From positions 1-59,535 of the forward strand of contig JAKEGJ010000011.1 of assembly GCA_022627495.1 (NCBI GenBank): 59,535 bases of DNA. Direction: 5' to 3'. The translations under genes and the position numbers were made by a program. The notes beneath the pieces were generated by a model, which was not told the DNA's origin, ran no database searches, and was given only the letters and a program-made list of their open reading frames with translations. Origin of the DNA: Microcaldota archaeon. Its GTDB lineage: Archaea; Micrarchaeota; Micrarchaeia; Anstonellales; Bilamarchaeaceae. This document shows, one piece after another, positions 1-59,535 of this stretch (the stretch's first letter is position 1; each line of letters starts with the position of its first letter).

Positions 1-426
1 GAAGGCGAGTCTGCGACCGTTAGCGGCGTGACCGTCAAGGTGCTCGAGATAACCGAGGATGTCGGCGCTTGCAGCGCAGGCACGGGCTCGGTTTCGTGCA
101 CTGCTGACATGAGCGGCGTATCGGCGCTCATAATGCCGAACAATGCCCCGTCAGTGACTGTCGCGACCCCGTACACGGGCAGCTACGGCAACCTGGTCGT
201 CCTCGACACCGATGCCACTGGAGTAAACACCCTCGTATCAGTCGGCGGCGATGTGGTCAACTCCGTAACGGCAGACCTCCTTGCGGGCTCTGCGGTCGAC
301 TGGACCGCTGAGACGAAGGTAGTTCGGGAAGTAGTCCAGGGCTCGAAGATAGTGGTGGCCGGCAAAGAAGCGGCTGACACTCTCTCTGCGGCTGCGGACT
401 TCGTGGCCCAGGTCCAGAAGGTGTAA
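1..426 (+). CDS. S-layer-like surface protein, C-terminal part (5' end outside window)
   Basis: The frame is open from base 1 and stops at 424-426, so only the last 141 or so residues are seen. They include a segment of the type VNTLVSVGGDVVNSVTADLL followed by GSKIVVAGKEAADT near the end. This pattern (a 'VGGp.VN.vTa.L' stretch, then 'VVAG..A.DT..AA') is found at the C-terminus of archaeal S-layer glycoproteins. The composition is rich in Val, Thr, Ala and Ser with almost no Lys in the first half, as expected for a surface lattice protein. The call rests on motif recognition only. The N-terminal signal sequence is not visible. A T-rich terminator follows directly. Confidence 0.6.
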   Translation, partial: EGESATVSGVTVKVLEITEDVGACSAGTGSVSCTADMSGVSALIMPNNAPSVTVATPYTGSYGNLVVLDTDATGVNTLVSVGGDVVNSVTADLLAGSAVDWTAETKVVREVVQGSKIVVAGKEAADTLSAAADFVAQVQKV

Positions 427-481
427 TAACCTTCTTTAATTTTTTATTTTTATTTTCCTCTTTTTTCCCCTAATCTTTTTG
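427..481 (+). terminator. T-rich archaeal terminator after the S-layer-like gene
   Basis: Directly after the TAA stop there are several runs of 4-6 T within about 55 bases. Such oligo-T tracts act as intrinsic terminators in archaea, and a strong one is expected after an abundant surface-protein gene. Confidence 0.55.
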
Positions 482-506
482 TCAATATGCCTGGTTTCCG
501 CGTTTG

Positions 507-516
507 CCCCCCCCCC
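507..516. repeat. C10 homopolymer
   Basis: Ten consecutive C lie between the S-layer-like gene and the 3' end of the next, minus-strand gene, 11 bases past its stop. Nothing else explains the tract. It may be prone to slippage or to sequencing error. Confidence 0.9.
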
Positions 517-527
517 AAATCAGACAA

Positions 528-1022
528 TCAGACCTGCGCGACCAGCACCGTGAAATTCTTGCCGTACGCCTTCGAGCAGGCGGGGCATGTGGTGTACCAG
601 AAATAGAGCTTCTTAGTTTTCTTCCCCCGGGAATCGACGAACTTTTCCATCGCCTTCACCCATTTCCCCGTATCGGAATACGGGCCTTCGAACGCCTTCA
701 GTAGGAATGTCCCTGAAATCCTCTCCATCCTCGCTCCCGGGACGTCTTTGCTGATCGCGATGAAGATGTCCGAGCCCCACATTGATTTCTCGTCCGAGAG
801 CATCAGCTGGTCCTGGTCGAGGGCCCCTGCCTTCGAAATCAATTCCATGTTCTTAACCATGATTTTGTCCATGTTCAGGGGGATATGGAAAAAACTCGTT
901 ACGTGGTCGCGCAGGAAAAGCCTGTCGTCCCACCTGACCTCCTTCCCGTCCCACGGGGCGGGGTCGAACCTCTTGCAACAGCCGGTCTCGGCCCCAGGAT
1001 TGAGTTTTTCTGGTTTTGCCAT
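528..1022 (-). CDS. Conserved cytosolic protein of unknown function, Cys-rich
   Basis: 164 residues from the ATG at 1022. A longer reading from 1067 is possible, but a TATA element at 1046-1055 lies about 28 bases before 1022, so a leaderless start there fits best. The protein starts MAKPEKLNPGAETGCC. It has a conserved-looking core (PAPWDGKEVRWDD, then FFHIPLNMDK), a 'LMLSDEKSMWGSD' block, and a C-terminal TTCPACSKAYGKN motif with a CxxC pair. From memory, close relatives occur in bacteria and archaea, often labelled 'hydrolase' without experimental basis. No signal peptide or membrane segment is seen. Function unknown. Confidence 0.75.
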   Translation of the reverse strand: MAKPEKLNPGAETGCCKRFDPAPWDGKEVRWDDRLFLRDHVTSFFHIPLNMDKIMVKNMELISKAGALDQDQLMLSDEKSMWGSDIFIAISKDVPGARMERISGTFLLKAFEGPYSDTGKWVKAMEKFVDSRGKKTKKLYFWYTTCPACSKAYGKNFTVLVAQV

Positions 1023-1045
1023 GGATTCGGGATTCTGATACTCCG

Positions 1046-1055
1046 CTTTTATATC
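1046..1055 (-). promoter_or_regulatory. TATA box for the 164-residue Cys protein
   Basis: Read on the minus strand this is GATATAAAAG, about 28 bases before the ATG at 1022. That is the spacing expected for a leaderless archaeal transcript, and it decides the start of that gene. Confidence 0.6.
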
Positions 1056-1186
1056 CTTTCGAATCATATACAGGCCTACTGACTGCCAGCGAAGACAAAG
1101 CCGGCGGGCATTTTTTAGGTGCGATTCTTGAGTCCGACTTTGATGGGGATAAAAAACCCGTCTTGGAATGGCATTGAGGGTTTTTC

Positions 1187-4012
1187 ATGTACGACCACAG
1201 GAAGGTAGAGAAGGAAGTTCTGGATTTCTGGGCAAAGAACGACATTTACCGCAAGGCGAAGGAAAAGAACGCGGGCAGGGAGACTTTCTACTTCTGCGAC
1301 GGGCCGCCGTATGCGACCGGGCAGATACACCCGGGCACCGGATGGAACAAGACCATCAAGGACGCCGTGTGCCGCTACCAGCGAATCTGCGGAAAAGACG
1401 TCCGCGTCCAGGCCGGCTACGACACCCACGGCCTCCCGATAGAGGTCAAGGTGGAGCAGGAACTGAAATTCACCAACAAGAACGACATCGAGAAATACGG
1501 CATCGGCAAGTTCACCGAAAAGTGCAAGTCCTTCGCTACGAAATACGTCGGCATCATGGGCGACCAGTTCCGCTCGCTCGGCGTGTGGATGGATTTCGAC
1601 ACTCCCTATATCACATACCATGACAGCTACATCGATTCCTCCTGGAAGACGCTACAGATGGCGAACGAGCACGGCCTTTTGCACGAAGGCATATACGTGC
1701 TCCCCTACTGCTTCCGCTGCGAGACGACGATGGCCAACTACGAGCTCGAATATGACGACGAGACCGACCCGAGCATCTACGTCAAGTTCAAACTGAAGGA
1801 CAAGGAGAACGAATACCTCATCGTCTGGACCACGACGCCATGGACGCTCGCGGCCAACATGGCCGTCATGGTGCACCCTACATTCGCCTACGTCCGCGCC
1901 AAGGTCGGGGACGAGGTGTGGGTAGTCGCGAAAGAGCGGCTCGACCATGTCATGGGGCTTCTGGGGCAGAGCGCGACCGTAATCGAGGAGCTGCCCGGGC
2001 GGAAGCTGAAGGACCTCGAGTACCTCCACCCGTTCCAGGACAAAATCCACAAATTCTACGACCGGAAGGTGGTCCAGAGCGACGAGTTCGTCACACTCGA
2101 AGACGGCAGCGGCCTGGTCCATACCGCGCCGGGCCACGGGCCCGCCGATTTCATAATCGGCAAGCGCTACGGCATTGAGGCGTTCTGCCCGGTCGACGGC
2201 AAGGGCAACTACACTGAAGACGCCGGCGCGCTCGCAGGCAAGAACGTCCGCGAGGCGAACCCGCTCGTCACCCAGATACTGACAGACTCCGGGGCGCTCG
2301 TCTACGAGGCGCGCATCCGCCACCGCTATCCGCATTGCTGGCGCTGCAAGACGCCCCTCATCTTCCTGACTACGAAGCAGTGGTTCATCACGATTTCCAA
2401 GATGAAGGACCAGATGCTTGCCGAAATCGACAAGACCGAATGGCACCCGGATTTCGCGAAGGACCGCTTCCGGGAGTTCGTCTCGAACGCGCCGGACTGG
2501 TGCATCTCGCGCCAGCGCTACTGGGGCATACCGCTTCCCATCTGGAAGTGCGACTGCGGCAAAACCAGGGTCGTCGGCTCGAAATCCGAGATTCCCCCGG
2601 TAAAAGAGCTCCACCGGCCTTACATCGACGAAGTGGAGCTGCCCTGCGAATGCGGGAAGCCGATGAAAAGGATACCCGATGTCATGGACGTCTGGTTTGA
2701 TTCCGGAAACGCCATCTGGGCCTCGCTTACACCCGCGGAGGCCAAAAAGTACGGCGAGCGCGCAGACCTGATTATCGAGGGCCAGGACCAGATACGCGGC
2801 TGGTTCTACTCGCTCCTGGGCTCGGGCGTCGTCCGCTACGGCTCATGCCCGTACAAGCGCATACTCATGCACGGCTTCTTCGTCGACGAGAAGGGCGAGA
2901 AGATGAGCAAGTCCCTGGGCAATTTCGTGCCCCTTGAGGAAATCCTAGACAAGTACGGGGCGGACAGCTTCCGCCTCTGGGGCGTCAGCAACACTGTCTG
3001 GGAGGAGCTGAAATTCAGCTGGGAGGAGCTGAAGAAGGCCACGGGCGAACTGAACATCGCATTCAACATGGTCGTCTTCCTGGAGCGCTTCCACCCGCAG
3101 AAAAAACTCGAGAAGCCGGAACTCTCCAAGCTAGACGAATGGATGATGAGCCGGCTGAACTCCACCAAGCGCGAATTCCGCTCTTCGTTCGACGCCTACG
3201 AGCTCAACCGGGCGGCCAAGGCGCTCCGCTCGTTCATCGTGGACGATGTAAGCCGCTTCTACATGAAAATCGCCAAGGAGCACATTTCCTCCGGCGACAA
3301 CGCGGAAGGCGCTCAATGGGCCATCTACACCGTGATGCTCGAATCCCTCAAGATGCTCAGCTGCTTCTCGCCGATGCTAAGCGAGCACCTCTACCAGAGG
3401 TTCTTCAGGAAATACGAGGGCGCCGAGTCAGTGTTCCTGCTGCGCCTCGAGCCGGAGTCCGAAGGCGCCATCAACGCGCTTTACGAGAAGCAGGTGGAGA
3501 ATGTCAAGGAGCTGGTGTCAATCGCGCTCCTGGCCAGGCAGGGCGCGGGCATCAAGGTCCGCTGGCCGATACGCACCCTGTACATCGAGACCAAGTCCCA
3601 CGAGGTCTCGGATGCCGTGGGCGCCTTCAGCCCGACCATCCTGAGCCTTGTCAATGCGAAGGAGGCGAAGACCATCGAAGAGAAGCCCGCCGGCGAGATG
3701 GCGAGCGAGGCGTTCTCCAAGGGCTCGGTCCATATATCAAAGAAGATGGACGAGTCGCTTTATGAGGAAGGGCTCCTAAACGAGGTGAAGCGGCGCATCC
3801 AGATGATGCGCAAGGAGGCCGGCCTGGTGGAATCGGATGGCATAGTGATAAACATCAGCACTGAAAAAGAGTTCGAGTCCATCCTGAAGCGGCAGGAGAA
3901 GGCGCTTTACGACGCGGTCAACGCCTCGTCCATATCCTACGACATGGAGAAGGAGATGAAGGAGTTCACGATAGACGGCAGGCTGGTTCGGCTCGCGCTG
4001 AAGAAGGAATAG
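1187..4012 (+). CDS. ileS: Isoleucyl-tRNA synthetase
   Basis: Charges tRNA-Ile with isoleucine. 941 residues. The class I signature is HPGT at residues 48-51 within GQIHPGTG, and KMSKS is at about 572-576. Between them is the CP1 editing domain, with TTPWTLAAN and the GHGPADF block. A C4 zinc-type element (CDCGK ... CECGK) follows at about 450-490. The rest is the anticodon-binding helical domain and an archaeal/eukaryotic-style C-terminal region, somewhat shorter than the usual 1,000 or so residues. A TATA-like GGATAAAAAACC at 1145-1156 lies upstream. The short zinc-finger gene on the opposite strand follows. Confidence 0.97.
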   Translation: MYDHRKVEKEVLDFWAKNDIYRKAKEKNAGRETFYFCDGPPYATGQIHPGTGWNKTIKDAVCRYQRICGKDVRVQAGYDTHGLPIEVKVEQELKFTNKNDIEKYGIGKFTEKCKSFATKYVGIMGDQFRSLGVWMDFDTPYITYHDSYIDSSWKTLQMANEHGLLHEGIYVLPYCFRCETTMANYELEYDDETDPSIYVKFKLKDKENEYLIVWTTTPWTLAANMAVMVHPTFAYVRAKVGDEVWVVAKERLDHVMGLLGQSATVIEELPGRKLKDLEYLHPFQDKIHKFYDRKVVQSDEFVTLEDGSGLVHTAPGHGPADFIIGKRYGIEAFCPVDGKGNYTEDAGALAGKNVREANPLVTQILTDSGALVYEARIRHRYPHCWRCKTPLIFLTTKQWFITISKMKDQMLAEIDKTEWHPDFAKDRFREFVSNAPDWCISRQRYWGIPLPIWKCDCGKTRVVGSKSEIPPVKELHRPYIDEVELPCECGKPMKRIPDVMDVWFDSGNAIWASLTPAEAKKYGERADLIIEGQDQIRGWFYSLLGSGVVRYGSCPYKRILMHGFFVDEKGEKMSKSLGNFVPLEEILDKYGADSFRLWGVSNTVWEELKFSWEELKKATGELNIAFNMVVFLERFHPQKKLEKPELSKLDEWMMSRLNSTKREFRSSFDAYELNRAAKALRSFIVDDVSRFYMKIAKEHISSGDNAEGAQWAIYTVMLESLKMLSCFSPMLSEHLYQRFFRKYEGAESVFLLRLEPESEGAINALYEKQVENVKELVSIALLARQGAGIKVRWPIRTLYIETKSHEVSDAVGAFSPTILSLVNAKEAKTIEEKPAGEMASEAFSKGSVHISKKMDESLYEEGLLNEVKRRIQMMRKEAGLVESDGIVINISTEKEFESILKRQEKALYDAVNASSISYDMEKEMKEFTIDGRLVRLALKKE

Positions 4013-4047
4013 GAAAATGCGAAAAAAGGGGCGGGCGCGATGATGTT

Positions 4048-4236
4048 TCAGTTCGCGCTCTTGAACATGCTCCGCTTTGCGATGCTGCTCCAGCAGCTCT
4101 TGCAGATGTAGCGGTGGTCTATTTTCTTCCTTTTTGAGCTCTTCACGCATGAGTAGCATATTGCGCGGCTGCAGTAGTCGCATTTCACAAGCTTTGCAGT
4201 CTGGTCGTTGCATCTTGCGCATGTTTCTATGGACAT
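4048..4236 (-). CDS. Small zinc-finger protein (four CxxC pairs)
   Basis: 62 residues from the ATG at 4236. That start is supported by the strong Shine-Dalgarno AGGAGTGA five bases before it; a GTG nine bases upstream overlaps that site and is less likely. The protein is a compact double zinc module: CARC, CDYC, CYSC and CKSC in order, with a Lys/Arg-rich middle (KSSKRKKIDH). Such stand-alone treble-clef or B-box-like fingers in archaea usually bind nucleic acid or act in protein contacts; that role is inference. A TATA-like element lies near 4266-4276. It is convergent with ileS. Confidence 0.75.
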   Translation of the reverse strand: MSIETCARCNDQTAKLVKCDYCSRAICYSCVKSSKRKKIDHRYICKSCWSSIAKRSMFKSAN

Positions 4237-4323
4237 CAATATCACTCCTGTAGATGATTTCTCAAAATTATATCGAGTATATGAGGGAAAGCTATTTAAT
4301 AGCTATTCAGGGAAAGCTTCACC

Positions 4324-4905
4324 ATGGGAAAAGGGCAGGCGGCGATTGAGGGAACTTCCCGGGAACTTCGTTCCCGAGCCCCCAAAGCTGGCGCTTTAGG
4401 GCCCATCCCTTCTCGCCGCTTTCGCGGCCAGGCGGCGATTGAATATTTGACGACTTACGGCTGGGTGCTTCTAGTCCTGGTAATCGTAATAGGCGTTCTG
4501 TTCTCGACGGGCATCCTCTCCCCCGGATACATGATGTCCGAGGAATGCAACTTCGGGAGCAGCCTCAAATGCACCGCGACGCTCTTCAACGAGGCCGGCC
4601 ACACCCGCGTCTTGCTGACCGTCTTCAACGGCTACCCGTACAAGGTAAGGATAAACGACGTTGTCCTCCAGACGCAGGACGGCGACCAGCAGTTCATTGG
4701 CTTCTCCGCTGGCGTGAACGTCACAAGCGGCTCCAACGTAACATTCGAGGCTGATTTGGGCGGCGCCCCAATCCCGGAAGGGACCATCAAGCGCTTCACG
4801 GGCAACATGACGTACGTCTCCTGCGCGCCGGAACTGGGCAGCGACTGCAGTGCAGTAGCGCATGTCGCAAGCGGAAGGGTCACCGGAAGGATAATACCGA
4901 ACTGA
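4324..4905 (+). CDS. Pilin-like protein with class III signal peptide, signal region disrupted by insertion
   Basis: 193 residues. The real export signal is GQAAIEYLTTYGWVLL followed by a hydrophobic stretch ending LVIVIGVLF, at about residues 35-60. This is the class III (type IV prepilin) signal cut by an archaeal prepilin peptidase before Q or A. The protein also starts MGKGQAAIE, so the cleavage motif appears twice, separated by 31 codons rich in Arg, Pro and Ser. An ancestral MGKGQAAIEYL... start split by an in-frame insertion explains this. The rest is an extracellular beta-rich domain with Cys and several N-x-S/T sites. It could be a minor pilin or a membrane-anchored exoprotein. Whether the current form is still processed is open. 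Confidence 0.75.
   Translation: MGKGQAAIEGTSRELRSRAPKAGALGPIPSRRFRGQAAIEYLTTYGWVLLVLVIVIGVLFSTGILSPGYMMSEECNFGSSLKCTATLFNEAGHTRVLLTVFNGYPYKVRINDVVLQTQDGDQQFIGFSAGVNVTSGSNVTFEADLGGAPIPEGTIKRFTGNMTYVSCAPELGSDCSAVAHVASGRVTGRIIPN
4336..4442 (+). mobile_element. 93-bp hairpin-rich insertion bounded by 14-bp direct repeats
   Basis: The 14-mer CAGGCGGCGATTGA occurs at 4336-4349 and again, identical, at 4429-4442, an offset of 93 bp (31 codons, so the frame is kept). The DNA between forms three successive perfect short hairpins: GGGAAC/GTTCCC (4361-4375), AAAGC/GCTTT extended by CCC/GGG with one bulge (4381-4401), and GCCGC/GCGGC (4415-4428). The arrangement looks like a small non-autonomous element with a target-site duplication. 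A tandem duplication followed by divergence is the alternative. Confidence 0.5.
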
Positions 4906-4922
4906 GCCCGGCAATCCCCAGT

Positions 4923-7262
4923 TCAGCCCGCGCTTACTGAGAATTCGCCCTTTATTATCTCCACATCGCCCACATGGCTGATTTTCTTAAGCTCCTCTAT
5001 CAGTTCCGGGTCCAGACCGTCTTGTAGGCTCAGCCTGACCTTGGCGAGCTCGGCGTTCTGGGGGAGCTTGTTTCTCGACTTGTGCTGGCGGAGCTGGCTC
5101 ACAATTTCGTTCAGCACCGCCACCTTCGCCGCATCGCCGGCGTATTCGTTGCCCGCGTCGGGCCAGCCGGCTTTCTGGACGCTTTCCTTCGCGCAGAAAA
5201 CCTCGCGGTATATCTCCTCGGCGATGTGCGGCGTGAACGGCGCCATCAGCCGTATGGAGTCGTACATGACTTTCCGCAGCGTGTATCTGGCCGCCAAATC
5301 CTCGCCCTCGTATATGCGGTATTTCACGTATTCGATATAGTTGTCGCAGACGTCCTGCCAGAAGAAGCGCTGTATCTTGCCAATCGCATAGTGGTATTCG
5401 AACCTTTCCAGATGCTCGGTGCATTCCCTGGTCAGCGCCGCAAGCCTGCCGAGAATCCACCTGTCCGTCATCCGGAGGGCCGGCGCATCGCAGACCTCCT
5501 CTTTCGCCGAGGATTCCACGAACCTGGCCGCGTTCCAGACTTTGCCGAGGAAGCTTTTCGCGTACTTGATGTCCTCGTAGCTGAAGGGCCTGTCCTTGGC
5601 CATCGCGCCCGAGAGCGCCGCCCACTGCCTTATCGCGTCAGCAGGGTAGTCGCGGAGCAAATCCGAAGGCGACACGATGTTGCCAAGGGATTTGCTCATC
5701 TTCTTGCCGTCCGGGGCGAGCACGTTGCCGTTTAGGAGTATCTGCTTCCATGGCGGGACTCCGGTCAATGCGACTCCGCTCCGGAATATCGTGTAGAACG
5801 CCCATGTGCGGACGATTTCGACGCCCTGCGGGCGCAGCGACGCGGGGTAAAGCTTCTGCATCCTGGCTTCGTCGTCCGGCCATCCGGAGATTATCAGGGG
5901 CGTTATGCTCGAATCCACCCAGACGTCGCACGTGCTCGTCTCCGGCTTCATGGGCTGGCCGCACGCGCTGCATGGCTTGTGCTTCGCCTTCTCCGGGTAG
6001 AATGGCAGGCCGTCCTCGTCTGCCGCGGCCGTCGCGAGGCATTTTTCGCAGTAATAGAACGGGAGCGGAGTGCCGAAAACGCGCTGGCGCGAAATCACCC
6101 AGTCCCATTCCGCGCTCTCCACCCAGTCTATGAGGTAGCTGATTCCGAAATCCGGCACCCAGCCGATCCTTCCGGCCATCGCCTTGATGTTCTTCGCCGT
6201 GCTCCGGATGTCCGCGAACCACTGGAGGGACGTTATAAGCTCTATCGCGGTGCCGCACCGGTCGTGCACCTTGACCGTCTGCTTCAGGGGCTCCTTCTTC
6301 ACGACCTTGCCCTCGCGCTCCAGCTTCTCTAGCATGAGCTTTTTCGCTTCCTCCACCTTCTTCCCGGTGAATTCGCCGGCATCCAGGAGCTTCCCGTACC
6401 TGTCGATGCCCTCTATCATGGGGAGCTTGTACCTGTGCATCCACACGACGTCCATCTTGTCGCCGAAGGTGCAGAGCATGACCAGGCCGGTGCCGAATTC
6501 CTTGTCTATGTCCTTGTCTCCGATGGCCGGGACCTCTTTCCCCAGGGGCGTCGTGATGCGCTTTCCCTCGAGGCGCTTATATCGCTCGTCTGCAGGGTTG
6601 AACATGACCGCCACGCAGGCATGGAGTAGCTCCGGCCTTGTTGTCGCGACGACCAGCTCTTCGCCGTCCGGGCCCCCGAATTTTACGTAATTGAGCGTGC
6701 CGTCCTTTTCCAGATCGTCCAGTTCGGCCTTGGCAATCGCCGAGACGCATTTCGGGCACCAGTACACAGGATACTTGCTCATGTAGACAAGCTTGTTCGC
6801 ATACATCCGGATTAGCGATAGCTGCACCTTCCTGTGGTATTCCGGCTCCATCGTCCGGTACTCGAAGCGCCAGTCCGGGCTGAAGCCCATCTGCTGCATC
6901 TGGGCGCGCATCCTGGCGATGAATTCCCTGGTCCATTCGATGCATTTCTCGCGGAACTGCACCTGAGGGAGCCTGCCGAACTTCTTCTCTACCTTGACTT
7001 CTGTCGGGAAACCCTGGGAGTCCCAGCCCTGGGGGTAATAGACATTGAAGCCCCGCATCCGCTTGTATCGGGCTACGAAATCTATGAAGCTGTACGAGAG
7101 GACGTGGCCCATGTGGAGCTCGCCGCTTGTAAAAGGCGGGGGGGTGTCTATGGAATACACTGGTTTCGTGTTGTCTGTTTCGTCGAAGCGGAACGTCCCT
7201 TCCTCTTCCCAGAGCTTCTGCCATCTTTCCTCGATGTTCCGCTCAAAGCGCTGCTGGAGCAT
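4923..7262 (-). CDS. valS: Valyl-tRNA synthetase
   Basis: Charges tRNA-Val. 779 residues. The class I HIGH variant HMGH is at 50-53 in PPPFTSGELHMGH, and KMSKS at about 521-525. The editing domain shows ATTRPELL and FGTGLVMLCTFGDKMDV, the latter typical of ValRS. A zinc ribbon (CEKC ... CSAC) precedes DVWVDSSITP. The anticodon-binding helical bundle follows. The protein ends without the long C-terminal coiled coil of bacterial ValRS, as in other archaea. A TATA-like TTTTTAAAAA at about 7291-7301 fits a near-leaderless transcript. It is transcribed toward the pilin-like gene. Confidence 0.96.
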   Translation of the reverse strand: MLQQRFERNIEERWQKLWEEEGTFRFDETDNTKPVYSIDTPPPFTSGELHMGHVLSYSFIDFVARYKRMRGFNVYYPQGWDSQGFPTEVKVEKKFGRLPQVQFREKCIEWTREFIARMRAQMQQMGFSPDWRFEYRTMEPEYHRKVQLSLIRMYANKLVYMSKYPVYWCPKCVSAIAKAELDDLEKDGTLNYVKFGGPDGEELVVATTRPELLHACVAVMFNPADERYKRLEGKRITTPLGKEVPAIGDKDIDKEFGTGLVMLCTFGDKMDVVWMHRYKLPMIEGIDRYGKLLDAGEFTGKKVEEAKKLMLEKLEREGKVVKKEPLKQTVKVHDRCGTAIELITSLQWFADIRSTAKNIKAMAGRIGWVPDFGISYLIDWVESAEWDWVISRQRVFGTPLPFYYCEKCLATAAADEDGLPFYPEKAKHKPCSACGQPMKPETSTCDVWVDSSITPLIISGWPDDEARMQKLYPASLRPQGVEIVRTWAFYTIFRSGVALTGVPPWKQILLNGNVLAPDGKKMSKSLGNIVSPSDLLRDYPADAIRQWAALSGAMAKDRPFSYEDIKYAKSFLGKVWNAARFVESSAKEEVCDAPALRMTDRWILGRLAALTRECTEHLERFEYHYAIGKIQRFFWQDVCDNYIEYVKYRIYEGEDLAARYTLRKVMYDSIRLMAPFTPHIAEEIYREVFCAKESVQKAGWPDAGNEYAGDAAKVAVLNEIVSQLRQHKSRNKLPQNAELAKVRLSLQDGLDPELIEELKKISHVGDVEIIKGEFSVSAG

Positions 7263-7320
7263 AAGTATCGCTAGGTAATTGTCGTCTGCTTTTTAAAAAA
7301 CAGGGGTTTGGCCCGATTTT

Positions 7321-8226
7321 TCAGGCCATCCTTTCAACCGGCGAGATGCGGACATTGTATAGCCTTCCGGTGTGGAGGTCCAATACGTGCTGTGTCTCGT
7401 CCCTTACCGACTGCTCCAGCCTCTGCGCCGTCAGATTTACCTGGTTTCCCCCACCTTCCCGCCCGGACGACCACTGGTCTGCGACTTCTGTTGCCAGGGC
7501 GCGCCCTGCAAGGCGGCCGTATTCAAGGAGCATCTGCTGGCGGTCCTGGTTCAGCTCCCTCTTCTTGGCCGGGTCCTCTGTCTCGTCAAGCTGCCTTTGC
7601 AAATCCCGCAGCCTTTTCATCAGTTCCTGTGAGCGCTCAACTGCAGCAGTCTGCAACGCCGCCCTGAATGCGCTCGCCTGCTCTTCCGTCCTCCCCCCGC
7701 CGGCCCTCCCCAGGTTCCCGAATACCGACATCACGTCGGCTACAGCAAATCCGTAGCCGACTGCGGCACGGGCGAAATCCTCCCTCTGCTGGTCTGTCAG
7801 CTGGCCTTTCCCTTCCTGCATGACCAGCTGAGGCGAGCCGGATATGCCCATTGCAGTTCCGCGGGCGGCAGTGCGGCCCAGGTCTTCTCCAAACTGCCGC
7901 ATTCCAGCCTGGTCTCTGCGGACGTGGGCTTCCTGCCATCCTGCCCACGATTCCCGAACATCCGAGCCCAGCTGTATGAATTGCCTGAACCTCTGGAACA
8001 TGGCGGCAGGGTCTTCCCGCGGCATGGATGCGCGCGCAACCGCCGCGAACTCCTGCTGGTTGTTGTTTCCGGCAGCAACGACAAGCGGCCGCAAATCCCG
8101 CTCGAGCATCTGGGGAAAACTGGTGGATGCAAAAGTCATTGCTAATGCTCCTGTGCGTGACTGAACATCAAACTGCGCCTGTGATTCGCTCCGATTTCCA
8201 TCCGTCTGCGCTGTTGGGCCGGCCAT
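7321..8226 (-). CDS. Hypothetical cytosolic protein with coiled coil
   Basis: 301 residues from the ATG at 8226 (MAGPTAQTDG), which lies just after an AT-rich TATA-like stretch in the 31-base gap behind the upstream lipoprotein gene. A longer reading from 8298 would run into that gene. The protein is rich in Gln, Arg, Ala and Glu. No signal peptide or membrane helix is seen. A charged helical stretch at about residues 215-260 (LMKRLRDLQRQLDETED) predicts a coiled coil. I do not recognise the family. Its position after a lipoprotein gene on the same strand suggests co-expression. Confidence 0.6.
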   Translation of the reverse strand: MAGPTAQTDGNRSESQAQFDVQSRTGALAMTFASTSFPQMLERDLRPLVVAAGNNNQQEFAAVARASMPREDPAAMFQRFRQFIQLGSDVRESWAGWQEAHVRRDQAGMRQFGEDLGRTAARGTAMGISGSPQLVMQEGKGQLTDQQREDFARAAVGYGFAVADVMSVFGNLGRAGGGRTEEQASAFRAALQTAAVERSQELMKRLRDLQRQLDETEDPAKKRELNQDRQQMLLEYGRLAGRALATEVADQWSSGREGGGNQVNLTAQRLEQSVRDETQHVLDLHTGRLYNVRISPVERMA

Positions 8227-8257
8227 AAAATAAGTTAGTAAAAAAGAATTTAAGAGG

Positions 8258-9115
8258 TTATCTGCTGGCGTAAAGGCTGTCGCGGCCGTTGGGCTCAATC
8301 AGCAGGGAGGCGCTCCCGCCTGCTGAACTGGCATAATACGAGCCGGAATATATGATGAATGCGCCGTTGCCGCGCCTCGTAATCACTTCCCCCCGTGAAT
8401 TGAGCGGGAAGATGTACGCGTTCGTGTAATTGGTCGTGACGCCGTTGTTGTTGAATGTGCCGGCCTCCACGATGAAATTGACGCGCGCCATCTCCTGCCC
8501 TGTCAGCGCGCGGACATATGCCGCGAACTCGTTTAGATTCACTGTCCTTACGCCGGCTCCGGGCGCAGAAGGCTCGCTGTCCCTTTCCCGTGGAAATATG
8601 ATATTCAGGCTTCTCCTATTCTCGCGCGGCAGAAGCGTTACCAGGAAACGCGCTTCGCCAGGCACCAATACGGAGTTCGCATACCTGCCATTCGTAGTTG
8701 CAAGCGGGCCTGTCCCGCCCATCTCGACCGGCAATTCTTCCGGCTCCCTATACCGTGCGGTCTTGGTGTTCAGGTCCGCAAGCCTCTGGTCCAGCCTCAC
8801 GATGTTCAGCGTCCTGCCGCCAATCTCTATGGTAGTCGCGGTAGGCGAAATGGCCGACGTCGTGGAAATCGATGAATAATCCGAAGGCGTTGTGGACCTG
8901 CTCCCTGAAGCTCCCGCTGTTGCGGAGCTATTCTGGCTAACATTATTGCCTGGCCTTGCCTGCGCCCCCGCAAGTCCGGATGCGCAGCCTCCGAGGCCGA
9001 CAAGCGCCACGCCCACAAGCGCCGCCTCCTTCATCCTGGCCCAGAACCTGGACGGCGGCCTGGCCTTTTCATGAGCATTTGCCAATCTTTCCTGACCATG
9101 GTCAAGCTTTTTCAT
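8258..9115 (-). CDS. Predicted lipoprotein
   Basis: 285 residues from the ATG at 9115, preceded by the Shine-Dalgarno GGGTGGG; a GTG three codons upstream is less likely. The N-terminus is basic, then comes a hydrophobic helix ending LVGLGGC-ASG, a lipobox with the acceptor Cys at about residue 44. A Ser/Thr-rich linker follows (about 50-95), then a beta-rich domain. The Lys/Arg-rich segment before the helix is long for a signal peptide. Likely anchored on the outer face of the cytoplasmic membrane. Function unknown. Confidence 0.6.
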   Translation of the reverse strand: MKKLDHGQERLANAHEKARPPSRFWARMKEAALVGVALVGLGGCASGLAGAQARPGNNVSQNSSATAGASGSRSTTPSDYSSISTTSAISPTATTIEIGGRTLNIVRLDQRLADLNTKTARYREPEELPVEMGGTGPLATTNGRYANSVLVPGEARFLVTLLPRENRRSLNIIFPRERDSEPSAPGAGVRTVNLNEFAAYVRALTGQEMARVNFIVEAGTFNNNGVTTNYTNAYIFPLNSRGEVITRRGNGAFIIYSGSYYASSAGGSASLLIEPNGRDSLYASR

Positions 9116-9177
9116 GTTTCCCACCCGTATGTACTGCTACAAAACTTATTAAAAAAGTGAGCTTTTCGCACAGTTTT

Positions 9178-9221
9178 TTGTGAAAATATACGCATATTGA
9201 CGTATTTGTAATTTTTCACAA
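9178..9221. promoter_or_regulatory. Nested inverted repeat with TTGTGAAAA / TTTTCACAA arms
   Basis: Perfect 9-bp arms TTGTGAAAA (9178-9186) and TTTTCACAA (9213-9221) flank a 26-base spacer that holds a smaller inverted pair ATACG/CGTAT. It lies in the 245-base AT-rich gap between the lipoprotein gene and the next minus-strand gene. TTTTTCACA occurs once more at 9843-9851, upstream of that next gene. A regulator-binding site is the likeliest reading; a hairpin is possible. No gene is seen in 9116-9360. Confidence 0.45.
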
Positions 9222-9360
9222 TTTATTTTATCCCCGTTTAATGTATCTCGTACTTTATTACAGTAAATCTAGCTATTTTTATACATATCCTTATAACTAC
9301 TCACACTAAATTTACATGCCTTCCCGTCATGCTCCGCCCATAATTGCATTGCCGCGGAAA

Positions 9361-9789
9361 TCACCAGATGAGCATCTGCCGTAGCATTGGCGGCTGGCTG
9401 AATGAACCCATAATCAATTTCGCCTCCTTGCGCCCGAGCAGTTCCGCCGCCTTGCCGGCATCCACGAAAATGAACCCCGCGCCCAAATCCGGTTGCGAAT
9501 CCAGGCCAATCGCGAAATTGTACTGGCGCGCCTTTCCATTGTCGAAAAAACCGAGGTACCTGACCTCGCCATCCAGGCCGAGTTTGTCCAATAGGGAGCC
9601 GATGGCCGCCCCTATCCCGTGCGGGCCGAGAACCTTTGCCGGCAGAGCGTTGTTTTCGCCAAGGACAATCATTCCGTCGAAAACCACGAAAAGCGCGACC
9701 GCGATGCTCTCTATGCTCCGTCTCCTGGCTATCGTCATCAGGAATCGTTCGAGCTTGGGGGTTATCTTCGTTTTCAGGTTCCTGGCCAT
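9361..9789 (-). CDS. Hypothetical protein, orphan
   Basis: 142 residues from the ATG at 9789 (MARNLKTKITPK). GGTG lies just before it, and a TATA box (TATATATAAT, 9806-9815) some 21-24 bases upstream, so the alternative start at 9822 is unlikely. The N-terminus is basic and predicted helical; the rest alternates helix and strand (IAVALFVVFDGMIVLGENNAL, FIFVDAGKAAELLG). No transmembrane anchor or signal is clear. I do not recognise the family. Both flanks are strikingly AT-rich compared with the rest of the window, which may point to an acquired gene. Confidence 0.55.
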   Translation of the reverse strand: MARNLKTKITPKLERFLMTIARRRSIESIAVALFVVFDGMIVLGENNALPAKVLGPHGIGAAIGSLLDKLGLDGEVRYLGFFDNGKARQYNFAIGLDSQPDLGAGFIFVDAGKAAELLGRKEAKLIMGSFSQPPMLRQMLIW

Positions 9790-10002
9790 TATTACACCAT
9801 TTTTGTATATATAATACAACAAACAATATTTAAAACTTGCTGTTTTTCACAGTATAATGAAATTTTTATACTAATTTTACATCAATTATGCTGATAAGTA
9901 GATAAAATCACATCTTATATCAAGCATTTTATAATATTAATGTTAAGTTATAACAAATATAAATTCATGTAAATCTAAGCCTATTTATGTGCCGGGGTGG
10001 CA
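9790..10002. other. AT-rich intergenic region
   Basis: About 210 bases, strongly AT-rich in an otherwise GC-rich window. It holds the TATA box of the gene at 9361-9789 and one TTTTTCACA motif (9843-9851). I see no gene, RNA or long repeat in it. It separates that gene from the 3' end of the metallo-hydrolase gene, so most of it is not needed as a promoter. Confidence 0.6.
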
Positions 10003-10776
10003 TCAGACGGCCAGTCTCATCCCGTCCCGTGCCGCAATCGTCTTCACTCCGCTTTCCCGCTCGATTTTTTCTGCTTCCTTGGCCGGGCCCAGTTTCAGCA
10101 GTTTCATGCCCATATGCGTCATGACGCACAACTTCGGGCGCGCCACCTTCAGAATTTCCGCCACTTCCCCGGTCCAAAGATGCCCGCCGTACTTGTCGGC
10201 CTCGGGCTTGATGCAGTTGACTATCAGGAGGTTGCACCCGGAGAAATCCCGCCCCAGCCTCTCCATGTACTCCGTATCGCTGATATGGCCGAGGATTTTC
10301 CCGTCCATTGCGAGCTTGAATCCGAATGCAGAGGGCTCCTCGTGCTTCATCGGGATGGCTTCGAGTGCGAATTCCCCGTGGCCGGTCTGGAATGTTTTTT
10401 TCTGGCCGAATTCAGGTATGTGCACGACGGCGGCCTTCGACTGGTGGTATCCGCTTATGCCCCTGTCGCCGGTCTCGTCGCCTGCGAGCGTGTCCCGGCT
10501 CCCTATGATGATGCCCTTCTTCTTCAGGCCGTAGTGCGACATGCCCTCAATCAGCGCCATGGCGTCGCTTACGTGGTCGATGTGGTCGTGCGTCACGATT
10601 ATGCCATCCAGAGTCAGCGGGTCCTGCCGGTTTTTCAGGCAATGGATGAGCGCTCCCGGCCCCGGGTCGACGTGGATGTTGGCCGATGGCGAATTAATCC
10701 TGAAGCCGCCTGTTCCCCTGGCCTGCTTGATGAGGTTGATGCGGCCGCCGCCTGTCCCGAGGAAGACGATTTCCAT
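10003..10776 (-). CDS. Metallo-beta-lactamase-fold hydrolase
   Basis: 257 residues. The metal-binding motif HDHIDH (in THDHIDHVSDA) is at about residues 62-67, with later ligands in MKHEE, HISDT and MTHMG, so both zinc sites look complete. The start MEIVFLGTGGGR is typical of the RNase Z / PhnP-like branch. The protein is shorter than RNase Z or KH-CPSF nucleases and lacks their extra domains, so phosphodiesterase or another small-substrate hydrolase is likelier. The exact substrate cannot be read. It is divergent from the glycosyltransferase gene across 54 bases. Confidence 0.85.
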   Translation of the reverse strand: MEIVFLGTGGGRINLIKQARGTGGFRINSPSANIHVDPGPGALIHCLKNRQDPLTLDGIIVTHDHIDHVSDAMALIEGMSHYGLKKKGIIIGSRDTLAGDETGDRGISGYHQSKAAVVHIPEFGQKKTFQTGHGEFALEAIPMKHEEPSAFGFKLAMDGKILGHISDTEYMERLGRDFSGCNLLIVNCIKPEADKYGGHLWTGEVAEILKVARPKLCVMTHMGMKLLKLGPAKEAEKIERESGVKTIAARDGMRLAV

Positions 10777-10830
10777 AACGGCAATTCGTTTACAAAGCCT
10801 AATAATTGTTATTCAGCAGATTGGCAATAT

Positions 10831-12030
10831 ATGGAAGGGCCTGTTTTCAGGAATTTACGCATCGCAGCCAACACCAGCTCGTCGACGGAGGCGTTCGCCA
10901 GGCGCACGAACGAGCTTTCGAGGTTCATCAGCGGTATCGGAAGGCAATGCTGCGAGCTCGAGCGTTGCATCGGGGGCAGGCGCTCGCTCCACCTCATCAA
11001 GGCGCATCCCGAGCTTCGCGAACGCTCGAGGGAGGGCAATGTCAGGAGATTCACCCTGCCCCTGCTGGAGACAATCGGGACGACGAACCCGAACAACATA
11101 TACCGGAAAGCCAGAACCCTGGATGAGCTTCAGGACGCGTTCGCCCCGCTTATCGCTGAAATGGCCCGGATTATCCAAAGCGTCGATGTGGTGCTCCTCG
11201 GCGGGACCTATTTCGTCCCGTGGTGCCTGCTGCAGGCCGCAAGGCAGCAGCGGAAGCCGGTGGTCCTCTGCTACGCCGGCATCCTCAGTATGGAAATCCG
11301 GCATCTTCCGGAAGAGATGCAGGGGACGCTCAAACTAATGGAGAAGGATTTCTACGACCCCCGGATATTCTACATATTCCCCTCCGAACTCACGCGAAGG
11401 ACGGTACAGCAGATATTCGGCAACACCCTGCAAAAAAGCGAAGTAGTTTACAACGGCGTGCCCCCGGAATTCCTCGCTTATTCGGAAAATCCGGAAAAAG
11501 AGGTCCCGATAGCATTCGTGGGCAGGAACACTTCGGTCAAGAACCCCGAATTCCTCCTGGGCCTGGCCGGCGCACTCCGTTCGAAAGGGAGCACCCACCG
11601 GATTCATATGGTCACATCTGCAGACCCCAATAACTCGCTTATCAGGGAGCTGCGCAAGGCCGGAGTAATAATACTCGAGCCGATGGATACGGGCAGGCTC
11701 GCGGATTTCTACCGCTCAGCCAGCGTCATAGTCAGCCCCTCGAAGTTCGAAACATATGGCAATGTACCCCTCGAATCCGTGAGCACCGGAACGCCGGCCC
11801 TAATATCTCCCGGCATGGGCGTCGGCGAGGTATTCCGCATGCTCGGCATCGGCGGCTATATCACCGCATTCGACGACCCGCTTCAGGTTGCTGAGAGGGC
11901 GGATTCCATCATCCGGACGAACGAATCGGTACCCAATGAAGTCCGGGAGCGCATACGGAAGGACCTCAGCTGGAACCAGGCAATCCTGAGGTATCTGGAG
12001 ATATGCGAAGTCCAGGCCAAGGCGGCCTGA
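10831..12030 (+). CDS. Glycosyltransferase, GT-B fold (GT4-like)
   Basis: 399 residues from the ATG at 10831; the in-frame sequence upstream is the antisense of the metallo-hydrolase gene. The C-terminal half shows the GT4 pattern: IAFVGRNTSVKNPEFLLGL (donor-domain entry), then PSKFETYGNVPLESVSTG with the E-x7-E motif that holds the nucleotide sugar. The N-terminal half, with VVLLGGTYFVPW, is the acceptor domain. No membrane helix is seen. Likely transfers a sugar to a surface glycan, lipid or protein. The substrate is unknown and no neighbour belongs to a glycan cluster. Confidence 0.82.
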   Translation: MEGPVFRNLRIAANTSSSTEAFARRTNELSRFISGIGRQCCELERCIGGRRSLHLIKAHPELRERSREGNVRRFTLPLLETIGTTNPNNIYRKARTLDELQDAFAPLIAEMARIIQSVDVVLLGGTYFVPWCLLQAARQQRKPVVLCYAGILSMEIRHLPEEMQGTLKLMEKDFYDPRIFYIFPSELTRRTVQQIFGNTLQKSEVVYNGVPPEFLAYSENPEKEVPIAFVGRNTSVKNPEFLLGLAGALRSKGSTHRIHMVTSADPNNSLIRELRKAGVIILEPMDTGRLADFYRSASVIVSPSKFETYGNVPLESVSTGTPALISPGMGVGEVFRMLGIGGYITAFDDPLQVAERADSIIRTNESVPNEVRERIRKDLSWNQAILRYLEICEVQAKAA

Positions 12031-12180
12031 CATAAACGTCACTACCCAATCGCTTTCGCTTTTTACCTGTGTAAGCGCAGCTTTTTCTTCTCTTTTTATG
12101 TGGCTCGCGACATTTTTCATTCCATAAAAGATAAACGGGCAGCATCCTCCCTTACTGTGCCGCCTTCCTAAAGCCATTTA

Positions 12181-12203
12181 ATGTGTATTCACATAATACA
12201 CAT
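12181..12203. promoter_or_regulatory. Palindromic operator upstream of vapBC
   Basis: ATGTGTATT (12181-12189) and AATACACAT (12195-12203) are perfect reverse complements separated by five bases. The palindrome ends 10 bases before the antitoxin ATG at 12214. Antitoxins of this ribbon-helix-helix kind bind such sites to repress their own operon. The 183-base gap before the operon (12031-12213) holds nothing else I can support. Confidence 0.7.
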
Positions 12204-12213
12204 AAGTGATAAT

Positions 12214-12453
12214 ATGGCAAACATGACATTGTCCATACCGGAAGACCTTTACCGGGAGATGCAGAGGCACTCGGAGATAAAGTGGAGCGAAGTGGCAAGG
12301 CAGGCATTCGAGCTGAAGATACGTGAGCTGCATTGGATGGATGAGGTGCTAAAAAGAAGCGAACTCTCCGAGGAAGATGCGGAGCGGATAGGCCATAGGG
12401 TCAAGCACGAAATCGCCAAACGATTTCTGAAAAAAGGGCATGGTGGACTATGA
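12214..12453 (+). CDS. vapB: VapB-type antitoxin, ribbon-helix-helix
   Basis: 79 residues. The N-terminus MTLSIPEDLYREMQRH followed by SEVARQAFE is a ribbon-helix-helix DNA-binding fold (strand, helix, helix). The rest is a charged helix that would wrap the toxin. The ATG at 12214 is chosen because it lies just after the palindromic operator and the GTGAT sequence; readings from 12181 would start inside the operator. It overlaps the toxin gene by 4 bp (12450-12453), so translation is coupled. It should neutralise the PIN toxin and repress the operon. Confidence 0.82.
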   Translation: MANMTLSIPEDLYREMQRHSEIKWSEVARQAFELKIRELHWMDEVLKRSELSEEDAERIGHRVKHEIAKRFLKKGHGGL

Positions 12454-12887
12454 AACCCAGATTAATCGTGAATACGAACAGGATAATTGCAGCTCTTATT
12501 CGGGATTCAAGTTCCAGAAAATTGCTGTATCATGCCGATATGGAGTTCCTCGGGATTCGATTCAGCGAACTCGAAATTGGACGGCACACGGCATTTATTC
12601 TGGATAAAGCCAAAATCAGCGAGGCGGAACTAGACGCAATCCTAGCCAAAATTACCGCAAGAATAGTTTTCCTTGATGATGAACTGATACGCCTTCATAT
12701 GGAAGAAGCCGGGAAGATCATGTCGCATATCGACCCGGATGACACCCCCTTCATCGCCGCGGCCCTTGCTACCGGGGCCGACATCTGGAGCGATGACGCG
12801 CATTTCATGAAACAGAAAAGAATTAAGGTCTGGAAAACCGCGGATTTGGCAGGGCTGCTGGAAAATAGCGCTAGCGAACCGCCCTGA
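12450..12887 (+). CDS. vapC: PIN-domain toxin, VapC-like (PIN_2 type)
   Basis: 145 residues. PIN nucleases cleave RNA with a cluster of acidic residues. Seen here: E at about 41-42 (SELEIG) and the DPDDTPFIAAAL and WSDDAHF blocks, which supply the later acids. The first strand reads RLIVNTNRIIAAL where most PIN proteins have D-T-N, so the first catalytic Asp is Asn. This may be a feature of the subfamily or mean weak activity. The tail of the gene overlaps the convergent tRNA thiolase gene by 17 bp. Confidence 0.82.
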   Translation: MKPRLIVNTNRIIAALIRDSSSRKLLYHADMEFLGIRFSELEIGRHTAFILDKAKISEAELDAILAKITARIVFLDDELIRLHMEEAGKIMSHIDPDDTPFIAAALATGADIWSDDAHFMKQKRIKVWKTADLAGLLENSASEPP

Positions 12888-13869
12888 CTCTCCTGCAGAA
12901 CATGCACATGCCACCCGAGCACGGCTCGCCGCACCCCGAGCATTCGGCCAAGGGCGCGCCAGCGCCATATTTCATCCTGAGCCCGCCTTCCATGTCCAGA
13001 AAAGCGTTCACAATCTTGAATTTCGTTCCGGGATAGCGCTCTTCGGTCTCGTTCAGCATCTTCCGCACATGCCCCCGGAAGGCGAATCGCGCATAAGGGC
13101 ATTCGACATGCTCGATATCGATTCCTTTCACCATCGCATAAATGGCGTTCTCCTTTTCTGGAGTCAGCATGAGCGGACGTATCCTCGGGACGAATCGCGT
13201 GTTTTTTGAAACCGGCTCGTTCAGGCGCGCCAGCCTCGCGGGCTCGTTGCGCATGATGTTCATCATGACCGTCTGCGCCATGTCGTCGAGATTGTGGCCG
13301 AGCGCGAGCTTTGTCGCCTTCAACTCCCGGGCACCCTTGTTGAGAAGATATCTGCGAACCACGCCGCAATGCGTGCAGGGCAGGGGATTGGCGGCATCCG
13401 GTTTCCGGCCACCGGCATCCGGCCCCCAGACGCCGGCATCGGGTTTCCGGTTCCGGGTTTCGTCCTTAACCATCTGGTCGAGGGTCCTGCCCGTTTCTTT
13501 GTCGAACCGAAGAACCGCCTGCTCGATGCCCAGTTTCTCGCATTCGGCGCGCGCAATCCCGAGCGTGCGGGCGCGGTAACCCTTTATGCCCTCGTCAATC
13601 GTCAGTGCGACAATCTCGAACGGAAGGTCCTTACGGAGCTGGGCGAGCGAATGCAGGAGGACCGTGCTGTCCTTCCCGCCGGAAAGCCCTACTGCCACCC
13701 GATCGCCTTTCCGGAGCATCTTATGCGCCGTGAGCGTCTTCCGGAAGCGCTTGTCGAACATCCGGATGAAGTGCTCTTCGCAGAGGTGCTTCCGGGCGTA
13801 GTGCAGGAATATGGCGGGCTCCTTGCCGCAATGGCAGCGCGCTCCATCAATCCGCTCCAAGTCAGCCAC
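12871..13869 (-). CDS. ttuA: tRNA thiolation enzyme, TtuA/NcsA family
   Basis: PP-loop ATP pyrophosphatase that adenylates a tRNA uridine (U54 or U34) so that sulfur can replace its oxygen. I take the GTG at 13869 (332 residues); a TTG at 13878 is also possible. In order: N-terminal zinc knuckle (CHCG ... LCEEHF), the GLSGGKDST P-loop at about residues 61-69, the CTHCG pair plus a later Cys in VECPYA (the [4Fe-4S] ligands), and a C-terminal zinc finger CSGCGEPC ... CMFC. An in-frame insertion with repeated RKPDA sits just before CTHCG. The start overlaps the end of the ThiS-like gene, pairing enzyme and sulfur carrier. Confidence 0.9.
   Translation of the reverse strand: MADLERIDGARCHCGKEPAIFLHYARKHLCEEHFIRMFDKRFRKTLTAHKMLRKGDRVAVGLSGGKDSTVLLHSLAQLRKDLPFEIVALTIDEGIKGYRARTLGIARAECEKLGIEQAVLRFDKETGRTLDQMVKDETRNRKPDAGVWGPDAGGRKPDAANPLPCTHCGVVRRYLLNKGARELKATKLALGHNLDDMAQTVMMNIMRNEPARLARLNEPVSKNTRFVPRIRPLMLTPEKENAIYAMVKGIDIEHVECPYARFAFRGHVRKMLNETEERYPGTKFKIVNAFLDMEGGLRMKYGAGAPLAECSGCGEPCSGGMCMFCRRVRAVR
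13395..13470. repeat. Degenerate short repeat inside ttuA
   Basis: On the plus strand three units of the form GGCATCCGGTTTCCGG (with variants) follow one another and end in GGTTCCGGGTTTCG. In the protein they give the RKPDAG / GPDAGG / RKPDAA stretch between the ATPase core and the CTHCG motif. Similar AACCC-type repeats lie in three other genes of the window. Confidence 0.6.
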
Positions 13870-14050
13870 CGAAAACAACCTTTATCACTTCGACCCTGTC
13901 CGATGCGAGGAGCGGCCTGGTCTCGGGCGCCAGCCTGCCGTTCACTTTCACGACCACTTCTTCGCGCATGACGCCCAGCTTTTTCAGGAGCGATGCGACA
14001 TCGCCCGAAAAGCGCATCCTCTTTTTTTTGTTGTCGAAAACGAGTTCCAT
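13862..14050 (-). CDS. Ubiquitin-like sulfur carrier (ThiS/MoaD/SAMP family)
   Basis: 62 residues from the ATG at 14050, preceded by GGAGAGAGGA; longer readings upstream would enter the enolase gene. The sequence MELVFDNKKKRMRF ... VVVKVNGRLAP ... VEVIKVVFGG is a beta-grasp fold that ends exactly in Gly-Gly. The C-terminal Gly-Gly is activated as a thiocarboxylate. Its stop lies inside the first codons of ttuA, so it most likely delivers sulfur for tRNA 2-thiolation (TtuB role). Protein modification of the SAMP type is also possible. Confidence 0.82.
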   Translation of the reverse strand: MELVFDNKKKRMRFSGDVASLLKKLGVMREEVVVKVNGRLAPETRPLLASDRVEVIKVVFGG

Positions 14051-14130
14051 TCCTCTCTCCTCAGGTGAGCAATTGTCAGATAGGCTAAATAATGGGTGAG
14101 TTTTTATCTTTTGCCCGATACTAGGCATGC

Positions 14131-15357
14131 ATGAAAATCGCATCCGTATGGGCACGCGAGATACTCGATTCCAGGGGCAACCCGACCGTAGAAGTCGAAG
14201 TGGCGACTGAAGCCGTCCTCGCAAGCGCCGCAGCGCCAAGCGGCGCATCCACGGGCACGCACGAGGCGGTGGAGCTCCGCGACGGCGGAAAGCGCTACAT
14301 GGGAAAAGGCGTGCTGCAGGCGGTCCAGAACGTCAACGAAATCATCGCCCCCGGGATAATCGGGATGGACGTATCCGACCAGGGCGCAATAGATTATCGG
14401 CTGAAAGAGCTTGACGGAACGAAAGGCAAGAGCCGTCTCGGAGCGAATGCCATGGTGGCGACGTCGATGGCGGTATTGCGCGCAGCCGCAGCCACTGAAG
14501 GCAAGATGCTCCACGAATATCTGGGGGGAAACATCCTGCCCGTACCCATGTTCAACATAGTAAACGGGGGCAAGCATGCCGGCAGCGGCCTCGCGGTGCA
14601 GGAATTCATGATAATCCCGCAGGCTGAGCTGTTTGGCGAACGCCTGCGGATGGCGAGCGAGATATACCACGTCCTCGGAAAACAGCTGGCCGGCAAGCTC
14701 GGCCCGGCGGCCCGGAACGTAGGGGACGAGGGCGGCTATGCGCCGCAGATTGACAATACCTACAAGGCGCTTGACGAGATTGTAAGCGCGATAGAGGAAG
14801 CGGGCTATGACGGCATATGCGCGCTCGCGCTGGACGCGGCTGCATCGTCCTTCTACGACGAGAAGGCCGGCACCTATAAAATAGACGGGAAGGAGCTGAA
14901 AGAGCCGGACATGGTGGACTATTATGCCGACCTTGCTAAGGCTTATCCGATTAAGAGCATCGAGGACCCGTTCTTCGAGGAAAGCTTCGAAGCCTTCGCC
15001 GCGCTCCATAAGGCACTGCCGCAGACGCAAATCGTCGGCGACGACCTGGTCGTCACGAACGTAGCGCGCCTCGCCCAGGCCATCGACATGCGTTCCATCA
15101 ACGCCCTCCTCCTGAAAGTCAACCAGATTGGCACAATCAGCGAAGCGATGGATGCAGTGCGCATGTGCCGGGAGCACAAGCTTAATGTCATCGTGAGCCA
15201 CCGCTCCGGGGAGACCGAGGACTGCTTCATCGCTGATTTCACCGTGGGCATCAACGCCGGACAAATCAAGACCGGCGCGCCTGCGCGCGGCGAGCGCACG
15301 GCCAAGTACAACCAGCTCCTGCGCATAGAGGAAAAGATGCTGGCCGGGCAGGAATGA
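14131..15357 (+). CDS. eno: Enolase
   Basis: Converts 2-phosphoglycerate to phosphoenolpyruvate. 408 residues. Seen: EILDSRGNPTVEVEV at the N-terminus, the SGASTGTHEA loop, NGGKHAGSGLAVQEFMI, DEGGYAP, the metal ligands in ALDAAAS and SIEDPFFEE and then GDD, the catalytic Lys in LKVNQIGT, and SHRSGETED. All catalytic residues look intact. A TATA-like TTTTTATCTTTT at 14101-14112 lies 20-25 bases before the ATG. The product also feeds the large aromatic amino-acid operon further on in this window. Confidence 0.97.
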   Translation: MKIASVWAREILDSRGNPTVEVEVATEAVLASAAAPSGASTGTHEAVELRDGGKRYMGKGVLQAVQNVNEIIAPGIIGMDVSDQGAIDYRLKELDGTKGKSRLGANAMVATSMAVLRAAAATEGKMLHEYLGGNILPVPMFNIVNGGKHAGSGLAVQEFMIIPQAELFGERLRMASEIYHVLGKQLAGKLGPAARNVGDEGGYAPQIDNTYKALDEIVSAIEEAGYDGICALALDAAASSFYDEKAGTYKIDGKELKEPDMVDYYADLAKAYPIKSIEDPFFEESFEAFAALHKALPQTQIVGDDLVVTNVARLAQAIDMRSINALLLKVNQIGTISEAMDAVRMCREHKLNVIVSHRSGETEDCFIADFTVGINAGQIKTGAPARGERTAKYNQLLRIEEKMLAGQE

Positions 15358-15415
15358 GCCGGAATCGTCATGTTTATATTTGTTATGTTATAGAAAGTGT
15401 AATCGGGTATACATC

Positions 15416-15856
15416 ATGAGGAAACTTTTACAACCAATTCCAATCCAGGAAATCGAGCGCAGAAAGCCATCGGTCTCGCTTGCCCCGCTTCTTGAAGAGG
15501 GCAGCATGGCCAAGGTGAAAAAAGCTCCCAAGGCAGCGGTCAAGGCCGAGGTGAAACGGGAAAGCAAAGAGCCGAAGAAAAAGGGCCTTTCCGCGCAGCA
15601 GTATGCAGCGATATTATCCTTCGTCCTGATGGTCACCGCCATCCTCTCCCAGGCTACGGCCATAATCGGCTGTACATCATCCACGCTCAAAGAGCATCAG
15701 GACGCCGCGCCGGTAGTCACCACCGTCAATTCCATGGACAAGGGCGACTCCCAATCCAATGCGACCGCCCCCATGATTGCGCCAAAACCGCCTCAACCGG
15801 AGTCAGTCAAGCCGGTTCCGAATCCGAACGGCCGGCTGAATCAGACGTCTCCCTGA
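15416..15856 (+). CDS. Small Lys-rich single-pass membrane protein
   Basis: 146 residues from the ATG at 15416. The N-terminal 70 residues are very rich in Lys, Glu and Ala (KKAPKAAVKAEVKRESKEPKKK). One hydrophobic helix follows (ILSFVLMVTAILSQATAIIG, about 82-101), then a Pro/Asn/Ser-rich tail of about 45 residues ending in NGRLNQTSP. This fits a basic cytosolic part, one membrane pass and a short disordered outer tail. No family recognised. A TATA-like TTTATATTT lies at about 15372-15380. An internal ATG at 15506 (MAKVKK) is the alternative start. Confidence 0.6.
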   Translation: MRKLLQPIPIQEIERRKPSVSLAPLLEEGSMAKVKKAPKAAVKAEVKRESKEPKKKGLSAQQYAAILSFVLMVTAILSQATAIIGCTSSTLKEHQDAAPVVTTVNSMDKGDSQSNATAPMIAPKPPQPESVKPVPNPNGRLNQTSP

Positions 15857-15894
15857 CCGGAATCGCATTCCTTGAAGGCGAAATCCTGGCGTTC

Positions 15895-16167
15895 CTACCA
15901 AATCCTCAGGCCGCCGCTCAGAAAGACTATCACCAGGAGATAGACCGGGGCGCAGCAGAGGATGCCCAGCAAATCGACGGGCGAAAGGCCCTTCTCGCAG
16001 ATGTTGCCGACGTATCCGGTCGCGGTCCCCGCCTGGCAGCTGAAATGTATCATGAGAAGGACTATCACTATGCACGCCAGCCAGAACAGGCCGCCCCCCG
16101 CCTGCTCTTTCTGGATGACTATCCTTGGTCCGTCCTGGGTTTCCATGCCCTCCATCTCGGACCCCAT
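15895..16167 (-). CDS. Small two-pass membrane protein
   Basis: 90 residues from the ATG at 16167 (MGSEMEGMETQDG). Two hydrophobic helices: LFWLACIVIVLLMIHFSC and LLGILCCAPVYLLVIVFL, joined by a loop with Cys and Gly. The N-terminal 25 residues are acidic and polar. A TATA-like TTTTTTAAATG lies at about 16196-16206. It is divergent from the TPR-AAA gene across 80 bases. No family recognised. Confidence 0.6.
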   Translation of the reverse strand: MGSEMEGMETQDGPRIVIQKEQAGGGLFWLACIVIVLLMIHFSCQAGTATGYVGNICEKGLSPVDLLGILCCAPVYLLVIVFLSGGLRIW

Positions 16168-16247
16168 ATTTTTATTCCGATTGGCCTCACCAGCATTTAA
16201 AAAATTAGCCTTACATCGATATTCAATCCCAGATACGAGTGAAGAAG

Positions 16248-17984
16248 ATGGTTGACCGGAAGCCAAATCCTACAGACGCGAAGACCTACTACCAGCAGGG
16301 CAACGACTATTACGAGAAGGGGGACTACGACAAGGCCATAGAGAACTACAACATGGCCATCCTCCTGAACCCCGTGTTCTCGGAGGCCTACTTCAACCGC
16401 GCACTAAGCTACTACCAGCTCAAGAACTTCGACAAGTCCATTGCAGACTACACGAAATCAATGGAGCTCGACCCCCAGAACCCGATAATCTACAATAACC
16501 GGGGCGACGCCTTCTACCGCAAGCAGGACTTCCAGAGCGCGGTCAAGGACTACGACAAGGCAATCCAGCTGAACCCCAACTACCTGAAGGCGTTCTACAA
16601 CCGCGGCCTCTCATATGCTTCCATAGAGGAATACGAGAAGGCCGTCGAGGACTTCACGAAGGTAATCAAGCTCAAGGCGGATTTCGCGGAAGCGTACCAT
16701 CTCCGCGGTCTCGCATACGAATATGCCGGCTCGCTCCAGAGCGCCATGGCGGATTACGAGAAGGCGCTGGAACTGAACCCCGAACTGACCGAAGCCAAGA
16801 CGCACCTCGAGAGCGCGAAAGCCAAGAAGGACCAGGAGGGCAAGGGCGGAGGGGAAGGCGGGACCGCTGATGTGAAAATGCTCACGAAGCCCAACATGAC
16901 GTTCAACGATGTCGCGGGCATGACGAAAATGAAGGAGGAAATCCGCGAAGCCGTAGTATACCCTATGCGCAACCCAGAGCTTGCCCGCAAGTACGGTAAG
17001 CTCGGAGGCGGAGGAATCCTGATGTACGGGCCGCCTGGGTGCGGGAAGACATTCATCGTGAAGGCCGCAGCCGGCGAATGCCAGGCCGGGTTCATAAACG
17101 CGAAACTGTCGGACCTGCTGGACATGTACGTCGGCAACACGGAAAAGAACATCCACAAGGTTTTCGAGCTTGCGCGCAAGAACTCGCCGTGCCTCCTCTT
17201 CTTCGACGAAGTAGAAGCCATAGGCGGCCGCCGCGACCAGCAGGAGGGCCAGCAGTACATGAAGATGGCCGTCAACCAGATGCTTTACGAGATGGACGGT
17301 GTCGAGGCGAACAACTCGAACGTGCTCATCATCGCCGCGACGAACGCGCCGTGGGATGTCGACCCGGCCCTGCGAAGGTCTGGTCGTTTCAGCAAGACCA
17401 TATTCATCCCGGCCCCGGATTACGAGTCCCGCGTGGCCATGCTCAAAATGTACGCGAAGAAAAGGCCCCTGGCCCCCTTCATCCCCTTCAGGTTCCTCGG
17501 CTTCACTGTCACCGGCTACGCTTCGGCCGACATGAAGGCGATAGTGGACGACGCATCTACCATCCCCTGGAGACAGGCCTTCATGGGCATAGAGAAGAAA
17601 ATCGAAGAGCTCACAAAAGGCGGCATGGCGAAGGAGCAGGCGGAGGAGCTGGCCAAGAAGCAGGTGAACCAGAGGCCCGTCACACTCGGCGATTTCGTGG
17701 TGGCAATCGGGAAGAAGCGCTCCTCGCTCCCGCCATGGTACGAGCAGGCAAAGAAGCAGATTGGAAAGCAGGAAGAAGTCACCATGATAGACGGGAAGGA
17801 GCACAAGAAGGTGACTGACAGCAAAATGGGCCCCGGCGAGAAGGAGGCATTCAAGGATTTGCTCGGCATCATCAACAACCGCAGCCAGTGGTATTACAAG
17901 ATTTACATAACGTCGATAAAGGAAGTCACGCTGGTTGTCCTCAAGATTGTCGTCTTCTTCACCGAAGGCGGCAGGATAGTCTAA
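16248..17984 (+). CDS. TPR-repeat AAA ATPase fusion
   Basis: 578 residues from the ATG at 16248 (GTG at 16239 is possible). Residues about 10-195 hold five or six tetratricopeptide repeats (AKTYYQQGNDYYEKGDYDKAIENY and similar). A charged linker leads into one AAA domain: VAGMTKMKEEIREAV, Walker A GPPGCGKT at about 261-268, Walker B LLFFDEVEAI near 318, and the arginine-finger region RRSGRF. The AAA part is closest in style to Cdc48/katanin modules. The last residues are hydrophobic (VTLVVLKIVVFF) and may touch the membrane. The TPR part would recruit partners. No characterised protein with this order comes to mind. Confidence 0.82.
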   Translation: MVDRKPNPTDAKTYYQQGNDYYEKGDYDKAIENYNMAILLNPVFSEAYFNRALSYYQLKNFDKSIADYTKSMELDPQNPIIYNNRGDAFYRKQDFQSAVKDYDKAIQLNPNYLKAFYNRGLSYASIEEYEKAVEDFTKVIKLKADFAEAYHLRGLAYEYAGSLQSAMADYEKALELNPELTEAKTHLESAKAKKDQEGKGGGEGGTADVKMLTKPNMTFNDVAGMTKMKEEIREAVVYPMRNPELARKYGKLGGGGILMYGPPGCGKTFIVKAAAGECQAGFINAKLSDLLDMYVGNTEKNIHKVFELARKNSPCLLFFDEVEAIGGRRDQQEGQQYMKMAVNQMLYEMDGVEANNSNVLIIAATNAPWDVDPALRRSGRFSKTIFIPAPDYESRVAMLKMYAKKRPLAPFIPFRFLGFTVTGYASADMKAIVDDASTIPWRQAFMGIEKKIEELTKGGMAKEQAEELAKKQVNQRPVTLGDFVVAIGKKRSSLPPWYEQAKKQIGKQEEVTMIDGKEHKKVTDSKMGPGEKEAFKDLLGIINNRSQWYYKIYITSIKEVTLVVLKIVVFFTEGGRIV

Positions 17985-18027
17985 CCCGAAGGTTCTGCTT
18001 TATATTCCATTATCCCGATTTCTTTCC

Positions 18028-19221
18028 ATGAGCCTACTCATCCAAGGCGGCATGGCTTTCCTGGGCAGCAAGTTCGAGCAGAAGGACATACTAATCGAAG
18101 ACGGCCGGATTGCCAAGGTGGGGAACGCCCTGAAGGGTGATGAGGTCATAACGGCAGCCGGGCTGCTCGTCCTCCCGGGCTTAATCGACCCCCACGTTCA
18201 TTTCCGGGAGCCGGGCGATACATACAAGGAGGATTTCGCCACGGGGAGCCGGGCTGCTATTGCGGGCGGGTTCACGACCGTTATGGACATGCCGAACAAC
18301 GCCATCCCCACCACCACCAAGGCGCGGCTGGAGGAGAAGGTGAAGCTCGCGAAGGAGAAGGCGATATGCGACGTCCTGTTCCACTTCGGGGGCACCGACT
18401 CCAATTTCGACGAAGTGAAGCGGGCGGACCCTGGCTCGCTCAAGCTCTACCTGGGCCAGACCACCGGCGGCTTGGTCCTCAAGAATCCCTCTTCGCTTGA
18501 AAAGCACCTCCGCAATTTCCCCAAGGAGAAGCCCATCGTGCTCCATGCATGCGACCATTCCGAGGGCGAGGAGGAGAACCTGGGGAAGACCTACGCCACA
18601 ATCGAAAACGCCCTTTCGCTCGCGAAAAAAACAAACAGCACGATACACCTCGCGCACGCTTCGACCGGGAAGGAAATCCAGCTCTCGCTCCGCTACCCGC
18701 GCTGCACCGTTGAGGTCGCCCCGCACCACCTGTTCCTCTCCAGGGACGCGCTGGAGAAGCTCGGCCCGTACGGGAAGGTCTATCCGCCGCTCCGCACAGA
18801 GCAGAAGCGCATAATGCTCTGGAGCGCGCTGGACCGGGCCGACTGCATCGCCACGGACCACGCGCCGCACACCATAGAGGACAAGGAGCGCGGGGCGGCG
18901 GGGTTCCCGGGCCTCGAGACCTCTCTCGCCCTCATGCTGGAAGGCGTGGAGCGCGGGCTATTGGACCGCATCTGGGTGGCCCAGAGGATGACGCAGAACC
19001 CGGCGAGGATTTTCAATATCAAGGGCAAGGGCAGGCTCGAGAAGGGCTATGCCGGGGATGTCGCCATAGTGGACCCGAAGAAGAAGTGGAAAATAGAAGG
19101 GAGCATGCTCGAGACGAAATGCAAATGGACGCCGTTTGATGGCATGGAGGTCCGGGGCAAGGTCCACACGGTCGTCAAGGGCGGGAAAATCCTCTTCGAG
19201 AAATTCCAGTTCGTCGCTTGA
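18028..19221 (+). CDS. pyrC: Dihydroorotase
   Basis: Closes carbamoyl-aspartate to dihydroorotate in pyrimidine synthesis. 397 residues. Metal site: DPHVHFREPG at about 55-62, HACDHSEGE, LAHAST, and the catalytic Asp in ATDHAPH at about 276-281. DMPNN and the GFPGLETSL block are typical of the class I cyclic amidohydrolase dihydroorotases. The usual carboxylated Lys position is not clear by eye, since FKGT-type context is replaced by KLYLGQTTGG. Allantoinase is the alternative but less likely. No other pyrimidine gene is adjacent. Confidence 0.9.
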   Translation: MSLLIQGGMAFLGSKFEQKDILIEDGRIAKVGNALKGDEVITAAGLLVLPGLIDPHVHFREPGDTYKEDFATGSRAAIAGGFTTVMDMPNNAIPTTTKARLEEKVKLAKEKAICDVLFHFGGTDSNFDEVKRADPGSLKLYLGQTTGGLVLKNPSSLEKHLRNFPKEKPIVLHACDHSEGEEENLGKTYATIENALSLAKKTNSTIHLAHASTGKEIQLSLRYPRCTVEVAPHHLFLSRDALEKLGPYGKVYPPLRTEQKRIMLWSALDRADCIATDHAPHTIEDKERGAAGFPGLETSLALMLEGVERGLLDRIWVAQRMTQNPARIFNIKGKGRLEKGYAGDVAIVDPKKKWKIEGSMLETKCKWTPFDGMEVRGKVHTVVKGGKILFEKFQFVA

Positions 19222-19362
19222 GATGGACGGCATCAAAAAAATAATAGGACCCTGAGCGAAAGCCAGCGGCACCTCTAATCTGCGCAACTTCCCTATTTCA
19301 TCGGAATGTCGAAAAAGGGGAAAGAGGGGAAAACGGTCCTCGAATAAGGCATTCGGGGAACT

Positions 19363-19385
19363 TGTGCCCGTTTTTTTAGGGCACA
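19363..19385 (+). terminator. Hairpin with 7-bp perfect stem
   Basis: TGTGCCC (19363-19369) and GGGCACA (19379-19385) pair perfectly around a 9-base loop of mostly T. It lies 141 bases after pyrC. It may be a terminator or a short structured RNA element. Confidence 0.4.
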
Positions 19386-19504
19386 TGGTTTCCTGTTTCC
19401 AGCGCAGGGTGTCCGATGGAGGGTTTGGGGTTTTAAATTTTTGATGAAAGCGAGCCATAATAGGGCGAAAACGCGAGCGGAGTCAGCCTGGCTTTCTGTT
19501 CAAA

Positions 19505-19600
19505 TAATCTTTAGATATCTTTAGAAATAGTAAAGGTTCATTAAATTATTTTAATATTCCACGTCTGAAAATATCTTTAGGTATCTATAGATATCTTTAT
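19505..19600. promoter_or_regulatory. Five 10-bp iterons in helical phase
   Basis: Two tandem copies (TAATCTTTAG at 19505-19514, ATATCTTTAG at 19515-19524) and three tandem copies (ATATCTTTAG, GTATCTATAG, ATATCTTTAT at 19571-19600) share the consensus ATATCTTTAG. Within each cluster the period is exactly 10 bp, about one DNA turn. The last copy overlaps the TATA-like CTTTATATA before the regulator gene at 19635, which suggests autorepression. Confidence 0.65.
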
Positions 19601-19634
19601 ATATTCATTGTATAGAACAGAAACAGGTATATTT

Positions 19635-20966
19635 ATGGAGTCTGAAACAGAAGGCCAAAACCTGGAGTTTAAGGCCAGGTTCCCGGATTCGCAGCACGAT
19701 GTCGCAAAGGTTGCCTGCGCCTTTGCCAACGCGTTCGGGGGCAAACTCGAAATAGGCATTGGTGACCGGGGTGAGGTTGTCGGAGTTAGCGCTGATGAAG
19801 TGGACAGCGTGCAAAAGCATGTTGGTGACGCGATCCAAATGTTATCCCCGGTCCCATTCTATAAGATAACTGTGGAGAAACGTCAGGGCAAATCTATAGT
19901 CATTACAGAAGTATCGCCGATGGGAAGGGGCTTCTGCACGCTCGGCGGCATCGTCTATCATCGCTTCGGCAGCCAGAACAGGAAACTCGAAGGAAAGACA
20001 TTGCATGATTTTTTGATTCACCGCCAGGTTATTAGTTTCGATGAATCACAGAGTGATGCGTTGCTCGAGGATATAGATCCCGAAACGCTGGAGGAGTTTC
20101 TCAGGATACGCAACCCGTCACTGAAATTCGAGAAAGAAAAAATGGCGGAGTACCTCACAAACCTGAGGCTGGCCAGGCGAAACGGAAACCTGAAAATCAA
20201 TAACGCCGCCCTATTGTTCTTCTCCAAAGAACCAGCGCGCTTCATTCCCCAAAGCGAGGTAAAGCTGGTGCGTTTCAAAGGAACCGAAGCCCATACCGTA
20301 ATCGACTCGGCATATGCCAAAGCGACCATCCCGATCCTTCTGGACACTGCGGAGAAATTCATAGAAAAAAACACGCGAATGGCGCACAGGATAGAAGGAA
20401 TGTATAGGGTGGAAGTCCCGGAATACCCGAAAAGCGTGGTGCGCGAAGCGCTTGTCAATGCCATAGCACATAGGGATTACTTCAACTTGAACACGATCCA
20501 GGTAAACATTTTCGATGACCGCATGCAGATAACCAATCCAGGAACACTGCCGGAAGGACTGACACTGCAGATACTTGGGACCATTGCGATACAGCGCAAT
20601 CCCATCACATACGAGATTATGCGAGACCTCCATCTTGTTGAAGCCATCGGCACCGGCATAACGAGAATGCGGCAGGACATGCGCACGGCCGGCCTTCCGG
20701 AGCCTGCGTTCGAAGAAGTCGCCAATTTCTTCAGGGTCACGCTTTACAACAGCAAAAGGCCGTTGAACGTGCAGCTGAGCCCGCGCCAACAGATATGCGT
20801 GGAATACCTGGAGAAAAATCCGACGATAAGCGCCAAAACGTATATGCAGATCAATTCGGTAAGCCTGTTCACTGCTGCAACAGACCTGAAAGACCTGATG
20901 AAAAAGGGAGTGCTTGATCGTATAGGGAAGACGAGAGGCGCATACTACGTCTTCAAAAAAGGGTAA
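19635..20966 (+). CDS. AlbA_2 / Schlafen-like transcriptional regulator
   Basis: 443 residues from the ATG at 19635. The N-terminal part shows the AlbA_2 (Schlafen AAA_4) pattern: EGQNLEFKARFPDS, then FANAFGGKLEIGIGDRGEVVGV (about 8-60). A middle part carries the histidine-kinase-like ATPase fold of the HATPase_c_4 kind (REALVNAIAHRDYF ... GTLPEGLT ... GTGITRMRQDM). The end (about 390-443) is a winged helix: QICVEYLEKNPTISAKTYMQINSVS. Members are labelled transcriptional regulators or 'ATP-dependent DNA helicase RecG-like', and some sit in mobile or defence islands. Tandem 10-bp repeats precede it. The frame stays open for 47 codons after the TAA. Confidence 0.85.
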   Translation: MESETEGQNLEFKARFPDSQHDVAKVACAFANAFGGKLEIGIGDRGEVVGVSADEVDSVQKHVGDAIQMLSPVPFYKITVEKRQGKSIVITEVSPMGRGFCTLGGIVYHRFGSQNRKLEGKTLHDFLIHRQVISFDESQSDALLEDIDPETLEEFLRIRNPSLKFEKEKMAEYLTNLRLARRNGNLKINNAALLFFSKEPARFIPQSEVKLVRFKGTEAHTVIDSAYAKATIPILLDTAEKFIEKNTRMAHRIEGMYRVEVPEYPKSVVREALVNAIAHRDYFNLNTIQVNIFDDRMQITNPGTLPEGLTLQILGTIAIQRNPITYEIMRDLHLVEAIGTGITRMRQDMRTAGLPEPAFEEVANFFRVTLYNSKRPLNVQLSPRQQICVEYLEKNPTISAKTYMQINSVSLFTAATDLKDLMKKGVLDRIGKTRGAYYVFKKG

Positions 20967-21155
20967 AGAAGGTCCGAATCAGGAAACGATCAACGGATCA
21001 GCGAACAACATTATTCGGCGATCCGAAAAAAGGACCCATTCTTGCCCGGCAAAAACCGGGATTCGGAAATGCAAAAAATCCTTGAAAAATATGGCGTGAA
21101 GGAAAAGTGAGAACCAGAAGAAAAAGGAAAGAGGGAAATTTCCGCACTCTGCAAT

Positions 21156-23708
21156 TTATTTGCGAAACCTGGCTTTGTGTGACATCAGCTTCTTGGGAAG
21201 CCGGGCTTTGATGGCCATAAGCTTCTGCATCATCTGTTCCTTTGATGGCGGTAATGGCTTTGTGCACTTGGCGATTCCCGGGAAGTTGTTAAGCCCTTGG
21301 TAGCCATCCGAGAAGTCAGGATCAGTCACATCTCGTACCTGCATGCACAGGTCGTAACCGAAGAGTTTGGTGCCGGACTTGAGCGCAGTGATTGTGTTAT
21401 TGGCTGGAGGGTAGCCCTCCCAACTGTCGAACTTGAAACATCCCATTCCACTATTCCATCCTGGATAATCTCCGATGAAGTTTTCATTGGTGAATGTGTT
21501 GTATTCAACCGGACCGGCCTTGAGCAACCAGGGATAAGTCCAAATAGATACATCCACAACCAGGAAGCCTGCAATTCCTTCATACGCATCAACAGAACCC
21601 CATTTGTTATTCCTGAAGGTATTGTTGAATGAGTTGTTCCCAAGGAAACCTTGGCATGCGAATGCAAACGAATTTGAGAAGTCGTTCCTCTCATAAAAAG
21701 AATTCTCTGCATCCCGGACACAAAATCCGAAGATATAGGGGCCGCCTTCCACTATATTGTCAGTTACACGATTGTTCCTTGCGGGCAGCCCTGGATCCCA
21801 TATTTCGGGTGGGGAGCCGTCTCCGTCAGCGCTAATACCGAGAAAGCATATCGGGCCAATGGACGTTATATGGTTATTTCTTACTGTACAGTTGCTGGAT
21901 TGCCAGATGCTGATTCCATTACCGACCTCCCCATTCAATATGCATTGGTTTCCTTCAATCAGAGCGCCACGAATTGATCTGATTATTCCAATAGCCTGAG
22001 GCCAATAAATGAATTGAGGAGCAACAATATTAATGATATTGTCCTTTATTTCAGCATAACCCAGATCACCCTCAATAAGATGGGGGCTTACCACTATTCC
22101 AGAATCAGTGGCTTCGATGATATTGTTATTGATACGTATTATAGCGTTAGGAAGATCACGGCAATATATCCCTCTAGTGGCTCCGGAGGGCAAACTATTT
22201 TTAACATAGATAGTATTTCCTGTTGCCGTGACACTCCCCAGCGTATCTGAGTCATCTGCATTGATTGCACCACTTATGATTCCGTCGCCCAGCATCTCGA
22301 AACGGCAGTTTGTAACATTGAATGCCCCATTAAGGAATTGAGGTGTATCCACGCCTCCAAAACTATCAACAATCCGTGCAGTATTCGATGCAGATACTGC
22401 GTTTGACCATCTTTCGGCGCCGATGAGAGTCCAGGGGCCTTCAGTTTCTACTGTGTTTGTAAATACGCAATTATGGATATTTATATACTCTCTTGAGGAT
22501 TCCGCCAATATCGCAGAATATTGGCAGCTGTCGAAATGGACCCCTTCCACAGCCAGATTAAAACCTGTGGGATTCCCATTTGCATCAGGGGGGTTATGTT
22601 CATCCATAGTGATAGAACCAAATGCATTATCGTAGGAAAAAAGTAAATTCGTTCCTCCACCATAGATAGCTGACTGATTCGTGGTTGTTCCGTTTGGAAG
22701 AGTGATGCTTCCAGGCTCCCCTCTTATCGCCACATCGCGATACATTATTTTGACATGGCCAACGCCTCCAAAACCGCCCTGGCCGAAAAAGAAGTACATC
22801 GGGTTGCCAAGAGGGGTTGTGGATTTGGCGAGAACATTGTTGTAGTTATCAACTGCATACTGGAAATGTTTCACATCCCACTGGTAATATTTTGACCATA
22901 GTCCATCAGGAGTGTCCATAAGTGTCTTCCATGCGGATCGGATTTTGCCCAATCTTTCTAAGCGGGCTAAATACCGGTCATAGGTGATCCGATCATTGGA
23001 TTCAAAATATTCAAAAGAAGTTGGTACCCGATTTTCTCCATCCCAATAATAGAGAGTCGCTTTATTTTCTGCCAGCATTCCAGCAAAATCACGCTCAAAC
23101 TCGATCATAAAGAATCTTTCAAGCGTGTGTAAATCCTTGACAGTCCCCATCCATTCTTCCGAATCCCCCCATACGTGTACAATTAAAACGTATTCTTTGC
23201 TGAAGGATTCTTCTGGTATCTCGACATTCGGATAAGCAGGCGCGTTCGGTGCATTGCCTGAAACAACCGGGATATCCAAGTTATCCTTATCTGGCAAAGG
23301 ATCATCGGGGCCGTTCAAAACATAACCAGTAATTGTTCCTGGCAAGTACCAATCATAAGATGCATTTGCTTCGGTTCTTCCGCTTGGACCATATTCACCA
23401 GCCCAGTCCAGCGGATAAACCCAGACGCGCTGTTCTTCTGGATGATGAATAACATAGTCCGCATGGGGAGGCTCAGCATATGCCGCTCTCGCCACATTCC
23501 CCAATCCAAGTCCCGCCGCAGCGACCGCTCCAGCGGCAAGCCCTGCTCCTCTGAGGAAGCCGCCACGAGAAATGAGTCTTGGGTTTTGTGTCTTGAGTCT
23601 TGATCCTGTGCCCGGTCGTGTGTTCAGCCGCGAACCGCTCGAGCTCGTCAAACCCACCGAACCGAAATTCCCCGCATTCCTTCTTCCGAACCTGCTTGGT
23701 ACAACCAT
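21156..23708 (-). CDS. Large secreted right-handed beta-helix protein
   Basis: 850 residues. The start at 23708 is preceded by AGGTG and, further up, a TATA box (TTATAAATA near 23762-23771). A long N-terminal tail leads to SRGGFLRGAGLAAGAVAAAGLGL (residues about 47-69), a Tat-like signal in which the second Arg of the usual RR is Gly, followed by A-x-A-type cleavage sites. Residues about 300-780 carry many Asn-rich rungs (NVTNCRFEML, ITNRI-like NNNIIEAT, RNNHITSIG) typical of pectate-lyase-like beta-helices (Beta_helix/NosD repeats). The Lys/Arg-rich C-terminus is odd for an exoprotein. A paralogue lies at 50649-52286. Likely binds or cuts polysaccharide; no catalytic site is identified. Confidence 0.78.
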   Translation of the reverse strand: MVVPSRFGRRNAGNFGSVGLTSSSGSRLNTRPGTGSRLKTQNPRLISRGGFLRGAGLAAGAVAAAGLGLGNVARAAYAEPPHADYVIHHPEEQRVWVYPLDWAGEYGPSGRTEANASYDWYLPGTITGYVLNGPDDPLPDKDNLDIPVVSGNAPNAPAYPNVEIPEESFSKEYVLIVHVWGDSEEWMGTVKDLHTLERFFMIEFERDFAGMLAENKATLYYWDGENRVPTSFEYFESNDRITYDRYLARLERLGKIRSAWKTLMDTPDGLWSKYYQWDVKHFQYAVDNYNNVLAKSTTPLGNPMYFFFGQGGFGGVGHVKIMYRDVAIRGEPGSITLPNGTTTNQSAIYGGGTNLLFSYDNAFGSITMDEHNPPDANGNPTGFNLAVEGVHFDSCQYSAILAESSREYINIHNCVFTNTVETEGPWTLIGAERWSNAVSASNTARIVDSFGGVDTPQFLNGAFNVTNCRFEMLGDGIISGAINADDSDTLGSVTATGNTIYVKNSLPSGATRGIYCRDLPNAIIRINNNIIEATDSGIVVSPHLIEGDLGYAEIKDNIINIVAPQFIYWPQAIGIIRSIRGALIEGNQCILNGEVGNGISIWQSSNCTVRNNHITSIGPICFLGISADGDGSPPEIWDPGLPARNNRVTDNIVEGGPYIFGFCVRDAENSFYERNDFSNSFAFACQGFLGNNSFNNTFRNNKWGSVDAYEGIAGFLVVDVSIWTYPWLLKAGPVEYNTFTNENFIGDYPGWNSGMGCFKFDSWEGYPPANNTITALKSGTKLFGYDLCMQVRDVTDPDFSDGYQGLNNFPGIAKCTKPLPPSKEQMMQKLMAIKARLPKKLMSHKARFRK
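23582..23634. repeat. Degenerate CA-rich repeat in signal region of the beta-helix gene
   Basis: In coding orientation the region reads as repeated AAGACTC / AAGACAC / AAAACCC units, giving the RLNTRPGTGSRLKTQNPRL stretch before the Tat-like motif. It belongs to the same AACCC-type class as the repeats in ttuA, aroEK and the formyl-THF cyclo-ligase gene. Confidence 0.45.
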
Positions 23709-23896
23709 GATTCACACCTGAAGAGAGCACATCCGCCTCTCGCAAAAAGCAATGCAGGGGATATTTATAACGGTTTCATTGGTGTCGGATATCCTGAAGA
23801 AACGACACGCGAAAATTATCCTGGAAAATGTTGATTATTCAAAAGTCATCGCTATGGAATGCAGCAAAAGAAAATATGGAAAAACAGGAAAAAAAG

Positions 23897-24343
23897 CTAA
23901 GACACCTTCTCTATCCGCACATGCGCCTCGTTGCCGGAATAGACCGAGGTTATCCTGATTTTTACCCAGCCGCCGGTGCCAGTCGCATCGACCACGATTC
24001 CGGGATTGCTGAGCGGGTATTTCAGGATGTCGCTTGGCTCCTGGGTCCCCTGGGGCGTCCTGATTTTCATTATGACTTCGCCGCCCCGGCCGGATTGGTT
24101 GGTTGCCAGGTATTCCGTGTTCGCCGGGATGTAGACGTCGGTTACGACCGACGTATTGGTCCCCAGGCTGCCGACTGAGTTCGCGAGCGATGCAATCCTC
24201 GTCACGGTGAGTTCAGCCTGGTATGAGGCAATCTGCTGGTTGGCTTCAGCCGTCTTCAGGTACACTAGCACCAGGAGCGGTATGAATATCAGAAGCACCA
24301 GTGCCACGATGACCAGGAGTTCCGTGCTTACCTGTCCTTTCAT
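23897..24343 (-). CDS. Pilin-like protein with class III signal peptide
   Basis: 148 residues. The start MKGQVSTELLVIVALVLLIFIPLLV is a textbook class III signal: basic residue, G-Q cleavage site with Glu at +5, then a hydrophobic helix that would form the filament core. The remaining 115 residues are a beta-rich head with N-x-S/T sites and no Cys. Prepilin peptidase would cut after Gly3. No pilus assembly ATPase or TadC gene is next to it, so it is either scattered or an anchored exoprotein. The 188-base gap before the beta-helix gene holds that gene's TATA box. Confidence 0.78.
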   Translation of the reverse strand: MKGQVSTELLVIVALVLLIFIPLLVLVYLKTAEANQQIASYQAELTVTRIASLANSVGSLGTNTSVVTDVYIPANTEYLATNQSGRGGEVIMKIRTPQGTQEPSDILKYPLSNPGIVVDATGTGGWVKIRITSVYSGNEAHVRIEKVS

Positions 24344-24358
24344 GATGATTTCCCTCCC

Positions 24359-25450
24359 TCAATGAGCGCGAGTGGTCCGGGGCTTGGGCTTGCGGAGCTC
24401 TTTCTTCTTGCGGAGAATCTCGTTGATTTCCACTGCAAGCTCGTCTATGCCCTCCTTCAGGGCGCCCCTTTCCGTCTTAAGCGAGATGTGGCCGTCGTCC
24501 GTGTCGAAATAAACGTTCACCACGTACGTGGACTTGCCGCTTTTAACATGGACGCTGGCGTTCCGGATGTTGAACGATTCGCCGAACTTCTCGAGCACGT
24601 GCCCAATCTTGGCGTATATCCTGCTGAAATACGCGGCATCGTCCTGGCTGAGGCCGGATACCTGGATCTGGATGCCGTCTTTGGACATCTCCTGCACTTT
24701 CTTGAATATGTCGAGCGCCGAGACCACGCCGACCGGCTTGCCTTCGGTGACTACTATCACGGTCGAAACCTGCTTGTCTATCATCCTCCTGACGGCTTCC
24801 TCGAGCGTGGCGTTTTCCTTGACAAGTGTTGCTTCCGGCCGCAGGAACTCGGATATCTTCATCTCTTCGACGTTTATCGGCTCGGACATGCGGATGTCCT
24901 TCCGCCCCCCGGTGAGGTTCGGCTTCCCGCTCCAGGTGCCGATATCGTATGTGGAAACGACGCCGATTAATTTGCCCATCCGGGTCACGACCAGCCTGTG
25001 CGTGTCCTTCTCCCTGAGCGTCCGCTTGGCGCTGCCGACAGTCTCGCCCTCGTCGATGATGTACGCCGGGCTGCTCATGAGCTCGGATACCTGCATCTGG
25101 GGGACCATGCTCTCCACGGCCATTTCTTTAAGGAGCTCGACTCTCGTAGTCAGGCCGAGCGGCTTCTTATCCGAGTCGAGCACCGGGAGCGCCTTGAAGT
25201 GGCCGAGGAGGAACGCCTCGACGCGCTCCGGCACGCCCGCAGATTCCATCAAGACTGGCGGCTTTGCTATCACGGTCTCGCATTTCACCTTGTGCGGGTC
25301 GCGTATGCCGTGGCTTATGCAACGGTGGTCGATTATCCCGAAATAACCCCCGTTCTTGGTCACTATGACCGCCGGCGACTCGTCAAGCTCAGTAAGCGCT
25401 TTCGAGAGAGAATCCGAACTATCCAGAACCAATGCCCGTACGATTTCCAT
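24359..25450 (-). CDS. Four-CBS protein with C-terminal HPF/RaiA-like domain
   Basis: 363 residues. Four CBS motifs follow in order: about 1-52 (SLSKALTELDESPAVIV), 58-115 (GHFKALPVLDSDKKPLGL), 122-175 (LREKDTHRLVVTRMGKLIGVV) and 190-245 (QVSTVIVVTEGKPVGVV). CBS pairs sense adenine nucleotides. Residues about 253-350 have the order of the ribosome-hibernation fold: strand IQIQVSGLS, long helix, strands ASVHVKSGKS, YVVNVYFDTD and GHISLKTER, then the final helix DELAVEINEILRKKKELR. The very basic end (KPKPRTTRAH) would suit rRNA contact. This suggests a nucleotide-sensing ribosome factor; that is inference from pattern. It shares a bidirectional TATA with scpA. Confidence 0.8.
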   Translation of the reverse strand: MEIVRALVLDSSDSLSKALTELDESPAVIVTKNGGYFGIIDHRCISHGIRDPHKVKCETVIAKPPVLMESAGVPERVEAFLLGHFKALPVLDSDKKPLGLTTRVELLKEMAVESMVPQMQVSELMSSPAYIIDEGETVGSAKRTLREKDTHRLVVTRMGKLIGVVSTYDIGTWSGKPNLTGGRKDIRMSEPINVEEMKISEFLRPEATLVKENATLEEAVRRMIDKQVSTVIVVTEGKPVGVVSALDIFKKVQEMSKDGIQIQVSGLSQDDAAYFSRIYAKIGHVLEKFGESFNIRNASVHVKSGKSTYVVNVYFDTDDGHISLKTERGALKEGIDELAVEINEILRKKKELRKPKPRTTRAH

Positions 25451-25476
25451 AAGTTGCCACGCCTCGCGCAGTTGTT

Positions 25477-25489
25477 AAATTATATAAAG
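25477..25489. promoter_or_regulatory. Bidirectional TATA between CBS-HPF gene and scpA
   Basis: The stretch AAATTATATAAAG reads as a TATA box on both strands. It lies about 27 bases before the scpA ATG (25512) and 27-35 bases before the CBS gene ATG (25450). With only 61 bases between the two starts, both genes probably share this element and give leaderless or near-leaderless transcripts. Confidence 0.6.
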
Positions 25490-25511
25490 TAAATAGGTAT
25501 ATAAACCATAT

Positions 25512-26240
25512 ATGGCGAACCAGGTGCAGTTGCAGCCGCTCCAGCAGTTCTCCTACATAGAAAACATGGTCTCGAAACCGACCTGGAAAGACATACTTCT
25601 CGAATTGATCGCGTCCAACTCCATCGACCCATGGAACATCGACCTCATAACGCTCGCCGACGGCTTCATCCGGAAAGTCAAGGAGATGGAGCGCATGGAT
25701 TTCGTGGTCCAGGCCAACGTCATCCTCGCGGCATCGATACTCCTCAAATACAAGAGCGATTACCTAAAAGCGCTCAGCGTTCAGACGGAAATTCCCGAAT
25801 TCGCCGCGGCGGACGAGGCGGGCTTCCCGGAACCGGAGGCGCTCCCGCAGCTCACCCTCTCCTCCCGCATCCCGCCCAAGCGGCAGATAACCCTGGACGA
25901 GCTCGTTTCCGAGATGGAGCGCATCATCAAGTACGACGAAGTGGAGCGCGTCCGCATCCCCAGGGGCGGGATACTGGAGACAATCGACATGGACCTGGGC
26001 GAGCGCAACATAGAAGAGGACATGGCGCTCACGATGGCGCAGGTCCGGGAGAACACAGATTCGGAAGGCTGGTCGCTATTCTCCCGCCTGATAGCTGGCA
26101 GAGACATGCGCGACACGGTCTATACGCTCCTCTGCGTCCTCCACCTCGTCCAGCTGGGCTCATTGGACCTGAAGCAGGACAAGATGTTCGGCGAGATTTT
26201 CATTTTCGTTCCCAAGGAAAAACAGGCCGCTCCGGAATAG
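25512..26240 (+). CDS. scpA: Segregation and condensation protein A (kleisin)
   Basis: Kleisin that bridges the heads of an SMC dimer in chromosome organisation. 242 residues. The N-terminal signature WKDILLELIASNSIDPWNIDLI and AASILLKYKSDYL bind the SMC neck. A charged linker leads to the C-terminal winged helix (TVYTLLCVLHLVQLGSLDLKQ, about 195-235) that binds the SMC cap. Neither smc nor scpB is adjacent, so they must lie elsewhere. The start is supported by a TATA box 27 bases upstream. Confidence 0.9.
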   Translation: MANQVQLQPLQQFSYIENMVSKPTWKDILLELIASNSIDPWNIDLITLADGFIRKVKEMERMDFVVQANVILAASILLKYKSDYLKALSVQTEIPEFAAADEAGFPEPEALPQLTLSSRIPPKRQITLDELVSEMERIIKYDEVERVRIPRGGILETIDMDLGERNIEEDMALTMAQVRENTDSEGWSLFSRLIAGRDMRDTVYTLLCVLHLVQLGSLDLKQDKMFGEIFIFVPKEKQAAPE

Positions 26241-26429
26241 CTTCGGGCCTGCGTTTTCGGAGGGGCGCGTATTCTTCTGATGGACAATTCCCGAAATCCA
26301 GCTCACGCCCGGGAAGGGGGGGGTGCGTGGAGAAAAAGCCTGGATAAATAAAATGATAAATAATAAAAAGAAAAAATCACTCGATGTTCGAGAAACCTGT
26401 TTCTCGGACAGTTGTGGCCGGATCGCCGG
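26241..26429. other. Intergenic region between scpA and sepF with G8 tract and hairpin
   Basis: Convergent gap of 189 bases. It holds a run of eight G at 26316-26323, a perfect hairpin CGAGAAA/TTTCTCG at 26389-26406 that may terminate one of the genes, and a 10-bp copy of the sepF 3' end (TCACTCGATG at 26377-26386 and again at 26430-26439). No gene seen. Confidence 0.55.
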
Positions 26430-26810
26430 TCACTCGATGACGGTCGCGCCCGGCTTCGCCTTCGGCTTTGATTTCACGATTTTCACGTTCGCCGGGGTGA
26501 GCAGGATCATCTCGTTCGAAAGGAGCGCTATGTCGCCGTTAATCCTTCCGGCGTGCGTCTTCAGTTTCGAGATTATTCCCTTCAGCCGGTTCGGCTGCTT
26601 GGAAAGCGGGATCACGTTCAGGATGATGATGTTCTTCGAGCCGAGCTCCTTGAGCGCCATCTCTCCGTCGCCTTCGTTCCTCAAATCAACCCTCTTCACA
26701 TAGAAATCTGCAGGGGGGCTAACGACGTCTCCCTCGGTTCCCATCAGCTCTTCAAGGTCAGGCACTTCTGGTTCTTCATTCTTACCCAAAATCTTATCGA
26801 AAAGTCCCAT
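26430..26810 (-). CDS. sepF: SepF-like cell division protein
   Basis: Membrane anchor for FtsZ in archaea. 126 residues. The start MGLFDKILGK is the amphipathic membrane-targeting helix of archaeal SepF. A short acidic linker is followed by the globular core (about 38-115): YVKRVDLRNEGDGEMALKEL, NIIILNVIPLSKQPNRLKG, INGDIALLSNEMILLTPANV. A short Lys/Pro-rich tail ends the protein. ftsZ is not in the window. A TATA-like TTTAAAAAG lies at about 26866-26876. Confidence 0.9.
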   Translation of the reverse strand: MGLFDKILGKNEEPEVPDLEELMGTEGDVVSPPADFYVKRVDLRNEGDGEMALKELGSKNIIILNVIPLSKQPNRLKGIISKLKTHAGRINGDIALLSNEMILLTPANVKIVKSKPKAKPGATVIE

Positions 26811-26980
26811 TCTATCACCACTTTACTGCATGGAATATTCTCTAATGCTCTCTTTAAGGCAATTACTTTTTAAATCTGACATGCGTCGGAGCGCGCCCTA
26901 TCGCGCCTGCATGCATGCGTATGCCGCCAATCCCTGCGGGAGCATACTATTATAGACGGCGCTTCGCACCCGGGCGAGTT

Positions 26981-27032
26981 CTTTTTAAACCTTAACATTA
27001 TCTAATTCCCTGCTTTTAAGGGAAAAAGGTGA
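26981..27032 (+). promoter_or_regulatory. hppA promoter and ribosome binding site
   Basis: TATA-like CTTTTTAAACC at 26981-26991 predicts a start near 27011-27016. AAAGGTGA at 27025-27032 is a good Shine-Dalgarno 4 bases before the ATG at 27037. A short TCCCT/AGGGA stem (27007-27023) directly precedes it. The gap 26811-26980 also has a GC-rich stretch (26886-26975) without recognised content. Confidence 0.5.
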
Positions 27033-27036
27033 ACAA

Positions 27037-29031
27037 ATGGTAGACGCAATTCTGTTAGCAATAGGCGCAGGCGTCCTTACGCTTCTCTATGCGGGATTCA
27101 CCGCGTACCGCGTAATCCGGGCGCCGGGCGGAAGCGAGAAGATGCGCGATATCGCGAAAGCCATCCAGGAGGGCGCGAACGCCTTCCTGATGAGGCAGTA
27201 CAAGACACTCGCGCCCATCGTGCTCGTCCTCTTCGCCCTCATCGCGTTCGGGGTGAACGTCCCGACCGCACTCTCGTTCCTTGCAGGCGTGGTGTCATCC
27301 GCGCTCGCAGGCTATATCGGCATGCAGGTCTCCGTCCGCGCGAACGTTCGCGTGGCCGAAGCAGCAAAGTCCGGCATGCAGCCGGCCCTCGGACTCGCAT
27401 TCAGCGGCGGCGCGGTGACCGGCATGGCCCTTGCGGGCCTCGGCCTGATAGGCGTTTCGGCGCTTTATTCGGCATTCGGCAGCCTCGCCCCCCTCATCGG
27501 GTACGGCTTCGGCGCCTCCCTGATTTCGCTCTTCGCCCGTGTCGGCGGAGGCATCTACACCAAGGCCGCTGACGTCGGCGCAGACCTTGTCGGCAAGGTC
27601 GAGAAGGGCATTCCCGAAGACGACCCCCGCAACCCGGCCGTAATAGCGGACAACGTCGGCGACAATGTCGGCGACTGCGCCGGGATGGCCGCGGACGTCT
27701 TCGAGTCGTTCGTGGTGACCGTAATCGCCGCGATGCTTATCGGCCTGACGTTCACGGCCGCAAGCCCGCTTGTAACCGTGCCCCTGGGCATAGCGGCATT
27801 GGGCGTCATATCAAGCATAATCGGCTCGCTTTTCGTGCGGACCGGAAAAGACAACAAAATCATGCCCGCTTTCTACAAAGGCGTACTTGCCAGCGCGCTC
27901 CTCATGATAGTGCTCTCGTACCTTTACCTGGGCAACCTGGAGGCGGCCGAGCTCCCGGCGATGTCGCTTTTCGCCTCGGTGATAATGGGCGTCGTGGTGA
28001 CGATACTCCTTTTCGTAATCAGCGAGTATTACACGGCGACCGAATACAAGCCCGTGCGCGACGTGGCGAAAGCCGCGTCCACCGGCGCAGGCACGAACAT
28101 CATATCCGGCCTGGCAATCGGCATGGAATCCACGGCGCTTCCCACGCTGGTTATTATCGCAGCCATAGTCGTGTCGTTCAAGGTGGCGGGCTTATACGGC
28201 ATCGCACTGGCTGCGGCCTCGATGCTCTCCCTCAGCGCCATCGTGATTGCGATTGACGCCTACGGCCCGATTACCGACAACGCCGGCGGAATCGCAGAGA
28301 TGTCCGGCCTTCCCGAGAAGGTGCGGAAGGTGACCGATGCCCTCGATGCCGTAGGGAACACGACAAAGGCGACGACCAAGGGCTACGCGATAGGCGGAGC
28401 CGCCCTTGGCGCCCTGGCGCTATTCGTGGCGTACGCCGAGGAAACGCACCTCACGGTCGTCAACCTGCTCTCTACGCCGGTAGTAATCGGCCTGTTCATA
28501 GGGGCCCTCCTGCCGTTCATCTTCTCCAGCCTGCTCATGCTCGCCGTAGGGCGGGCAGCCTTCCAGATAGTCGAGGAGGTCCGCAGGCAGTTCCGGGAAA
28601 TCCCGGGCCTGATGGAGGGCAAGGGGCGCGCTGATTATGCGCGTTGCGTGGACATTTCAGCCGCGACAGCCCTGCGGGAGCTTGCAGTCCCCGGACTGCT
28701 TGCTGTTCTTACCCCGCTTGCCGTCGGCCTGGCGTTCGGCCCGGCTGCCCTCGGAGGCCTCCTTGCCGGAGTGATAGCGAGCGGGCTGATGCTGGCACTC
28801 ATGATGACGACTGCCGGCGCTGCTTGGGACAATGCCAAGAAATACATCGAGCAGGGCAACCTGGGCGGCAAGGGCAGCGAGACGCACAAGGCGGCGGTGG
28901 TCGGCGACACGGTCGGCGACCCGCTGAAAGACACGGCAGGCCCGGCGCTGAACGCCCTGATTAAGGTGGTGAACACGGTTTCGCTGGTGTTCGCGGCCTT
29001 CATCGTGGCGAACTCCCTCAGCCTGCTTTGA
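27037..29031 (+). CDS. hppA: Membrane proton-pumping pyrophosphatase, K+-independent type
   Basis: Couples hydrolysis of pyrophosphate to export of protons. 664 residues with about 15-16 hydrophobic helices. The pyrophosphate site is intact: DVGADLVGKVE, DDPRNPAVIADNVGDNVGDCAG, and near the end TVGDPLKDTAGPALNAL. In GNTTKATTKG (about 441-450) the Lys after NTT marks the K+-independent class; K+-dependent enzymes have Ala there. It therefore should pump H+ and not need potassium. It can recover energy from the pyrophosphate released by the many ligases of the cell. A T-rich terminator follows. Confidence 0.96.
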   Translation: MVDAILLAIGAGVLTLLYAGFTAYRVIRAPGGSEKMRDIAKAIQEGANAFLMRQYKTLAPIVLVLFALIAFGVNVPTALSFLAGVVSSALAGYIGMQVSVRANVRVAEAAKSGMQPALGLAFSGGAVTGMALAGLGLIGVSALYSAFGSLAPLIGYGFGASLISLFARVGGGIYTKAADVGADLVGKVEKGIPEDDPRNPAVIADNVGDNVGDCAGMAADVFESFVVTVIAAMLIGLTFTAASPLVTVPLGIAALGVISSIIGSLFVRTGKDNKIMPAFYKGVLASALLMIVLSYLYLGNLEAAELPAMSLFASVIMGVVVTILLFVISEYYTATEYKPVRDVAKAASTGAGTNIISGLAIGMESTALPTLVIIAAIVVSFKVAGLYGIALAAASMLSLSAIVIAIDAYGPITDNAGGIAEMSGLPEKVRKVTDALDAVGNTTKATTKGYAIGGAALGALALFVAYAEETHLTVVNLLSTPVVIGLFIGALLPFIFSSLLMLAVGRAAFQIVEEVRRQFREIPGLMEGKGRADYARCVDISAATALRELAVPGLLAVLTPLAVGLAFGPAALGGLLAGVIASGLMLALMMTTAGAAWDNAKKYIEQGNLGGKGSETHKAAVVGDTVGDPLKDTAGPALNALIKVVNTVSLVFAAFIVANSLSLL

Positions 29032-29058
29032 TTTTTTTAATTTTTTAATTCTCTCCTT
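29032..29058 (+). terminator. T-rich terminator after hppA
   Basis: Two runs of six or seven T and one of four follow the stop codon within 27 bases, before the convergent GGDEF gene. Typical archaeal oligo-T terminator. Confidence 0.5.
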
Positions 29059-29059
29059 T

Positions 29060-29761
29060 TCATCTGACGAGGTTCCCGGCGGCCAGGACCTCCCCTCCGA
29101 GATAGATATAGGTCCGGTTCTTGCCTTTTTTCTTGGCTTCCTGCTCCGCCTCGTTGGCCTTGTCTATCAGCGTGTCGAGGCTGTCACCCGAGCCCAGCCG
29201 GGCGACTCCTACGCTGATTGTCACATGGACGGCCTCGCCTCCGGTATGGGGTGTGATGGCGAGCCCCGCCACCTTTTTCCTGATCCTTTCAGCAGTCCTG
29301 CAGGCCGTCCTGAAGGATTTCAATTCGGGAAGCAGGATCACGAATTCCTCCCCGCCTATGCGGAAGACGCTGTCATACGGCCTCAGGCTCGCCTCGACCG
29401 TCTTCACCACGTCCTTTAGCACCATGTCGCCGGTCGTCTCGCCGTACTCCTTGTTGAACAGCCCGAAATTGTCTATGTCAAAAAAAAGCATGAAAAGCTT
29501 CTTGCTCCTGAAGCGCTCGGTCTTGGAGCACTCGTCGGGGAATTTCTTTTCCAGGCCCCTGCGGTTGAACGCGCCTGTCAGGGGGTCGGTGAGCAGCTGC
29601 TCCTCCGCGGTTGTCCTGCGGGCTTCCTCGACCATCAGGCTGTTCCGCAACTCGTGGAGCTGCCGCGTAAGCGTGAGGACCTTGTCCTTCTGCTCCCGCA
29701 AATGGTGGCAGCCGCCGGCATCAGGGCATGGCTCTTTGCACAGCTTCTTTCCCCCATTCAT
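29060..29761 (-). CDS. GGDEF-domain protein, predicted diguanylate cyclase
   Basis: 233 residues. N-terminal Cys-rich stretch (CKEPCPDAGGCHH, residues 8-20), then a coiled coil (about 22-57), then a full GGDEF domain: DPLTGAFNRRGL, FFDIDNFGLFNKEYG, RIGGEEF at 134-140, and VTISVGVA. The active-site variant GGEEF is competent in characterised cyclases, and the RxxD inhibitory site (RPYD, 127-130) sits exactly five residues before it. The predicted product is cyclic di-GMP. A TATA box (TTATAAACA, near 29786-29794) lies about 28 bases before the ATG. Such domains are rare in archaea, so bacterial origin is likely. No EAL or PilZ gene is nearby. Confidence 0.88.
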   Translation of the reverse strand: MNGGKKLCKEPCPDAGGCHHLREQKDKVLTLTRQLHELRNSLMVEEARRTTAEEQLLTDPLTGAFNRRGLEKKFPDECSKTERFRSKKLFMLFFDIDNFGLFNKEYGETTGDMVLKDVVKTVEASLRPYDSVFRIGGEEFVILLPELKSFRTACRTAERIRKKVAGLAITPHTGGEAVHVTISVGVARLGSGDSLDTLIDKANEAEQEAKKKGKNRTYIYLGGEVLAAGNLVR

Positions 29762-29844
29762 GTTTTACAAATTGTCTGAATGTGTTTATAACCCTATCCG
29801 CGCCATTCAAAAACCTTGTTTCCGTTTTACGTATCGCTGTTCCT

Positions 29845-30402
29845 ATGGAATCCCCGGACGTGCCGTGGGCGAAAAGGGAGGATGGCCGCGTAAAAAAGCG
29901 GCTGGACGAGAAGCCGAGCAGGGCCGCGGTCTTTTTCCTTGAATTCCTCGAATCCAAAGGCGTCAGGAGAGGCCGGCTAATCGACCTCGGCTGCGGGGCG
30001 GGGAGGAACGCAGTCTTCTTCGCCGAGGCGGGTTTCGAAGTGCATGCCGTAGACCGCTCCGAGGACGTCCTGAAGGACATAGACCTCCACGGGGTGATGC
30101 CGCACTGCCACAGCGTCACGGACTACTGGCTATTCGAAGACGATTTTTTCGATTTCGCCCTGGATATCTTCTGCTTCTGCGAGCAGGAGGATTCCGGGCG
30201 GCGCGCATTCTACCTTGCCGAGATGCTCCGGGTGCTCAAGCAGGGCGGATACCTCCTGCTCAGCGTCCCTTCCGATGCCTTCCAGAAGGAAACGGTGGGC
30301 GCGATGTTCGAAGGTTTCGAAATCCTCGCATCCGAAGAGGCCGAGGACCGCATTCACGGAAAGAGCAGGAAGGCGCTCAACCTGATCCTCAGGAAAAAAT
30401 GA
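29845..30402 (+). CDS. SAM-dependent methyltransferase, class I
   Basis: 185 residues from the ATG at 29845; the reading from 29728 overlaps the promoter of the GGDEF gene. Motif I is LIDLGCGAGRNAVFFAEAG, motif II ends with the acidic residue in VHAVDRS, and motif post-III is LRVLKQGGYLLLSVPS. The family resembles Tellurite-resistance TehB or small-molecule methyltransferases. The substrate is unknown. No membrane segment. It is divergent from the GGDEF gene. Confidence 0.78.
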   Translation: MESPDVPWAKREDGRVKKRLDEKPSRAAVFFLEFLESKGVRRGRLIDLGCGAGRNAVFFAEAGFEVHAVDRSEDVLKDIDLHGVMPHCHSVTDYWLFEDDFFDFALDIFCFCEQEDSGRRAFYLAEMLRVLKQGGYLLLSVPSDAFQKETVGAMFEGFEILASEEAEDRIHGKSRKALNLILRKK

Positions 30403-30418
30403 CCGGCCGCCTGGCCGA

Positions 30419-30740
30419 TTACCAGGCGCACCTTTCCTCGGTCGGCATGAAAGGCCCGTCCTCCAATACCGTGAACTCGTGATGCTTCTCCCCGGGTTTC
30501 GGCCGTGGCGACTGCGTCTCATGAGCTTTTTTCGCCTTCGGGTCCGGCCTGTCATAGAGCCCCGGCCCGGGCAGGGGCGCCCCGACTCCCGGGAACGTCA
30601 CGCCCCACATCTCGCGGTCGTATAGAAGTTCCGCGGCACGGAACCCGTTCGGGCTTCTGCCATTCGCTTTCCCTTTTCCAGAATCAGTCCTGTCCGTGCT
30701 GCTGCCTTTACCGTCCTTTGATTTCCAAACACCCTTTCAT
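30419..30740 (-). pseudogene. Small hydrophilic protein gene, probably split by a frameshift
   Basis: From ATG 30610 an intact frame gives 63 residues (MWGVTFPGVGAP ... EERCAW). The same frame is open well upstream of that ATG and looks coding (SPNGFRAAELLYDRE), but has no start codon before a TGA. An ATG at 30740 in another frame would join it if one G of the GGG at its third codon were missing, giving about 107 residues rich in Lys, Gly and Pro. A TATA-like TTTATATACC near 30803-30812 lies upstream. So either the gene is frameshifted, the sequence has an error, or only the short form is made. Confidence 0.4.
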
Positions 30741-30910
30741 ATTTTTCACCCCAATATCGCTGCTTGCGCAGCCGCTTGTGTGGTGGATACCGCGAAATTG
30801 AGGTATATAAAGATGTGTACCAAAATTTTTTTGTTAGTTGCCTCGCCTGCCCACTCGGCGGCGAATGGCGCTTGGATCTGCCGCCCCGGCCTCCCCCGTG
30901 TCAGCCGGCA
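30741..30910. other. Intergenic region with symmetric TATA element
   Basis: GGTATATAAAG near 30801-30811 reads as a TATA box on both strands. To its left lies the frameshifted gene. To its right I see no supported gene before the methyltransferase 3' end at 30911; a 46-residue reading from 30813 is too weak to call. Confidence 0.4.
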
Positions 30911-31720
30911 TTACGTCCCGGTGGCAGCTTGTCCCTGCTTCTGCAGGGTGTAGACAAGAATCTCATTGTCCGGATTTGCGGGCGATGAGAAGTGGAACGT
31001 GTCTTCGCCGAGTACCTGGAATCCTGTGAGTTCGATAAGCCTAAGCACATCCGTAGACCGATATGTCCGGTCATCACTGGATGTGAAATAAAGCTGGCGG
31101 TCGAGCTTCCGTATGTCCGGGTCGGTACATTCCCTGTAGTCCAGCTGCTTGAGCACGAACGTTTCACGCATCCCGCCGCGTTCGAAGGTGATTCCCACAT
31201 CGGAAATCTTTCCGCCCTGCCGCGCGTAGTACTCGTAGAACGCGTCGTTATAAGGATTGCCGAATATCCGGAAATTCACCGCGCAACGCCCTCCGGGGCG
31301 CAGCATGTGCATTAGGGCGCCGAGCATGTGCACCGGTTCATACACCACCGCGTTCAGCGCGATGCCGGCATCCGCGACGCCGGCGTCGACCGATTTCCCA
31401 ATGCATCTCACGTCCGCCGCTATCAGCCTGGCGTCCGGAAGCCTCTCGCGCGTCGAGGTCTGGAGCACCCTGGCAGAGATATCCACCCCGATCAGGTCAA
31501 CGTCCAAAAATCCCCTCATGAATTCGAGTTCGTACCCGTGGCCGCAGGCCACGTCGGCTACGACTACACGCTGCCCCGGCCTGTCAGCCCTGGCGGCCTC
31601 CAGGAGCGGCAGGTGGAACTTCCGGAAATAATCCGGGTTCTTTGCGGGCGTGTTTATCTTGCTGGAATAGGCTGCGCCGCTTAGCGCTCCATAATCCGGC
31701 CTGGGGGAATTGCCTTTCAT
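30911..31720 (-). CDS. SAM-dependent methyltransferase, class I
   Basis: 269 residues. Motif I is VVVADVACGHGYELEFM, motif II VDLIGVDIS, and MLRPGGRCAVNFRIFG is the post-III strand and loop. The N-terminus has YSSKINTPAKNPDYFRKFH, a lid region. After the Rossmann core there are about 90 residues, including ERGGMRETFVLKQLD and LRLIELTGFQVLGEDTFHF. The latter resembles the C-terminal cap of small-molecule methyltransferases of the UbiE or glycine-sarcosine type. The substrate is unknown. Not similar enough to the gene at 29845 to be a recent copy. Confidence 0.78.
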   Translation of the reverse strand: MKGNSPRPDYGALSGAAYSSKINTPAKNPDYFRKFHLPLLEAARADRPGQRVVVADVACGHGYELEFMRGFLDVDLIGVDISARVLQTSTRERLPDARLIAADVRCIGKSVDAGVADAGIALNAVVYEPVHMLGALMHMLRPGGRCAVNFRIFGNPYNDAFYEYYARQGGKISDVGITFERGGMRETFVLKQLDYRECTDPDIRKLDRQLYFTSSDDRTYRSTDVLRLIELTGFQVLGEDTFHFSSPANPDNEILVYTLQKQGQAATGT

Positions 31721-31768
31721 GTGTCTAAACGTGGGTGATAGTGCTTAAAATACCCTCGCCCGCCGGAT

Positions 31769-34498
31769 TCATCTCCGTTCGCCGTAGGCCTCAAGGAAGC
31801 GCTTGTACTCCTCGAGTATCATCTGCGTGACGGAAGGCCGCCTCGTCTTCAGTATGTCTATCACGGTCTGCGTGCTGAGCGCCTCCGGCTGGCCCGCCAG
31901 TTTCGCCCGCAGCGCCCGCATCTTCGCGCTCTGGCAGACTTCTGCTATGTCCGCGCCGCTGAAACCCGGGGAAAGCTGGGAAAGCTGGGCGAGGTCTACC
32001 CCCGGGGCGAACTTGCCCAGGTGGATTTTGAACATGGCCTCCCTGCCGGCAGCATCCGGCGGCGGTATGTAGAATATCTTGTCGAAGCGGCCCGGCCTCA
32101 TTATGGCCGGGTCCATCAGGGACGGCTTGTTCGTCGCGGCAATTACGACGACGCCTTTCTGCCCCTTCACGCCGTCCATCTCTGTCAGGAACTGGCCGAG
32201 GATTTCTGAGCCCCCGCCGCCTCCGCGCGCTGGCGCGAACGTCTCAATCTCGTCCACGAATATGATGCCGGGCGCGTTCTCCCTCGCGCGGTTGAACGAC
32301 TCCTTTATGACCGTCACGGCCTGCGTGTAGCCCTTCTTCATCACTTCCGCGGCGCTGAGCGTCTGGAACGACGCCTTAAGCTCAGTCGCCGCCGCGCGGA
32401 CAATCAGCGTCTTTCCCGTGCCGGGCGGGCCGAAGAGCAGGATGCCTTTTGAAGGCTTCACCTTGAACTCTTTCATCTCCTCCTCGTGCAGGAGCGGGAG
32501 CTGGATGGCCTCCAGGAGCGCGGTCTTCACATCGTCAAGGCCGGCGACATCCTCCCATTTCACCGCCGCTTCCTTCGCGGCCTCCTCCTCTTTAGGCTTC
32601 TCCGCGCCGGTGCGCCTTTCGAAGTCCATCCGGAACTGCTCGTACATGTCCAGCTGCGCAAGGCCCGTGCTCGGCTTCACCGAAGACAGCACCTGCATGA
32701 AATGCGCCATGGAAAGCGGGATGACCACCCCCTTCGCGGTAGCTTCCTTGGCCGCGAGCCGCTTCGCTTCAGTCGTGATGTTCTTTATGTCCGCGCCTGA
32801 GAACCTGTCGGTTTTCTTGGCAAGTATGTCGAAATCCACATCCGGGGCAAGGGGCAGCCTCCCCATCGTGACCTCCCGCAGGCTGACCTTCAGAATCGCC
32901 TTCCTCGCTTCAGGGTCCGGAAGGTGCATGTAGATTATCTTGTCCAGCCTTCCGGGCCTAAGCATCGCGGTATCGAGCGCGTCCGGCCTGTTGGTGGCGC
33001 CGACTATCATGACCGTGGCCTTGGATTTGCTCGCTCCGTCTATCTGCTGAAGCAGCTCCGAGAGGACGCGCTGGCCCACTTCATCGAGGCTTTCGCCGCT
33101 CCGTTTCTTGGCAACGGCGTCTATCTCGTCGAAGAAAAGCACCGTCGGCGCGTTCTTGCGCGCGTTGTCGAAGACCTCCTTCACGTTCTTCTCCGATTCA
33201 CCGTACCATTGCGAAAGAATCTGCGAGCAGCGGACTTCGATGAAGTTGTACTTGAGCTCCTTGGCAAGCGACCTCATCAGCATGGTCTTGCCCGTGCCGG
33301 GCGGGCCGAAGAGCAGTATGCCCGTCGGCGGCTTTATGCCGTATGTGAATGCGATTTCCTGCTTCTCAAGCGGCATGATAATCGCGTCGCGGAGCTCGGC
33401 CTTGACGTCCTCGTAACCGCCGACATCCGCCATCGACTTCTCCCCGCCGCCGGCCGACATGTCGGTCATGCCGAACTTGCCGTATGATTTCATCTTTTCC
33501 GCGCGGCCAATCTCCGATTCCCGGCTTACGCTGATTCCGAAGTGCTCAAGGCCGCCAAGGACAGCAATCGTGGCGATGATTCCGCCGGCGAATTCCAGCC
33601 GGAATCCGTTGCCATATACCATGGTGATTAGGAAATACGCCGGAAGCAGGACTAGCATCGCGAGCGATGCCATTAGTTGAGGCCTGGTCTTGAACCTGGG
33701 GGGGAGGTAGCCGACCAGGAAAAGGGCGATGGCCCATCCGAGAAGCTGCAGGAAAAGCGAGTCGCCCAGGAGGAGGCGGATGAAGTTGTCTGTTATCAGC
33801 CCGACCGATTCCCAAATCCTGCCGAAATTCCCTATGTCAAGGAACGCGCCCAATGCGTTGTTCAGGGCAGGCATTATCCCCGCGATGTCAACGGCGGGCT
33901 TCGCCATCTGAAGTTCCGGCTGTGCGGGCTCGTACAATTTCATATTAAGCGGCAAATACGCCGTGTTCTGGACCAGCCAGATTGACGAGAGGACCAGTAT
34001 GAGCGCGACAGACGTGAGCGATATCGCGATGCTCTTCTTCGAGCCGAAATACAGCGACCCGATTGCCATCCCGATGATGCTGACCCAGCCCGATAGCGGC
34101 AGGCCGCCGAATGCGAATGGCGCGAGCACGAGGACTTCCAGGACTGCAATAATCATCCATTCCTCGAACACCTCGAAAAGTATGACCACCAGTATGAGTA
34201 GGTAGAACCAGGCGAACACCGACGACTGGTAGAGTACTGCCAGCAGGCAGAAGACCGCGCCGAGGATGACGCCAATCGGCGGCGACTTGCTGGCTATCGC
34301 GCCGCACAATGCGGCAATCGCGAAAACAAGGTAAACCGGATAGAACGGGAATGTGGCGAGAAGCATCAGGGTCCCGAGGAAAACCAGGACGCCGTTCCAG
34401 AGCGGCTCGCTTCTCTGGGCCGATGATAGCATTGCCGCCACTTTCTGGGACGCCATCGACTTCTGCTGCGTCCCCTGCTGCGCGAATTCCTGGGCCAT
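31769..34498 (-). CDS. Membrane-anchored double-AAA ATPase (Cdc48/VAT-like)
   Basis: 909 residues from the ATG at 34498, which has GGGAGG directly upstream and a TATA-like TTAAATTAAAAAG at 34523-34535. The first 330 residues hold about ten hydrophobic helices in two groups. Two AAA domains follow: AAA1 with GPPGTGKT near 405 and VLFFDEIDAVA, arginine fingers in MLRPGRLDK; AAA2 with GPPGTGKT near 675 and IIFVDEIETFA, fingers in IMRPGRFDK. All key residues look intact. Usual Cdc48/VAT has an N-terminal substrate domain instead of membrane helices, so this is a membrane-bound unfoldase, maybe for extraction of membrane proteins. That role is inference. Confidence 0.85.
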   Translation of the reverse strand: MAQEFAQQGTQQKSMASQKVAAMLSSAQRSEPLWNGVLVFLGTLMLLATFPFYPVYLVFAIAALCGAIASKSPPIGVILGAVFCLLAVLYQSSVFAWFYLLILVVILFEVFEEWMIIAVLEVLVLAPFAFGGLPLSGWVSIIGMAIGSLYFGSKKSIAISLTSVALILVLSSIWLVQNTAYLPLNMKLYEPAQPELQMAKPAVDIAGIMPALNNALGAFLDIGNFGRIWESVGLITDNFIRLLLGDSLFLQLLGWAIALFLVGYLPPRFKTRPQLMASLAMLVLLPAYFLITMVYGNGFRLEFAGGIIATIAVLGGLEHFGISVSRESEIGRAEKMKSYGKFGMTDMSAGGGEKSMADVGGYEDVKAELRDAIIMPLEKQEIAFTYGIKPPTGILLFGPPGTGKTMLMRSLAKELKYNFIEVRCSQILSQWYGESEKNVKEVFDNARKNAPTVLFFDEIDAVAKKRSGESLDEVGQRVLSELLQQIDGASKSKATVMIVGATNRPDALDTAMLRPGRLDKIIYMHLPDPEARKAILKVSLREVTMGRLPLAPDVDFDILAKKTDRFSGADIKNITTEAKRLAAKEATAKGVVIPLSMAHFMQVLSSVKPSTGLAQLDMYEQFRMDFERRTGAEKPKEEEAAKEAAVKWEDVAGLDDVKTALLEAIQLPLLHEEEMKEFKVKPSKGILLFGPPGTGKTLIVRAAATELKASFQTLSAAEVMKKGYTQAVTVIKESFNRARENAPGIIFVDEIETFAPARGGGGGSEILGQFLTEMDGVKGQKGVVVIAATNKPSLMDPAIMRPGRFDKIFYIPPPDAAGREAMFKIHLGKFAPGVDLAQLSQLSPGFSGADIAEVCQSAKMRALRAKLAGQPEALSTQTVIDILKTRRPSVTQMILEEYKRFLEAYGERR

Positions 34499-34551
34499 GC
34501 CTCCCAATCTCGCCGAGCGCTTTTTAATTTAACGGATGGGGATGCTGAAGC

Positions 34552-35634
34552 TCAGCCGGTTGCGAGAAACCGTCCCATGCGGCTTATCGCGTCATGGAGC
34601 GTTTCCAACTGCTGGTTCACGCAGATGCGGATGAATTTTTCATACGGGCCGAATTCGCTCCCCGGGGCGACTGCTATCCCTTCCGAATCCAGAAGCGACA
34701 GGGCGAATTTTCCCGAATCCTTGATTGCGGGGTGCGTGGCGAACACGTATATGCCCGCTTCCGGCTTCGCGAACCGGAAGCCGCAATCGGCAAGCGCCTT
34801 ACCCGCCTCATTGGCGCGTGATATCCAGATACTGCGGGCATCATCCAGCACCCGCTTCTCATCCGCCAGGCACGCAATGCCTGCCTCCTGCACGAACGGG
34901 GCGACGCAGGTGGCGGTTATCTGGTTGAATGCGATTAGCCGCTTCGCCACTTCATCCGGGGCGACGGCATATCCGAGCCTCCATCCCTCCATGGAGAACT
35001 CCTTGGAGAACGAGCGCACCCTTATCAGGCGCTCGCCATCGTAGCGGGGGATTTCCCGGAACGAGAGCCCCTTGTACGCCTCGTCGAGGATGACGTGCGC
35101 CCCCTCGCGGTTTGCATCAGAAACAACTTCCCGCACGAGTTTTTCCGGATAAACCGTGCTTGTCGGGTTCAGGGGATTGCATATCAGCAGGATTTTCGCC
35201 TTGGCCGCCCCTCCCTCCCCCGCTTCAGGCGGCTCGAAGCTCCAGCCGCTCTGGAGGCTGGATTCCAGCGCCTTCACCTTCAGGCCGAGCTGCCTGCACG
35301 CAAGGGGATAAGCCGGCCAGTAAGGCGCCGGGAATGCCGCCGTGTCGCCCTCACTGCACAGGACGCTCAATAGGCCATATATGAGGTGCTTGGAGCCCGG
35401 CCCCACGACCACGTTCTTCGCCGAGCATCCTTCGCGGTCAGCAATCCTCTCCCGAAGTTCGGGCAGGCCGGCTGACGGGCCGTAGCCGGATTTGGATTTC
35501 CGGAGCCTAGCCACCGCTGCATCTGTTGCGCATTCCGGCGCGGGCAGGTTCGTGTCGCCCACATTAAGCCTGACGACCTTTTTCCCTGCGCGCTCCAGGG
35601 CGAGCGCCTTCTCCGCAAGTTCGTAGAAGCCCAT
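34552..35634 (-). CDS. Class I/II aminotransferase, likely aromatic
   Basis: PLP-dependent transamination. 360 residues. Seen: the substrate-side VRLNVGDTNLP, YGPSAGLPELRERIA, the CNPLNPTSTVYP loop, DEAYKGL, and the PLP Lys in SFSKEFSMEGWRLGY. The late Arg in FIRICVN binds the substrate carboxylate. As last gene of the aromatic operon it most likely converts phenylpyruvate and hydroxyphenylpyruvate to Phe and Tyr. The gap to tyrA is only 4 bases. Aspartate or histidinol-phosphate aminotransferase activity cannot be excluded. Confidence 0.9.
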   Translation of the reverse strand: MGFYELAEKALALERAGKKVVRLNVGDTNLPAPECATDAAVARLRKSKSGYGPSAGLPELRERIADREGCSAKNVVVGPGSKHLIYGLLSVLCSEGDTAAFPAPYWPAYPLACRQLGLKVKALESSLQSGWSFEPPEAGEGGAAKAKILLICNPLNPTSTVYPEKLVREVVSDANREGAHVILDEAYKGLSFREIPRYDGERLIRVRSFSKEFSMEGWRLGYAVAPDEVAKRLIAFNQITATCVAPFVQEAGIACLADEKRVLDDARSIWISRANEAGKALADCGFRFAKPEAGIYVFATHPAIKDSGKFALSLLDSEGIAVAPGSEFGPYEKFIRICVNQQLETLHDAISRMGRFLATG

Positions 35635-35638
35635 CCAT

Positions 35639-36418
35639 TCACCCGACGTTCCTCCTCAGTTTGTCGAAGAACCGTTTCGCCTCTTCGTAATCCTTCCCCC
35701 TGATGACATGCTTGAGGAATTCGAGGCGGGATGTGATTTTCTCCAGTTGCGCCAGCGAATAAGTATTGAAGAGGATTTCCGCGAGAAGGTGGTCGTCTTC
35801 GGAAAGCAGGCCCCTCGCCAGCTTCCGGTGCCTCGCGAACGTGGTCCCCGGGACGGCCGAATTCTCCATGCACGCGGCGAATACGAGCGAGGCGGCGAAC
35901 GGCGTCGTGAGGGAGTATGCCATCATCCGGTCGTGCTCGTCGAAGGTGTAGTCGAAGATGTGGAGCCCCAGCTTTTCGTATACGCTCCGGAAGACGGCTG
36001 CGCCTTCGGCGTCCGAGCCTTTGATGACGACCGCATTCTCTTCCCGGAGCGCGGCCATGTCTCCGAACGTCGGGCCGAACATCGGATGTGTTGATGCGAA
36101 CCTGCGGCCGGCTTTTTGGTAATAATCCGGCAACGCGCCTTTCACGGACGCGATGTCCGCGAGTATGCAGTCATTGCCTATATGGGGGGCAGCGGATTCG
36201 AACGCCGCGACCGTGTTCTGCAGGCTCACCGCATTGAGGAGCATCTGGGGCCGATATTGCGCAAGCGCGTCGAGGCTGGGCAGGGCTTTGGCGCCGCGGC
36301 TGGCCGCCGCCTCCGCCTTCGCGCGGTCAGTGTCATAGACGGCAATCTCATTGCCATCTGCAAGCACGGATGCGAACCACGCGCCCATCTTGCCGGCGCC
36401 GATTATCGCAATCCTCAT
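35639..36418 (-). CDS. tyrA: Prephenate dehydrogenase
   Basis: Oxidative decarboxylation of prephenate to hydroxyphenylpyruvate. 259 residues. N-terminal Rossmann domain (IAIIGAGKMGAWFASVL), the conserved LADIASVKG, and the catalytic His in STHPMFGPTFG. The helical dimer domain follows (about 160-255). Lacks a chorismate mutase or ACT domain; the mutase is on PheA in the next gene upstream, whose end it overlaps by 4 bp. Confidence 0.9.
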   Translation of the reverse strand: MRIAIIGAGKMGAWFASVLADGNEIAVYDTDRAKAEAAASRGAKALPSLDALAQYRPQMLLNAVSLQNTVAAFESAAPHIGNDCILADIASVKGALPDYYQKAGRRFASTHPMFGPTFGDMAALREENAVVIKGSDAEGAAVFRSVYEKLGLHIFDYTFDEHDRMMAYSLTTPFAASLVFAACMENSAVPGTTFARHRKLARGLLSEDDHLLAEILFNTYSLAQLEKITSRLEFLKHVIRGKDYEEAKRFFDKLRRNVG

Positions 36419-37482
36419 GCCTTCGCCTCCTTGTAGCAGCCGAGGAACTTGTAGGTCTTCGTCTCCTTCTGCACGTTTTCCAGGATTTTCGCGACCTTTG
36501 CATCCTGGTCCGAGCCCTGGAAATCCAGGAGGAACGCGAAATTCCCTATGTCTTTCTGCGCGGGCCGCGACTCGATGCGCGTGAGGTTTATCCCGGCATC
36601 CGAGAACAGCTTCAGGACCGAGAACAGGGCGCCCGCCTTATGCGCAGTCGAGAATATTATAGAGCATTTGTCTCCTTTGGCGCCCCCGGCGGCGCTCCCC
36701 CCCTTGGCGAGGACCACAAAGCGCGTGTAGTTGGACTCGTGGTCCTCTATGTTCTCCTTGAGAACGTCCAGGTCGTATATTTCCGCGCAGAGCTTGCTTG
36801 CTATGGCAGCCGCGGCCTTCGGCCTCTCGTTCGCGAGCATCATGGCCGCGCCCGCAGTATCGTAATACGGCCTGGGCTCGAGCTTGTTGCGCGCGATGAA
36901 CCCCCTGCACTGGGAAAGCGCCATCGGATGCGAATAGACGACCTTTATATCCCGGTAATCCGTGTCCGGAAGGGCGAGGAGGCAATGGTGCACCGGCACC
37001 TTCACCTCGCCGACAATCTTGAGGTCGGTCTCTACGAGCAAATCGTTCACCTGCGTCACCGCGCCGGCAAGAGAGTTCTCCACAGGCACCACGCCGCAGT
37101 CGAACTGGCCCTTGGCGACCCCATCGAAGACATCGATGAATTCCGGGCAGGGTATGGGCACCATCTTCCCGTCATATTTGCGCGCCGCCACTTCGCTGTA
37201 CGCGCCGTGCTCGCCCTGGAACCCCGCGAGATTCGGGCTCATCTTCTGGAGCGCCTTCGATTCAGCGATGATGTCCCCGAACACCTTCTGCGAGAATTCC
37301 GGCCGCACAAGCCCCCTGGAATGCCTGGCCGCGGCATCAAGAACCTGCTTCTCTCGCTCCGCATCTTCGACGCCCGGCTTCATCTTCCTGGTACGGAGCG
37401 CGAACTCCATCCTGGAATTCAGGAGCTTGAGTATCTCGCTGTCTATCCTATCTATTTTCCCGCGCAGTTCCTTCAGTTCCAT
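36415..37482 (-). CDS. pheA: Chorismate mutase / prephenate dehydratase (P-protein)
   Basis: 355 residues from the ATG at 37482, with GGTGATGTT just upstream and 4 bases after aroC; the longer reading from 37551 would enter aroC. Domains: AroQ chorismate mutase (about 1-85, MELKELRGKIDRIDSEILKLLN), prephenate dehydratase (about 90-270, GFQGEHGAYSEVAA and the catalytic NYTRFVVL), and an ACT domain (about 280-350, TAHKAGALFSVLKLFSDAGINLTRIESRP) that should bind Phe for feedback control. The ESRP Phe-binding motif is intact. Confidence 0.94.
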   Translation of the reverse strand: MELKELRGKIDRIDSEILKLLNSRMEFALRTRKMKPGVEDAEREKQVLDAAARHSRGLVRPEFSQKVFGDIIAESKALQKMSPNLAGFQGEHGAYSEVAARKYDGKMVPIPCPEFIDVFDGVAKGQFDCGVVPVENSLAGAVTQVNDLLVETDLKIVGEVKVPVHHCLLALPDTDYRDIKVVYSHPMALSQCRGFIARNKLEPRPYYDTAGAAMMLANERPKAAAAIASKLCAEIYDLDVLKENIEDHESNYTRFVVLAKGGSAAGGAKGDKCSIIFSTAHKAGALFSVLKLFSDAGINLTRIESRPAQKDIGNFAFLLDFQGSDQDAKVAKILENVQKETKTYKFLGCYKEAKA

Positions 37483-37486
37483 AACA

Positions 37487-38527
37487 TCACCATTTTTTCC
37501 GCATCCCGCCATCCGGTTCCTTGCCCAGCACCCTGGGGACTTTTTGTTCAATCAGCATCAAATCCGCAAGAACGATTGCGGCCGCGGCTTCAAGCACTAC
37601 GGGCACCCTGAGGGCGATGCAGGCGTCGTGCCTGCCGGCAACCGTTATCGGCACCCGGTTTCCGGTCTCGAGGTTCACCGTTTTGCCTTCCTTTGCGATG
37701 CTCGATGTGGGCTTGACGGCGACCCTGAACACGAGTTCGTTCCCGTTCGTTATCCCGCCGTTTATCCCCCCGGCGTTGTTCGTCGCGGTATGGCCCGAAG
37801 CATCCAGAATCGCATCGTTGCACGCGCTTCCCCGCATCCTGCTGCAGGCGAAGCCCGCGCCGAACTCAATCCCCTTGACTGCCGGGATGGAGAGCGCGGC
37901 ATGCGCAAGCAGCGACTCCGCCGAATCGAAGAAAGGCTCGCCGAGGCCCGGGGGCACGCCAATGGCGCGGCATTCCACGATGCCGCCGACGGAATCGCCC
38001 ACCTTGATTGCCGCCTCTATCTCCGCATCCATGCCAGTTGCGTCCCTGGCCCCGTTGATTTCAACGACCGAGGCTTCGACCGAAGTCCCGGACGCTGCGA
38101 GCATCTTCTTCGCGACCGCGCCCGCGCAGACCAGCGCCGCGGTCAGCCTGCCTGAAAAATGCCCGCCGCCGCGGTAATCGGAAAACCCCCCGAATTTCTG
38201 CCATGCGGCCATGTCGGCATGGCCCGGCCTGGGCGTGCCTTTTAGCGCAAGGTATCTTCCGGAATCCACGTCCTTATTGTCAATCAGAATCAGCACTGGC
38301 GCGCCCGTCGTCATCCCATCGAACACCCCGCTCATTATGCGCGGCGCATCCTCCTCCTTCCTCGCAGTCGTGCCCTTCGCCCCGCTTTTCCTGCGTGCCA
38401 AATCCGGAATAATGTCCTCTGCCGAAAGCGCAAGCCCTGCCGGAACGCCGTCAAGGAGCGCGCCCACGCACCCGCCGTGCGATTCCCCCAGCATGCTCAC
38501 CCGAAAAATCCTGCCGAACGTGTTCAT
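37487..38527 (-). CDS. aroC: Chorismate synthase
   Basis: Eliminates phosphate from EPSP to give chorismate, needing reduced FMN. 346 residues from the ATG at 38527, which overlaps the aroA stop as ATGA. Signatures: NTFGRIFRVSMLGESHGGCVG at the start, RPGHADMAAWQKFGGFSDYRGGGHFSGR in the middle, and HDACIALRVPVVLEA near the end. The usual His pair and the FMN-binding Ser/Arg residues look complete. Confidence 0.96.
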   Translation of the reverse strand: MNTFGRIFRVSMLGESHGGCVGALLDGVPAGLALSAEDIIPDLARRKSGAKGTTARKEEDAPRIMSGVFDGMTTGAPVLILIDNKDVDSGRYLALKGTPRPGHADMAAWQKFGGFSDYRGGGHFSGRLTAALVCAGAVAKKMLAASGTSVEASVVEINGARDATGMDAEIEAAIKVGDSVGGIVECRAIGVPPGLGEPFFDSAESLLAHAALSIPAVKGIEFGAGFACSRMRGSACNDAILDASGHTATNNAGGINGGITNGNELVFRVAVKPTSSIAKEGKTVNLETGNRVPITVAGRHDACIALRVPVVLEAAAAIVLADLMLIEQKVPRVLGKEPDGGMRKKW

Positions 38528-39765
38528 AATCTCATCCTCAGCGACTCCAAATCCGCAAAGAAGCCCGGATAGGATTTCGATACGCATCCCTCATCGTATA
38601 TGCGGACGCCCTTTTCCGAATTTAGCGCAGCAACCGCCCCGGCCATCGCGATGCGGTGGTCGCCATGCGAATCCAGCCGCCCGCCACGAAGCTTCCCGCC
38701 CATAATCTCCATCCTATCCCCGATAACCTTAATATCCGCCCCCAGCCTGCCAAGCTCCAGTGCGAGCACCGCGGCCCGGTCGCTCTCCTTGTGGTGCAGG
38801 CGCGATGCGCCCATTATCACACTCTTCCCCCTGCAGTTGCAGGCAAGCGCCGCAAGCGGAGGGAACAGGTCCGGCGAGTTTGTGGCGTCGTATTCGAAAC
38901 CCCGAAGGCTGCCCCCGTGGACTTCCACCCACCCGTCCCCGGAAACGACGTCCGCCCCGGCATCGAACAACGCCGCCTTTATCCCCTCGTCGGGCTGGAG
39001 GCCGCTTATGATGCCCTCCACCCTGGCGCTGCCTCCGATGGCCCCGGCGACCAGCATGAACGCCGCGCCGGACCAGTCGCCCTCGACAGCATACCTCCTT
39101 CCGAGATATCTCTGGCCCCCGCGTATTTCGAAGCGCCCCATGCCGTCTTCGGAAACGCCCTTCGCCCCGAAAAGCGCCATGACTGACTGCGTCATCGCCA
39201 CATACGCGCTGCTTTTCAGGCCGACGGCCGTAAGCTCAGAATCCTCCTTGCAGAGCGGGAGCGCAATAAGGAGCCCGCTAACAAACTGCGAACTGACCGA
39301 GCCGTCCACCGTGACCGGCCCCCCGCGCATCGGCCCTTTGATTTTTATCGGGGGAAATCCTTTTTTCGTGCTGCATTCCGCGCCGAGGGCGCGAATGGGC
39401 TCCTCAATCATGCCGACCGGACGTTTCATCAGCGAGCCCTTTGCGCTGATGACGAATTCCCGGCTATATAGCCCGGCGATTGCGGAAACCATCCGCATGC
39501 AGGTGCCCGATTCGCCGCACTCGAGCCTTCCGCTTCTTGGAATCCCGCCGCCCTGGACCATCAAGCCTTCGGGGCAGGATGCCACCTGCGCGCCGAGCGC
39601 CTGGACCACTTCGATTGCGGCAGCAGCGTCATCGCAGAACGTGGGGTTAGTTATGAGCGTTTCTCCATGCGCAAGCGAGGCGATAATCACTGCGCGCTGC
39701 ATCATGCTTTTGGACGGCGGCGCCCTTACGACACCTTCGATGGCTCCGGGTTCAATGAATTTCAT
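38524..39765 (-). CDS. aroA: EPSP synthase (3-phosphoshikimate 1-carboxyvinyltransferase)
   Basis: Adds enolpyruvate from PEP to shikimate 3-phosphate. 413 residues. Seen: PPSKSMMQRAVIIASLA, ECGESGTCMRMVSAIAGL (the LGNAGT-like PEP site), SVSSQFVSGLLIALPL, VEGDWSGAAFMLVAGA, and HKESDRAAVLALEL with the final RIAMAGAVAAL. Two-domain inverse barrel of normal size. Overlaps aroEK by 14 bp at its start. Confidence 0.95.
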   Translation of the reverse strand: MKFIEPGAIEGVVRAPPSKSMMQRAVIIASLAHGETLITNPTFCDDAAAAIEVVQALGAQVASCPEGLMVQGGGIPRSGRLECGESGTCMRMVSAIAGLYSREFVISAKGSLMKRPVGMIEEPIRALGAECSTKKGFPPIKIKGPMRGGPVTVDGSVSSQFVSGLLIALPLCKEDSELTAVGLKSSAYVAMTQSVMALFGAKGVSEDGMGRFEIRGGQRYLGRRYAVEGDWSGAAFMLVAGAIGGSARVEGIISGLQPDEGIKAALFDAGADVVSGDGWVEVHGGSLRGFEYDATNSPDLFPPLAALACNCRGKSVIMGASRLHHKESDRAAVLALELGRLGADIKVIGDRMEIMGGKLRGGRLDSHGDHRIAMAGAVAALNSEKGVRIYDEGCVSKSYPGFFADLESLRMRL

Positions 39766-41059
39766 AGAGAATCCTCTCCGCTATCTCATCCGGCGTCTTC
39801 CCGTCCGTAGCAACGACCATGTCGGACGCTTCGGCATACGCGCCAATCCTTTCGAAAAGGAGCGCCCGGAGCTTCTTTTCCGGCTCCGGCCCTGCAAAAA
39901 GCGGCCGCGTTCCGTCTTGCGGCACCCTTTCCATTATCGTCCGGACATCCGCCCACAGCCAGACTACGCTTGCCAGCCTTTTTAGGGCATTGCGGTTTCC
40001 GGCACGAATCACGATGCCGCCGCCGCAGTTGATGGCGCTGCCCTTCGTACCCTTCAGGGACGCGAGCGTCGCGCTCTCCAGTTTCCGGAATCCCGCCTCC
40101 CCATCATCCTTGAATATCCTGCTGATTCCCTTCCCGGCTTTTTTCTCGATTTCCGCATCTGTGCTGACGATTGGCATGCCTTTTTTAGAAGAAACCGCCT
40201 TCGCCACGCTGTCCTTGCCGCTCCCCATCATGCCGACCAGGGCGATGTTTCCGGTTTTGGGTTCCGGGTTTCGGGCATAGACGGCCTTCCTCATCACGCC
40301 GATTGGCGCCTTTTTACCGCAAAACAGAGCGAACGCCCGCAATCCCTGGTGCAGTAACCATTCCCGGCCGTCTATCACAGTGCATCCGGCCTTTCTCGCA
40401 TCCTGCGCAAGCGCGCTTGGCGACGAGTAGTGCGCATCCAGGACGGCCATGCCCCTATTAAGGGATTCCGGCCGGACGACGCGGTCAGCGGTGCCCAGCG
40501 CGGAAACTATTATGTCCGCCTTGCCAATCGCATCTCCGCTTTCTGAAAGCCCGCAGCTTTCGCAACCGAACCTGGCGGCTATGGCGCCCGCCTTTTCCGG
40601 CGTCCGGTTCACAACCGTGATTTTTCCGGCCTTGCCCTTCTTCAGCGCAAGCACCGCAGCCTTTGCCGCACCGCCGGCGCCAAGGACGGCGCATTCCGCT
40701 CCCTTGACCGCAATCCCGGCCGCTTCTAGCGCTCCCGAAACGCCGTCCGGGTCCGTATTGTATCCCTGCGGCATGCCGCCCCCTTTGAATAGCACTGTGT
40801 TGACTGCGCCCAGCTCCCGTGCATTCGCATCCGCAGCCGTAACATGCGATGCCATTTCCTCTTTGAAGGGCGCAGTCACGTTCATGCCCCGGATTCCCAT
40901 CGCCATTGCGCTTTGCAGCGCTCCTTCCGCGCTTTCCGATGCAAGGCGGATGTATCGAGCATCGATTGATTGGGCCTTGAAAGCGGCATTGTGCATCTGG
41001 GGGCTCAGGCTGTGCAGCACAGGCTTTCCGACGACCGCGAACAGTCCGGGCATTCCCAT
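39752..41059 (-). CDS. Shikimate dehydrogenase - shikimate kinase fusion
   Basis: 435 residues from the ATG at 41059, two bases after the aroD stop. Residues 1 to about 265 are AroE: VGKPVLHSLSPQMHNAAF, NVTAPFKEEM, YNTDPDGVSGAL, and the NADP loop VLGAGGAAKAAVLAL. A short linker (ARNPEPKTGN) carries an AACCC-type repeat. Residues about 268-435 are a bacterial-type AroK: P-loop LVGMMGSGKDS, STDAEIEKKAG, GFRKLE, NCGGGIV and TRPLFAG lid. Archaea usually use an unrelated GHMP-type shikimate kinase, so the AroK half suggests bacterial origin. All catalytic residues in both halves look intact. Confidence 0.92.
   Translation of the reverse strand: MGMPGLFAVVGKPVLHSLSPQMHNAAFKAQSIDARYIRLASESAEGALQSAMAMGIRGMNVTAPFKEEMASHVTAADANARELGAVNTVLFKGGGMPQGYNTDPDGVSGALEAAGIAVKGAECAVLGAGGAAKAAVLALKKGKAGKITVVNRTPEKAGAIAARFGCESCGLSESGDAIGKADIIVSALGTADRVVRPESLNRGMAVLDAHYSSPSALAQDARKAGCTVIDGREWLLHQGLRAFALFCGKKAPIGVMRKAVYARNPEPKTGNIALVGMMGSGKDSVAKAVSSKKGMPIVSTDAEIEKKAGKGISRIFKDDGEAGFRKLESATLASLKGTKGSAINCGGGIVIRAGNRNALKRLASVVWLWADVRTIMERVPQDGTRPLFAGPEPEKKLRALLFERIGAYAEASDMVVATDGKTPDEIAERILYEIH
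40249..40276. repeat. AACCC-type repeat in the AroE-AroK linker
   Basis: In coding orientation the stretch is built from CCCGAAA, CCCGGAA and CCCAAAA units and encodes RNPEPKT exactly between the two enzyme domains. The same kind of sequence is found in ttuA, the beta-helix gene and the formyl-THF cyclo-ligase gene. Confidence 0.55.
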
Positions 41060-41061
41060 CG

Positions 41062-41709
41062 CTATATCCCCCTCAATTCCTCCATTATCCGCTCGAGCCT
41101 GGCCTTGTCTATCTGGCCCGGGGCGGTCTCCTTCCCCAGGGAAGAGGATGCGTAAGTGAAAACAGCGCCAAGAAGCGGCGCCACGACGCGCGTCAGCCTG
41201 CCCCGCTCTCCCATCCCTATTACAATCAGCGGCCTCCCCAAATCCAGCAGTCCGAAAAGCCTTGCATTGTCTTTTTCCGAATTGGCCATGCAGGATATCT
41301 TCGCGATGTCCGCACCGCTTTCGAAGCACCACTCCACTATCTGCCTGAGCTCCTCGGAGGACGGGGTCTTTTTGTAATCGTGGTAGGATACTATGACTTT
41401 GCATCCCTTGCCCCTGGCAGCCGCCACGATGTCGTTTTTCAGCCCGTCGTCGGATTCAACCTCAATGTCGACATACGCCGCGCCGCTATCAACCGCATCA
41501 ATCAGGATGCCCCGGCGGTGCTCTTCGTCGATGATTCCCGGCCTGCACGTGGCTATCAGTTTGAGGGGGCTGGAAAAAATCCTGCGGATATTGGCCTTTG
41601 TCAGCTCCTGCGGCTCCATCTCATCCATCCTAATCTCCGCCAGCTCAAGGCCTTCAAGCGCCCGGATGCACCCATCCGCCGTGCCCTCGGCTATGCTAAC
41701 ACATATCAT
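41062..41709 (-). CDS. aroD: 3-dehydroquinate dehydratase, type I
   Basis: Dehydrates 3-dehydroquinate to 3-dehydroshikimate by a Schiff base. 215 residues. The TIM-barrel signs are AEIRMDEMEP, ATCRPG, YVDIEVESDD, the general base His in VIVSYHDYKKTP, and the Schiff-base Lys in DIAKISCMA. The final LPGQID-like segment (ETAPGQIDKARLERI) closes the active site. Overlaps aroB by 14 bp at its start. Confidence 0.93.
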   Translation of the reverse strand: MICVSIAEGTADGCIRALEGLELAEIRMDEMEPQELTKANIRRIFSSPLKLIATCRPGIIDEEHRRGILIDAVDSGAAYVDIEVESDDGLKNDIVAAARGKGCKVIVSYHDYKKTPSSEELRQIVEWCFESGADIAKISCMANSEKDNARLFGLLDLGRPLIVIGMGERGRLTRVVAPLLGAVFTYASSSLGKETAPGQIDKARLERIMEELRGI

Positions 41710-42727
41710 TGACTACACCCTCCATCTCCCCGAGGCCCACATCCGCCATCCGCGCGCTGCCGATACGTTCAAGCAGGATCATCCTGATTTTCGCCCCGTA
41801 CCTCTTCTTGTCCTTGCGTATGGCCTCAAGCACCTCCGCCTTCTTCGCCCCAAGATGCGTAGGGAGCCCGATTTCCTTCAGCAGCTTCTCCAGCCCCTGC
41901 GCCTCCTTGGCGTCTAGCCCGGCCTTTTTGCGCGAGAGGTTCGCGGCGGCCACCATGCCTATGCTTATCGCCTCGCCGTGCGGGATGCCGGCCGCCTTCT
42001 CGATTGCATGGCCTATCGTGTGGCCGAAATTCAGCTTCATCCTCTGGCCCTTCTCGCCCTCGTCCGCGCTGACAATCCTCATCTTCACCTGGAGCGAATC
42101 ATGCACCACTTTCTCGATTGCGGCCCTCTGGAGCGCGAACGCGCTGTCCCAGTTCCCTTCCAGGAAGGAAAACAGCGACGCGTCGCCGATTGCGGCCGTC
42201 TTGACCGCCTCGGCGAATCCGTTCCGGAGCTCCTCCTTCGGCAGGGTGCCGAGCAGGCTGAAATCGCAGATGCAGAATTCCGGCTGCCGGATTGTGCCGA
42301 TTATGTTCTTGTAGCCCCGGAAATTTATCCCGTTCTTGCCGCCCACGCTCGCATCGACCTGCGCAAGCAGGGTCGTCGGCACGAACCCGAAGCGCACGCC
42401 CCGCATGTAGGTGGACGCGACGAACCCGGCGACATCGCAGACTATCCCGCCACCGACCCCAACGATGAAGGAGGAACGGTCTGCCTCCAGTTCCAGCAAC
42501 CGGGCATATATCGCTTCCGCAGTTTCCAGGGTCTTGTGGGCCTCACCCGGCTCCATGGCTATACTCTCCATTCCACCCAGCTTCTCCCCGTGGAGGCGGC
42601 GGACGTTCGAGTCGGTTATCGCCACTATCTTATCCGCGCCCCCGCAGTAGCCCTTCAGGTTCCCGATGGACTCGCCGAGCGCGATTTTGCATGCGCCGCT
42701 TGGCGCCTGGAGCGTCATCGTCCTCAT
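41696..42727 (-). CDS. aroB: 3-dehydroquinate synthase
   Basis: NAD- and metal-dependent cyclisation of DAHP to 3-dehydroquinate. 343 residues. Seen: [40 protein letters not shown], and the metal ligands in [12 protein letters not shown] and GEAISIGM. This is the classical AroB, not the archaeal AroB' that works with the ADH aldolase route. It starts in an ATGA overlap with the DAHP synthase gene. Confidence 0.95.
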
Positions 42728-43542
42728 TTCACATCACCCATCATGCCATGCAGCTTGCGGACCTTACCGAGCATTTCCTTGAACTGCGGCGGTGTCAGGG
42801 CCTGGTCCTTGTCGCTTAGCGCCTCGGCCGGGTTCCTGTGCACCTCGACTATTATGCCGTCCGCGCCGCATGCCACCGAAGCGAGGCTCATCGGCGTAAT
42901 CAGGCTCAGCCTGCCTGTGCCGTGCGTCGGGTCGGTGATGATTGGGAGGTGCGTCAGCTCCTTCACCGCAGGCACCGCGCTCAAATCCAGCGTGTTCCTG
43001 GTGTAGGTCTCGAATGTGCGGATGCCGCGCTCGCAGAGGATTACGTCCGGATTGCCTTCATTGAGGATGTATTCAGCGCAATTGAGCCATTCCTCGAGCG
43101 TCGAGTACATGCCGCGCTTGAGGAGCACGGGCTTGTTCGCCTTCCCGACTTCTTTCAGGAGCGAGAAATTCTGCATGTTCCGCGCCCCAATCTGGAGGAC
43201 GTCGGCGTATTCGCAGACCCAGGAAACGTCCCTGGTGTCTATGACCTCGGTTACGATGGGTAGGCCGGTCTCGTCCCTCGCTTTTTCGAGTATCTTGAGC
43301 CCTTTCAGGCCCAGGCCCTGGAACGCGTATGGCGATGTGCGCGGCTTGAAAGCGCCGCCGCGGAGCATGTCCGCCCCGGCCTCCTTTACCGCGCGTGCCG
43401 TTTCGAGCGTCTGCTCCTCGCTTTCGACGCCGCAGGGGCCGGCAATCACCGTGAACCCCTGCCCGACTTTGACGTCCCCTACCTGCACGACCGTCCTTGC
43501 GCTTCCGCTTAATGCGGCCAGCTTCAGATTTTTCATGACCAT
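42724..43542 (-). CDS. aroF: DAHP synthase, type I-beta (AroAI-beta/KDO8P-like)
   Basis: Condenses PEP and erythrose 4-phosphate as the entry step to chorismate. 272 residues from the ATG at 43542, nine bases after GGAGG; an ATG at 43551 abuts the same site and one at 43536 is also possible. Seen: [49 protein letters not shown], and [10 protein letters not shown]. There is no N-terminal ACT or ferredoxin-like domain, so direct feedback control is not expected. A TATA box (GATATAAAAA, near 43568-43578) serves as operon promoter. First gene of the nine-gene aromatic operon. Confidence 0.93.
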
Positions 43543-43551
43543 CACAACCAT

Positions 43552-43842
43552 CCTCCGTCGATTCTCAGATTTTTATATCAATGACTCTAAGTGTCAGGCG
43601 CATCAGGAAAACCACCAAGGGAGAAAAAAGGCTTATTCGTGGTTCTCCTGAAGGCGATAGCCAAAGCTGAATCCGAAGAAGGCGCCACGTGCGGGCGCAT
43701 CGCCTATCTCTTCAGCCATCGTCATTCGAACCACATTAATACATCTATTCTACACATATTCTGGATGAAAAAGCTTATAAAAGACTGTATCAGGCATGTC
43801 GACCTTCAAGCCGGATGGGCCGACGCGGTTGCGTATCTGCGC
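43552..43842. other. Intergenic region before the aromatic operon
   Basis: About 290 bases. It holds the operon TATA near 43568-43578 and a second TATA-like CTTATAAAAG near 43770. A forward reading of 29 codons (43581-43670, basic peptide) and a longer one from 43591 exist but neither is convincing. Nothing else seen. Confidence 0.45.
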
Positions 43843-44106
43843 TCACTTCTGTACCCGGATATCCGGCTCGACTCTCCGCCAATCATTGTTCATGTACTGC
43901 CATAGCACATGGAGCGTGGAATCGTACACGAGGTTGTTCTTGGCCGCCATCTCTTTCGGGCGGTCAATCTCGACTAGTATGAAGCGCCTCATCCAGTCGA
44001 TTCCTTCCCGGAACGGATTGCGCTCGATGACATATATGCGGTTGCGCTCCTTCTTCACCTTCTCGCACCATTCGATGACCTTGTCTATCTCCTCCTTTGT
44101 GACCAT
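43843..44106 (-). CDS. Conserved small hypothetical protein
   Basis: 87 residues: MVTKEEIDKVIEWCEKVKKERNRIYVIERNPF at the N-terminus (helix then strand), then MRRFILVEIDRPKEMAAKNNLVYDSTLHVLWQY. The pattern is a small alpha/beta cytosolic domain, with charged residues and one Cys. No family recognised. It begins 4 bases after the flavin reductase gene and is probably in one transcript with it and the superoxide dismutase. Confidence 0.65.
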   Translation of the reverse strand: MVTKEEIDKVIEWCEKVKKERNRIYVIERNPFREGIDWMRRFILVEIDRPKEMAAKNNLVYDSTLHVLWQYMNNDWRRVEPDIRVQK

Positions 44107-44110
44107 GCAA

Positions 44111-44638
44111 TCAACCCCCTCTGGCGGTCCGTGCCGACAGCTCGTCGAAGAACTTCTTCGTCCGCCTTCCCCACGCCTCCTTGTCCTTTATCGCACCCGA
44201 ATCGTCGAACATGTCCTGGACCGATGAAAAATAAAGCGCCTCGCGCATGTTCTGCATGCGGAGCTCGACTGCGACAAGGCGCAGCTGCTCGACCATCCTC
44301 GCACCTCCGAGGGGCCCGCTCGACACTCCGCAAATGCCCAGCGGCTTTCCGGCGTATTCGCCATAGCACAAGTCGAGCATCATCTTCAGCTCGCCCGGAT
44401 AGCCGTGGTTGTATTCTGGAGACACGATTATGACCGCCGCGGCATTCTTCACCTTCTCGGCGAGCTTCCTGGCAGCGGCTGTTTTTCCGGTATTGTCCGT
44501 GGCTTTCTGCGCATAATCCCGCACATCCAGGATTTCGCTTTCAAACCCGCGTGCCGCCGCCTCGGAGAGGATGAACCTCGCGACCTTCTCAGACTGCCTT
44601 CCCTCCCTTCCGGTCCCAAGAATCACAGGCACGTACAT
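44111..44638 (-). CDS. NADPH-dependent FMN reductase / flavodoxin-like protein
   Basis: 175 residues from the ATG at 44638, with GTGGAGTGG upstream; a GTG at 44653 is possible. The FMN-binding fold shows VPVILGTGREGRQSEKVARF (phosphate loop) and IIVSPEYNHGYPGELKMMLD, the latter diagnostic of the NADPH-dependent FMN reductase family. It probably passes electrons from NAD(P)H to flavin or quinones. Placement beside superoxide dismutase suggests a role in oxidative stress. It may also supply the reduced FMN that chorismate synthase needs; that is inference. Confidence 0.85.
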   Translation of the reverse strand: MYVPVILGTGREGRQSEKVARFILSEAAARGFESEILDVRDYAQKATDNTGKTAAARKLAEKVKNAAAVIIVSPEYNHGYPGELKMMLDLCYGEYAGKPLGICGVSSGPLGGARMVEQLRLVAVELRMQNMREALYFSSVQDMFDDSGAIKDKEAWGRRTKKFFDELSARTARGG

Positions 44639-44652
44639 GCGGTTCCACTCCA

Positions 44653-45246
44653 CTAGGCTGTCGCCTTCGCGAACCTCGCCTCAGTTGCCTCCCAATCCAG
44701 GTTCCTGAAAAACGCGCCTATGTAGTCCGCCCTTTTCAGGCCGTAGTCGGTCATATATGCATGCTCGAACACGTCCATCACAAGGATGGGGGCGCACCCC
44801 GAAGGATGCCCGGCATCATGCTCGTTTATCCACATGTTGAATAGGCGCTTTCCGGTTTGGTCGTAGTATAATACGACCCATCCTATGCCGCGCATCGCGC
44901 CTGTTGCACGAAAATCCTTCTCCCAGCCTTCAAGGGAGCCGAATTCCCCTGCAAGCGCCTTTGCAAGCTCCGGCGCAGCATCAGGTTTAGACCCGCCATT
45001 TGCCATGTTTCCGAAATACAATTCATGCAGGCGCATGCCGTTGAACTCCCAGCCGAAGCGGCGCTTCAGCTCGGCGTATTCCGGCGTTCCGCCCCTGCCT
45101 TCCTTCGCCATCGCGGCAAGCGCATCCGCCACCTTGTTCGTGTTCGCCACGTAGCCTGCATACAGCGTGAAGTGGTTCTTCAGCAGCGTGTCGCTGAACC
45201 CTTCCATCCCCAAAAGCCCGTCGAAATTCTTCGCCTGGTATTCCAT
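44653..45246 (-). CDS. sodA: Superoxide dismutase, Fe/Mn family
   Basis: Dismutes superoxide. 197 residues from the ATG at 45246, preceded by GGATGTGATTGG. The four metal ligands are present: His in LLKNHFTLYAGYV, His in LHELYFGNM, and Asp and His in MDVFEHAYMTDYG. The GSLEGWEKDFRATG and GWVVLYYD segments are typical. Metal choice (Fe or Mn) cannot be read safely. The helical hairpin FTLYAGYVANTN replaces the usual YxxHHxxYV, placing this in a divergent branch. Its presence suggests at least occasional exposure to oxygen. Confidence 0.9.
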   Translation of the reverse strand: MEYQAKNFDGLLGMEGFSDTLLKNHFTLYAGYVANTNKVADALAAMAKEGRGGTPEYAELKRRFGWEFNGMRLHELYFGNMANGGSKPDAAPELAKALAGEFGSLEGWEKDFRATGAMRGIGWVVLYYDQTGKRLFNMWINEHDAGHPSGCAPILVMDVFEHAYMTDYGLKRADYIGAFFRNLDWEATEARFAKATA

Positions 45247-45282
45247 CCAATCACATCCTCCAATCCTGCATCGCAATCCCGC

Positions 45283-46365
45283 TCAGCCCTGCCGTTTTAT
45301 GACTTGCAGGATGTCTCCATCAGCAAGGGTGTGCTCAAGCCCGACGCGTTGCGGCTGGTGCTTGACGCTCTTTCCCCAGACCAGGCCGTAGCGGAACTCC
45401 TTCTTCAAATCCCGGTGGAGCTTCTCGCACACCTCGCCCACGCTGATGCCGCTCCGGACAACCATCGGCTCGTCCATGTCGGCGGCCTCGCCCTTGCGCT
45501 TGGTGAATATGTGGATGAGGTCGAGCCTGTCGTATATCTGGCGCTTGAGTTCGTCGATGCCTGCGTTCTTCTCCGCCGAGATGGACACATACTTGAAAGG
45601 GAGCTTGGGCGGCATCTTCACAAGGTCCGCCTTGCTAAGGACGTAGACTGCGGGCACGTACGCCCTGTTTCCTTCCACCACGTCTATGAATTCGTCCACG
45701 GTGATATCCTCATGGAGTATGACATCCGCGTTGAACATGCTATACTGGTTCAAAGTCGCCTGAATCCCCCGCTCGCTGATCTTCGTGATTGGGACCGTGT
45801 GGTTGATTGTTATGCCGCCTTTCATTGCCTTCCCGATTGAGACCTTGGGCCGCCTGGCGTTTACCCGTATGCCGAACCCGTATAGCTCCGTCTCGATGAT
45901 GCGGCGCTGGTCCGGGTGGTTGGCCTCTATCATGATTAGTATCAGGTCCGCGTTGCGCGCCACCGCGATGACCTCCCTGCCCCTGCCTTTCCCGTCTTTC
46001 GCGCCTTCGATTATTCCCGGGAGGTCGAGTATCTGGATTTTGGTGTTCTTGTAGTCCATGGTGCCCGGGATGCATTTGAGGGTAGTGAATGCGTACGCGG
46101 CCGTCTTGGACTCCGCATTCGTGAGCTTGTTCAGGAGCGTGGACTTGCCTACGCTGGGCAGGCCGATTATCGCCACCGTGGCGTCGCCGCTTTTTTTTAT
46201 GTCGAAGCCGCCCCCGCTCGCCCCGTGCTTCCTGGGCGCGAGCAGCTCGCGCCGTATCTGCGCGATTTTCGACTTGACGATTCCGATGTGGTACTCCGTA
46301 GCCTTGTTCTTCTGCGTGCGCGCAAGCTCGTCTTCAAGCTCTTTTAGTTTCTCTTGGAGTCCCAT
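45283..46365 (-). CDS. DRG-family GTPase with TGS domain
   Basis: Translation-associated GTPase. 360 residues from the ATG at 46365 (AGAGG just upstream); 46383 is possible. N-terminal helix pair (KLKELEDELARTQKNK), G1 GLPSVGKST at about 75-83, the DRG-specific switch AYAFTTLKCIPG, G3 DLPGIIEGA, G4 SKAD (variant of NKxD), G5 SAEKN. The C-terminal TGS domain (about 285-360, EFRYGLVWGKSVKHQPQRVG) closes the protein. DRG proteins bind ribosomes in archaea and eukaryotes. Confidence 0.94.
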   Translation of the reverse strand: MGLQEKLKELEDELARTQKNKATEYHIGIVKSKIAQIRRELLAPRKHGASGGGFDIKKSGDATVAIIGLPSVGKSTLLNKLTNAESKTAAYAFTTLKCIPGTMDYKNTKIQILDLPGIIEGAKDGKGRGREVIAVARNADLILIMIEANHPDQRRIIETELYGFGIRVNARRPKVSIGKAMKGGITINHTVPITKISERGIQATLNQYSMFNADVILHEDITVDEFIDVVEGNRAYVPAVYVLSKADLVKMPPKLPFKYVSISAEKNAGIDELKRQIYDRLDLIHIFTKRKGEAADMDEPMVVRSGISVGEVCEKLHRDLKKEFRYGLVWGKSVKHQPQRVGLEHTLADGDILQVIKRQG

Positions 46366-46436
46366 GTGCCTCTGGTAATACATCAACCTGTCAGTTTTTC
46401 AAATATTTGGCTCAGGCACATAGTGAAAACCGCAGG

Positions 46437-46444
46437 TTTATATC
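46437..46444 (+). promoter_or_regulatory. TATA box of the Ser/Thr kinase gene
   Basis: TTTATATC lies 24-31 bases before the ATG at 46468, which gives a leaderless transcript and decides that start over an earlier in-frame ATG at 46354 that lies inside the DRG gene. Confidence 0.6.
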
Positions 46445-46467
46445 TATTTTGTTCCATCTTATGTAAC

Positions 46468-47940
46468 ATGTCTTGGCAGCGCAGAAACAAACCCCCCGGA
46501 GAGCGGCCCCACCTGGCAGGCAGGACCTCCTCGGAGCGGCTGTCATCCGAGGACACCCAGCCCGGCCCCACGCCATCAGAAGCGTTCAGGCGGTTCTCCC
46601 CCGAGCTGGGAAAGACTGTCCCTCCTGACGAGCGCGCCATCGAGGCGGCCGCGGGAGTGCCATTGGGCCTCGCATCAGAATTCTCCAAGCTGAATTACGA
46701 GATAATCCGGTTCGTCGGCAGGGGGGGCATGGGCGAAGTGTACGAGGCGCGCTATCGGGGCAAGTCGACCGCGCTCGGGCTCGATGACGGGCAAACAGTC
46801 GCCATCAAGCTGCTTTCAGAACAGCTTGTGAACACCCCTGAATCACGCACCCGCTTCTTCCGCGAGGCGGAGATAGTCCGCGGCATACGCCATCAGAACG
46901 TGGTGAGGATGTACGAGAGCGGGGAGGTATCCAGCCGCCCGTTCTTCGTGATGGAGTTCCTCAGGGGTACCGATTTGGCGGACGAAATCGCGAAAAGCTC
47001 GCTCGCCAAAAAGACGATTGGGGCCGCCCGCTCCCTGCGCATTGCGCGCCAGGTGTGCCTCGCGCTGGCCGAAGCGCACTCCAAAGGCGTAATCCACAGG
47101 GACATCAAGCCCGAAAACATTTTTCTTTGCAGGGAGGGCACCATGGATGACGTGAAGCTAATCGACCTCGGGCTCGCCCGCCTTTCCGGAATCGAAGGGC
47201 AGCCCCAAATCACAAAGGCAGGCAATTTCGTCGGCACTCCTTTCTACCTCGCCCCGGAGACCGTGCCAGACTCGTCCGAGGCGCCATCATTCGACCATAG
47301 GATTGATATCTACTCCCTTGGGGCGACGTTGTATGAGATGCTCTGCGGAAGGCCGCCGTTCGTATCGCAGACCCCCATGGCGGTCCTTTATCAGCTTAAG
47401 ACGCAGGCGCCTCAGCCGTTGAGGGAAAAGAGGCCGGACCTCGGGATTCCTTTAGCCCTGGAATCGCTCGTCCTTAAATGCCTGGAGAAGAACCCGGACA
47501 AACGCTATCCAAGCGCGCAGGAGCTCGTCGGTGCCATCGATGGCCTGGGCATATTGAAGACGCAGGAGGATGCTCCGGCCTCTGCCCCGCCTCCCTTGCC
47601 GAAAAAGAAGCGGCCGAAGGTTTTCTGGGCAATCCCCCCGCTGGCCGCGGTTGCAGCGGCCCTGGGCATATTCGGCGCAATGAAGTTGCGGGACAAAGCA
47701 CTGGAAACATCGCCTATCTATAGGGCCGACATTCACTCGGAGCCCGCGGGCGCGTCTGTGTTCATCGAAGAGAGGCTCGATGGCGGTACCATGGTCACAA
47801 GGAAGCTGGGGCAGACTCCGCTCGAGGTCCAGCTGAAGGGCAGGCAAAGGATTTACCTCGAACTTGCCGGCCACAAGCGCTCTTACCACCTGCTGGAACC
47901 ATCGCGCCCGTCGCTAAGGCACAGGATACAAGGGCGCTAA
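46468..47940 (+). CDS. Hanks-type Ser/Thr protein kinase with PEGA domain
   Basis: 490 residues. A disordered Pro/Arg/Ser-rich N-terminus (about 1-70) leads into a full kinase domain (about 75-350): G-loop GRGGMGEVYEA, the Lys in VAIKLL, HRDIKPEN near 210, DLG in place of DFG near 233, GTPFYLAPE and the late YSLGATLYEML. One membrane helix follows (WAIPPLAAVAAALGIFGAM, about 388-406). The last 75 residues form a PEGA module (HSEPAGASVFIEE ... LGQTPLEVQLKG) outside the cell. This is the layout of bacterial PknB-like receptors. Active residues look intact. PEGA should sense surface or glycan state. The stop overlaps the convergent TPR gene by 4 bp. Confidence 0.9.
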   Translation: MSWQRRNKPPGERPHLAGRTSSERLSSEDTQPGPTPSEAFRRFSPELGKTVPPDERAIEAAAGVPLGLASEFSKLNYEIIRFVGRGGMGEVYEARYRGKSTALGLDDGQTVAIKLLSEQLVNTPESRTRFFREAEIVRGIRHQNVVRMYESGEVSSRPFFVMEFLRGTDLADEIAKSSLAKKTIGAARSLRIARQVCLALAEAHSKGVIHRDIKPENIFLCREGTMDDVKLIDLGLARLSGIEGQPQITKAGNFVGTPFYLAPETVPDSSEAPSFDHRIDIYSLGATLYEMLCGRPPFVSQTPMAVLYQLKTQAPQPLREKRPDLGIPLALESLVLKCLEKNPDKRYPSAQELVGAIDGLGILKTQEDAPASAPPPLPKKKRPKVFWAIPPLAAVAAALGIFGAMKLRDKALETSPIYRADIHSEPAGASVFIEERLDGGTMVTRKLGQTPLEVQLKGRQRIYLELAGHKRSYHLLEPSRPSLRHRIQGR

Positions 47941-48392
47941 GCCAGCCTGTCGGCAAGCTCTTCCGCGGCTTTCGGGTCCGTCTTATATAAATCATCCAGA
48001 TGGCGCGCAGCCTCGGCAGTGTCGCCAAGCGCCATCGCCATCAGGACCAGGAGCCGGTCAATCTGCGCATCCCTTCCCAGGGCCTTCGCAGCTTTCAGGA
48101 ACTCAAGCCCTTTCCAATACTCGCGCATTTCATAATATGCAGTCGCGCCTAGGACAGCGCAGGCGGCCAGGTCGCGCGGGTCAGCCATCCTGTTGAATGC
48201 TTTCCTGGCCTCAAGAGCCGCTTCATGCATATCGCCGCACCAGAATGACGATTCGGCCACCAGGTACGCTGCCAGCGCGTCATCAGGGAACTTCGCTTCC
48301 ATCTCCCGCGATAGCGCATATGCGCTTTGCGCCTGCCCGCTCTTTATATACGCCGATATCTGGGCGACATACCCTGCCCGGTGAAGCTCCAT
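47937..48392 (-). CDS. TPR-like repeat protein
   Basis: 151 residues from the ATG at 48392; longer readings are antisense to the next gene. It is almost wholly helical with about four degenerate tetratricopeptide units: YIKSGQAQSAYALSREMEAKFPD, SFWCGDMHEAALEARKAFNRM, YYEMREYWKGLEFLKAAKALG, MALGDTAEAARHLDDLYKTDP. Cytosolic by lack of any signal. Convergent overlap with the kinase gene and a shared AT-rich promoter region with the gene at 48445. A scaffold role is likely; no partner is shown. Confidence 0.72.
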   Translation of the reverse strand: MELHRAGYVAQISAYIKSGQAQSAYALSREMEAKFPDDALAAYLVAESSFWCGDMHEAALEARKAFNRMADPRDLAACAVLGATAYYEMREYWKGLEFLKAAKALGRDAQIDRLLVLMAMALGDTAEAARHLDDLYKTDPKAAEELADRLA

Positions 48393-48444
48393 GCCTTTAG
48401 AAACCCGGATGACATTATTAAATTTATGGCCCGAAAAGGGGGTT

Positions 48445-48870
48445 ATGGCCCAGGCATTCTCCCCGTTTCGCGAGACAAGGCAAACCGGCGGCACGCAGCC
48501 GTCCATCGCGCTCACGCTGGCCGCGCACGGCCTTGATGCGGTGAGATTCGTCCAGATGGCGCTTGAGCATGCGGTTCGGCCCCGCCCCGAAGCGTCGAGG
48601 CAGCTCGCGGACGCGCTCCGAGGCACGAATCCAGCCCTCGCAGGCCGCATCGAAGCGCGCCTGCCGGCGAGAATCCAATCCGACAGCGAACGGGTTGCCA
48701 CAGACCACGGCCATACGTCCGTACCTCCCCAGTCCTCGGTTGTGCCCTTGGCCCGAGGCCGCGAGGCAGTCGCATTCGACAGCTCCAGGCAGCAACCGGC
48801 CCACGGCCACGAATATGTCCGGGCCGATTCCACCGCGGATCCGCGCCGGAGCAGGAAAACCGAACAATAA
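48445..48870 (+). CDS. Hypothetical protein
   Basis: 141 residues from the ATG at 48445, which lies some 20-25 bases after the AT-rich element near 48414-48428 (TTATTAAATTTATGG) shared with the divergent TPR gene. A predicted helical part (PSIALTLAAHGLDAVRFVQMALEHAV, about 20-75) is followed by a polar Arg/Ser/His-rich tail without order. No family recognised. A long minus-strand reading covers the same span but lacks a start signal. Confidence 0.45.
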   Translation: MAQAFSPFRETRQTGGTQPSIALTLAAHGLDAVRFVQMALEHAVRPRPEASRQLADALRGTNPALAGRIEARLPARIQSDSERVATDHGHTSVPPQSSVVPLARGREAVAFDSSRQQPAHGHEYVRADSTADPRRSRKTEQ

Positions 48871-48928
48871 ACTTATTGTTTCATAGTTTCCCACAACATT
48901 TAAAGACATTGCCGAACATATAACGTTC

Positions 48929-49864
48929 GTGAAAAGGCTGACAAAGGGCGCGGCTGATGGCATCGGGGCCAGTCCGCGCAACATTCGTGCAGGCGGCGCC
49001 GGATGCGCGTTCATCGCTGGAGCCGCATTAGTCGGTGCGTTGGGCCTCTGCGCCTGCTCGAATGAGAGGGACAATTTCAGGTGCTACGGCTTTGGCCAGG
49101 ACTCCCTCAAGGTGTACGTAGAATCCGGGCGAAGGGGGAGTTCGGAACTGGGCCAGGAACTCGCGCTCAGCAGCCCAAAGCTGGGCGTGGAAGGGGAGCC
49201 GCTCGCATCATTCTGCACCTCGTCAGGCCATCTCATTTCCGTGAATCGTGACAAGGTGTTCATACGCAGGCTGAGATATGCAAATGGCGCACTCAGCGTT
49301 GACAGAATCCTGGAAAGCACCCATACGGCGCCGGATGAGTATGCTGTTCCCGGTGTGCGGGTTGTGTCTGCGGATATTTGGCGCAATCCCGACGCCCCTT
49401 ACGACCAGATAACGATAGCGACCATCACGAACACGGGCCTGTTCCAGGCGGCCCGCTATTCGCTGGAAGGAGTGGCCTCCAACAATCCGGACCACGGATT
49501 ATTCGACCTGACACGCAAGATCCAGGTGCAGAACCGCTGGCCGGAGCACGATGTCGCAGCAGCCTCTGTGCATGTTCTCGATTCCGAGATGTTCGCGGTC
49601 GTCCCTTTGGGCGAACGCGGCAAGGGCGCAGTGAGGGGCTTCTACAACATCGTTTTCACAGGAAAGCGCGGAACCCCCTTCTACTCGAGGGAGATGGACA
49701 TCCGGACCATGAAGCTCCACGCGAATTTCCCCGAGCTCCAGAACGTTTTCGAGATTTCCGAAGCCACGCGGTACGACCGGAGCCTGGGCGGCTGGATAAT
49801 TAACCTGCGCGGCGAGAGGGCTGACGGCAGCGACTTCCCGATATTCGCGATTCTGACCCCCTAG
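48929..49864 (+). CDS. Predicted lipoprotein with beta-propeller-like repeats
   Basis: 311 residues from the GTG at 48929, about 25-30 bases after the TATA-like ACATTTAAAG. The signal part has a long polar N-region, then GCAFIAGAALVGALGLCAC with a lipobox Cys at about residue 41 or 43. The rest is beta-rich with repeated short blocks (VFIRRLRYANGALSVDRIL, DQITIATITNTGLFQAARYSL). No catalytic motif is seen. Likely anchored on the outer membrane face. Follows the kinase/TPR group but on its own promoter. A GGAGGGG/CCCCTCC hairpin lies after the stop. Confidence 0.62.
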   Translation: MKRLTKGAADGIGASPRNIRAGGAGCAFIAGAALVGALGLCACSNERDNFRCYGFGQDSLKVYVESGRRGSSELGQELALSSPKLGVEGEPLASFCTSSGHLISVNRDKVFIRRLRYANGALSVDRILESTHTAPDEYAVPGVRVVSADIWRNPDAPYDQITIATITNTGLFQAARYSLEGVASNNPDHGLFDLTRKIQVQNRWPEHDVAAASVHVLDSEMFAVVPLGERGKGAVRGFYNIVFTGKRGTPFYSREMDIRTMKLHANFPELQNVFEISEATRYDRSLGGWIINLRGERADGSDFPIFAILTP

Positions 49865-49891
49865 CCTTCTTGCCGCGCGCAAGGCGCGAAC

Positions 49892-49920
49892 TCATTCCAG
49901 CTTCTTCAGTCCCTTCCACC
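49892..49920 (-). repeat. Degenerate copy of the 3' end of the HD hydrolase gene
   Basis: On the minus strand 49892-49920 reads ...GGGTGGAAGGGACTGAAG..., encoding GWKGLKKLE-stop, 89 bases beyond the real end of the HD gene (WWKGLKRLD-stop, at 49981-50009). About 24 of 29 bases match. It looks like the remnant of a duplicated gene tail. Confidence 0.5.
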
Positions 49921-49930
49921 CGAAAAACGC

Positions 49931-49948
49931 GGAGGGGAGCGCCCCTCC
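49931..49948 (+). terminator. GC-rich hairpin between convergent genes
   Basis: GGAGGGG and CCCCTCC pair perfectly around AGCG, followed by CCATTTT. It lies between the lipoprotein and the HD hydrolase genes and could end transcription of either. Confidence 0.45.
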
Positions 49949-49980
49949 CCATTTTCCACGTTCCTTTCTGACCCTCCCCC

Positions 49981-50562
49981 TCAATCGAGCCTTTTCAGTC
50001 CTTTCCACCAGCAGTTTGAATCCATTGTCTTCATTTTAGCATGGAGCGACTTCGCGCTCCTGGTTTTCAGGCGCGCGCCGATATTGTCTATCCAGCTCTG
50101 CGCCCCCCGATAACCGACGTCAAGATACTCCTTCGCCTGGAATGCGCATTCGAGGTAGTCGGCATCCTTCAATATGATGCGCTCTTTTTCTGAAAGGTCG
50201 AGCGTTCCGAGTATCGAGTTCTGGATTGGCGGCGGCATCCCGGCCGCCTGCTCGCGCTCCACCTTGCGCTCAAGCTCCTTCGTCACCTCTATATAGCGCG
50301 CCGTTATCTTGTGCATGTCGCCGAGGCGCGCCTCGTGCATGTCGTGGAAGACGGCGGCGGTGCAGAGCCGGTTCGCATCAGCTTCGCCGAGCCCTTCCAT
50401 CCTGGCAATGATGAACGCAATGACGCCGGTGCGGAACGAATGGTCCGCCACGCTTTCCGGATTCTCCACCTTCTCGGCCCACCAGCCGCTCCTTTTCACG
50501 CGCTTCAGCATGCCTGCCTCGAATATGTACCTAGCTGCCGTTTCCATGATACTTCCATCCAT
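49981..50562 (-). CDS. HD-domain phosphohydrolase (YfbR/HDDC2-like)
   Basis: 193 residues. Metal ligands of the HD fold: His in ESVADHSFRTG (about 36-46), HD in FHDMHEARLGD, and the late Asp in DADYLECAFQAKEY. This order matches the HDDC2/YfbR group, which removes phosphate from deoxynucleoside 5'-monophosphates. The start could also be the ATG at 50547 (METAARYIF), which has GGAAG upstream. Cytosolic. Neighbouring genes do not refine the role. Confidence 0.85.
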   Translation of the reverse strand: MDGSIMETAARYIFEAGMLKRVKRSGWWAEKVENPESVADHSFRTGVIAFIIARMEGLGEADANRLCTAAVFHDMHEARLGDMHKITARYIEVTKELERKVEREQAAGMPPPIQNSILGTLDLSEKERIILKDADYLECAFQAKEYLDVGYRGAQSWIDNIGARLKTRSAKSLHAKMKTMDSNCWWKGLKRLD

Positions 50563-50648
50563 CTAATCCTTAATAATCATTGGAGCTGGACGGATTGTGG
50601 GTGATGGCTTGCAGCCAAAAAAATCGAAAGTAAAAAAGATTCAGGGGA

Positions 50649-52286
50649 TTATTGGCCGAACTGTTGTTTCAGCTTGCCGGCCGAGTCCTCCGCAGCTTTG
50701 CCCATGGACTGTAGAAGCCCGCCCATCATGATTGTCCTTTTTGCTGCGTTTGCCAGGTTGCTCCCGGATATGGCGCTGCCAATGCCGCCCGCGCCTTTCA
50801 TCGGGGCGCACCCGGTTATGTGGTTGGGTTGGTCAGCATAAGGGCCCGTTGGGTTCAGGTCGACAACCGAGTCTGTTCCTCCGAAGTAGCCCCTCAAATC
50901 ATTGTTGTACGTGTATGGGCCAAGGAAAACATGGACCGGGGGAGTCCCAAAGAATCCGCCCGTCGGGGTGAATGCAGTCATGTTGTTGCCCGCCACTTCG
51001 TTGGAATTTGAGGCGTTGGCAAATGGCTCGGCAGTGAGCGGGGGGATTGGAGGGTAGTCAAATGCAACCAGCGCATGCATGGCGGATCCCTGGATTTTGT
51101 TATTTCGTATCAGCGCACCCTGCAGGGGCAAAGGCGGAGCGAAGAAGCACCCCCCCGGGTCGCCCATGTGGATGGCTGCTAGCCCAGACCCCATCAAAAT
51201 CAAGTTTCCTGATAATTCAAACGCGTCTCCGCCCATGTTCGACAATGAGAGGCCTGAGCCGAGGGAACCGGCCGGCAGGTTTATCGTATTGCCCGCAATC
51301 CTTGCGGATTTATTATAAAAGCACCAAATGGCCGCATCAAACAGGGGCGGAGTGGAGGTGAGGGCATTTGACTCTATCCTCGTGGTGCCGAAATTCATCG
51401 TCGTATAGACGCAAATGCCCAGGGACTTAATCTGATTATTGAATATTTCCAGCGAATCATTTGTGAGGGCAGTGGTTATGCCGGTATCAGCGCCTAGCAA
51501 AGTTGAGAATGCGCCGGTATTATCCAGGACGTTTCCAGCCAAAAGAATCGCCCCAGGCGAACCCGTCGCCCCCTGCCCCATGATGCCAATCGGCAGCCTG
51601 CTTTCAAAATCAAACGGCTGCTCCGGGCCAAACGAGTATGGTGGCAAAACAACGGGCTTCACCCCGGTGATGCGGTTATTGGTTATCTCGAGGCTGTTCC
51701 ACTTGAAGGATCCGACCGCCGCAAGCGTCTGATCCTGGAACCAAAGGCCGTCAATTTTTATGTCGCCATCCGAATATACCGTAACCGCCCCCCAGGGTTG
51801 GGAGGTGAATCCGCCACCGCCATTAATCACGGTCCTGGGATTTCCGTCACTGTCTGTCCCATCTCCAACAAGTGCCACGGGGTATGGCAATACGACGCCG
51901 GGCGTTCCCAGGATGGGATTTGTGCCGTTAAAATTGAATGTTCCTGCCTTAAGGCGCACTTTGCCGGTAAAACCCGGGATGGGCATCGGATACGGGGGAT
52001 TCGGTGGAACATCAGGAACCAGCTGCATTCCCAATACCGCCAATTGGACATTCGAGAGGTCCAGGAACGCATCGCCAAACGGATAAACCTCATAATACCC
52101 ATCAACAGGATTGAGCGAACCGAAAGGCGGTGCGGATTTTGCGACCCCTCCTCCAACCAGTCCAGCGGCTGTGATTGCCCCGACAGCAAAGCCCGCAGTC
52201 CTCAAAAAGCCCCCCCGCGTCATGCCGGAGGCCTGCGACCCTCTTCCCGCATTCCCGAATCTTCCGCTTCTGTTAGGTACCGTCAT
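50649..52286 (-). CDS. Secreted right-handed beta-helix protein
   Basis: 545 residues from the ATG at 52286, with AGGTGAAAAC just upstream; the reading from 52331 lacks such a site. N-terminus MTVPNRSGRFGNAGRG resembles that of the 850-residue paralogue (MVVPSRFGRRNAGNFG). Then MTRGGFLRTAGFAVGAITAAGLVGGG (about 24-49) is a Tat-like signal with R-G-G-F-L-R instead of RR. From about 100 on, Asn/Gly-rich beta-helix rungs follow (LEITNNRITG, LEIFNNQIKSLG, IRNNKIQGSAMH). No catalytic residues are identified. The C-terminus is a short polar helix. A surface or exported polysaccharide-binding or -cleaving role is inferred. Confidence 0.78.
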   Translation of the reverse strand: MTVPNRSGRFGNAGRGSQASGMTRGGFLRTAGFAVGAITAAGLVGGGVAKSAPPFGSLNPVDGYYEVYPFGDAFLDLSNVQLAVLGMQLVPDVPPNPPYPMPIPGFTGKVRLKAGTFNFNGTNPILGTPGVVLPYPVALVGDGTDSDGNPRTVINGGGGFTSQPWGAVTVYSDGDIKIDGLWFQDQTLAAVGSFKWNSLEITNNRITGVKPVVLPPYSFGPEQPFDFESRLPIGIMGQGATGSPGAILLAGNVLDNTGAFSTLLGADTGITTALTNDSLEIFNNQIKSLGICVYTTMNFGTTRIESNALTSTPPLFDAAIWCFYNKSARIAGNTINLPAGSLGSGLSLSNMGGDAFELSGNLILMGSGLAAIHMGDPGGCFFAPPLPLQGALIRNNKIQGSAMHALVAFDYPPIPPLTAEPFANASNSNEVAGNNMTAFTPTGGFFGTPPVHVFLGPYTYNNDLRGYFGGTDSVVDLNPTGPYADQPNHITGCAPMKGAGGIGSAISGSNLANAAKRTIMMGGLLQSMGKAAEDSAGKLKQQFGQ

Positions 52287-52342
52287 GTTTTCACCTGATA
52301 ATATTAGCACTCGCGCCTCTTGGAAAAACAACCCCGCCGCGG

Positions 52343-52366
52343 TTTTTAAATCTTGGGGGGGGGGGG
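52343..52366 (-). promoter_or_regulatory. TATA box of the beta-helix gene with a 12-base homopolymer beside it
   Basis: On the minus strand TTTAAAAA (52343-52350) lies about 60 bases before the ATG, giving a short leader with a Shine-Dalgarno. Directly upstream, after four bases, stand twelve C (twelve G on the plus strand, 52355-52366), where the TFB recognition element would be. Length change there could alter promoter strength. Confidence 0.5.
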
Positions 52367-52441
52367 CACATCCTTAACCATGCCCTGCCATGAAACCGGT
52401 TGTCCACTCTTTTTTTAACTCTTAGACAATAGTACCCTTCG

Positions 52442-52996
52442 ATGGTGCAGCACCTCAAGGCAAATCTGCGGAAAAGAATGCTCGCGCAGCGCGATTCGCT
52501 TTCGAAGGAGGAGCTCACGCTCGTCAGCAACGCCATCGGGGAAAAACTAATCAATCATCCACGTTTCAAGGAGGCGCAATGCATCGGCTTCTACCTCCCG
52601 AAGGGGAACGAAGTCGACACAACGGGGATGATCTCGCGCACGTTCTCCCTGAATAAGGAGGTTGCCGTTCCAGTGACGACCGACCACGCCATGTCATTCT
52701 GCAGACTGCACTCTCTCGAGAAGGTGCGGAAAGGGAAATTCGGCATCTGTGAACCCGAAACCCTGAACCCTGAACCCGTCGAGCCTCCGCTCGTCATCGT
52801 GCCTGGCGTCGCCTTCGGCCTTTGCATGCACCGCCTGGGCTACGGCAGGGGCTATTACGACAAATACCTCGCGAAATCGTTCGCCTACCGGATTGGCGTC
52901 TGCTTCGACTTCCAGCTTGTGGAAAAGCTTCCCTCCCACGAGAACGACCAGCGCATGGACGAGATAATCACCGAGAAAAGGGCGATCCTTCTATAG
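52442..52996 (+). CDS. 5-formyltetrahydrofolate cyclo-ligase
   Basis: Converts 5-formyl-THF to 5,10-methenyl-THF with ATP. 184 residues. Seen: LRKRMLAQRDSLS at the start, IGFYLPKGNEVDT, and the ATP/Mg site VPGVAFGLCMHRLGYGRGYYDKYL, which is diagnostic. An extra stretch of CEPETLNPEPVEP (about 101-113), coded by an AACCC-type DNA repeat, replaces the usual short loop. The product feeds purine synthesis, and purM lies 4 kb away. Confidence 0.93.
   Translation: MVQHLKANLRKRMLAQRDSLSKEELTLVSNAIGEKLINHPRFKEAQCIGFYLPKGNEVDTTGMISRTFSLNKEVAVPVTTDHAMSFCRLHSLEKVRKGKFGICEPETLNPEPVEPPLVIVPGVAFGLCMHRLGYGRGYYDKYLAKSFAYRIGVCFDFQLVEKLPSHENDQRMDEIITEKRAILL
52751..52780 (+). repeat. AACCC-type repeat in the formyl-THF cyclo-ligase gene
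   Basis: GAACCCGAAA, CCCTGAACCC and TGAACCCGTC follow one another. The repeat is in frame and encodes EPETLNPEPV. Related units lie in ttuA, the AroE-AroK linker and the larger beta-helix gene, all with AACCC on the coding strand. Confidence 0.55.
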
Positions 52997-53041
52997 TGTA
53001 TAATCCAGCGTCATCAAAAAACAACTATTTTTAAACTAATT

Positions 53042-53059
53042 CACTATTAAAACACTATT
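53042..53059 (+). promoter_or_regulatory. Direct repeat CACTATT before second toxin-antitoxin pair
   Basis: CACTATT occurs at 53042-53048 and 53053-53059, 11 bp apart, and a shorter ACTATT lies near 53024. The repeats end 7 bases before the antitoxin ATG and are a candidate operator. Confidence 0.4.
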
Positions 53060-53066
53060 GATACAC

Positions 53067-53399
53067 ATGAAAAGTTCAACATATATCCACCTGCCCGACA
53101 TCGTGAGGGAAAAGGCGGAGATGCTTGTGGAAGCCGGCATGTTCGGCAACATGAGCGAGCTCATACGCGAAGCGGTCAGGCATCTTGTTGAGGAAAAGAA
53201 GCTCAGCGACCTGGATTTGGCCATCGAGCTTTACAAGAAGGACAAGGTATCCCTTGGAAAGGCGGCGGCGATCGCAGGCATTCCTTATGACGAGATGCTC
53301 GACGCCCTCTACCTGCGCGGCGTGCAGCCCCGCTTCGAGCCAGCGACAACGAAAGACGCGGACAAAGAGCTCAAGGCGGCCAAGAGGCTTCTTGGATGA
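53067..53399 (+). CDS. Antitoxin: RHH domain joined to UPF0175-like HTH
   Basis: 110 residues from the ATG at 53067. Residues 1-45 form a ribbon-helix-helix (STYIHLPDIVREKAEMLVEAGMFGN then SELIREAVRHL). Residues about 52-95 match the UPF0175 pattern (LAIELYKKDKVSLGKAAAIAGIPYDEMLDALYLRGV), a helix-turn-helix. Two DNA-binding parts in one antitoxin are unusual. It overlaps the PIN gene as ATGA, so translation is coupled. It should repress the operon and block the toxin. Confidence 0.82.
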   Translation: MKSSTYIHLPDIVREKAEMLVEAGMFGNMSELIREAVRHLVEEKKLSDLDLAIELYKKDKVSLGKAAAIAGIPYDEMLDALYLRGVQPRFEPATTKDADKELKAAKRLLG

Positions 53400-53836
53400 T
53401 TGTCATTCTCGACACATCGTGCATATCCGCATTCATACTCGCCGGACGTGTGGGGCTGTTGCTGGAAATCCTCAAAGGCCAAGACGTGGCCATAACGGAG
53501 CAGGTCCAACGTGAGCTTGGCCTGAGCAGGAAACCCCTGCTGCGGGATTTTCGCCACCAAAAAATCATGGTGATGCAGGCAGAAAGCGCGATTGCGGACA
53601 GATACAATATCCACATCGGGGAAGCTTCGGTGATATCCCTTGCTGCCAAAACAAGGGGACTGGCCGTCATAGATGACAAGAAAGCGAGGAAGGCTGCGCA
53701 GGAAGAAGGAATCGAGTATGTCGGAACAGCCACCATCATCCGTTTCGGCCTTGAGAAGGGAGCCATAAGCCGCGATGGAGCTGAAAAGCTGATTGGCGAA
53801 CTCATCTCGGCCGGCTTTATATGGGAACGGAGATAA
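53396..53836 (+). CDS. PIN-domain toxin (DUF3368/VapC-like)
   Basis: 146 residues. Acid cluster of PIN nucleases: Asp in VILDTSCISAF, Glu in ITEQVQREL, Glu in HIGEASVISLAA, and Asp pair in AVIDDKKARKAA. The last motif is typical of DUF3368 proteins, which pair with UPF0175 antitoxins. All four acids are present, unlike in the VapC at 12450. It should cut RNA when freed from the antitoxin. Confidence 0.85.
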   Translation: MIVILDTSCISAFILAGRVGLLLEILKGQDVAITEQVQRELGLSRKPLLRDFRHQKIMVMQAESAIADRYNIHIGEASVISLAAKTRGLAVIDDKKARKAAQEEGIEYVGTATIIRFGLEKGAISRDGAEKLIGELISAGFIWERR

Positions 53837-53900
53837 TCGGCTGGATTCTGGCGGGTAAGCGATTATAAACATGACATCGGTAATCCCCTGCGGTGATCGT

Positions 53901-54173
53901 ATGACAGACCTCAGAAGGACTGTTAAGTGCTCGAACTGCGGTTCGGAATCATCGGTTTCATTCAACAGCGAGCTTGAAGTCCGGGAGCTCCTTTTTGCCG
54001 GCAAATGCCGCTGCGGGAACTCGGTGCAGATAAGCTACAGCATCGTGGGCGATTCCGCAATGCCCTCCGCGCCCAAGCCATCCGGCACGGAGCCTCCGCT
54101 AGTGAACATCGACGAAAGCCTCTTCACGCCGGAAATACCGAGCGATACATTGCGCGATTTGATGGAGGATTAG
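53901..54173 (+). CDS. Small zinc-ribbon protein
   Basis: 90 residues from the ATG at 53901, preceded by GGTGATC; a TATA-like ATTATAAAC lies near 53863-53871. Zinc site: CSNCG at about 10-14 and CRCGN at about 36-40. The following 50 residues are polar and Pro-rich with an acidic end (LRDLMED). The layout resembles a rubredoxin-like knuckle with a tail that may bind a partner. No family recognised. Confidence 0.65.
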   Translation: MTDLRRTVKCSNCGSESSVSFNSELEVRELLFAGKCRCGNSVQISYSIVGDSAMPSAPKPSGTEPPLVNIDESLFTPEIPSDTLRDLMED

Positions 54174-54197
54174 CCGGTCGGTATTTTCCTTCCATTT

Positions 54198-54998
54198 CTA
54201 TTTCCTTTTTTCCAATCCCAATTTTTCGGTAAGCTGCGCGACGGAATCCAGCACGTAATCAGGCTTCAGGTCGCCGATGTCCGCCCGCTTCGAATTCCCT
54301 GTCAGGACCAGCGCTGATTTCATGCCGCAATTGCGCGCGAACGCGATGTCCGTGTCCAGCCTGTCGCCCACCATGAGCGTTTCGCTGCCTTTAAGCCCAT
54401 GTTCGGCCATCATCAATTCGAACGCCATCGGGTTCGGCTTCCCGACCACATAAGGCGTTCTCTCGGACGAAAACTCGAGCGCGGCGACAATCGCGCCGGC
54501 CCCGGGCATCGTCCCTTTCTCGGTTGGGAATATGTGGTCCTTGTTCGTTGCCAGGAACAGCGCGCCTTTGCGCAGGAGCACATGGGCCTTCCCCAGTTTC
54601 TCATACGTCAGCGTCCGGTCGAGGCAGACGGCGACGATGTCTGCGCCCGCCCCGTGCGCATCGACCTTGATTCCGTTTTTTTCCAGCTCTTCCGAAAGCC
54701 CGGGTTCGCCAACGGGGAATACCGTTTTCCCCGGATGCTTGTCCCGTATGTGCATTGCGAGGATGTACGAGCCGCAGTAAATCTCCCGCTCTTGCGCCGC
54801 AAACCCGAGGCCCACGAGCTTTTCCGCGACGCCCTTGCGTGTCCGGGTGCCTGCGTTCGTCAGGAATAGCGTCTTCGTCCCGGCATCCCGGAGAGCCCGG
54901 AGCGTCTCAATCGCTCCGGGTATCGGAGTCCTGCCAAGGAAAAGCGTGCCATCCAAATCGAATACGGCCGCCTTGATGGCCAATGCCTTCTTTGCCAT
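54198..54998 (-). CDS. HAD-superfamily phosphatase, class IIA (NagD-like)
   Basis: 266 residues. Motif I FDLDGTLF (nucleophile Asp near 14), motif II in FLTNAGTRT, the class IIA cap between, motif III Lys in YVVGKPNP, and motif IV MVGDRLDTDIAFARNCG. The family covers 4-nitrophenyl phosphatases, phosphoglycolate and glycerol-phosphate phosphatases. All catalytic residues are intact. The substrate is unknown. Convergent with the zinc-ribbon gene. Confidence 0.9.
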   Translation of the reverse strand: MAKKALAIKAAVFDLDGTLFLGRTPIPGAIETLRALRDAGTKTLFLTNAGTRTRKGVAEKLVGLGFAAQEREIYCGSYILAMHIRDKHPGKTVFPVGEPGLSEELEKNGIKVDAHGAGADIVAVCLDRTLTYEKLGKAHVLLRKGALFLATNKDHIFPTEKGTMPGAGAIVAALEFSSERTPYVVGKPNPMAFELMMAEHGLKGSETLMVGDRLDTDIAFARNCGMKSALVLTGNSKRADIGDLKPDYVLDSVAQLTEKLGLEKRK

Positions 54999-55031
54999 GC
55001 TTTTTTATACGCCCCGCCCGATTATTATATC

Positions 55032-55655
55032 ATGAGGGTAGCCGTGCTTTTCTCTGGCGGTAAGGATTCAGTCTATGCGACAGGCTGGGCGCTGAAAGAG
55101 GGCCACGAAGTCGTCCTCCTCACCGTCCGCCCGCCGGAATACTCGATGATGTTCCACCATCCCAACATCGATGCAACGAAAAAGCAGGCGGAAGCGATGG
55201 GCCTTATGCAGGTCATCGTGGAGACGACGGAGGAGAACTGGCGGGAGACGGTCGTGGAGGCCCTGCGGAAGCTGAAGCCGCAAGCCATAGCCACCGGCGC
55301 GGTCGCGAGCACGTACCAGAAAAGCCGCATCGACGCAATCGCAACGGAGCTCGGCATCCAGTCGTTCGCTCCGCTCTGGCATGCAGGCGAGGACAAGATG
55401 GAGGAGATGCTCAGGGATTTCGAAATCTACGTGACCGCGGTGGCCGCCGAAGGCCTCGGGCCGGAGTTTCTGGGCGAGCCGCTGGAAAAGCTCATCCGGG
55501 CGAAGAAACCAAACGTCCACCTGTTCCTCGAAGGCGGCGAGGGCGAGACGTTCGTGGCGAACGCCCCATTTTTCAAAAAGCGCATAATCATCCGCGGCTG
55601 GAAGAAGACCTGGGACGGGGTTCGGGGCGTGGCTGAAATCGAAAGCGCGGACTGA
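55032..55655 (+). CDS. dph6: Diphthine-ammonia ligase
   Basis: Last step in diphthamide synthesis on elongation factor 2, ATP-dependent amidation. 207 residues. PP-loop LFSGGKDSVYA at about 6-16, the conserved ATGAVASTYQKSRI, and the hallmark GGEGETFV near 178. Length fits the archaeal single-domain form. Its presence implies the Dph2 and Dph5 genes elsewhere. Divergent from the HAD gene across 33 bases; a near-leaderless start fits the AT-rich TTATTATATC before the ATG. Confidence 0.92.
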   Translation: MRVAVLFSGGKDSVYATGWALKEGHEVVLLTVRPPEYSMMFHHPNIDATKKQAEAMGLMQVIVETTEENWRETVVEALRKLKPQAIATGAVASTYQKSRIDAIATELGIQSFAPLWHAGEDKMEEMLRDFEIYVTAVAAEGLGPEFLGEPLEKLIRAKKPNVHLFLEGGEGETFVANAPFFKKRIIIRGWKKTWDGVRGVAEIESAD

Positions 55656-55744
55656 GCAGCCAATGCCCGGCCGGTGCGCTCCCCCGGTCCGGCATGCCAA
55701 TATCGTTTTAAACTCTAGTCCGCCAAAGCGTTGCTGGTAAGAAA

Positions 55745-56164
55745 ATGAAAACCACCCCAGACCGACCTCTGTCCGACGATGCCAGAACCAGCATTCCCGC
55801 TGCTCCGAAGCGCCGCCTTCTCCCAAAGGTATTCATGCGCACCCCCGGAATCATCGAGCAGCTTAGCCATGCCAGGCAGCTTCCGCCCTGGGACCGGCCG
55901 TTCTCCAGCATAGTCCTGGATATCCGCAAGAAAAAAAGCGAGCTTTCGGAGCAGTTGCATGTCCTGAAATTCTCCCCCGCACGGGCATCCCAGCATGCGG
56001 TCAATGAGGCGAACCTTGTTCTCATGCAGGCAGAGCAGCTCCTGACCGCATTACCCTCAGATTCCGCATCCGCCCCCAAAGACGAGGCCAATAAAAGATT
56101 TTGCAGGGCGGTCGACACTGTCCTCATGCTCGATGCGGCAATCCGCGCGCTGAAGTCCCCCTGA
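55745..56164 (+). CDS. Hypothetical helical protein
   Basis: 139 residues from the ATG at 55745. A TATA-like GTTTTAAAC lies near 55705-55713. The N-terminal 40 residues are polar and basic (AAPKRRLLPKVFMRTPG); the rest is helical (IVLDIRKKKSELSEQLHVLKF ... EANLVLMQAEQLL ... AVDTVLMLDAAIRAL), suggesting a three-helix bundle. No signal or membrane segment. No family recognised. Confidence 0.55.
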   Translation: MKTTPDRPLSDDARTSIPAAPKRRLLPKVFMRTPGIIEQLSHARQLPPWDRPFSSIVLDIRKKKSELSEQLHVLKFSPARASQHAVNEANLVLMQAEQLLTALPSDSASAPKDEANKRFCRAVDTVLMLDAAIRALKSP

Positions 56165-56187
56165 CCGCCCTTTCCAAGCTACTGCGT

Positions 56188-56799
56188 CTATTGGCCGGCG
56201 TAGCACTCGTAAATCTTGGTTCTCCAGCCGCCTACGGTGCATATGTCGGCGGAGTCCGCGCTTGCGCAAACAGTTCCTATCTGGCACCATCTGCACCCTG
56301 AGCCGCTAAGGCAGTCCGCGCAGTTGGTTTTTGACGAGCACGTATCCCCGCCAACAGGCGCCGCGCACGCGGATTCGCTGTATGCCCAGTTCACCTGCTC
56401 GCAGGTCACATCCCCGGCAGGCCCGCTTTCATCTCCGTAGAAGCATCCGTTCCTGCTCTTGCACCAGCCGCAGCCCGCCTTCGCCACGCAGTCGCCGCAT
56501 GTTGGCGTCATCGTGGCGCAGTCCACCTGGGAATCTGCGGGCACGCCCGCGCTCCCTCCTCCCGTGCCGGTGCTGCCGCCGACATCTACAATCGTGCCTT
56601 CCCCTGTGGGCGGCTCCTGCGTCCCGGCATCAGCTTGCGGGATTTCGCCACCTGTTCCCCCGGCCGCTCCGTTCTCCCCGCCTTGAGTAATCGCTCCTTC
56701 TCCCTCCGAGCCGCCTGGCGTTGGCGAAAGCGGGGTCTGCCCGCAGCAGCCGAAAAACACCAGCGACAACGCTATCGCCGCAATAACCAGCCTATTCAT
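56188..56799 (-). CDS. Lipoprotein with two PSI-like Cys-rich domains
   Basis: 203 residues. Signal peptide MNRLVIAAIALSLVFFGCCG with lipobox Cys at 18 or 19. A Gly/Glu/Thr-rich linker (about 25-90) follows. Two Cys-rich modules then repeat the order C...C-x2-C...C-x-W-C...C: CGDCVAKAGCGWCKSRNGC (about 101-119) and CADCLSGSGCRWCQIGTVC (about 160-178). This is the plexin-semaphorin-integrin (PSI) fold, stabilised by disulfides, so it folds outside. The ATG overlaps the purM stop by 4 bp, so it is co-transcribed with a purine gene for no clear reason. Confidence 0.8.
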   Translation of the reverse strand: MNRLVIAAIALSLVFFGCCGQTPLSPTPGGSEGEGAITQGGENGAAGGTGGEIPQADAGTQEPPTGEGTIVDVGGSTGTGGGSAGVPADSQVDCATMTPTCGDCVAKAGCGWCKSRNGCFYGDESGPAGDVTCEQVNWAYSESACAAPVGGDTCSSKTNCADCLSGSGCRWCQIGTVCASADSADICTVGGWRTKIYECYAGQ

Positions 56800-57797
56800 G
56801 CCATCCCCCCCTTTATTGAAATATCAGTCTCCTTTTTCCCGTCGCAGAGCCAGACGCCCTTCTTCTCGGTGATGCTGCCTACGATGCCTGCCTCCACGTT
56901 GTGCTTCTTCGCGATGTTTATGACGGTGTCAGCGCGGTCCGCGGGCAGGATTATGCACATGCCCACGCCCATGTTGAACGTCTTATGCATCTCCGCATTG
57001 TCCTTTACGTTTTCGCGCAGAGCTTCGAAGATAGGTTTCGGCTTGGGGAGGGCGTCGAGCTTGTAGCCGATCTCTTTGTTCAGGCGGGTCAGTTTCGAGA
57101 ACCCTCCGCCTGTGATGTGCGCGATGCCGTGGACGTCGCATGCGTCTATCGCTTCAAGGACCGTGCTGGCATAAATCCGGGTGGGCGTCAGCATCTCCGC
57201 GCCCCACCTGCCAATATCCAGCGCGCTCCGGGCAAGCGTGTATCCGTTGGAATGGAGGCCCGAGCTTTCCAGGCCGACTATCACATCGCCCTTGGCTATC
57301 TCGCTGCCAAGCACAAGCTTCCTGACGCGCCCCACCACTGTGAATGTGAGGTCGAAGGGCTTTTTCGTGCCCTTAATGATGTCCGGTATGACCGCGGTCT
57401 CGCCGCCGACGATTGCACACCCGCTCTCCTCCGCGCCCGCGACAAGGCCGTCCATGATTTCGGCGACCAGCTCCGGGTCCTCGTTCGCGAGGCCGATGTA
57501 ATCCACGCCGACCATTGGCTCGGCCCCGACGCAAAGGATGTCGTTCACCGACATGGCGATTGCATCTATGCCGACCGTGTTGTACTTCTCCATCTCCTGG
57601 GCGACTAGGAGCTTCGTCCCTACGCCGTCGGTGTGGATGACGAGCTTCTCGTCGCCGCACTTGAAGAGGCCCCCGTAATGGCCGAATACCGGCATGGCCT
57701 CGCCATACCCCTTCCGGAATGAGAATGTGGATTTTATCTTGTCCCAGATGTTGCTCTGGATCTTCCTGACCTTGCCCACATCAACCTGATACTTCAT
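56796..57797 (-). CDS. purM: Phosphoribosylformylglycinamidine cyclo-ligase (AIR synthase)
   Basis: ATP-dependent ring closure of FGAM to AIR in purine synthesis. 333 residues. Seen: VIHTDGVGTKLLVAQ, the conserved MSVNDILCVGAEP, VGGETAVIPDII, GLESSGLHSNGYTLAR and AHITGGGFSKLTRLN. Normal length. No other purine gene is adjacent. Followed in an ATGA overlap by the PSI lipoprotein gene. Confidence 0.95.
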   Translation of the reverse strand: MKYQVDVGKVRKIQSNIWDKIKSTFSFRKGYGEAMPVFGHYGGLFKCGDEKLVIHTDGVGTKLLVAQEMEKYNTVGIDAIAMSVNDILCVGAEPMVGVDYIGLANEDPELVAEIMDGLVAGAEESGCAIVGGETAVIPDIIKGTKKPFDLTFTVVGRVRKLVLGSEIAKGDVIVGLESSGLHSNGYTLARSALDIGRWGAEMLTPTRIYASTVLEAIDACDVHGIAHITGGGFSKLTRLNKEIGYKLDALPKPKPIFEALRENVKDNAEMHKTFNMGVGMCIILPADRADTVINIAKKHNVEAGIVGSITEKKGVWLCDGKKETDISIKGGMA

Positions 57798-57896
57798 GAA
57801 AACCTATTGCCTCTTCCGGTTTAAATTGCTGTCGTCCCCCCATCGATTTATTAAGCTTATCCGCTTTATCAACTCAGCCGGAAGGGGAAGCTTTCT

Positions 57897-58391
57897 ATGA
57901 GGTTCATCGGGGCGTTTTTCGAGTTCTCGCGGAGGGTGCTTGACGCCGCCAGGCAGGGCGGCCTCCCCCAGAAGGACATCAAGAAGCTCGACAACCTGCT
58001 GACGCGCACCGGCAAGCGCAACACCGTGCTGGCCAAGGGCATCCTCACCGCCCTGAACGCAGGCGGCGCGAGCGAGAAGGACGTGTCCCGCTTCGGCGAG
58101 CTCCTGGTCAAGGCCGAAGAGAGGGTGCTCGAGGACCGGGAGCCGTTCAACGAAACGGACAGCAAAGAGGTCTCGGACATATTCAAGCGCGCATACATAT
58201 CGTCTAAAACAGCGAAATGGTTCTCGGGCCAGGTGGACGAGCTGCTGGCCGAGGAGATAAACGAGTTCATAACCGGCTCCAGGCGGGTGGACATCGGCGT
58301 CCCCTCCCGCAAGTCCGTGAAATTCGAAGCCGAATCGGATGCTGAGAAGAGCAAAGGCGAGGATGAGCGGAAAAAGAAGATGAAGATGTAG
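57897..58391 (+). CDS. Hypothetical helical protein
   Basis: 164 residues from the ATG at 57897, about 35-45 bases after AT-rich TTTATTAAGC. Mostly charged helices (FFEFSRRVLDAARQGG, IKKLDNLLTRTG, VSRFGELLVKAEERVLE) and an acidic/Lys-rich disordered tail (about 130-164). No signal. I do not recognise the family. The next gene on the same strand begins 32 bases later, so the two may be co-transcribed. Confidence 0.6.
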   Translation: MRFIGAFFEFSRRVLDAARQGGLPQKDIKKLDNLLTRTGKRNTVLAKGILTALNAGGASEKDVSRFGELLVKAEERVLEDREPFNETDSKEVSDIFKRAYISSKTAKWFSGQVDELLAEEINEFITGSRRVDIGVPSRKSVKFEAESDAEKSKGEDERKKKMKM

Positions 58392-58423
58392 GGCCCGGAG
58401 GCTATCCGGACCGCTGATGCTCC

Positions 58424-58945
58424 ATGAAAATCAAACTCTCCCCCGAGCTTTCCTACCTTATCGGCCTCTGGCGCAAGGCCCGCTGTCCCGACGGCGTCGG
58501 CGTCGAAGGCGGAAAGAACGTCCTGGAGATTTTCACGAAGGAAGTTCTTGATAGGCAGCTCACGACTTCGGACAAGATGCTGACCGGCCCGGACAAGGTC
58601 TATTTCTACCACACCGCCTACCGGAAATTCTTCCAGCAGATTGAATCCGAGCAGCTTGAGCGCTTCAAGTACCTGAACGAATATGCGGCGAACTACATTG
58701 CAGGCATGTTCGACGCGACCGGCTCCATAGACGAGCGCGGCGTCGTCTCACTGGGGTTTGCCACCAAGCAGGACGAGATGATGCTGCTCCGCCTAGGCTT
58801 CCAGACGCGGAGAAGGGCAGACCGCCTGATAATAGAGCGCCCGGTCCTTTTCCTGACGTTCATCAAGAACTACGTCCAGGCGTTCAAGGACCACAAGGTG
58901 TTCGAGATTATCCGGACGCAGGAGCGCGCCCCGAAAAAGGGTTAA
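58424..58945 (+). CDS. Stand-alone LAGLIDADG-like protein
   Basis: 173 residues. ELSYLIGLWRKARCPDGVGVEGG at about 9-31 and YIAGMFDATGSIDERG at about 91-106 resemble the two LAGLIDADG helices and the strands after them. In the first motif the acidic metal ligand is replaced by residues of WRKARC; in the second, Asp of MFDATGS may remain. No intein or intron flanks it and it is encoded as a free gene with a neighbour on the same strand. A domesticated DNA- or RNA-binding role is more likely than homing. Confidence 0.7.
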   Translation: MKIKLSPELSYLIGLWRKARCPDGVGVEGGKNVLEIFTKEVLDRQLTTSDKMLTGPDKVYFYHTAYRKFFQQIESEQLERFKYLNEYAANYIAGMFDATGSIDERGVVSLGFATKQDEMMLLRLGFQTRRRADRLIIERPVLFLTFIKNYVQAFKDHKVFEIIRTQERAPKKG

Positions 58946-58953
58946 GGCCGGAG

Positions 58954-59526
58954 TCAGCCCTTTCTCCGGCGCCGGGCCGCCGCTGCCGGGGTTATCGCGA
59001 ACGTGCCGATGGGGTCCCTGGCCTGCAGCTCTATTTCAGCGGCGAGTGCTAGCCGCCTCTCCGGGCTAATCTGCCTCCCGCTTTCCAGTGCGACGAACCC
59101 CCCAGGCGGATTCCTCAGGGCAGAAGATAGCCATCTTTCCGAATAATCGGTAATCGGGCTGGCGGTTTTGAATGTGAATGTGCGCTGGGGACTGCCCAGG
59201 ATTCCGTATGATACCGAATATTCGAACGTTTCCCTCCTTTCGGGCGCCGGCCTCCGTGTCTCTGCGAGCCTGCCTGCCGCGCTTCGCGGCTGCGCTGCCC
59301 CTCCTCCAATCCGTTGGGAGGCATTGGCAATCTGCGAGTCCCGCATATCCGCAAGCGACCTTGCCAGCCGGCTTTTCTCAAACCGCCTTCCTACGACCGC
59401 GCCGCCTTCCCTCTCGGCCGGGATGGCATTGAACACCAGCGAGTTGAACTGGTTCCAGTTTACGCATTCCCTCCAGTTGACGCCCTGCTTCCACCCATCC
59501 GAGCGCATCATGCCCAGATTCGACAT
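58954..59526 (-). CDS. Hypothetical protein (5' end may extend past window)
   Basis: 190 residues if the ATG at 59526 is used; the frame stays open to the window edge, so the start is uncertain. The sequence is Arg- and Ala-rich (RRFEKSRLARSLADMRDS ... RRPAPERRETFEYSVSYG), with an ordered part in the C-terminal half (TFTFKTASPITDYSERWLSSAL) and a basic end (AAAARRRRKG). No signal peptide or family recognised. Convergent with the LAGLIDADG-like gene with only 8 bases between. Confidence 0.5.
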   Translation of the reverse strand: MSNLGMMRSDGWKQGVNWRECVNWNQFNSLVFNAIPAEREGGAVVGRRFEKSRLARSLADMRDSQIANASQRIGGGAAQPRSAAGRLAETRRPAPERRETFEYSVSYGILGSPQRTFTFKTASPITDYSERWLSSALRNPPGGFVALESGRQISPERRLALAAEIELQARDPIGTFAITPAAAARRRRKG

Positions 59527-59535
59527 GAATTCGCC

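Follow-up and report, generated by a model that had tools for sequence, protein, structure and literature searches.

The window analysed here, a 59,535-nucleotide stretch of contig JAKEGJ010000011.1 from a Micrarchaeota genome, carries a reverse-strand open reading frame that begins with ATG and encodes a 363-residue protein, as originally predicted. Of 59 related genomes searched for homologues, 57 gave a match to this protein, mostly along its full length and at 26-81% identity, so it is not a chance open reading frame; named relatives were labeled 'Candidatus Micrarchaeota archaeon' in nearly all cases. The protein joins four CBS domains to a C-terminal HPF/RaiA domain (Table 1), confirming that the fusion of the two modules is real. 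On the opposite strand, 61 bp away, lies the gene that had been described as acting in chromosome condensation, which was identified as scpA.

Table 1. Features of the hibA-like locus, in window coordinates.
Feature	Position	Strand	Evidence
hibA-like gene, 363 aa, encoding four CBS domains followed by an HPF/RaiA domain	24359..25450	-	ORF, profile match to 9sr9_H
CBS1-CBS2, first Bateman half, ~aa 1-112	25115..25450	-	model secondary structure, VIA alignment, column counts
CBS3-CBS4, second Bateman half, ~aa 120-254	24689..25093	-	alignment columns, Pfam CBS 199-252
Flexible CBS3-CBS4 loop, aa 177-189, corresponding in position to the HibA 'PTC loop'	24884..24922	-	pLDDT <50
HPF/RaiA domain	24392..24676	-	predicted model, tail profile, VIA alignment
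Basic C-terminal tail, aa 345-363, net charge +8	24362..24418	-	residue count
Divergent intergenic region, 61 bp, with AT-rich TATA-like pair	25451..25511	.	genus comparison
scpA, chromosome segregation/condensation protein, divergent neighbor	25512..26240	+	PF02616, E 4.1e-11
Small class III signal peptide (pilin-like) protein gene, co-directional, 15 bp downstream of hibA	23897..24343	-	PF04021, E 0.0055 (below curated cut-off)

Pfam reported three CBS stretches in the protein (E 1.6e-26), one of them at residues 199-252, and a structure model built from a 29-sequence alignment (mean pLDDT 84.9, pTM 0.65) contained four CBS folds. In this model, residues 1-256 form a four-CBS module resembling 3ddj and MJ1225, which VIA alignment placed over residues 1-265 (Z 23.2 for 3ddj), and these results together bear out the four CBS motifs proposed upstream of the tail. 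Structural similarity was also high to the ribosome-bound Dri of Pyrobaculum and to SriA-SriD, the four-CBS modules found on Methanosarcina ribosomes, although both lack an HPF domain and Dri has two CBS modules. Across the 29 sequences the Ghh[S/T]xxD ligand motif is intact only in CBS3 (G163, S166 and D169) and CBS4 (G241, S244 and D247) and is absent from CBS1 and CBS2, with G163, D169, G241 and D247 invariant. Together, the CBS3 and CBS4 motifs are likely to represent a single predicted AMP/ATP site.

The tail was modeled with the strand-helix-strand-strand-strand-helix order of HPF (strands at 261-265, 297-304, 309-317 and 320-328; helices at 274-293 and 331-353), with pLDDT mostly 81-93 as far as residue 350. 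This order agrees with the original prediction, whereas the proposed start at residue 253 does not, since the domain begins near residue 259. Comparison with known structures likewise gave an HPF topology and no departure from that fold: chloroplast pY/HPF superposed on the tail with Z 13.7 and an rmsd of 2.0 over 97 residues (VIA alignment), and the tail profile matched E. coli HPF (6h4n; E 3.2e-6) together with YfiA and other HPFs (E 3e-6 to 4e-6). Matches of the same profile to the C/EBP-beta coiled coil were judged compositional. The single 363-residue sequence gave no match to PF02482 (Ribosomal_S30AE) in Pfam, and HPF was missing from the Foldseek top list for the model, which was filled by CBS modules; the domain was found only by profiles and structure. 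The basic tail expected of an HPF is also present, with nine K/R against one D/E among the last 19 residues (345-363), and conserved basic residues include K288, K303, K306 and K348-K350.

This architecture is that of HibA, an archaeal ribosome hibernation factor combining a CBS module with an HPF/RaiA domain, which was published in April 2026 in Nat Commun and is present in 47% of archaeal genomes (PMC13324472). The combination of a sensor-type module and a ribosome effector in one chain, supported here by both fold and homology, is thus not new, contrary to what had been supposed. Bacterial and chloroplast HPF/YfiA/pY proteins differ in that they are free-standing or fused to a C-terminal dimerization domain and lack the CBS module. 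The family profile matched Pyrococcus abyssi HibA (9sr9_H, from PDB 9SR9) across both modules at E 6.7e-33 (profile positions 9-349), which identifies the 363-residue protein as HibA by the features examined; the single sequence matched at E 2.6e-15 over the CBS part only. The profile also aligned end to end with 9l96_a, a 406-residue CBS domain-containing chain (E 7.1e-29), for which a literature search on entries 9l96 and 9l98 found no paper. HibA chains did not appear in the top lists of Foldseek or VIA-align, but their absence there is no argument against placing the protein in this family. The domains and their fold, the homology, the conserved motifs and the phyletic spread are all direct observations of this analysis, and we consider it very probable that the protein is a Micrarchaeota HibA and acts as a ribosome hibernation factor.

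Like P. abyssi HibA (Q9UYR4; PDB 9SR9-9SRF and 9T7H; PMC13324472), the Micrarchaeota protein has four N-terminal CBS domains, a flexible CBS3-CBS4 loop and a C-terminal HPF/RaiA domain; in the P. abyssi protein these modules span residues 1-269 and 270-392 (PMC13324472). In the profile alignment no large gap separates the loop from its P. abyssi counterpart, and the ligand motif pattern fits the single adenylate that P. abyssi HibA holds per module at CBS3/4. The two proteins differ in length (363 versus 392 residues), share low identity and come from different host lineages, with scpA as a neighbor on the Micrarchaeota side. Both archaeal-specific HPF insertions of P. abyssi HibA are missing from the Micrarchaeota protein and from all 29 Micrarchaeota sequences in the alignment; at each of the two sites P. 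abyssi HibA is about four residues longer than the Micrarchaeota profile. The comparison is drawn against 9sr9 and 9l96, two sequences of known structure from outside the Micrarchaeota, and is not a survey of Archaea. In P. abyssi the insertions touch uS12 and uS19, and a variant without either of them (residues 283-285 removed and 324-330 replaced by AA) still inhibits translation in vitro (PMC13324472). Function therefore remains plausible in Micrarchaeota despite the missing insertions, although, given these and the low identity, some ribosome contacts must differ. The Micrarchaeota HibA can be regarded as nature's equivalent of the deletion variant made in the laboratory, and it places a well-supported HibA in a DPANN-type lineage (genomes here mostly 0.5-2 Mb) that has kept the full CBS-HPF fusion, though with neither insertion. 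What remains new, the HibA family itself being known, is this variant and its conserved pairing with scpA.

For ribosome binding, protection and any role of the nucleotide, we infer from work on P. abyssi and T. barophilus, which comprises cryo-EM, translation inhibition and a T. barophilus delta-hibA phenotype (PMC13324472). HibA binds the mRNA/tRNA channel of the 30S subunit and protects the 70S ribosome, on which it adopts three conformations; it inhibits translation, and T. barophilus cells that have lost hibA show smaller 70S pools and resume growth later (PMC13324472). By analogy, the Micrarchaeota HibA probably plugs idle ribosomes and protects them in starvation. The N-terminal four-CBS module, probably with one adenylate bound between CBS3 and CBS4, would swing over the 50S side and fill the vacant tRNA sites, with the flexible CBS3-CBS4 loop reaching the peptidyl-transferase center in one state. 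An idle 70S ribosome would thus be held together in an inactive, protected form until HibA is displaced by competing mRNA and tRNAs. A free HPF (PF02482) was sought in the same genome and not found, which is weak evidence because the assembly is 81.6% complete. SBDS, the other factor seen on dormant ribosomes (PMC13324472), is present.

Since the transcription regulator HhpR is among the relatives of the CBS module, the module might instead work mainly away from the ribosome, for example in transcription control, with the HPF tail as a relic. We regard this as highly improbable, because the fold and basic residues of the tail are conserved in 29 sequences down to 34% identity, which argues that its function is retained. 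A refinement of the hibernation reading, and one compatible with it, is energy gating, in which AMP at CBS3/4 would promote ribosome engagement and ATP would relieve it, much as the AMP/ATP switch of the original prediction. That the ligand motif of CBS3 and CBS4 is invariant is consistent with such gating, as is the preference of P. abyssi HibA for AMP (Kd 12 uM) over ADP and ATP (PMC13324472). However, neither AMP nor ATP clearly changed the states of ribosome-bound P. abyssi HibA, and its native complexes showed no nucleotide (PMC13324472). We hold the energy switch as a tentative hypothesis, possible yet doubtful, alongside the preferred role of the Micrarchaeota HibA as a plug of idle ribosomes.

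Among the 32 same-family genomes that have hibA plus its upstream sequence, 28 encode scpA directly divergent from it. One more pair, in G036, is apparently split at a contig end. Elsewhere in the family scpA lies 1.5-2.2 kb from hibA on the same contig (G021 and G025) or on a different contig (G027 and G031). No scpA was found next to hibA in the other families examined, in which three hibA loci had less than 1.5 kb upstream and the PF02616 match, where found, was usually on a contig other than that of hibA. The TATA-like pair in the intergenic region consists, in the reverse-strand reading, of two TTTATATA separated by about 9 bases. Of the 15 same-genus genomes in which hibA and scpA are divergent neighbors, 14 carry it, compared with 0.03 expected under single-base shuffling, and only 4 such arrangements occur genome-wide. 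Its distance is fixed relative to the scpA start (4-7 nt) and variable relative to the hibA start (40-154 nt), which would suit a promoter from which scpA is transcribed without a leader; part of it may or may not also be used by hibA. This spacing weakens the idea of a promoter element common to both genes: the conserved divergent neighbor stands, and the common promoter remains a hypothesis.

A single divergent control region could still set hibA and scpA together or oppositely, tying translation dormancy to chromosome compaction, in a manner compatible with the hibernation role. The adjacency within the family and the conservation of the TATA-like pair in the genus favor such a link, as does the recovery of P. 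abyssi HibA in pull-downs with DNA replication and recombination proteins (work cited in PMC13324472). Set against this, the AT-rich element tracks scpA rather than hibA, the pairing is confined to one family among those examined, and conserved gene order by itself does not prove co-regulation, so we judge shared control unlikely. Our specific proposal, that the pair is kept because ribosome dormancy and chromosome compaction are set together, possibly because promoters within the 61 bp between them exclude each other or because HibA contacts chromosome proteins, is a speculative one that we think quite unlikely to hold. The conserved pairing nonetheless provides a testable lead on the reported connection between HibA and chromosome proteins.

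Several other genes surround the locus. The class III signal peptide gene downstream of hibA is kept in the family and in several others, so that across the taxonomic order this arrangement reaches further than the pairing with scpA. Convergent with scpA is a gene for the cell division protein SepF (26430-26810, reverse strand; PF04472, E 1.2e-08), which often lies beside scpA in relatives. Further along, a GGDEF protein (29060-29761, reverse strand; PF00990, E 1.2e-37) has GGEEF and an RxxD five residues upstream (RPYDSVFRIGGEEF), and so resembles, here in a Micrarchaeota genome, a canonical diguanylate cyclase that has an inhibitory site; its homologues are found in two same-genus genomes (74-76%) and once more in the same family (51%). 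On the other side of hibA, an 850-residue protein (21156-23708, reverse strand) begins with a Tat-like stretch (SRGGFLRGAGLAAGAVAAAGLG) and also has a right-handed beta-helix region, for which the PF13229 match (E 1.5e-05) falls slightly short of the cut-off, and a protein with Schlafen AlbA_2 and RecG-C-like ATPase domains is encoded at 19608-20966 on the forward strand.
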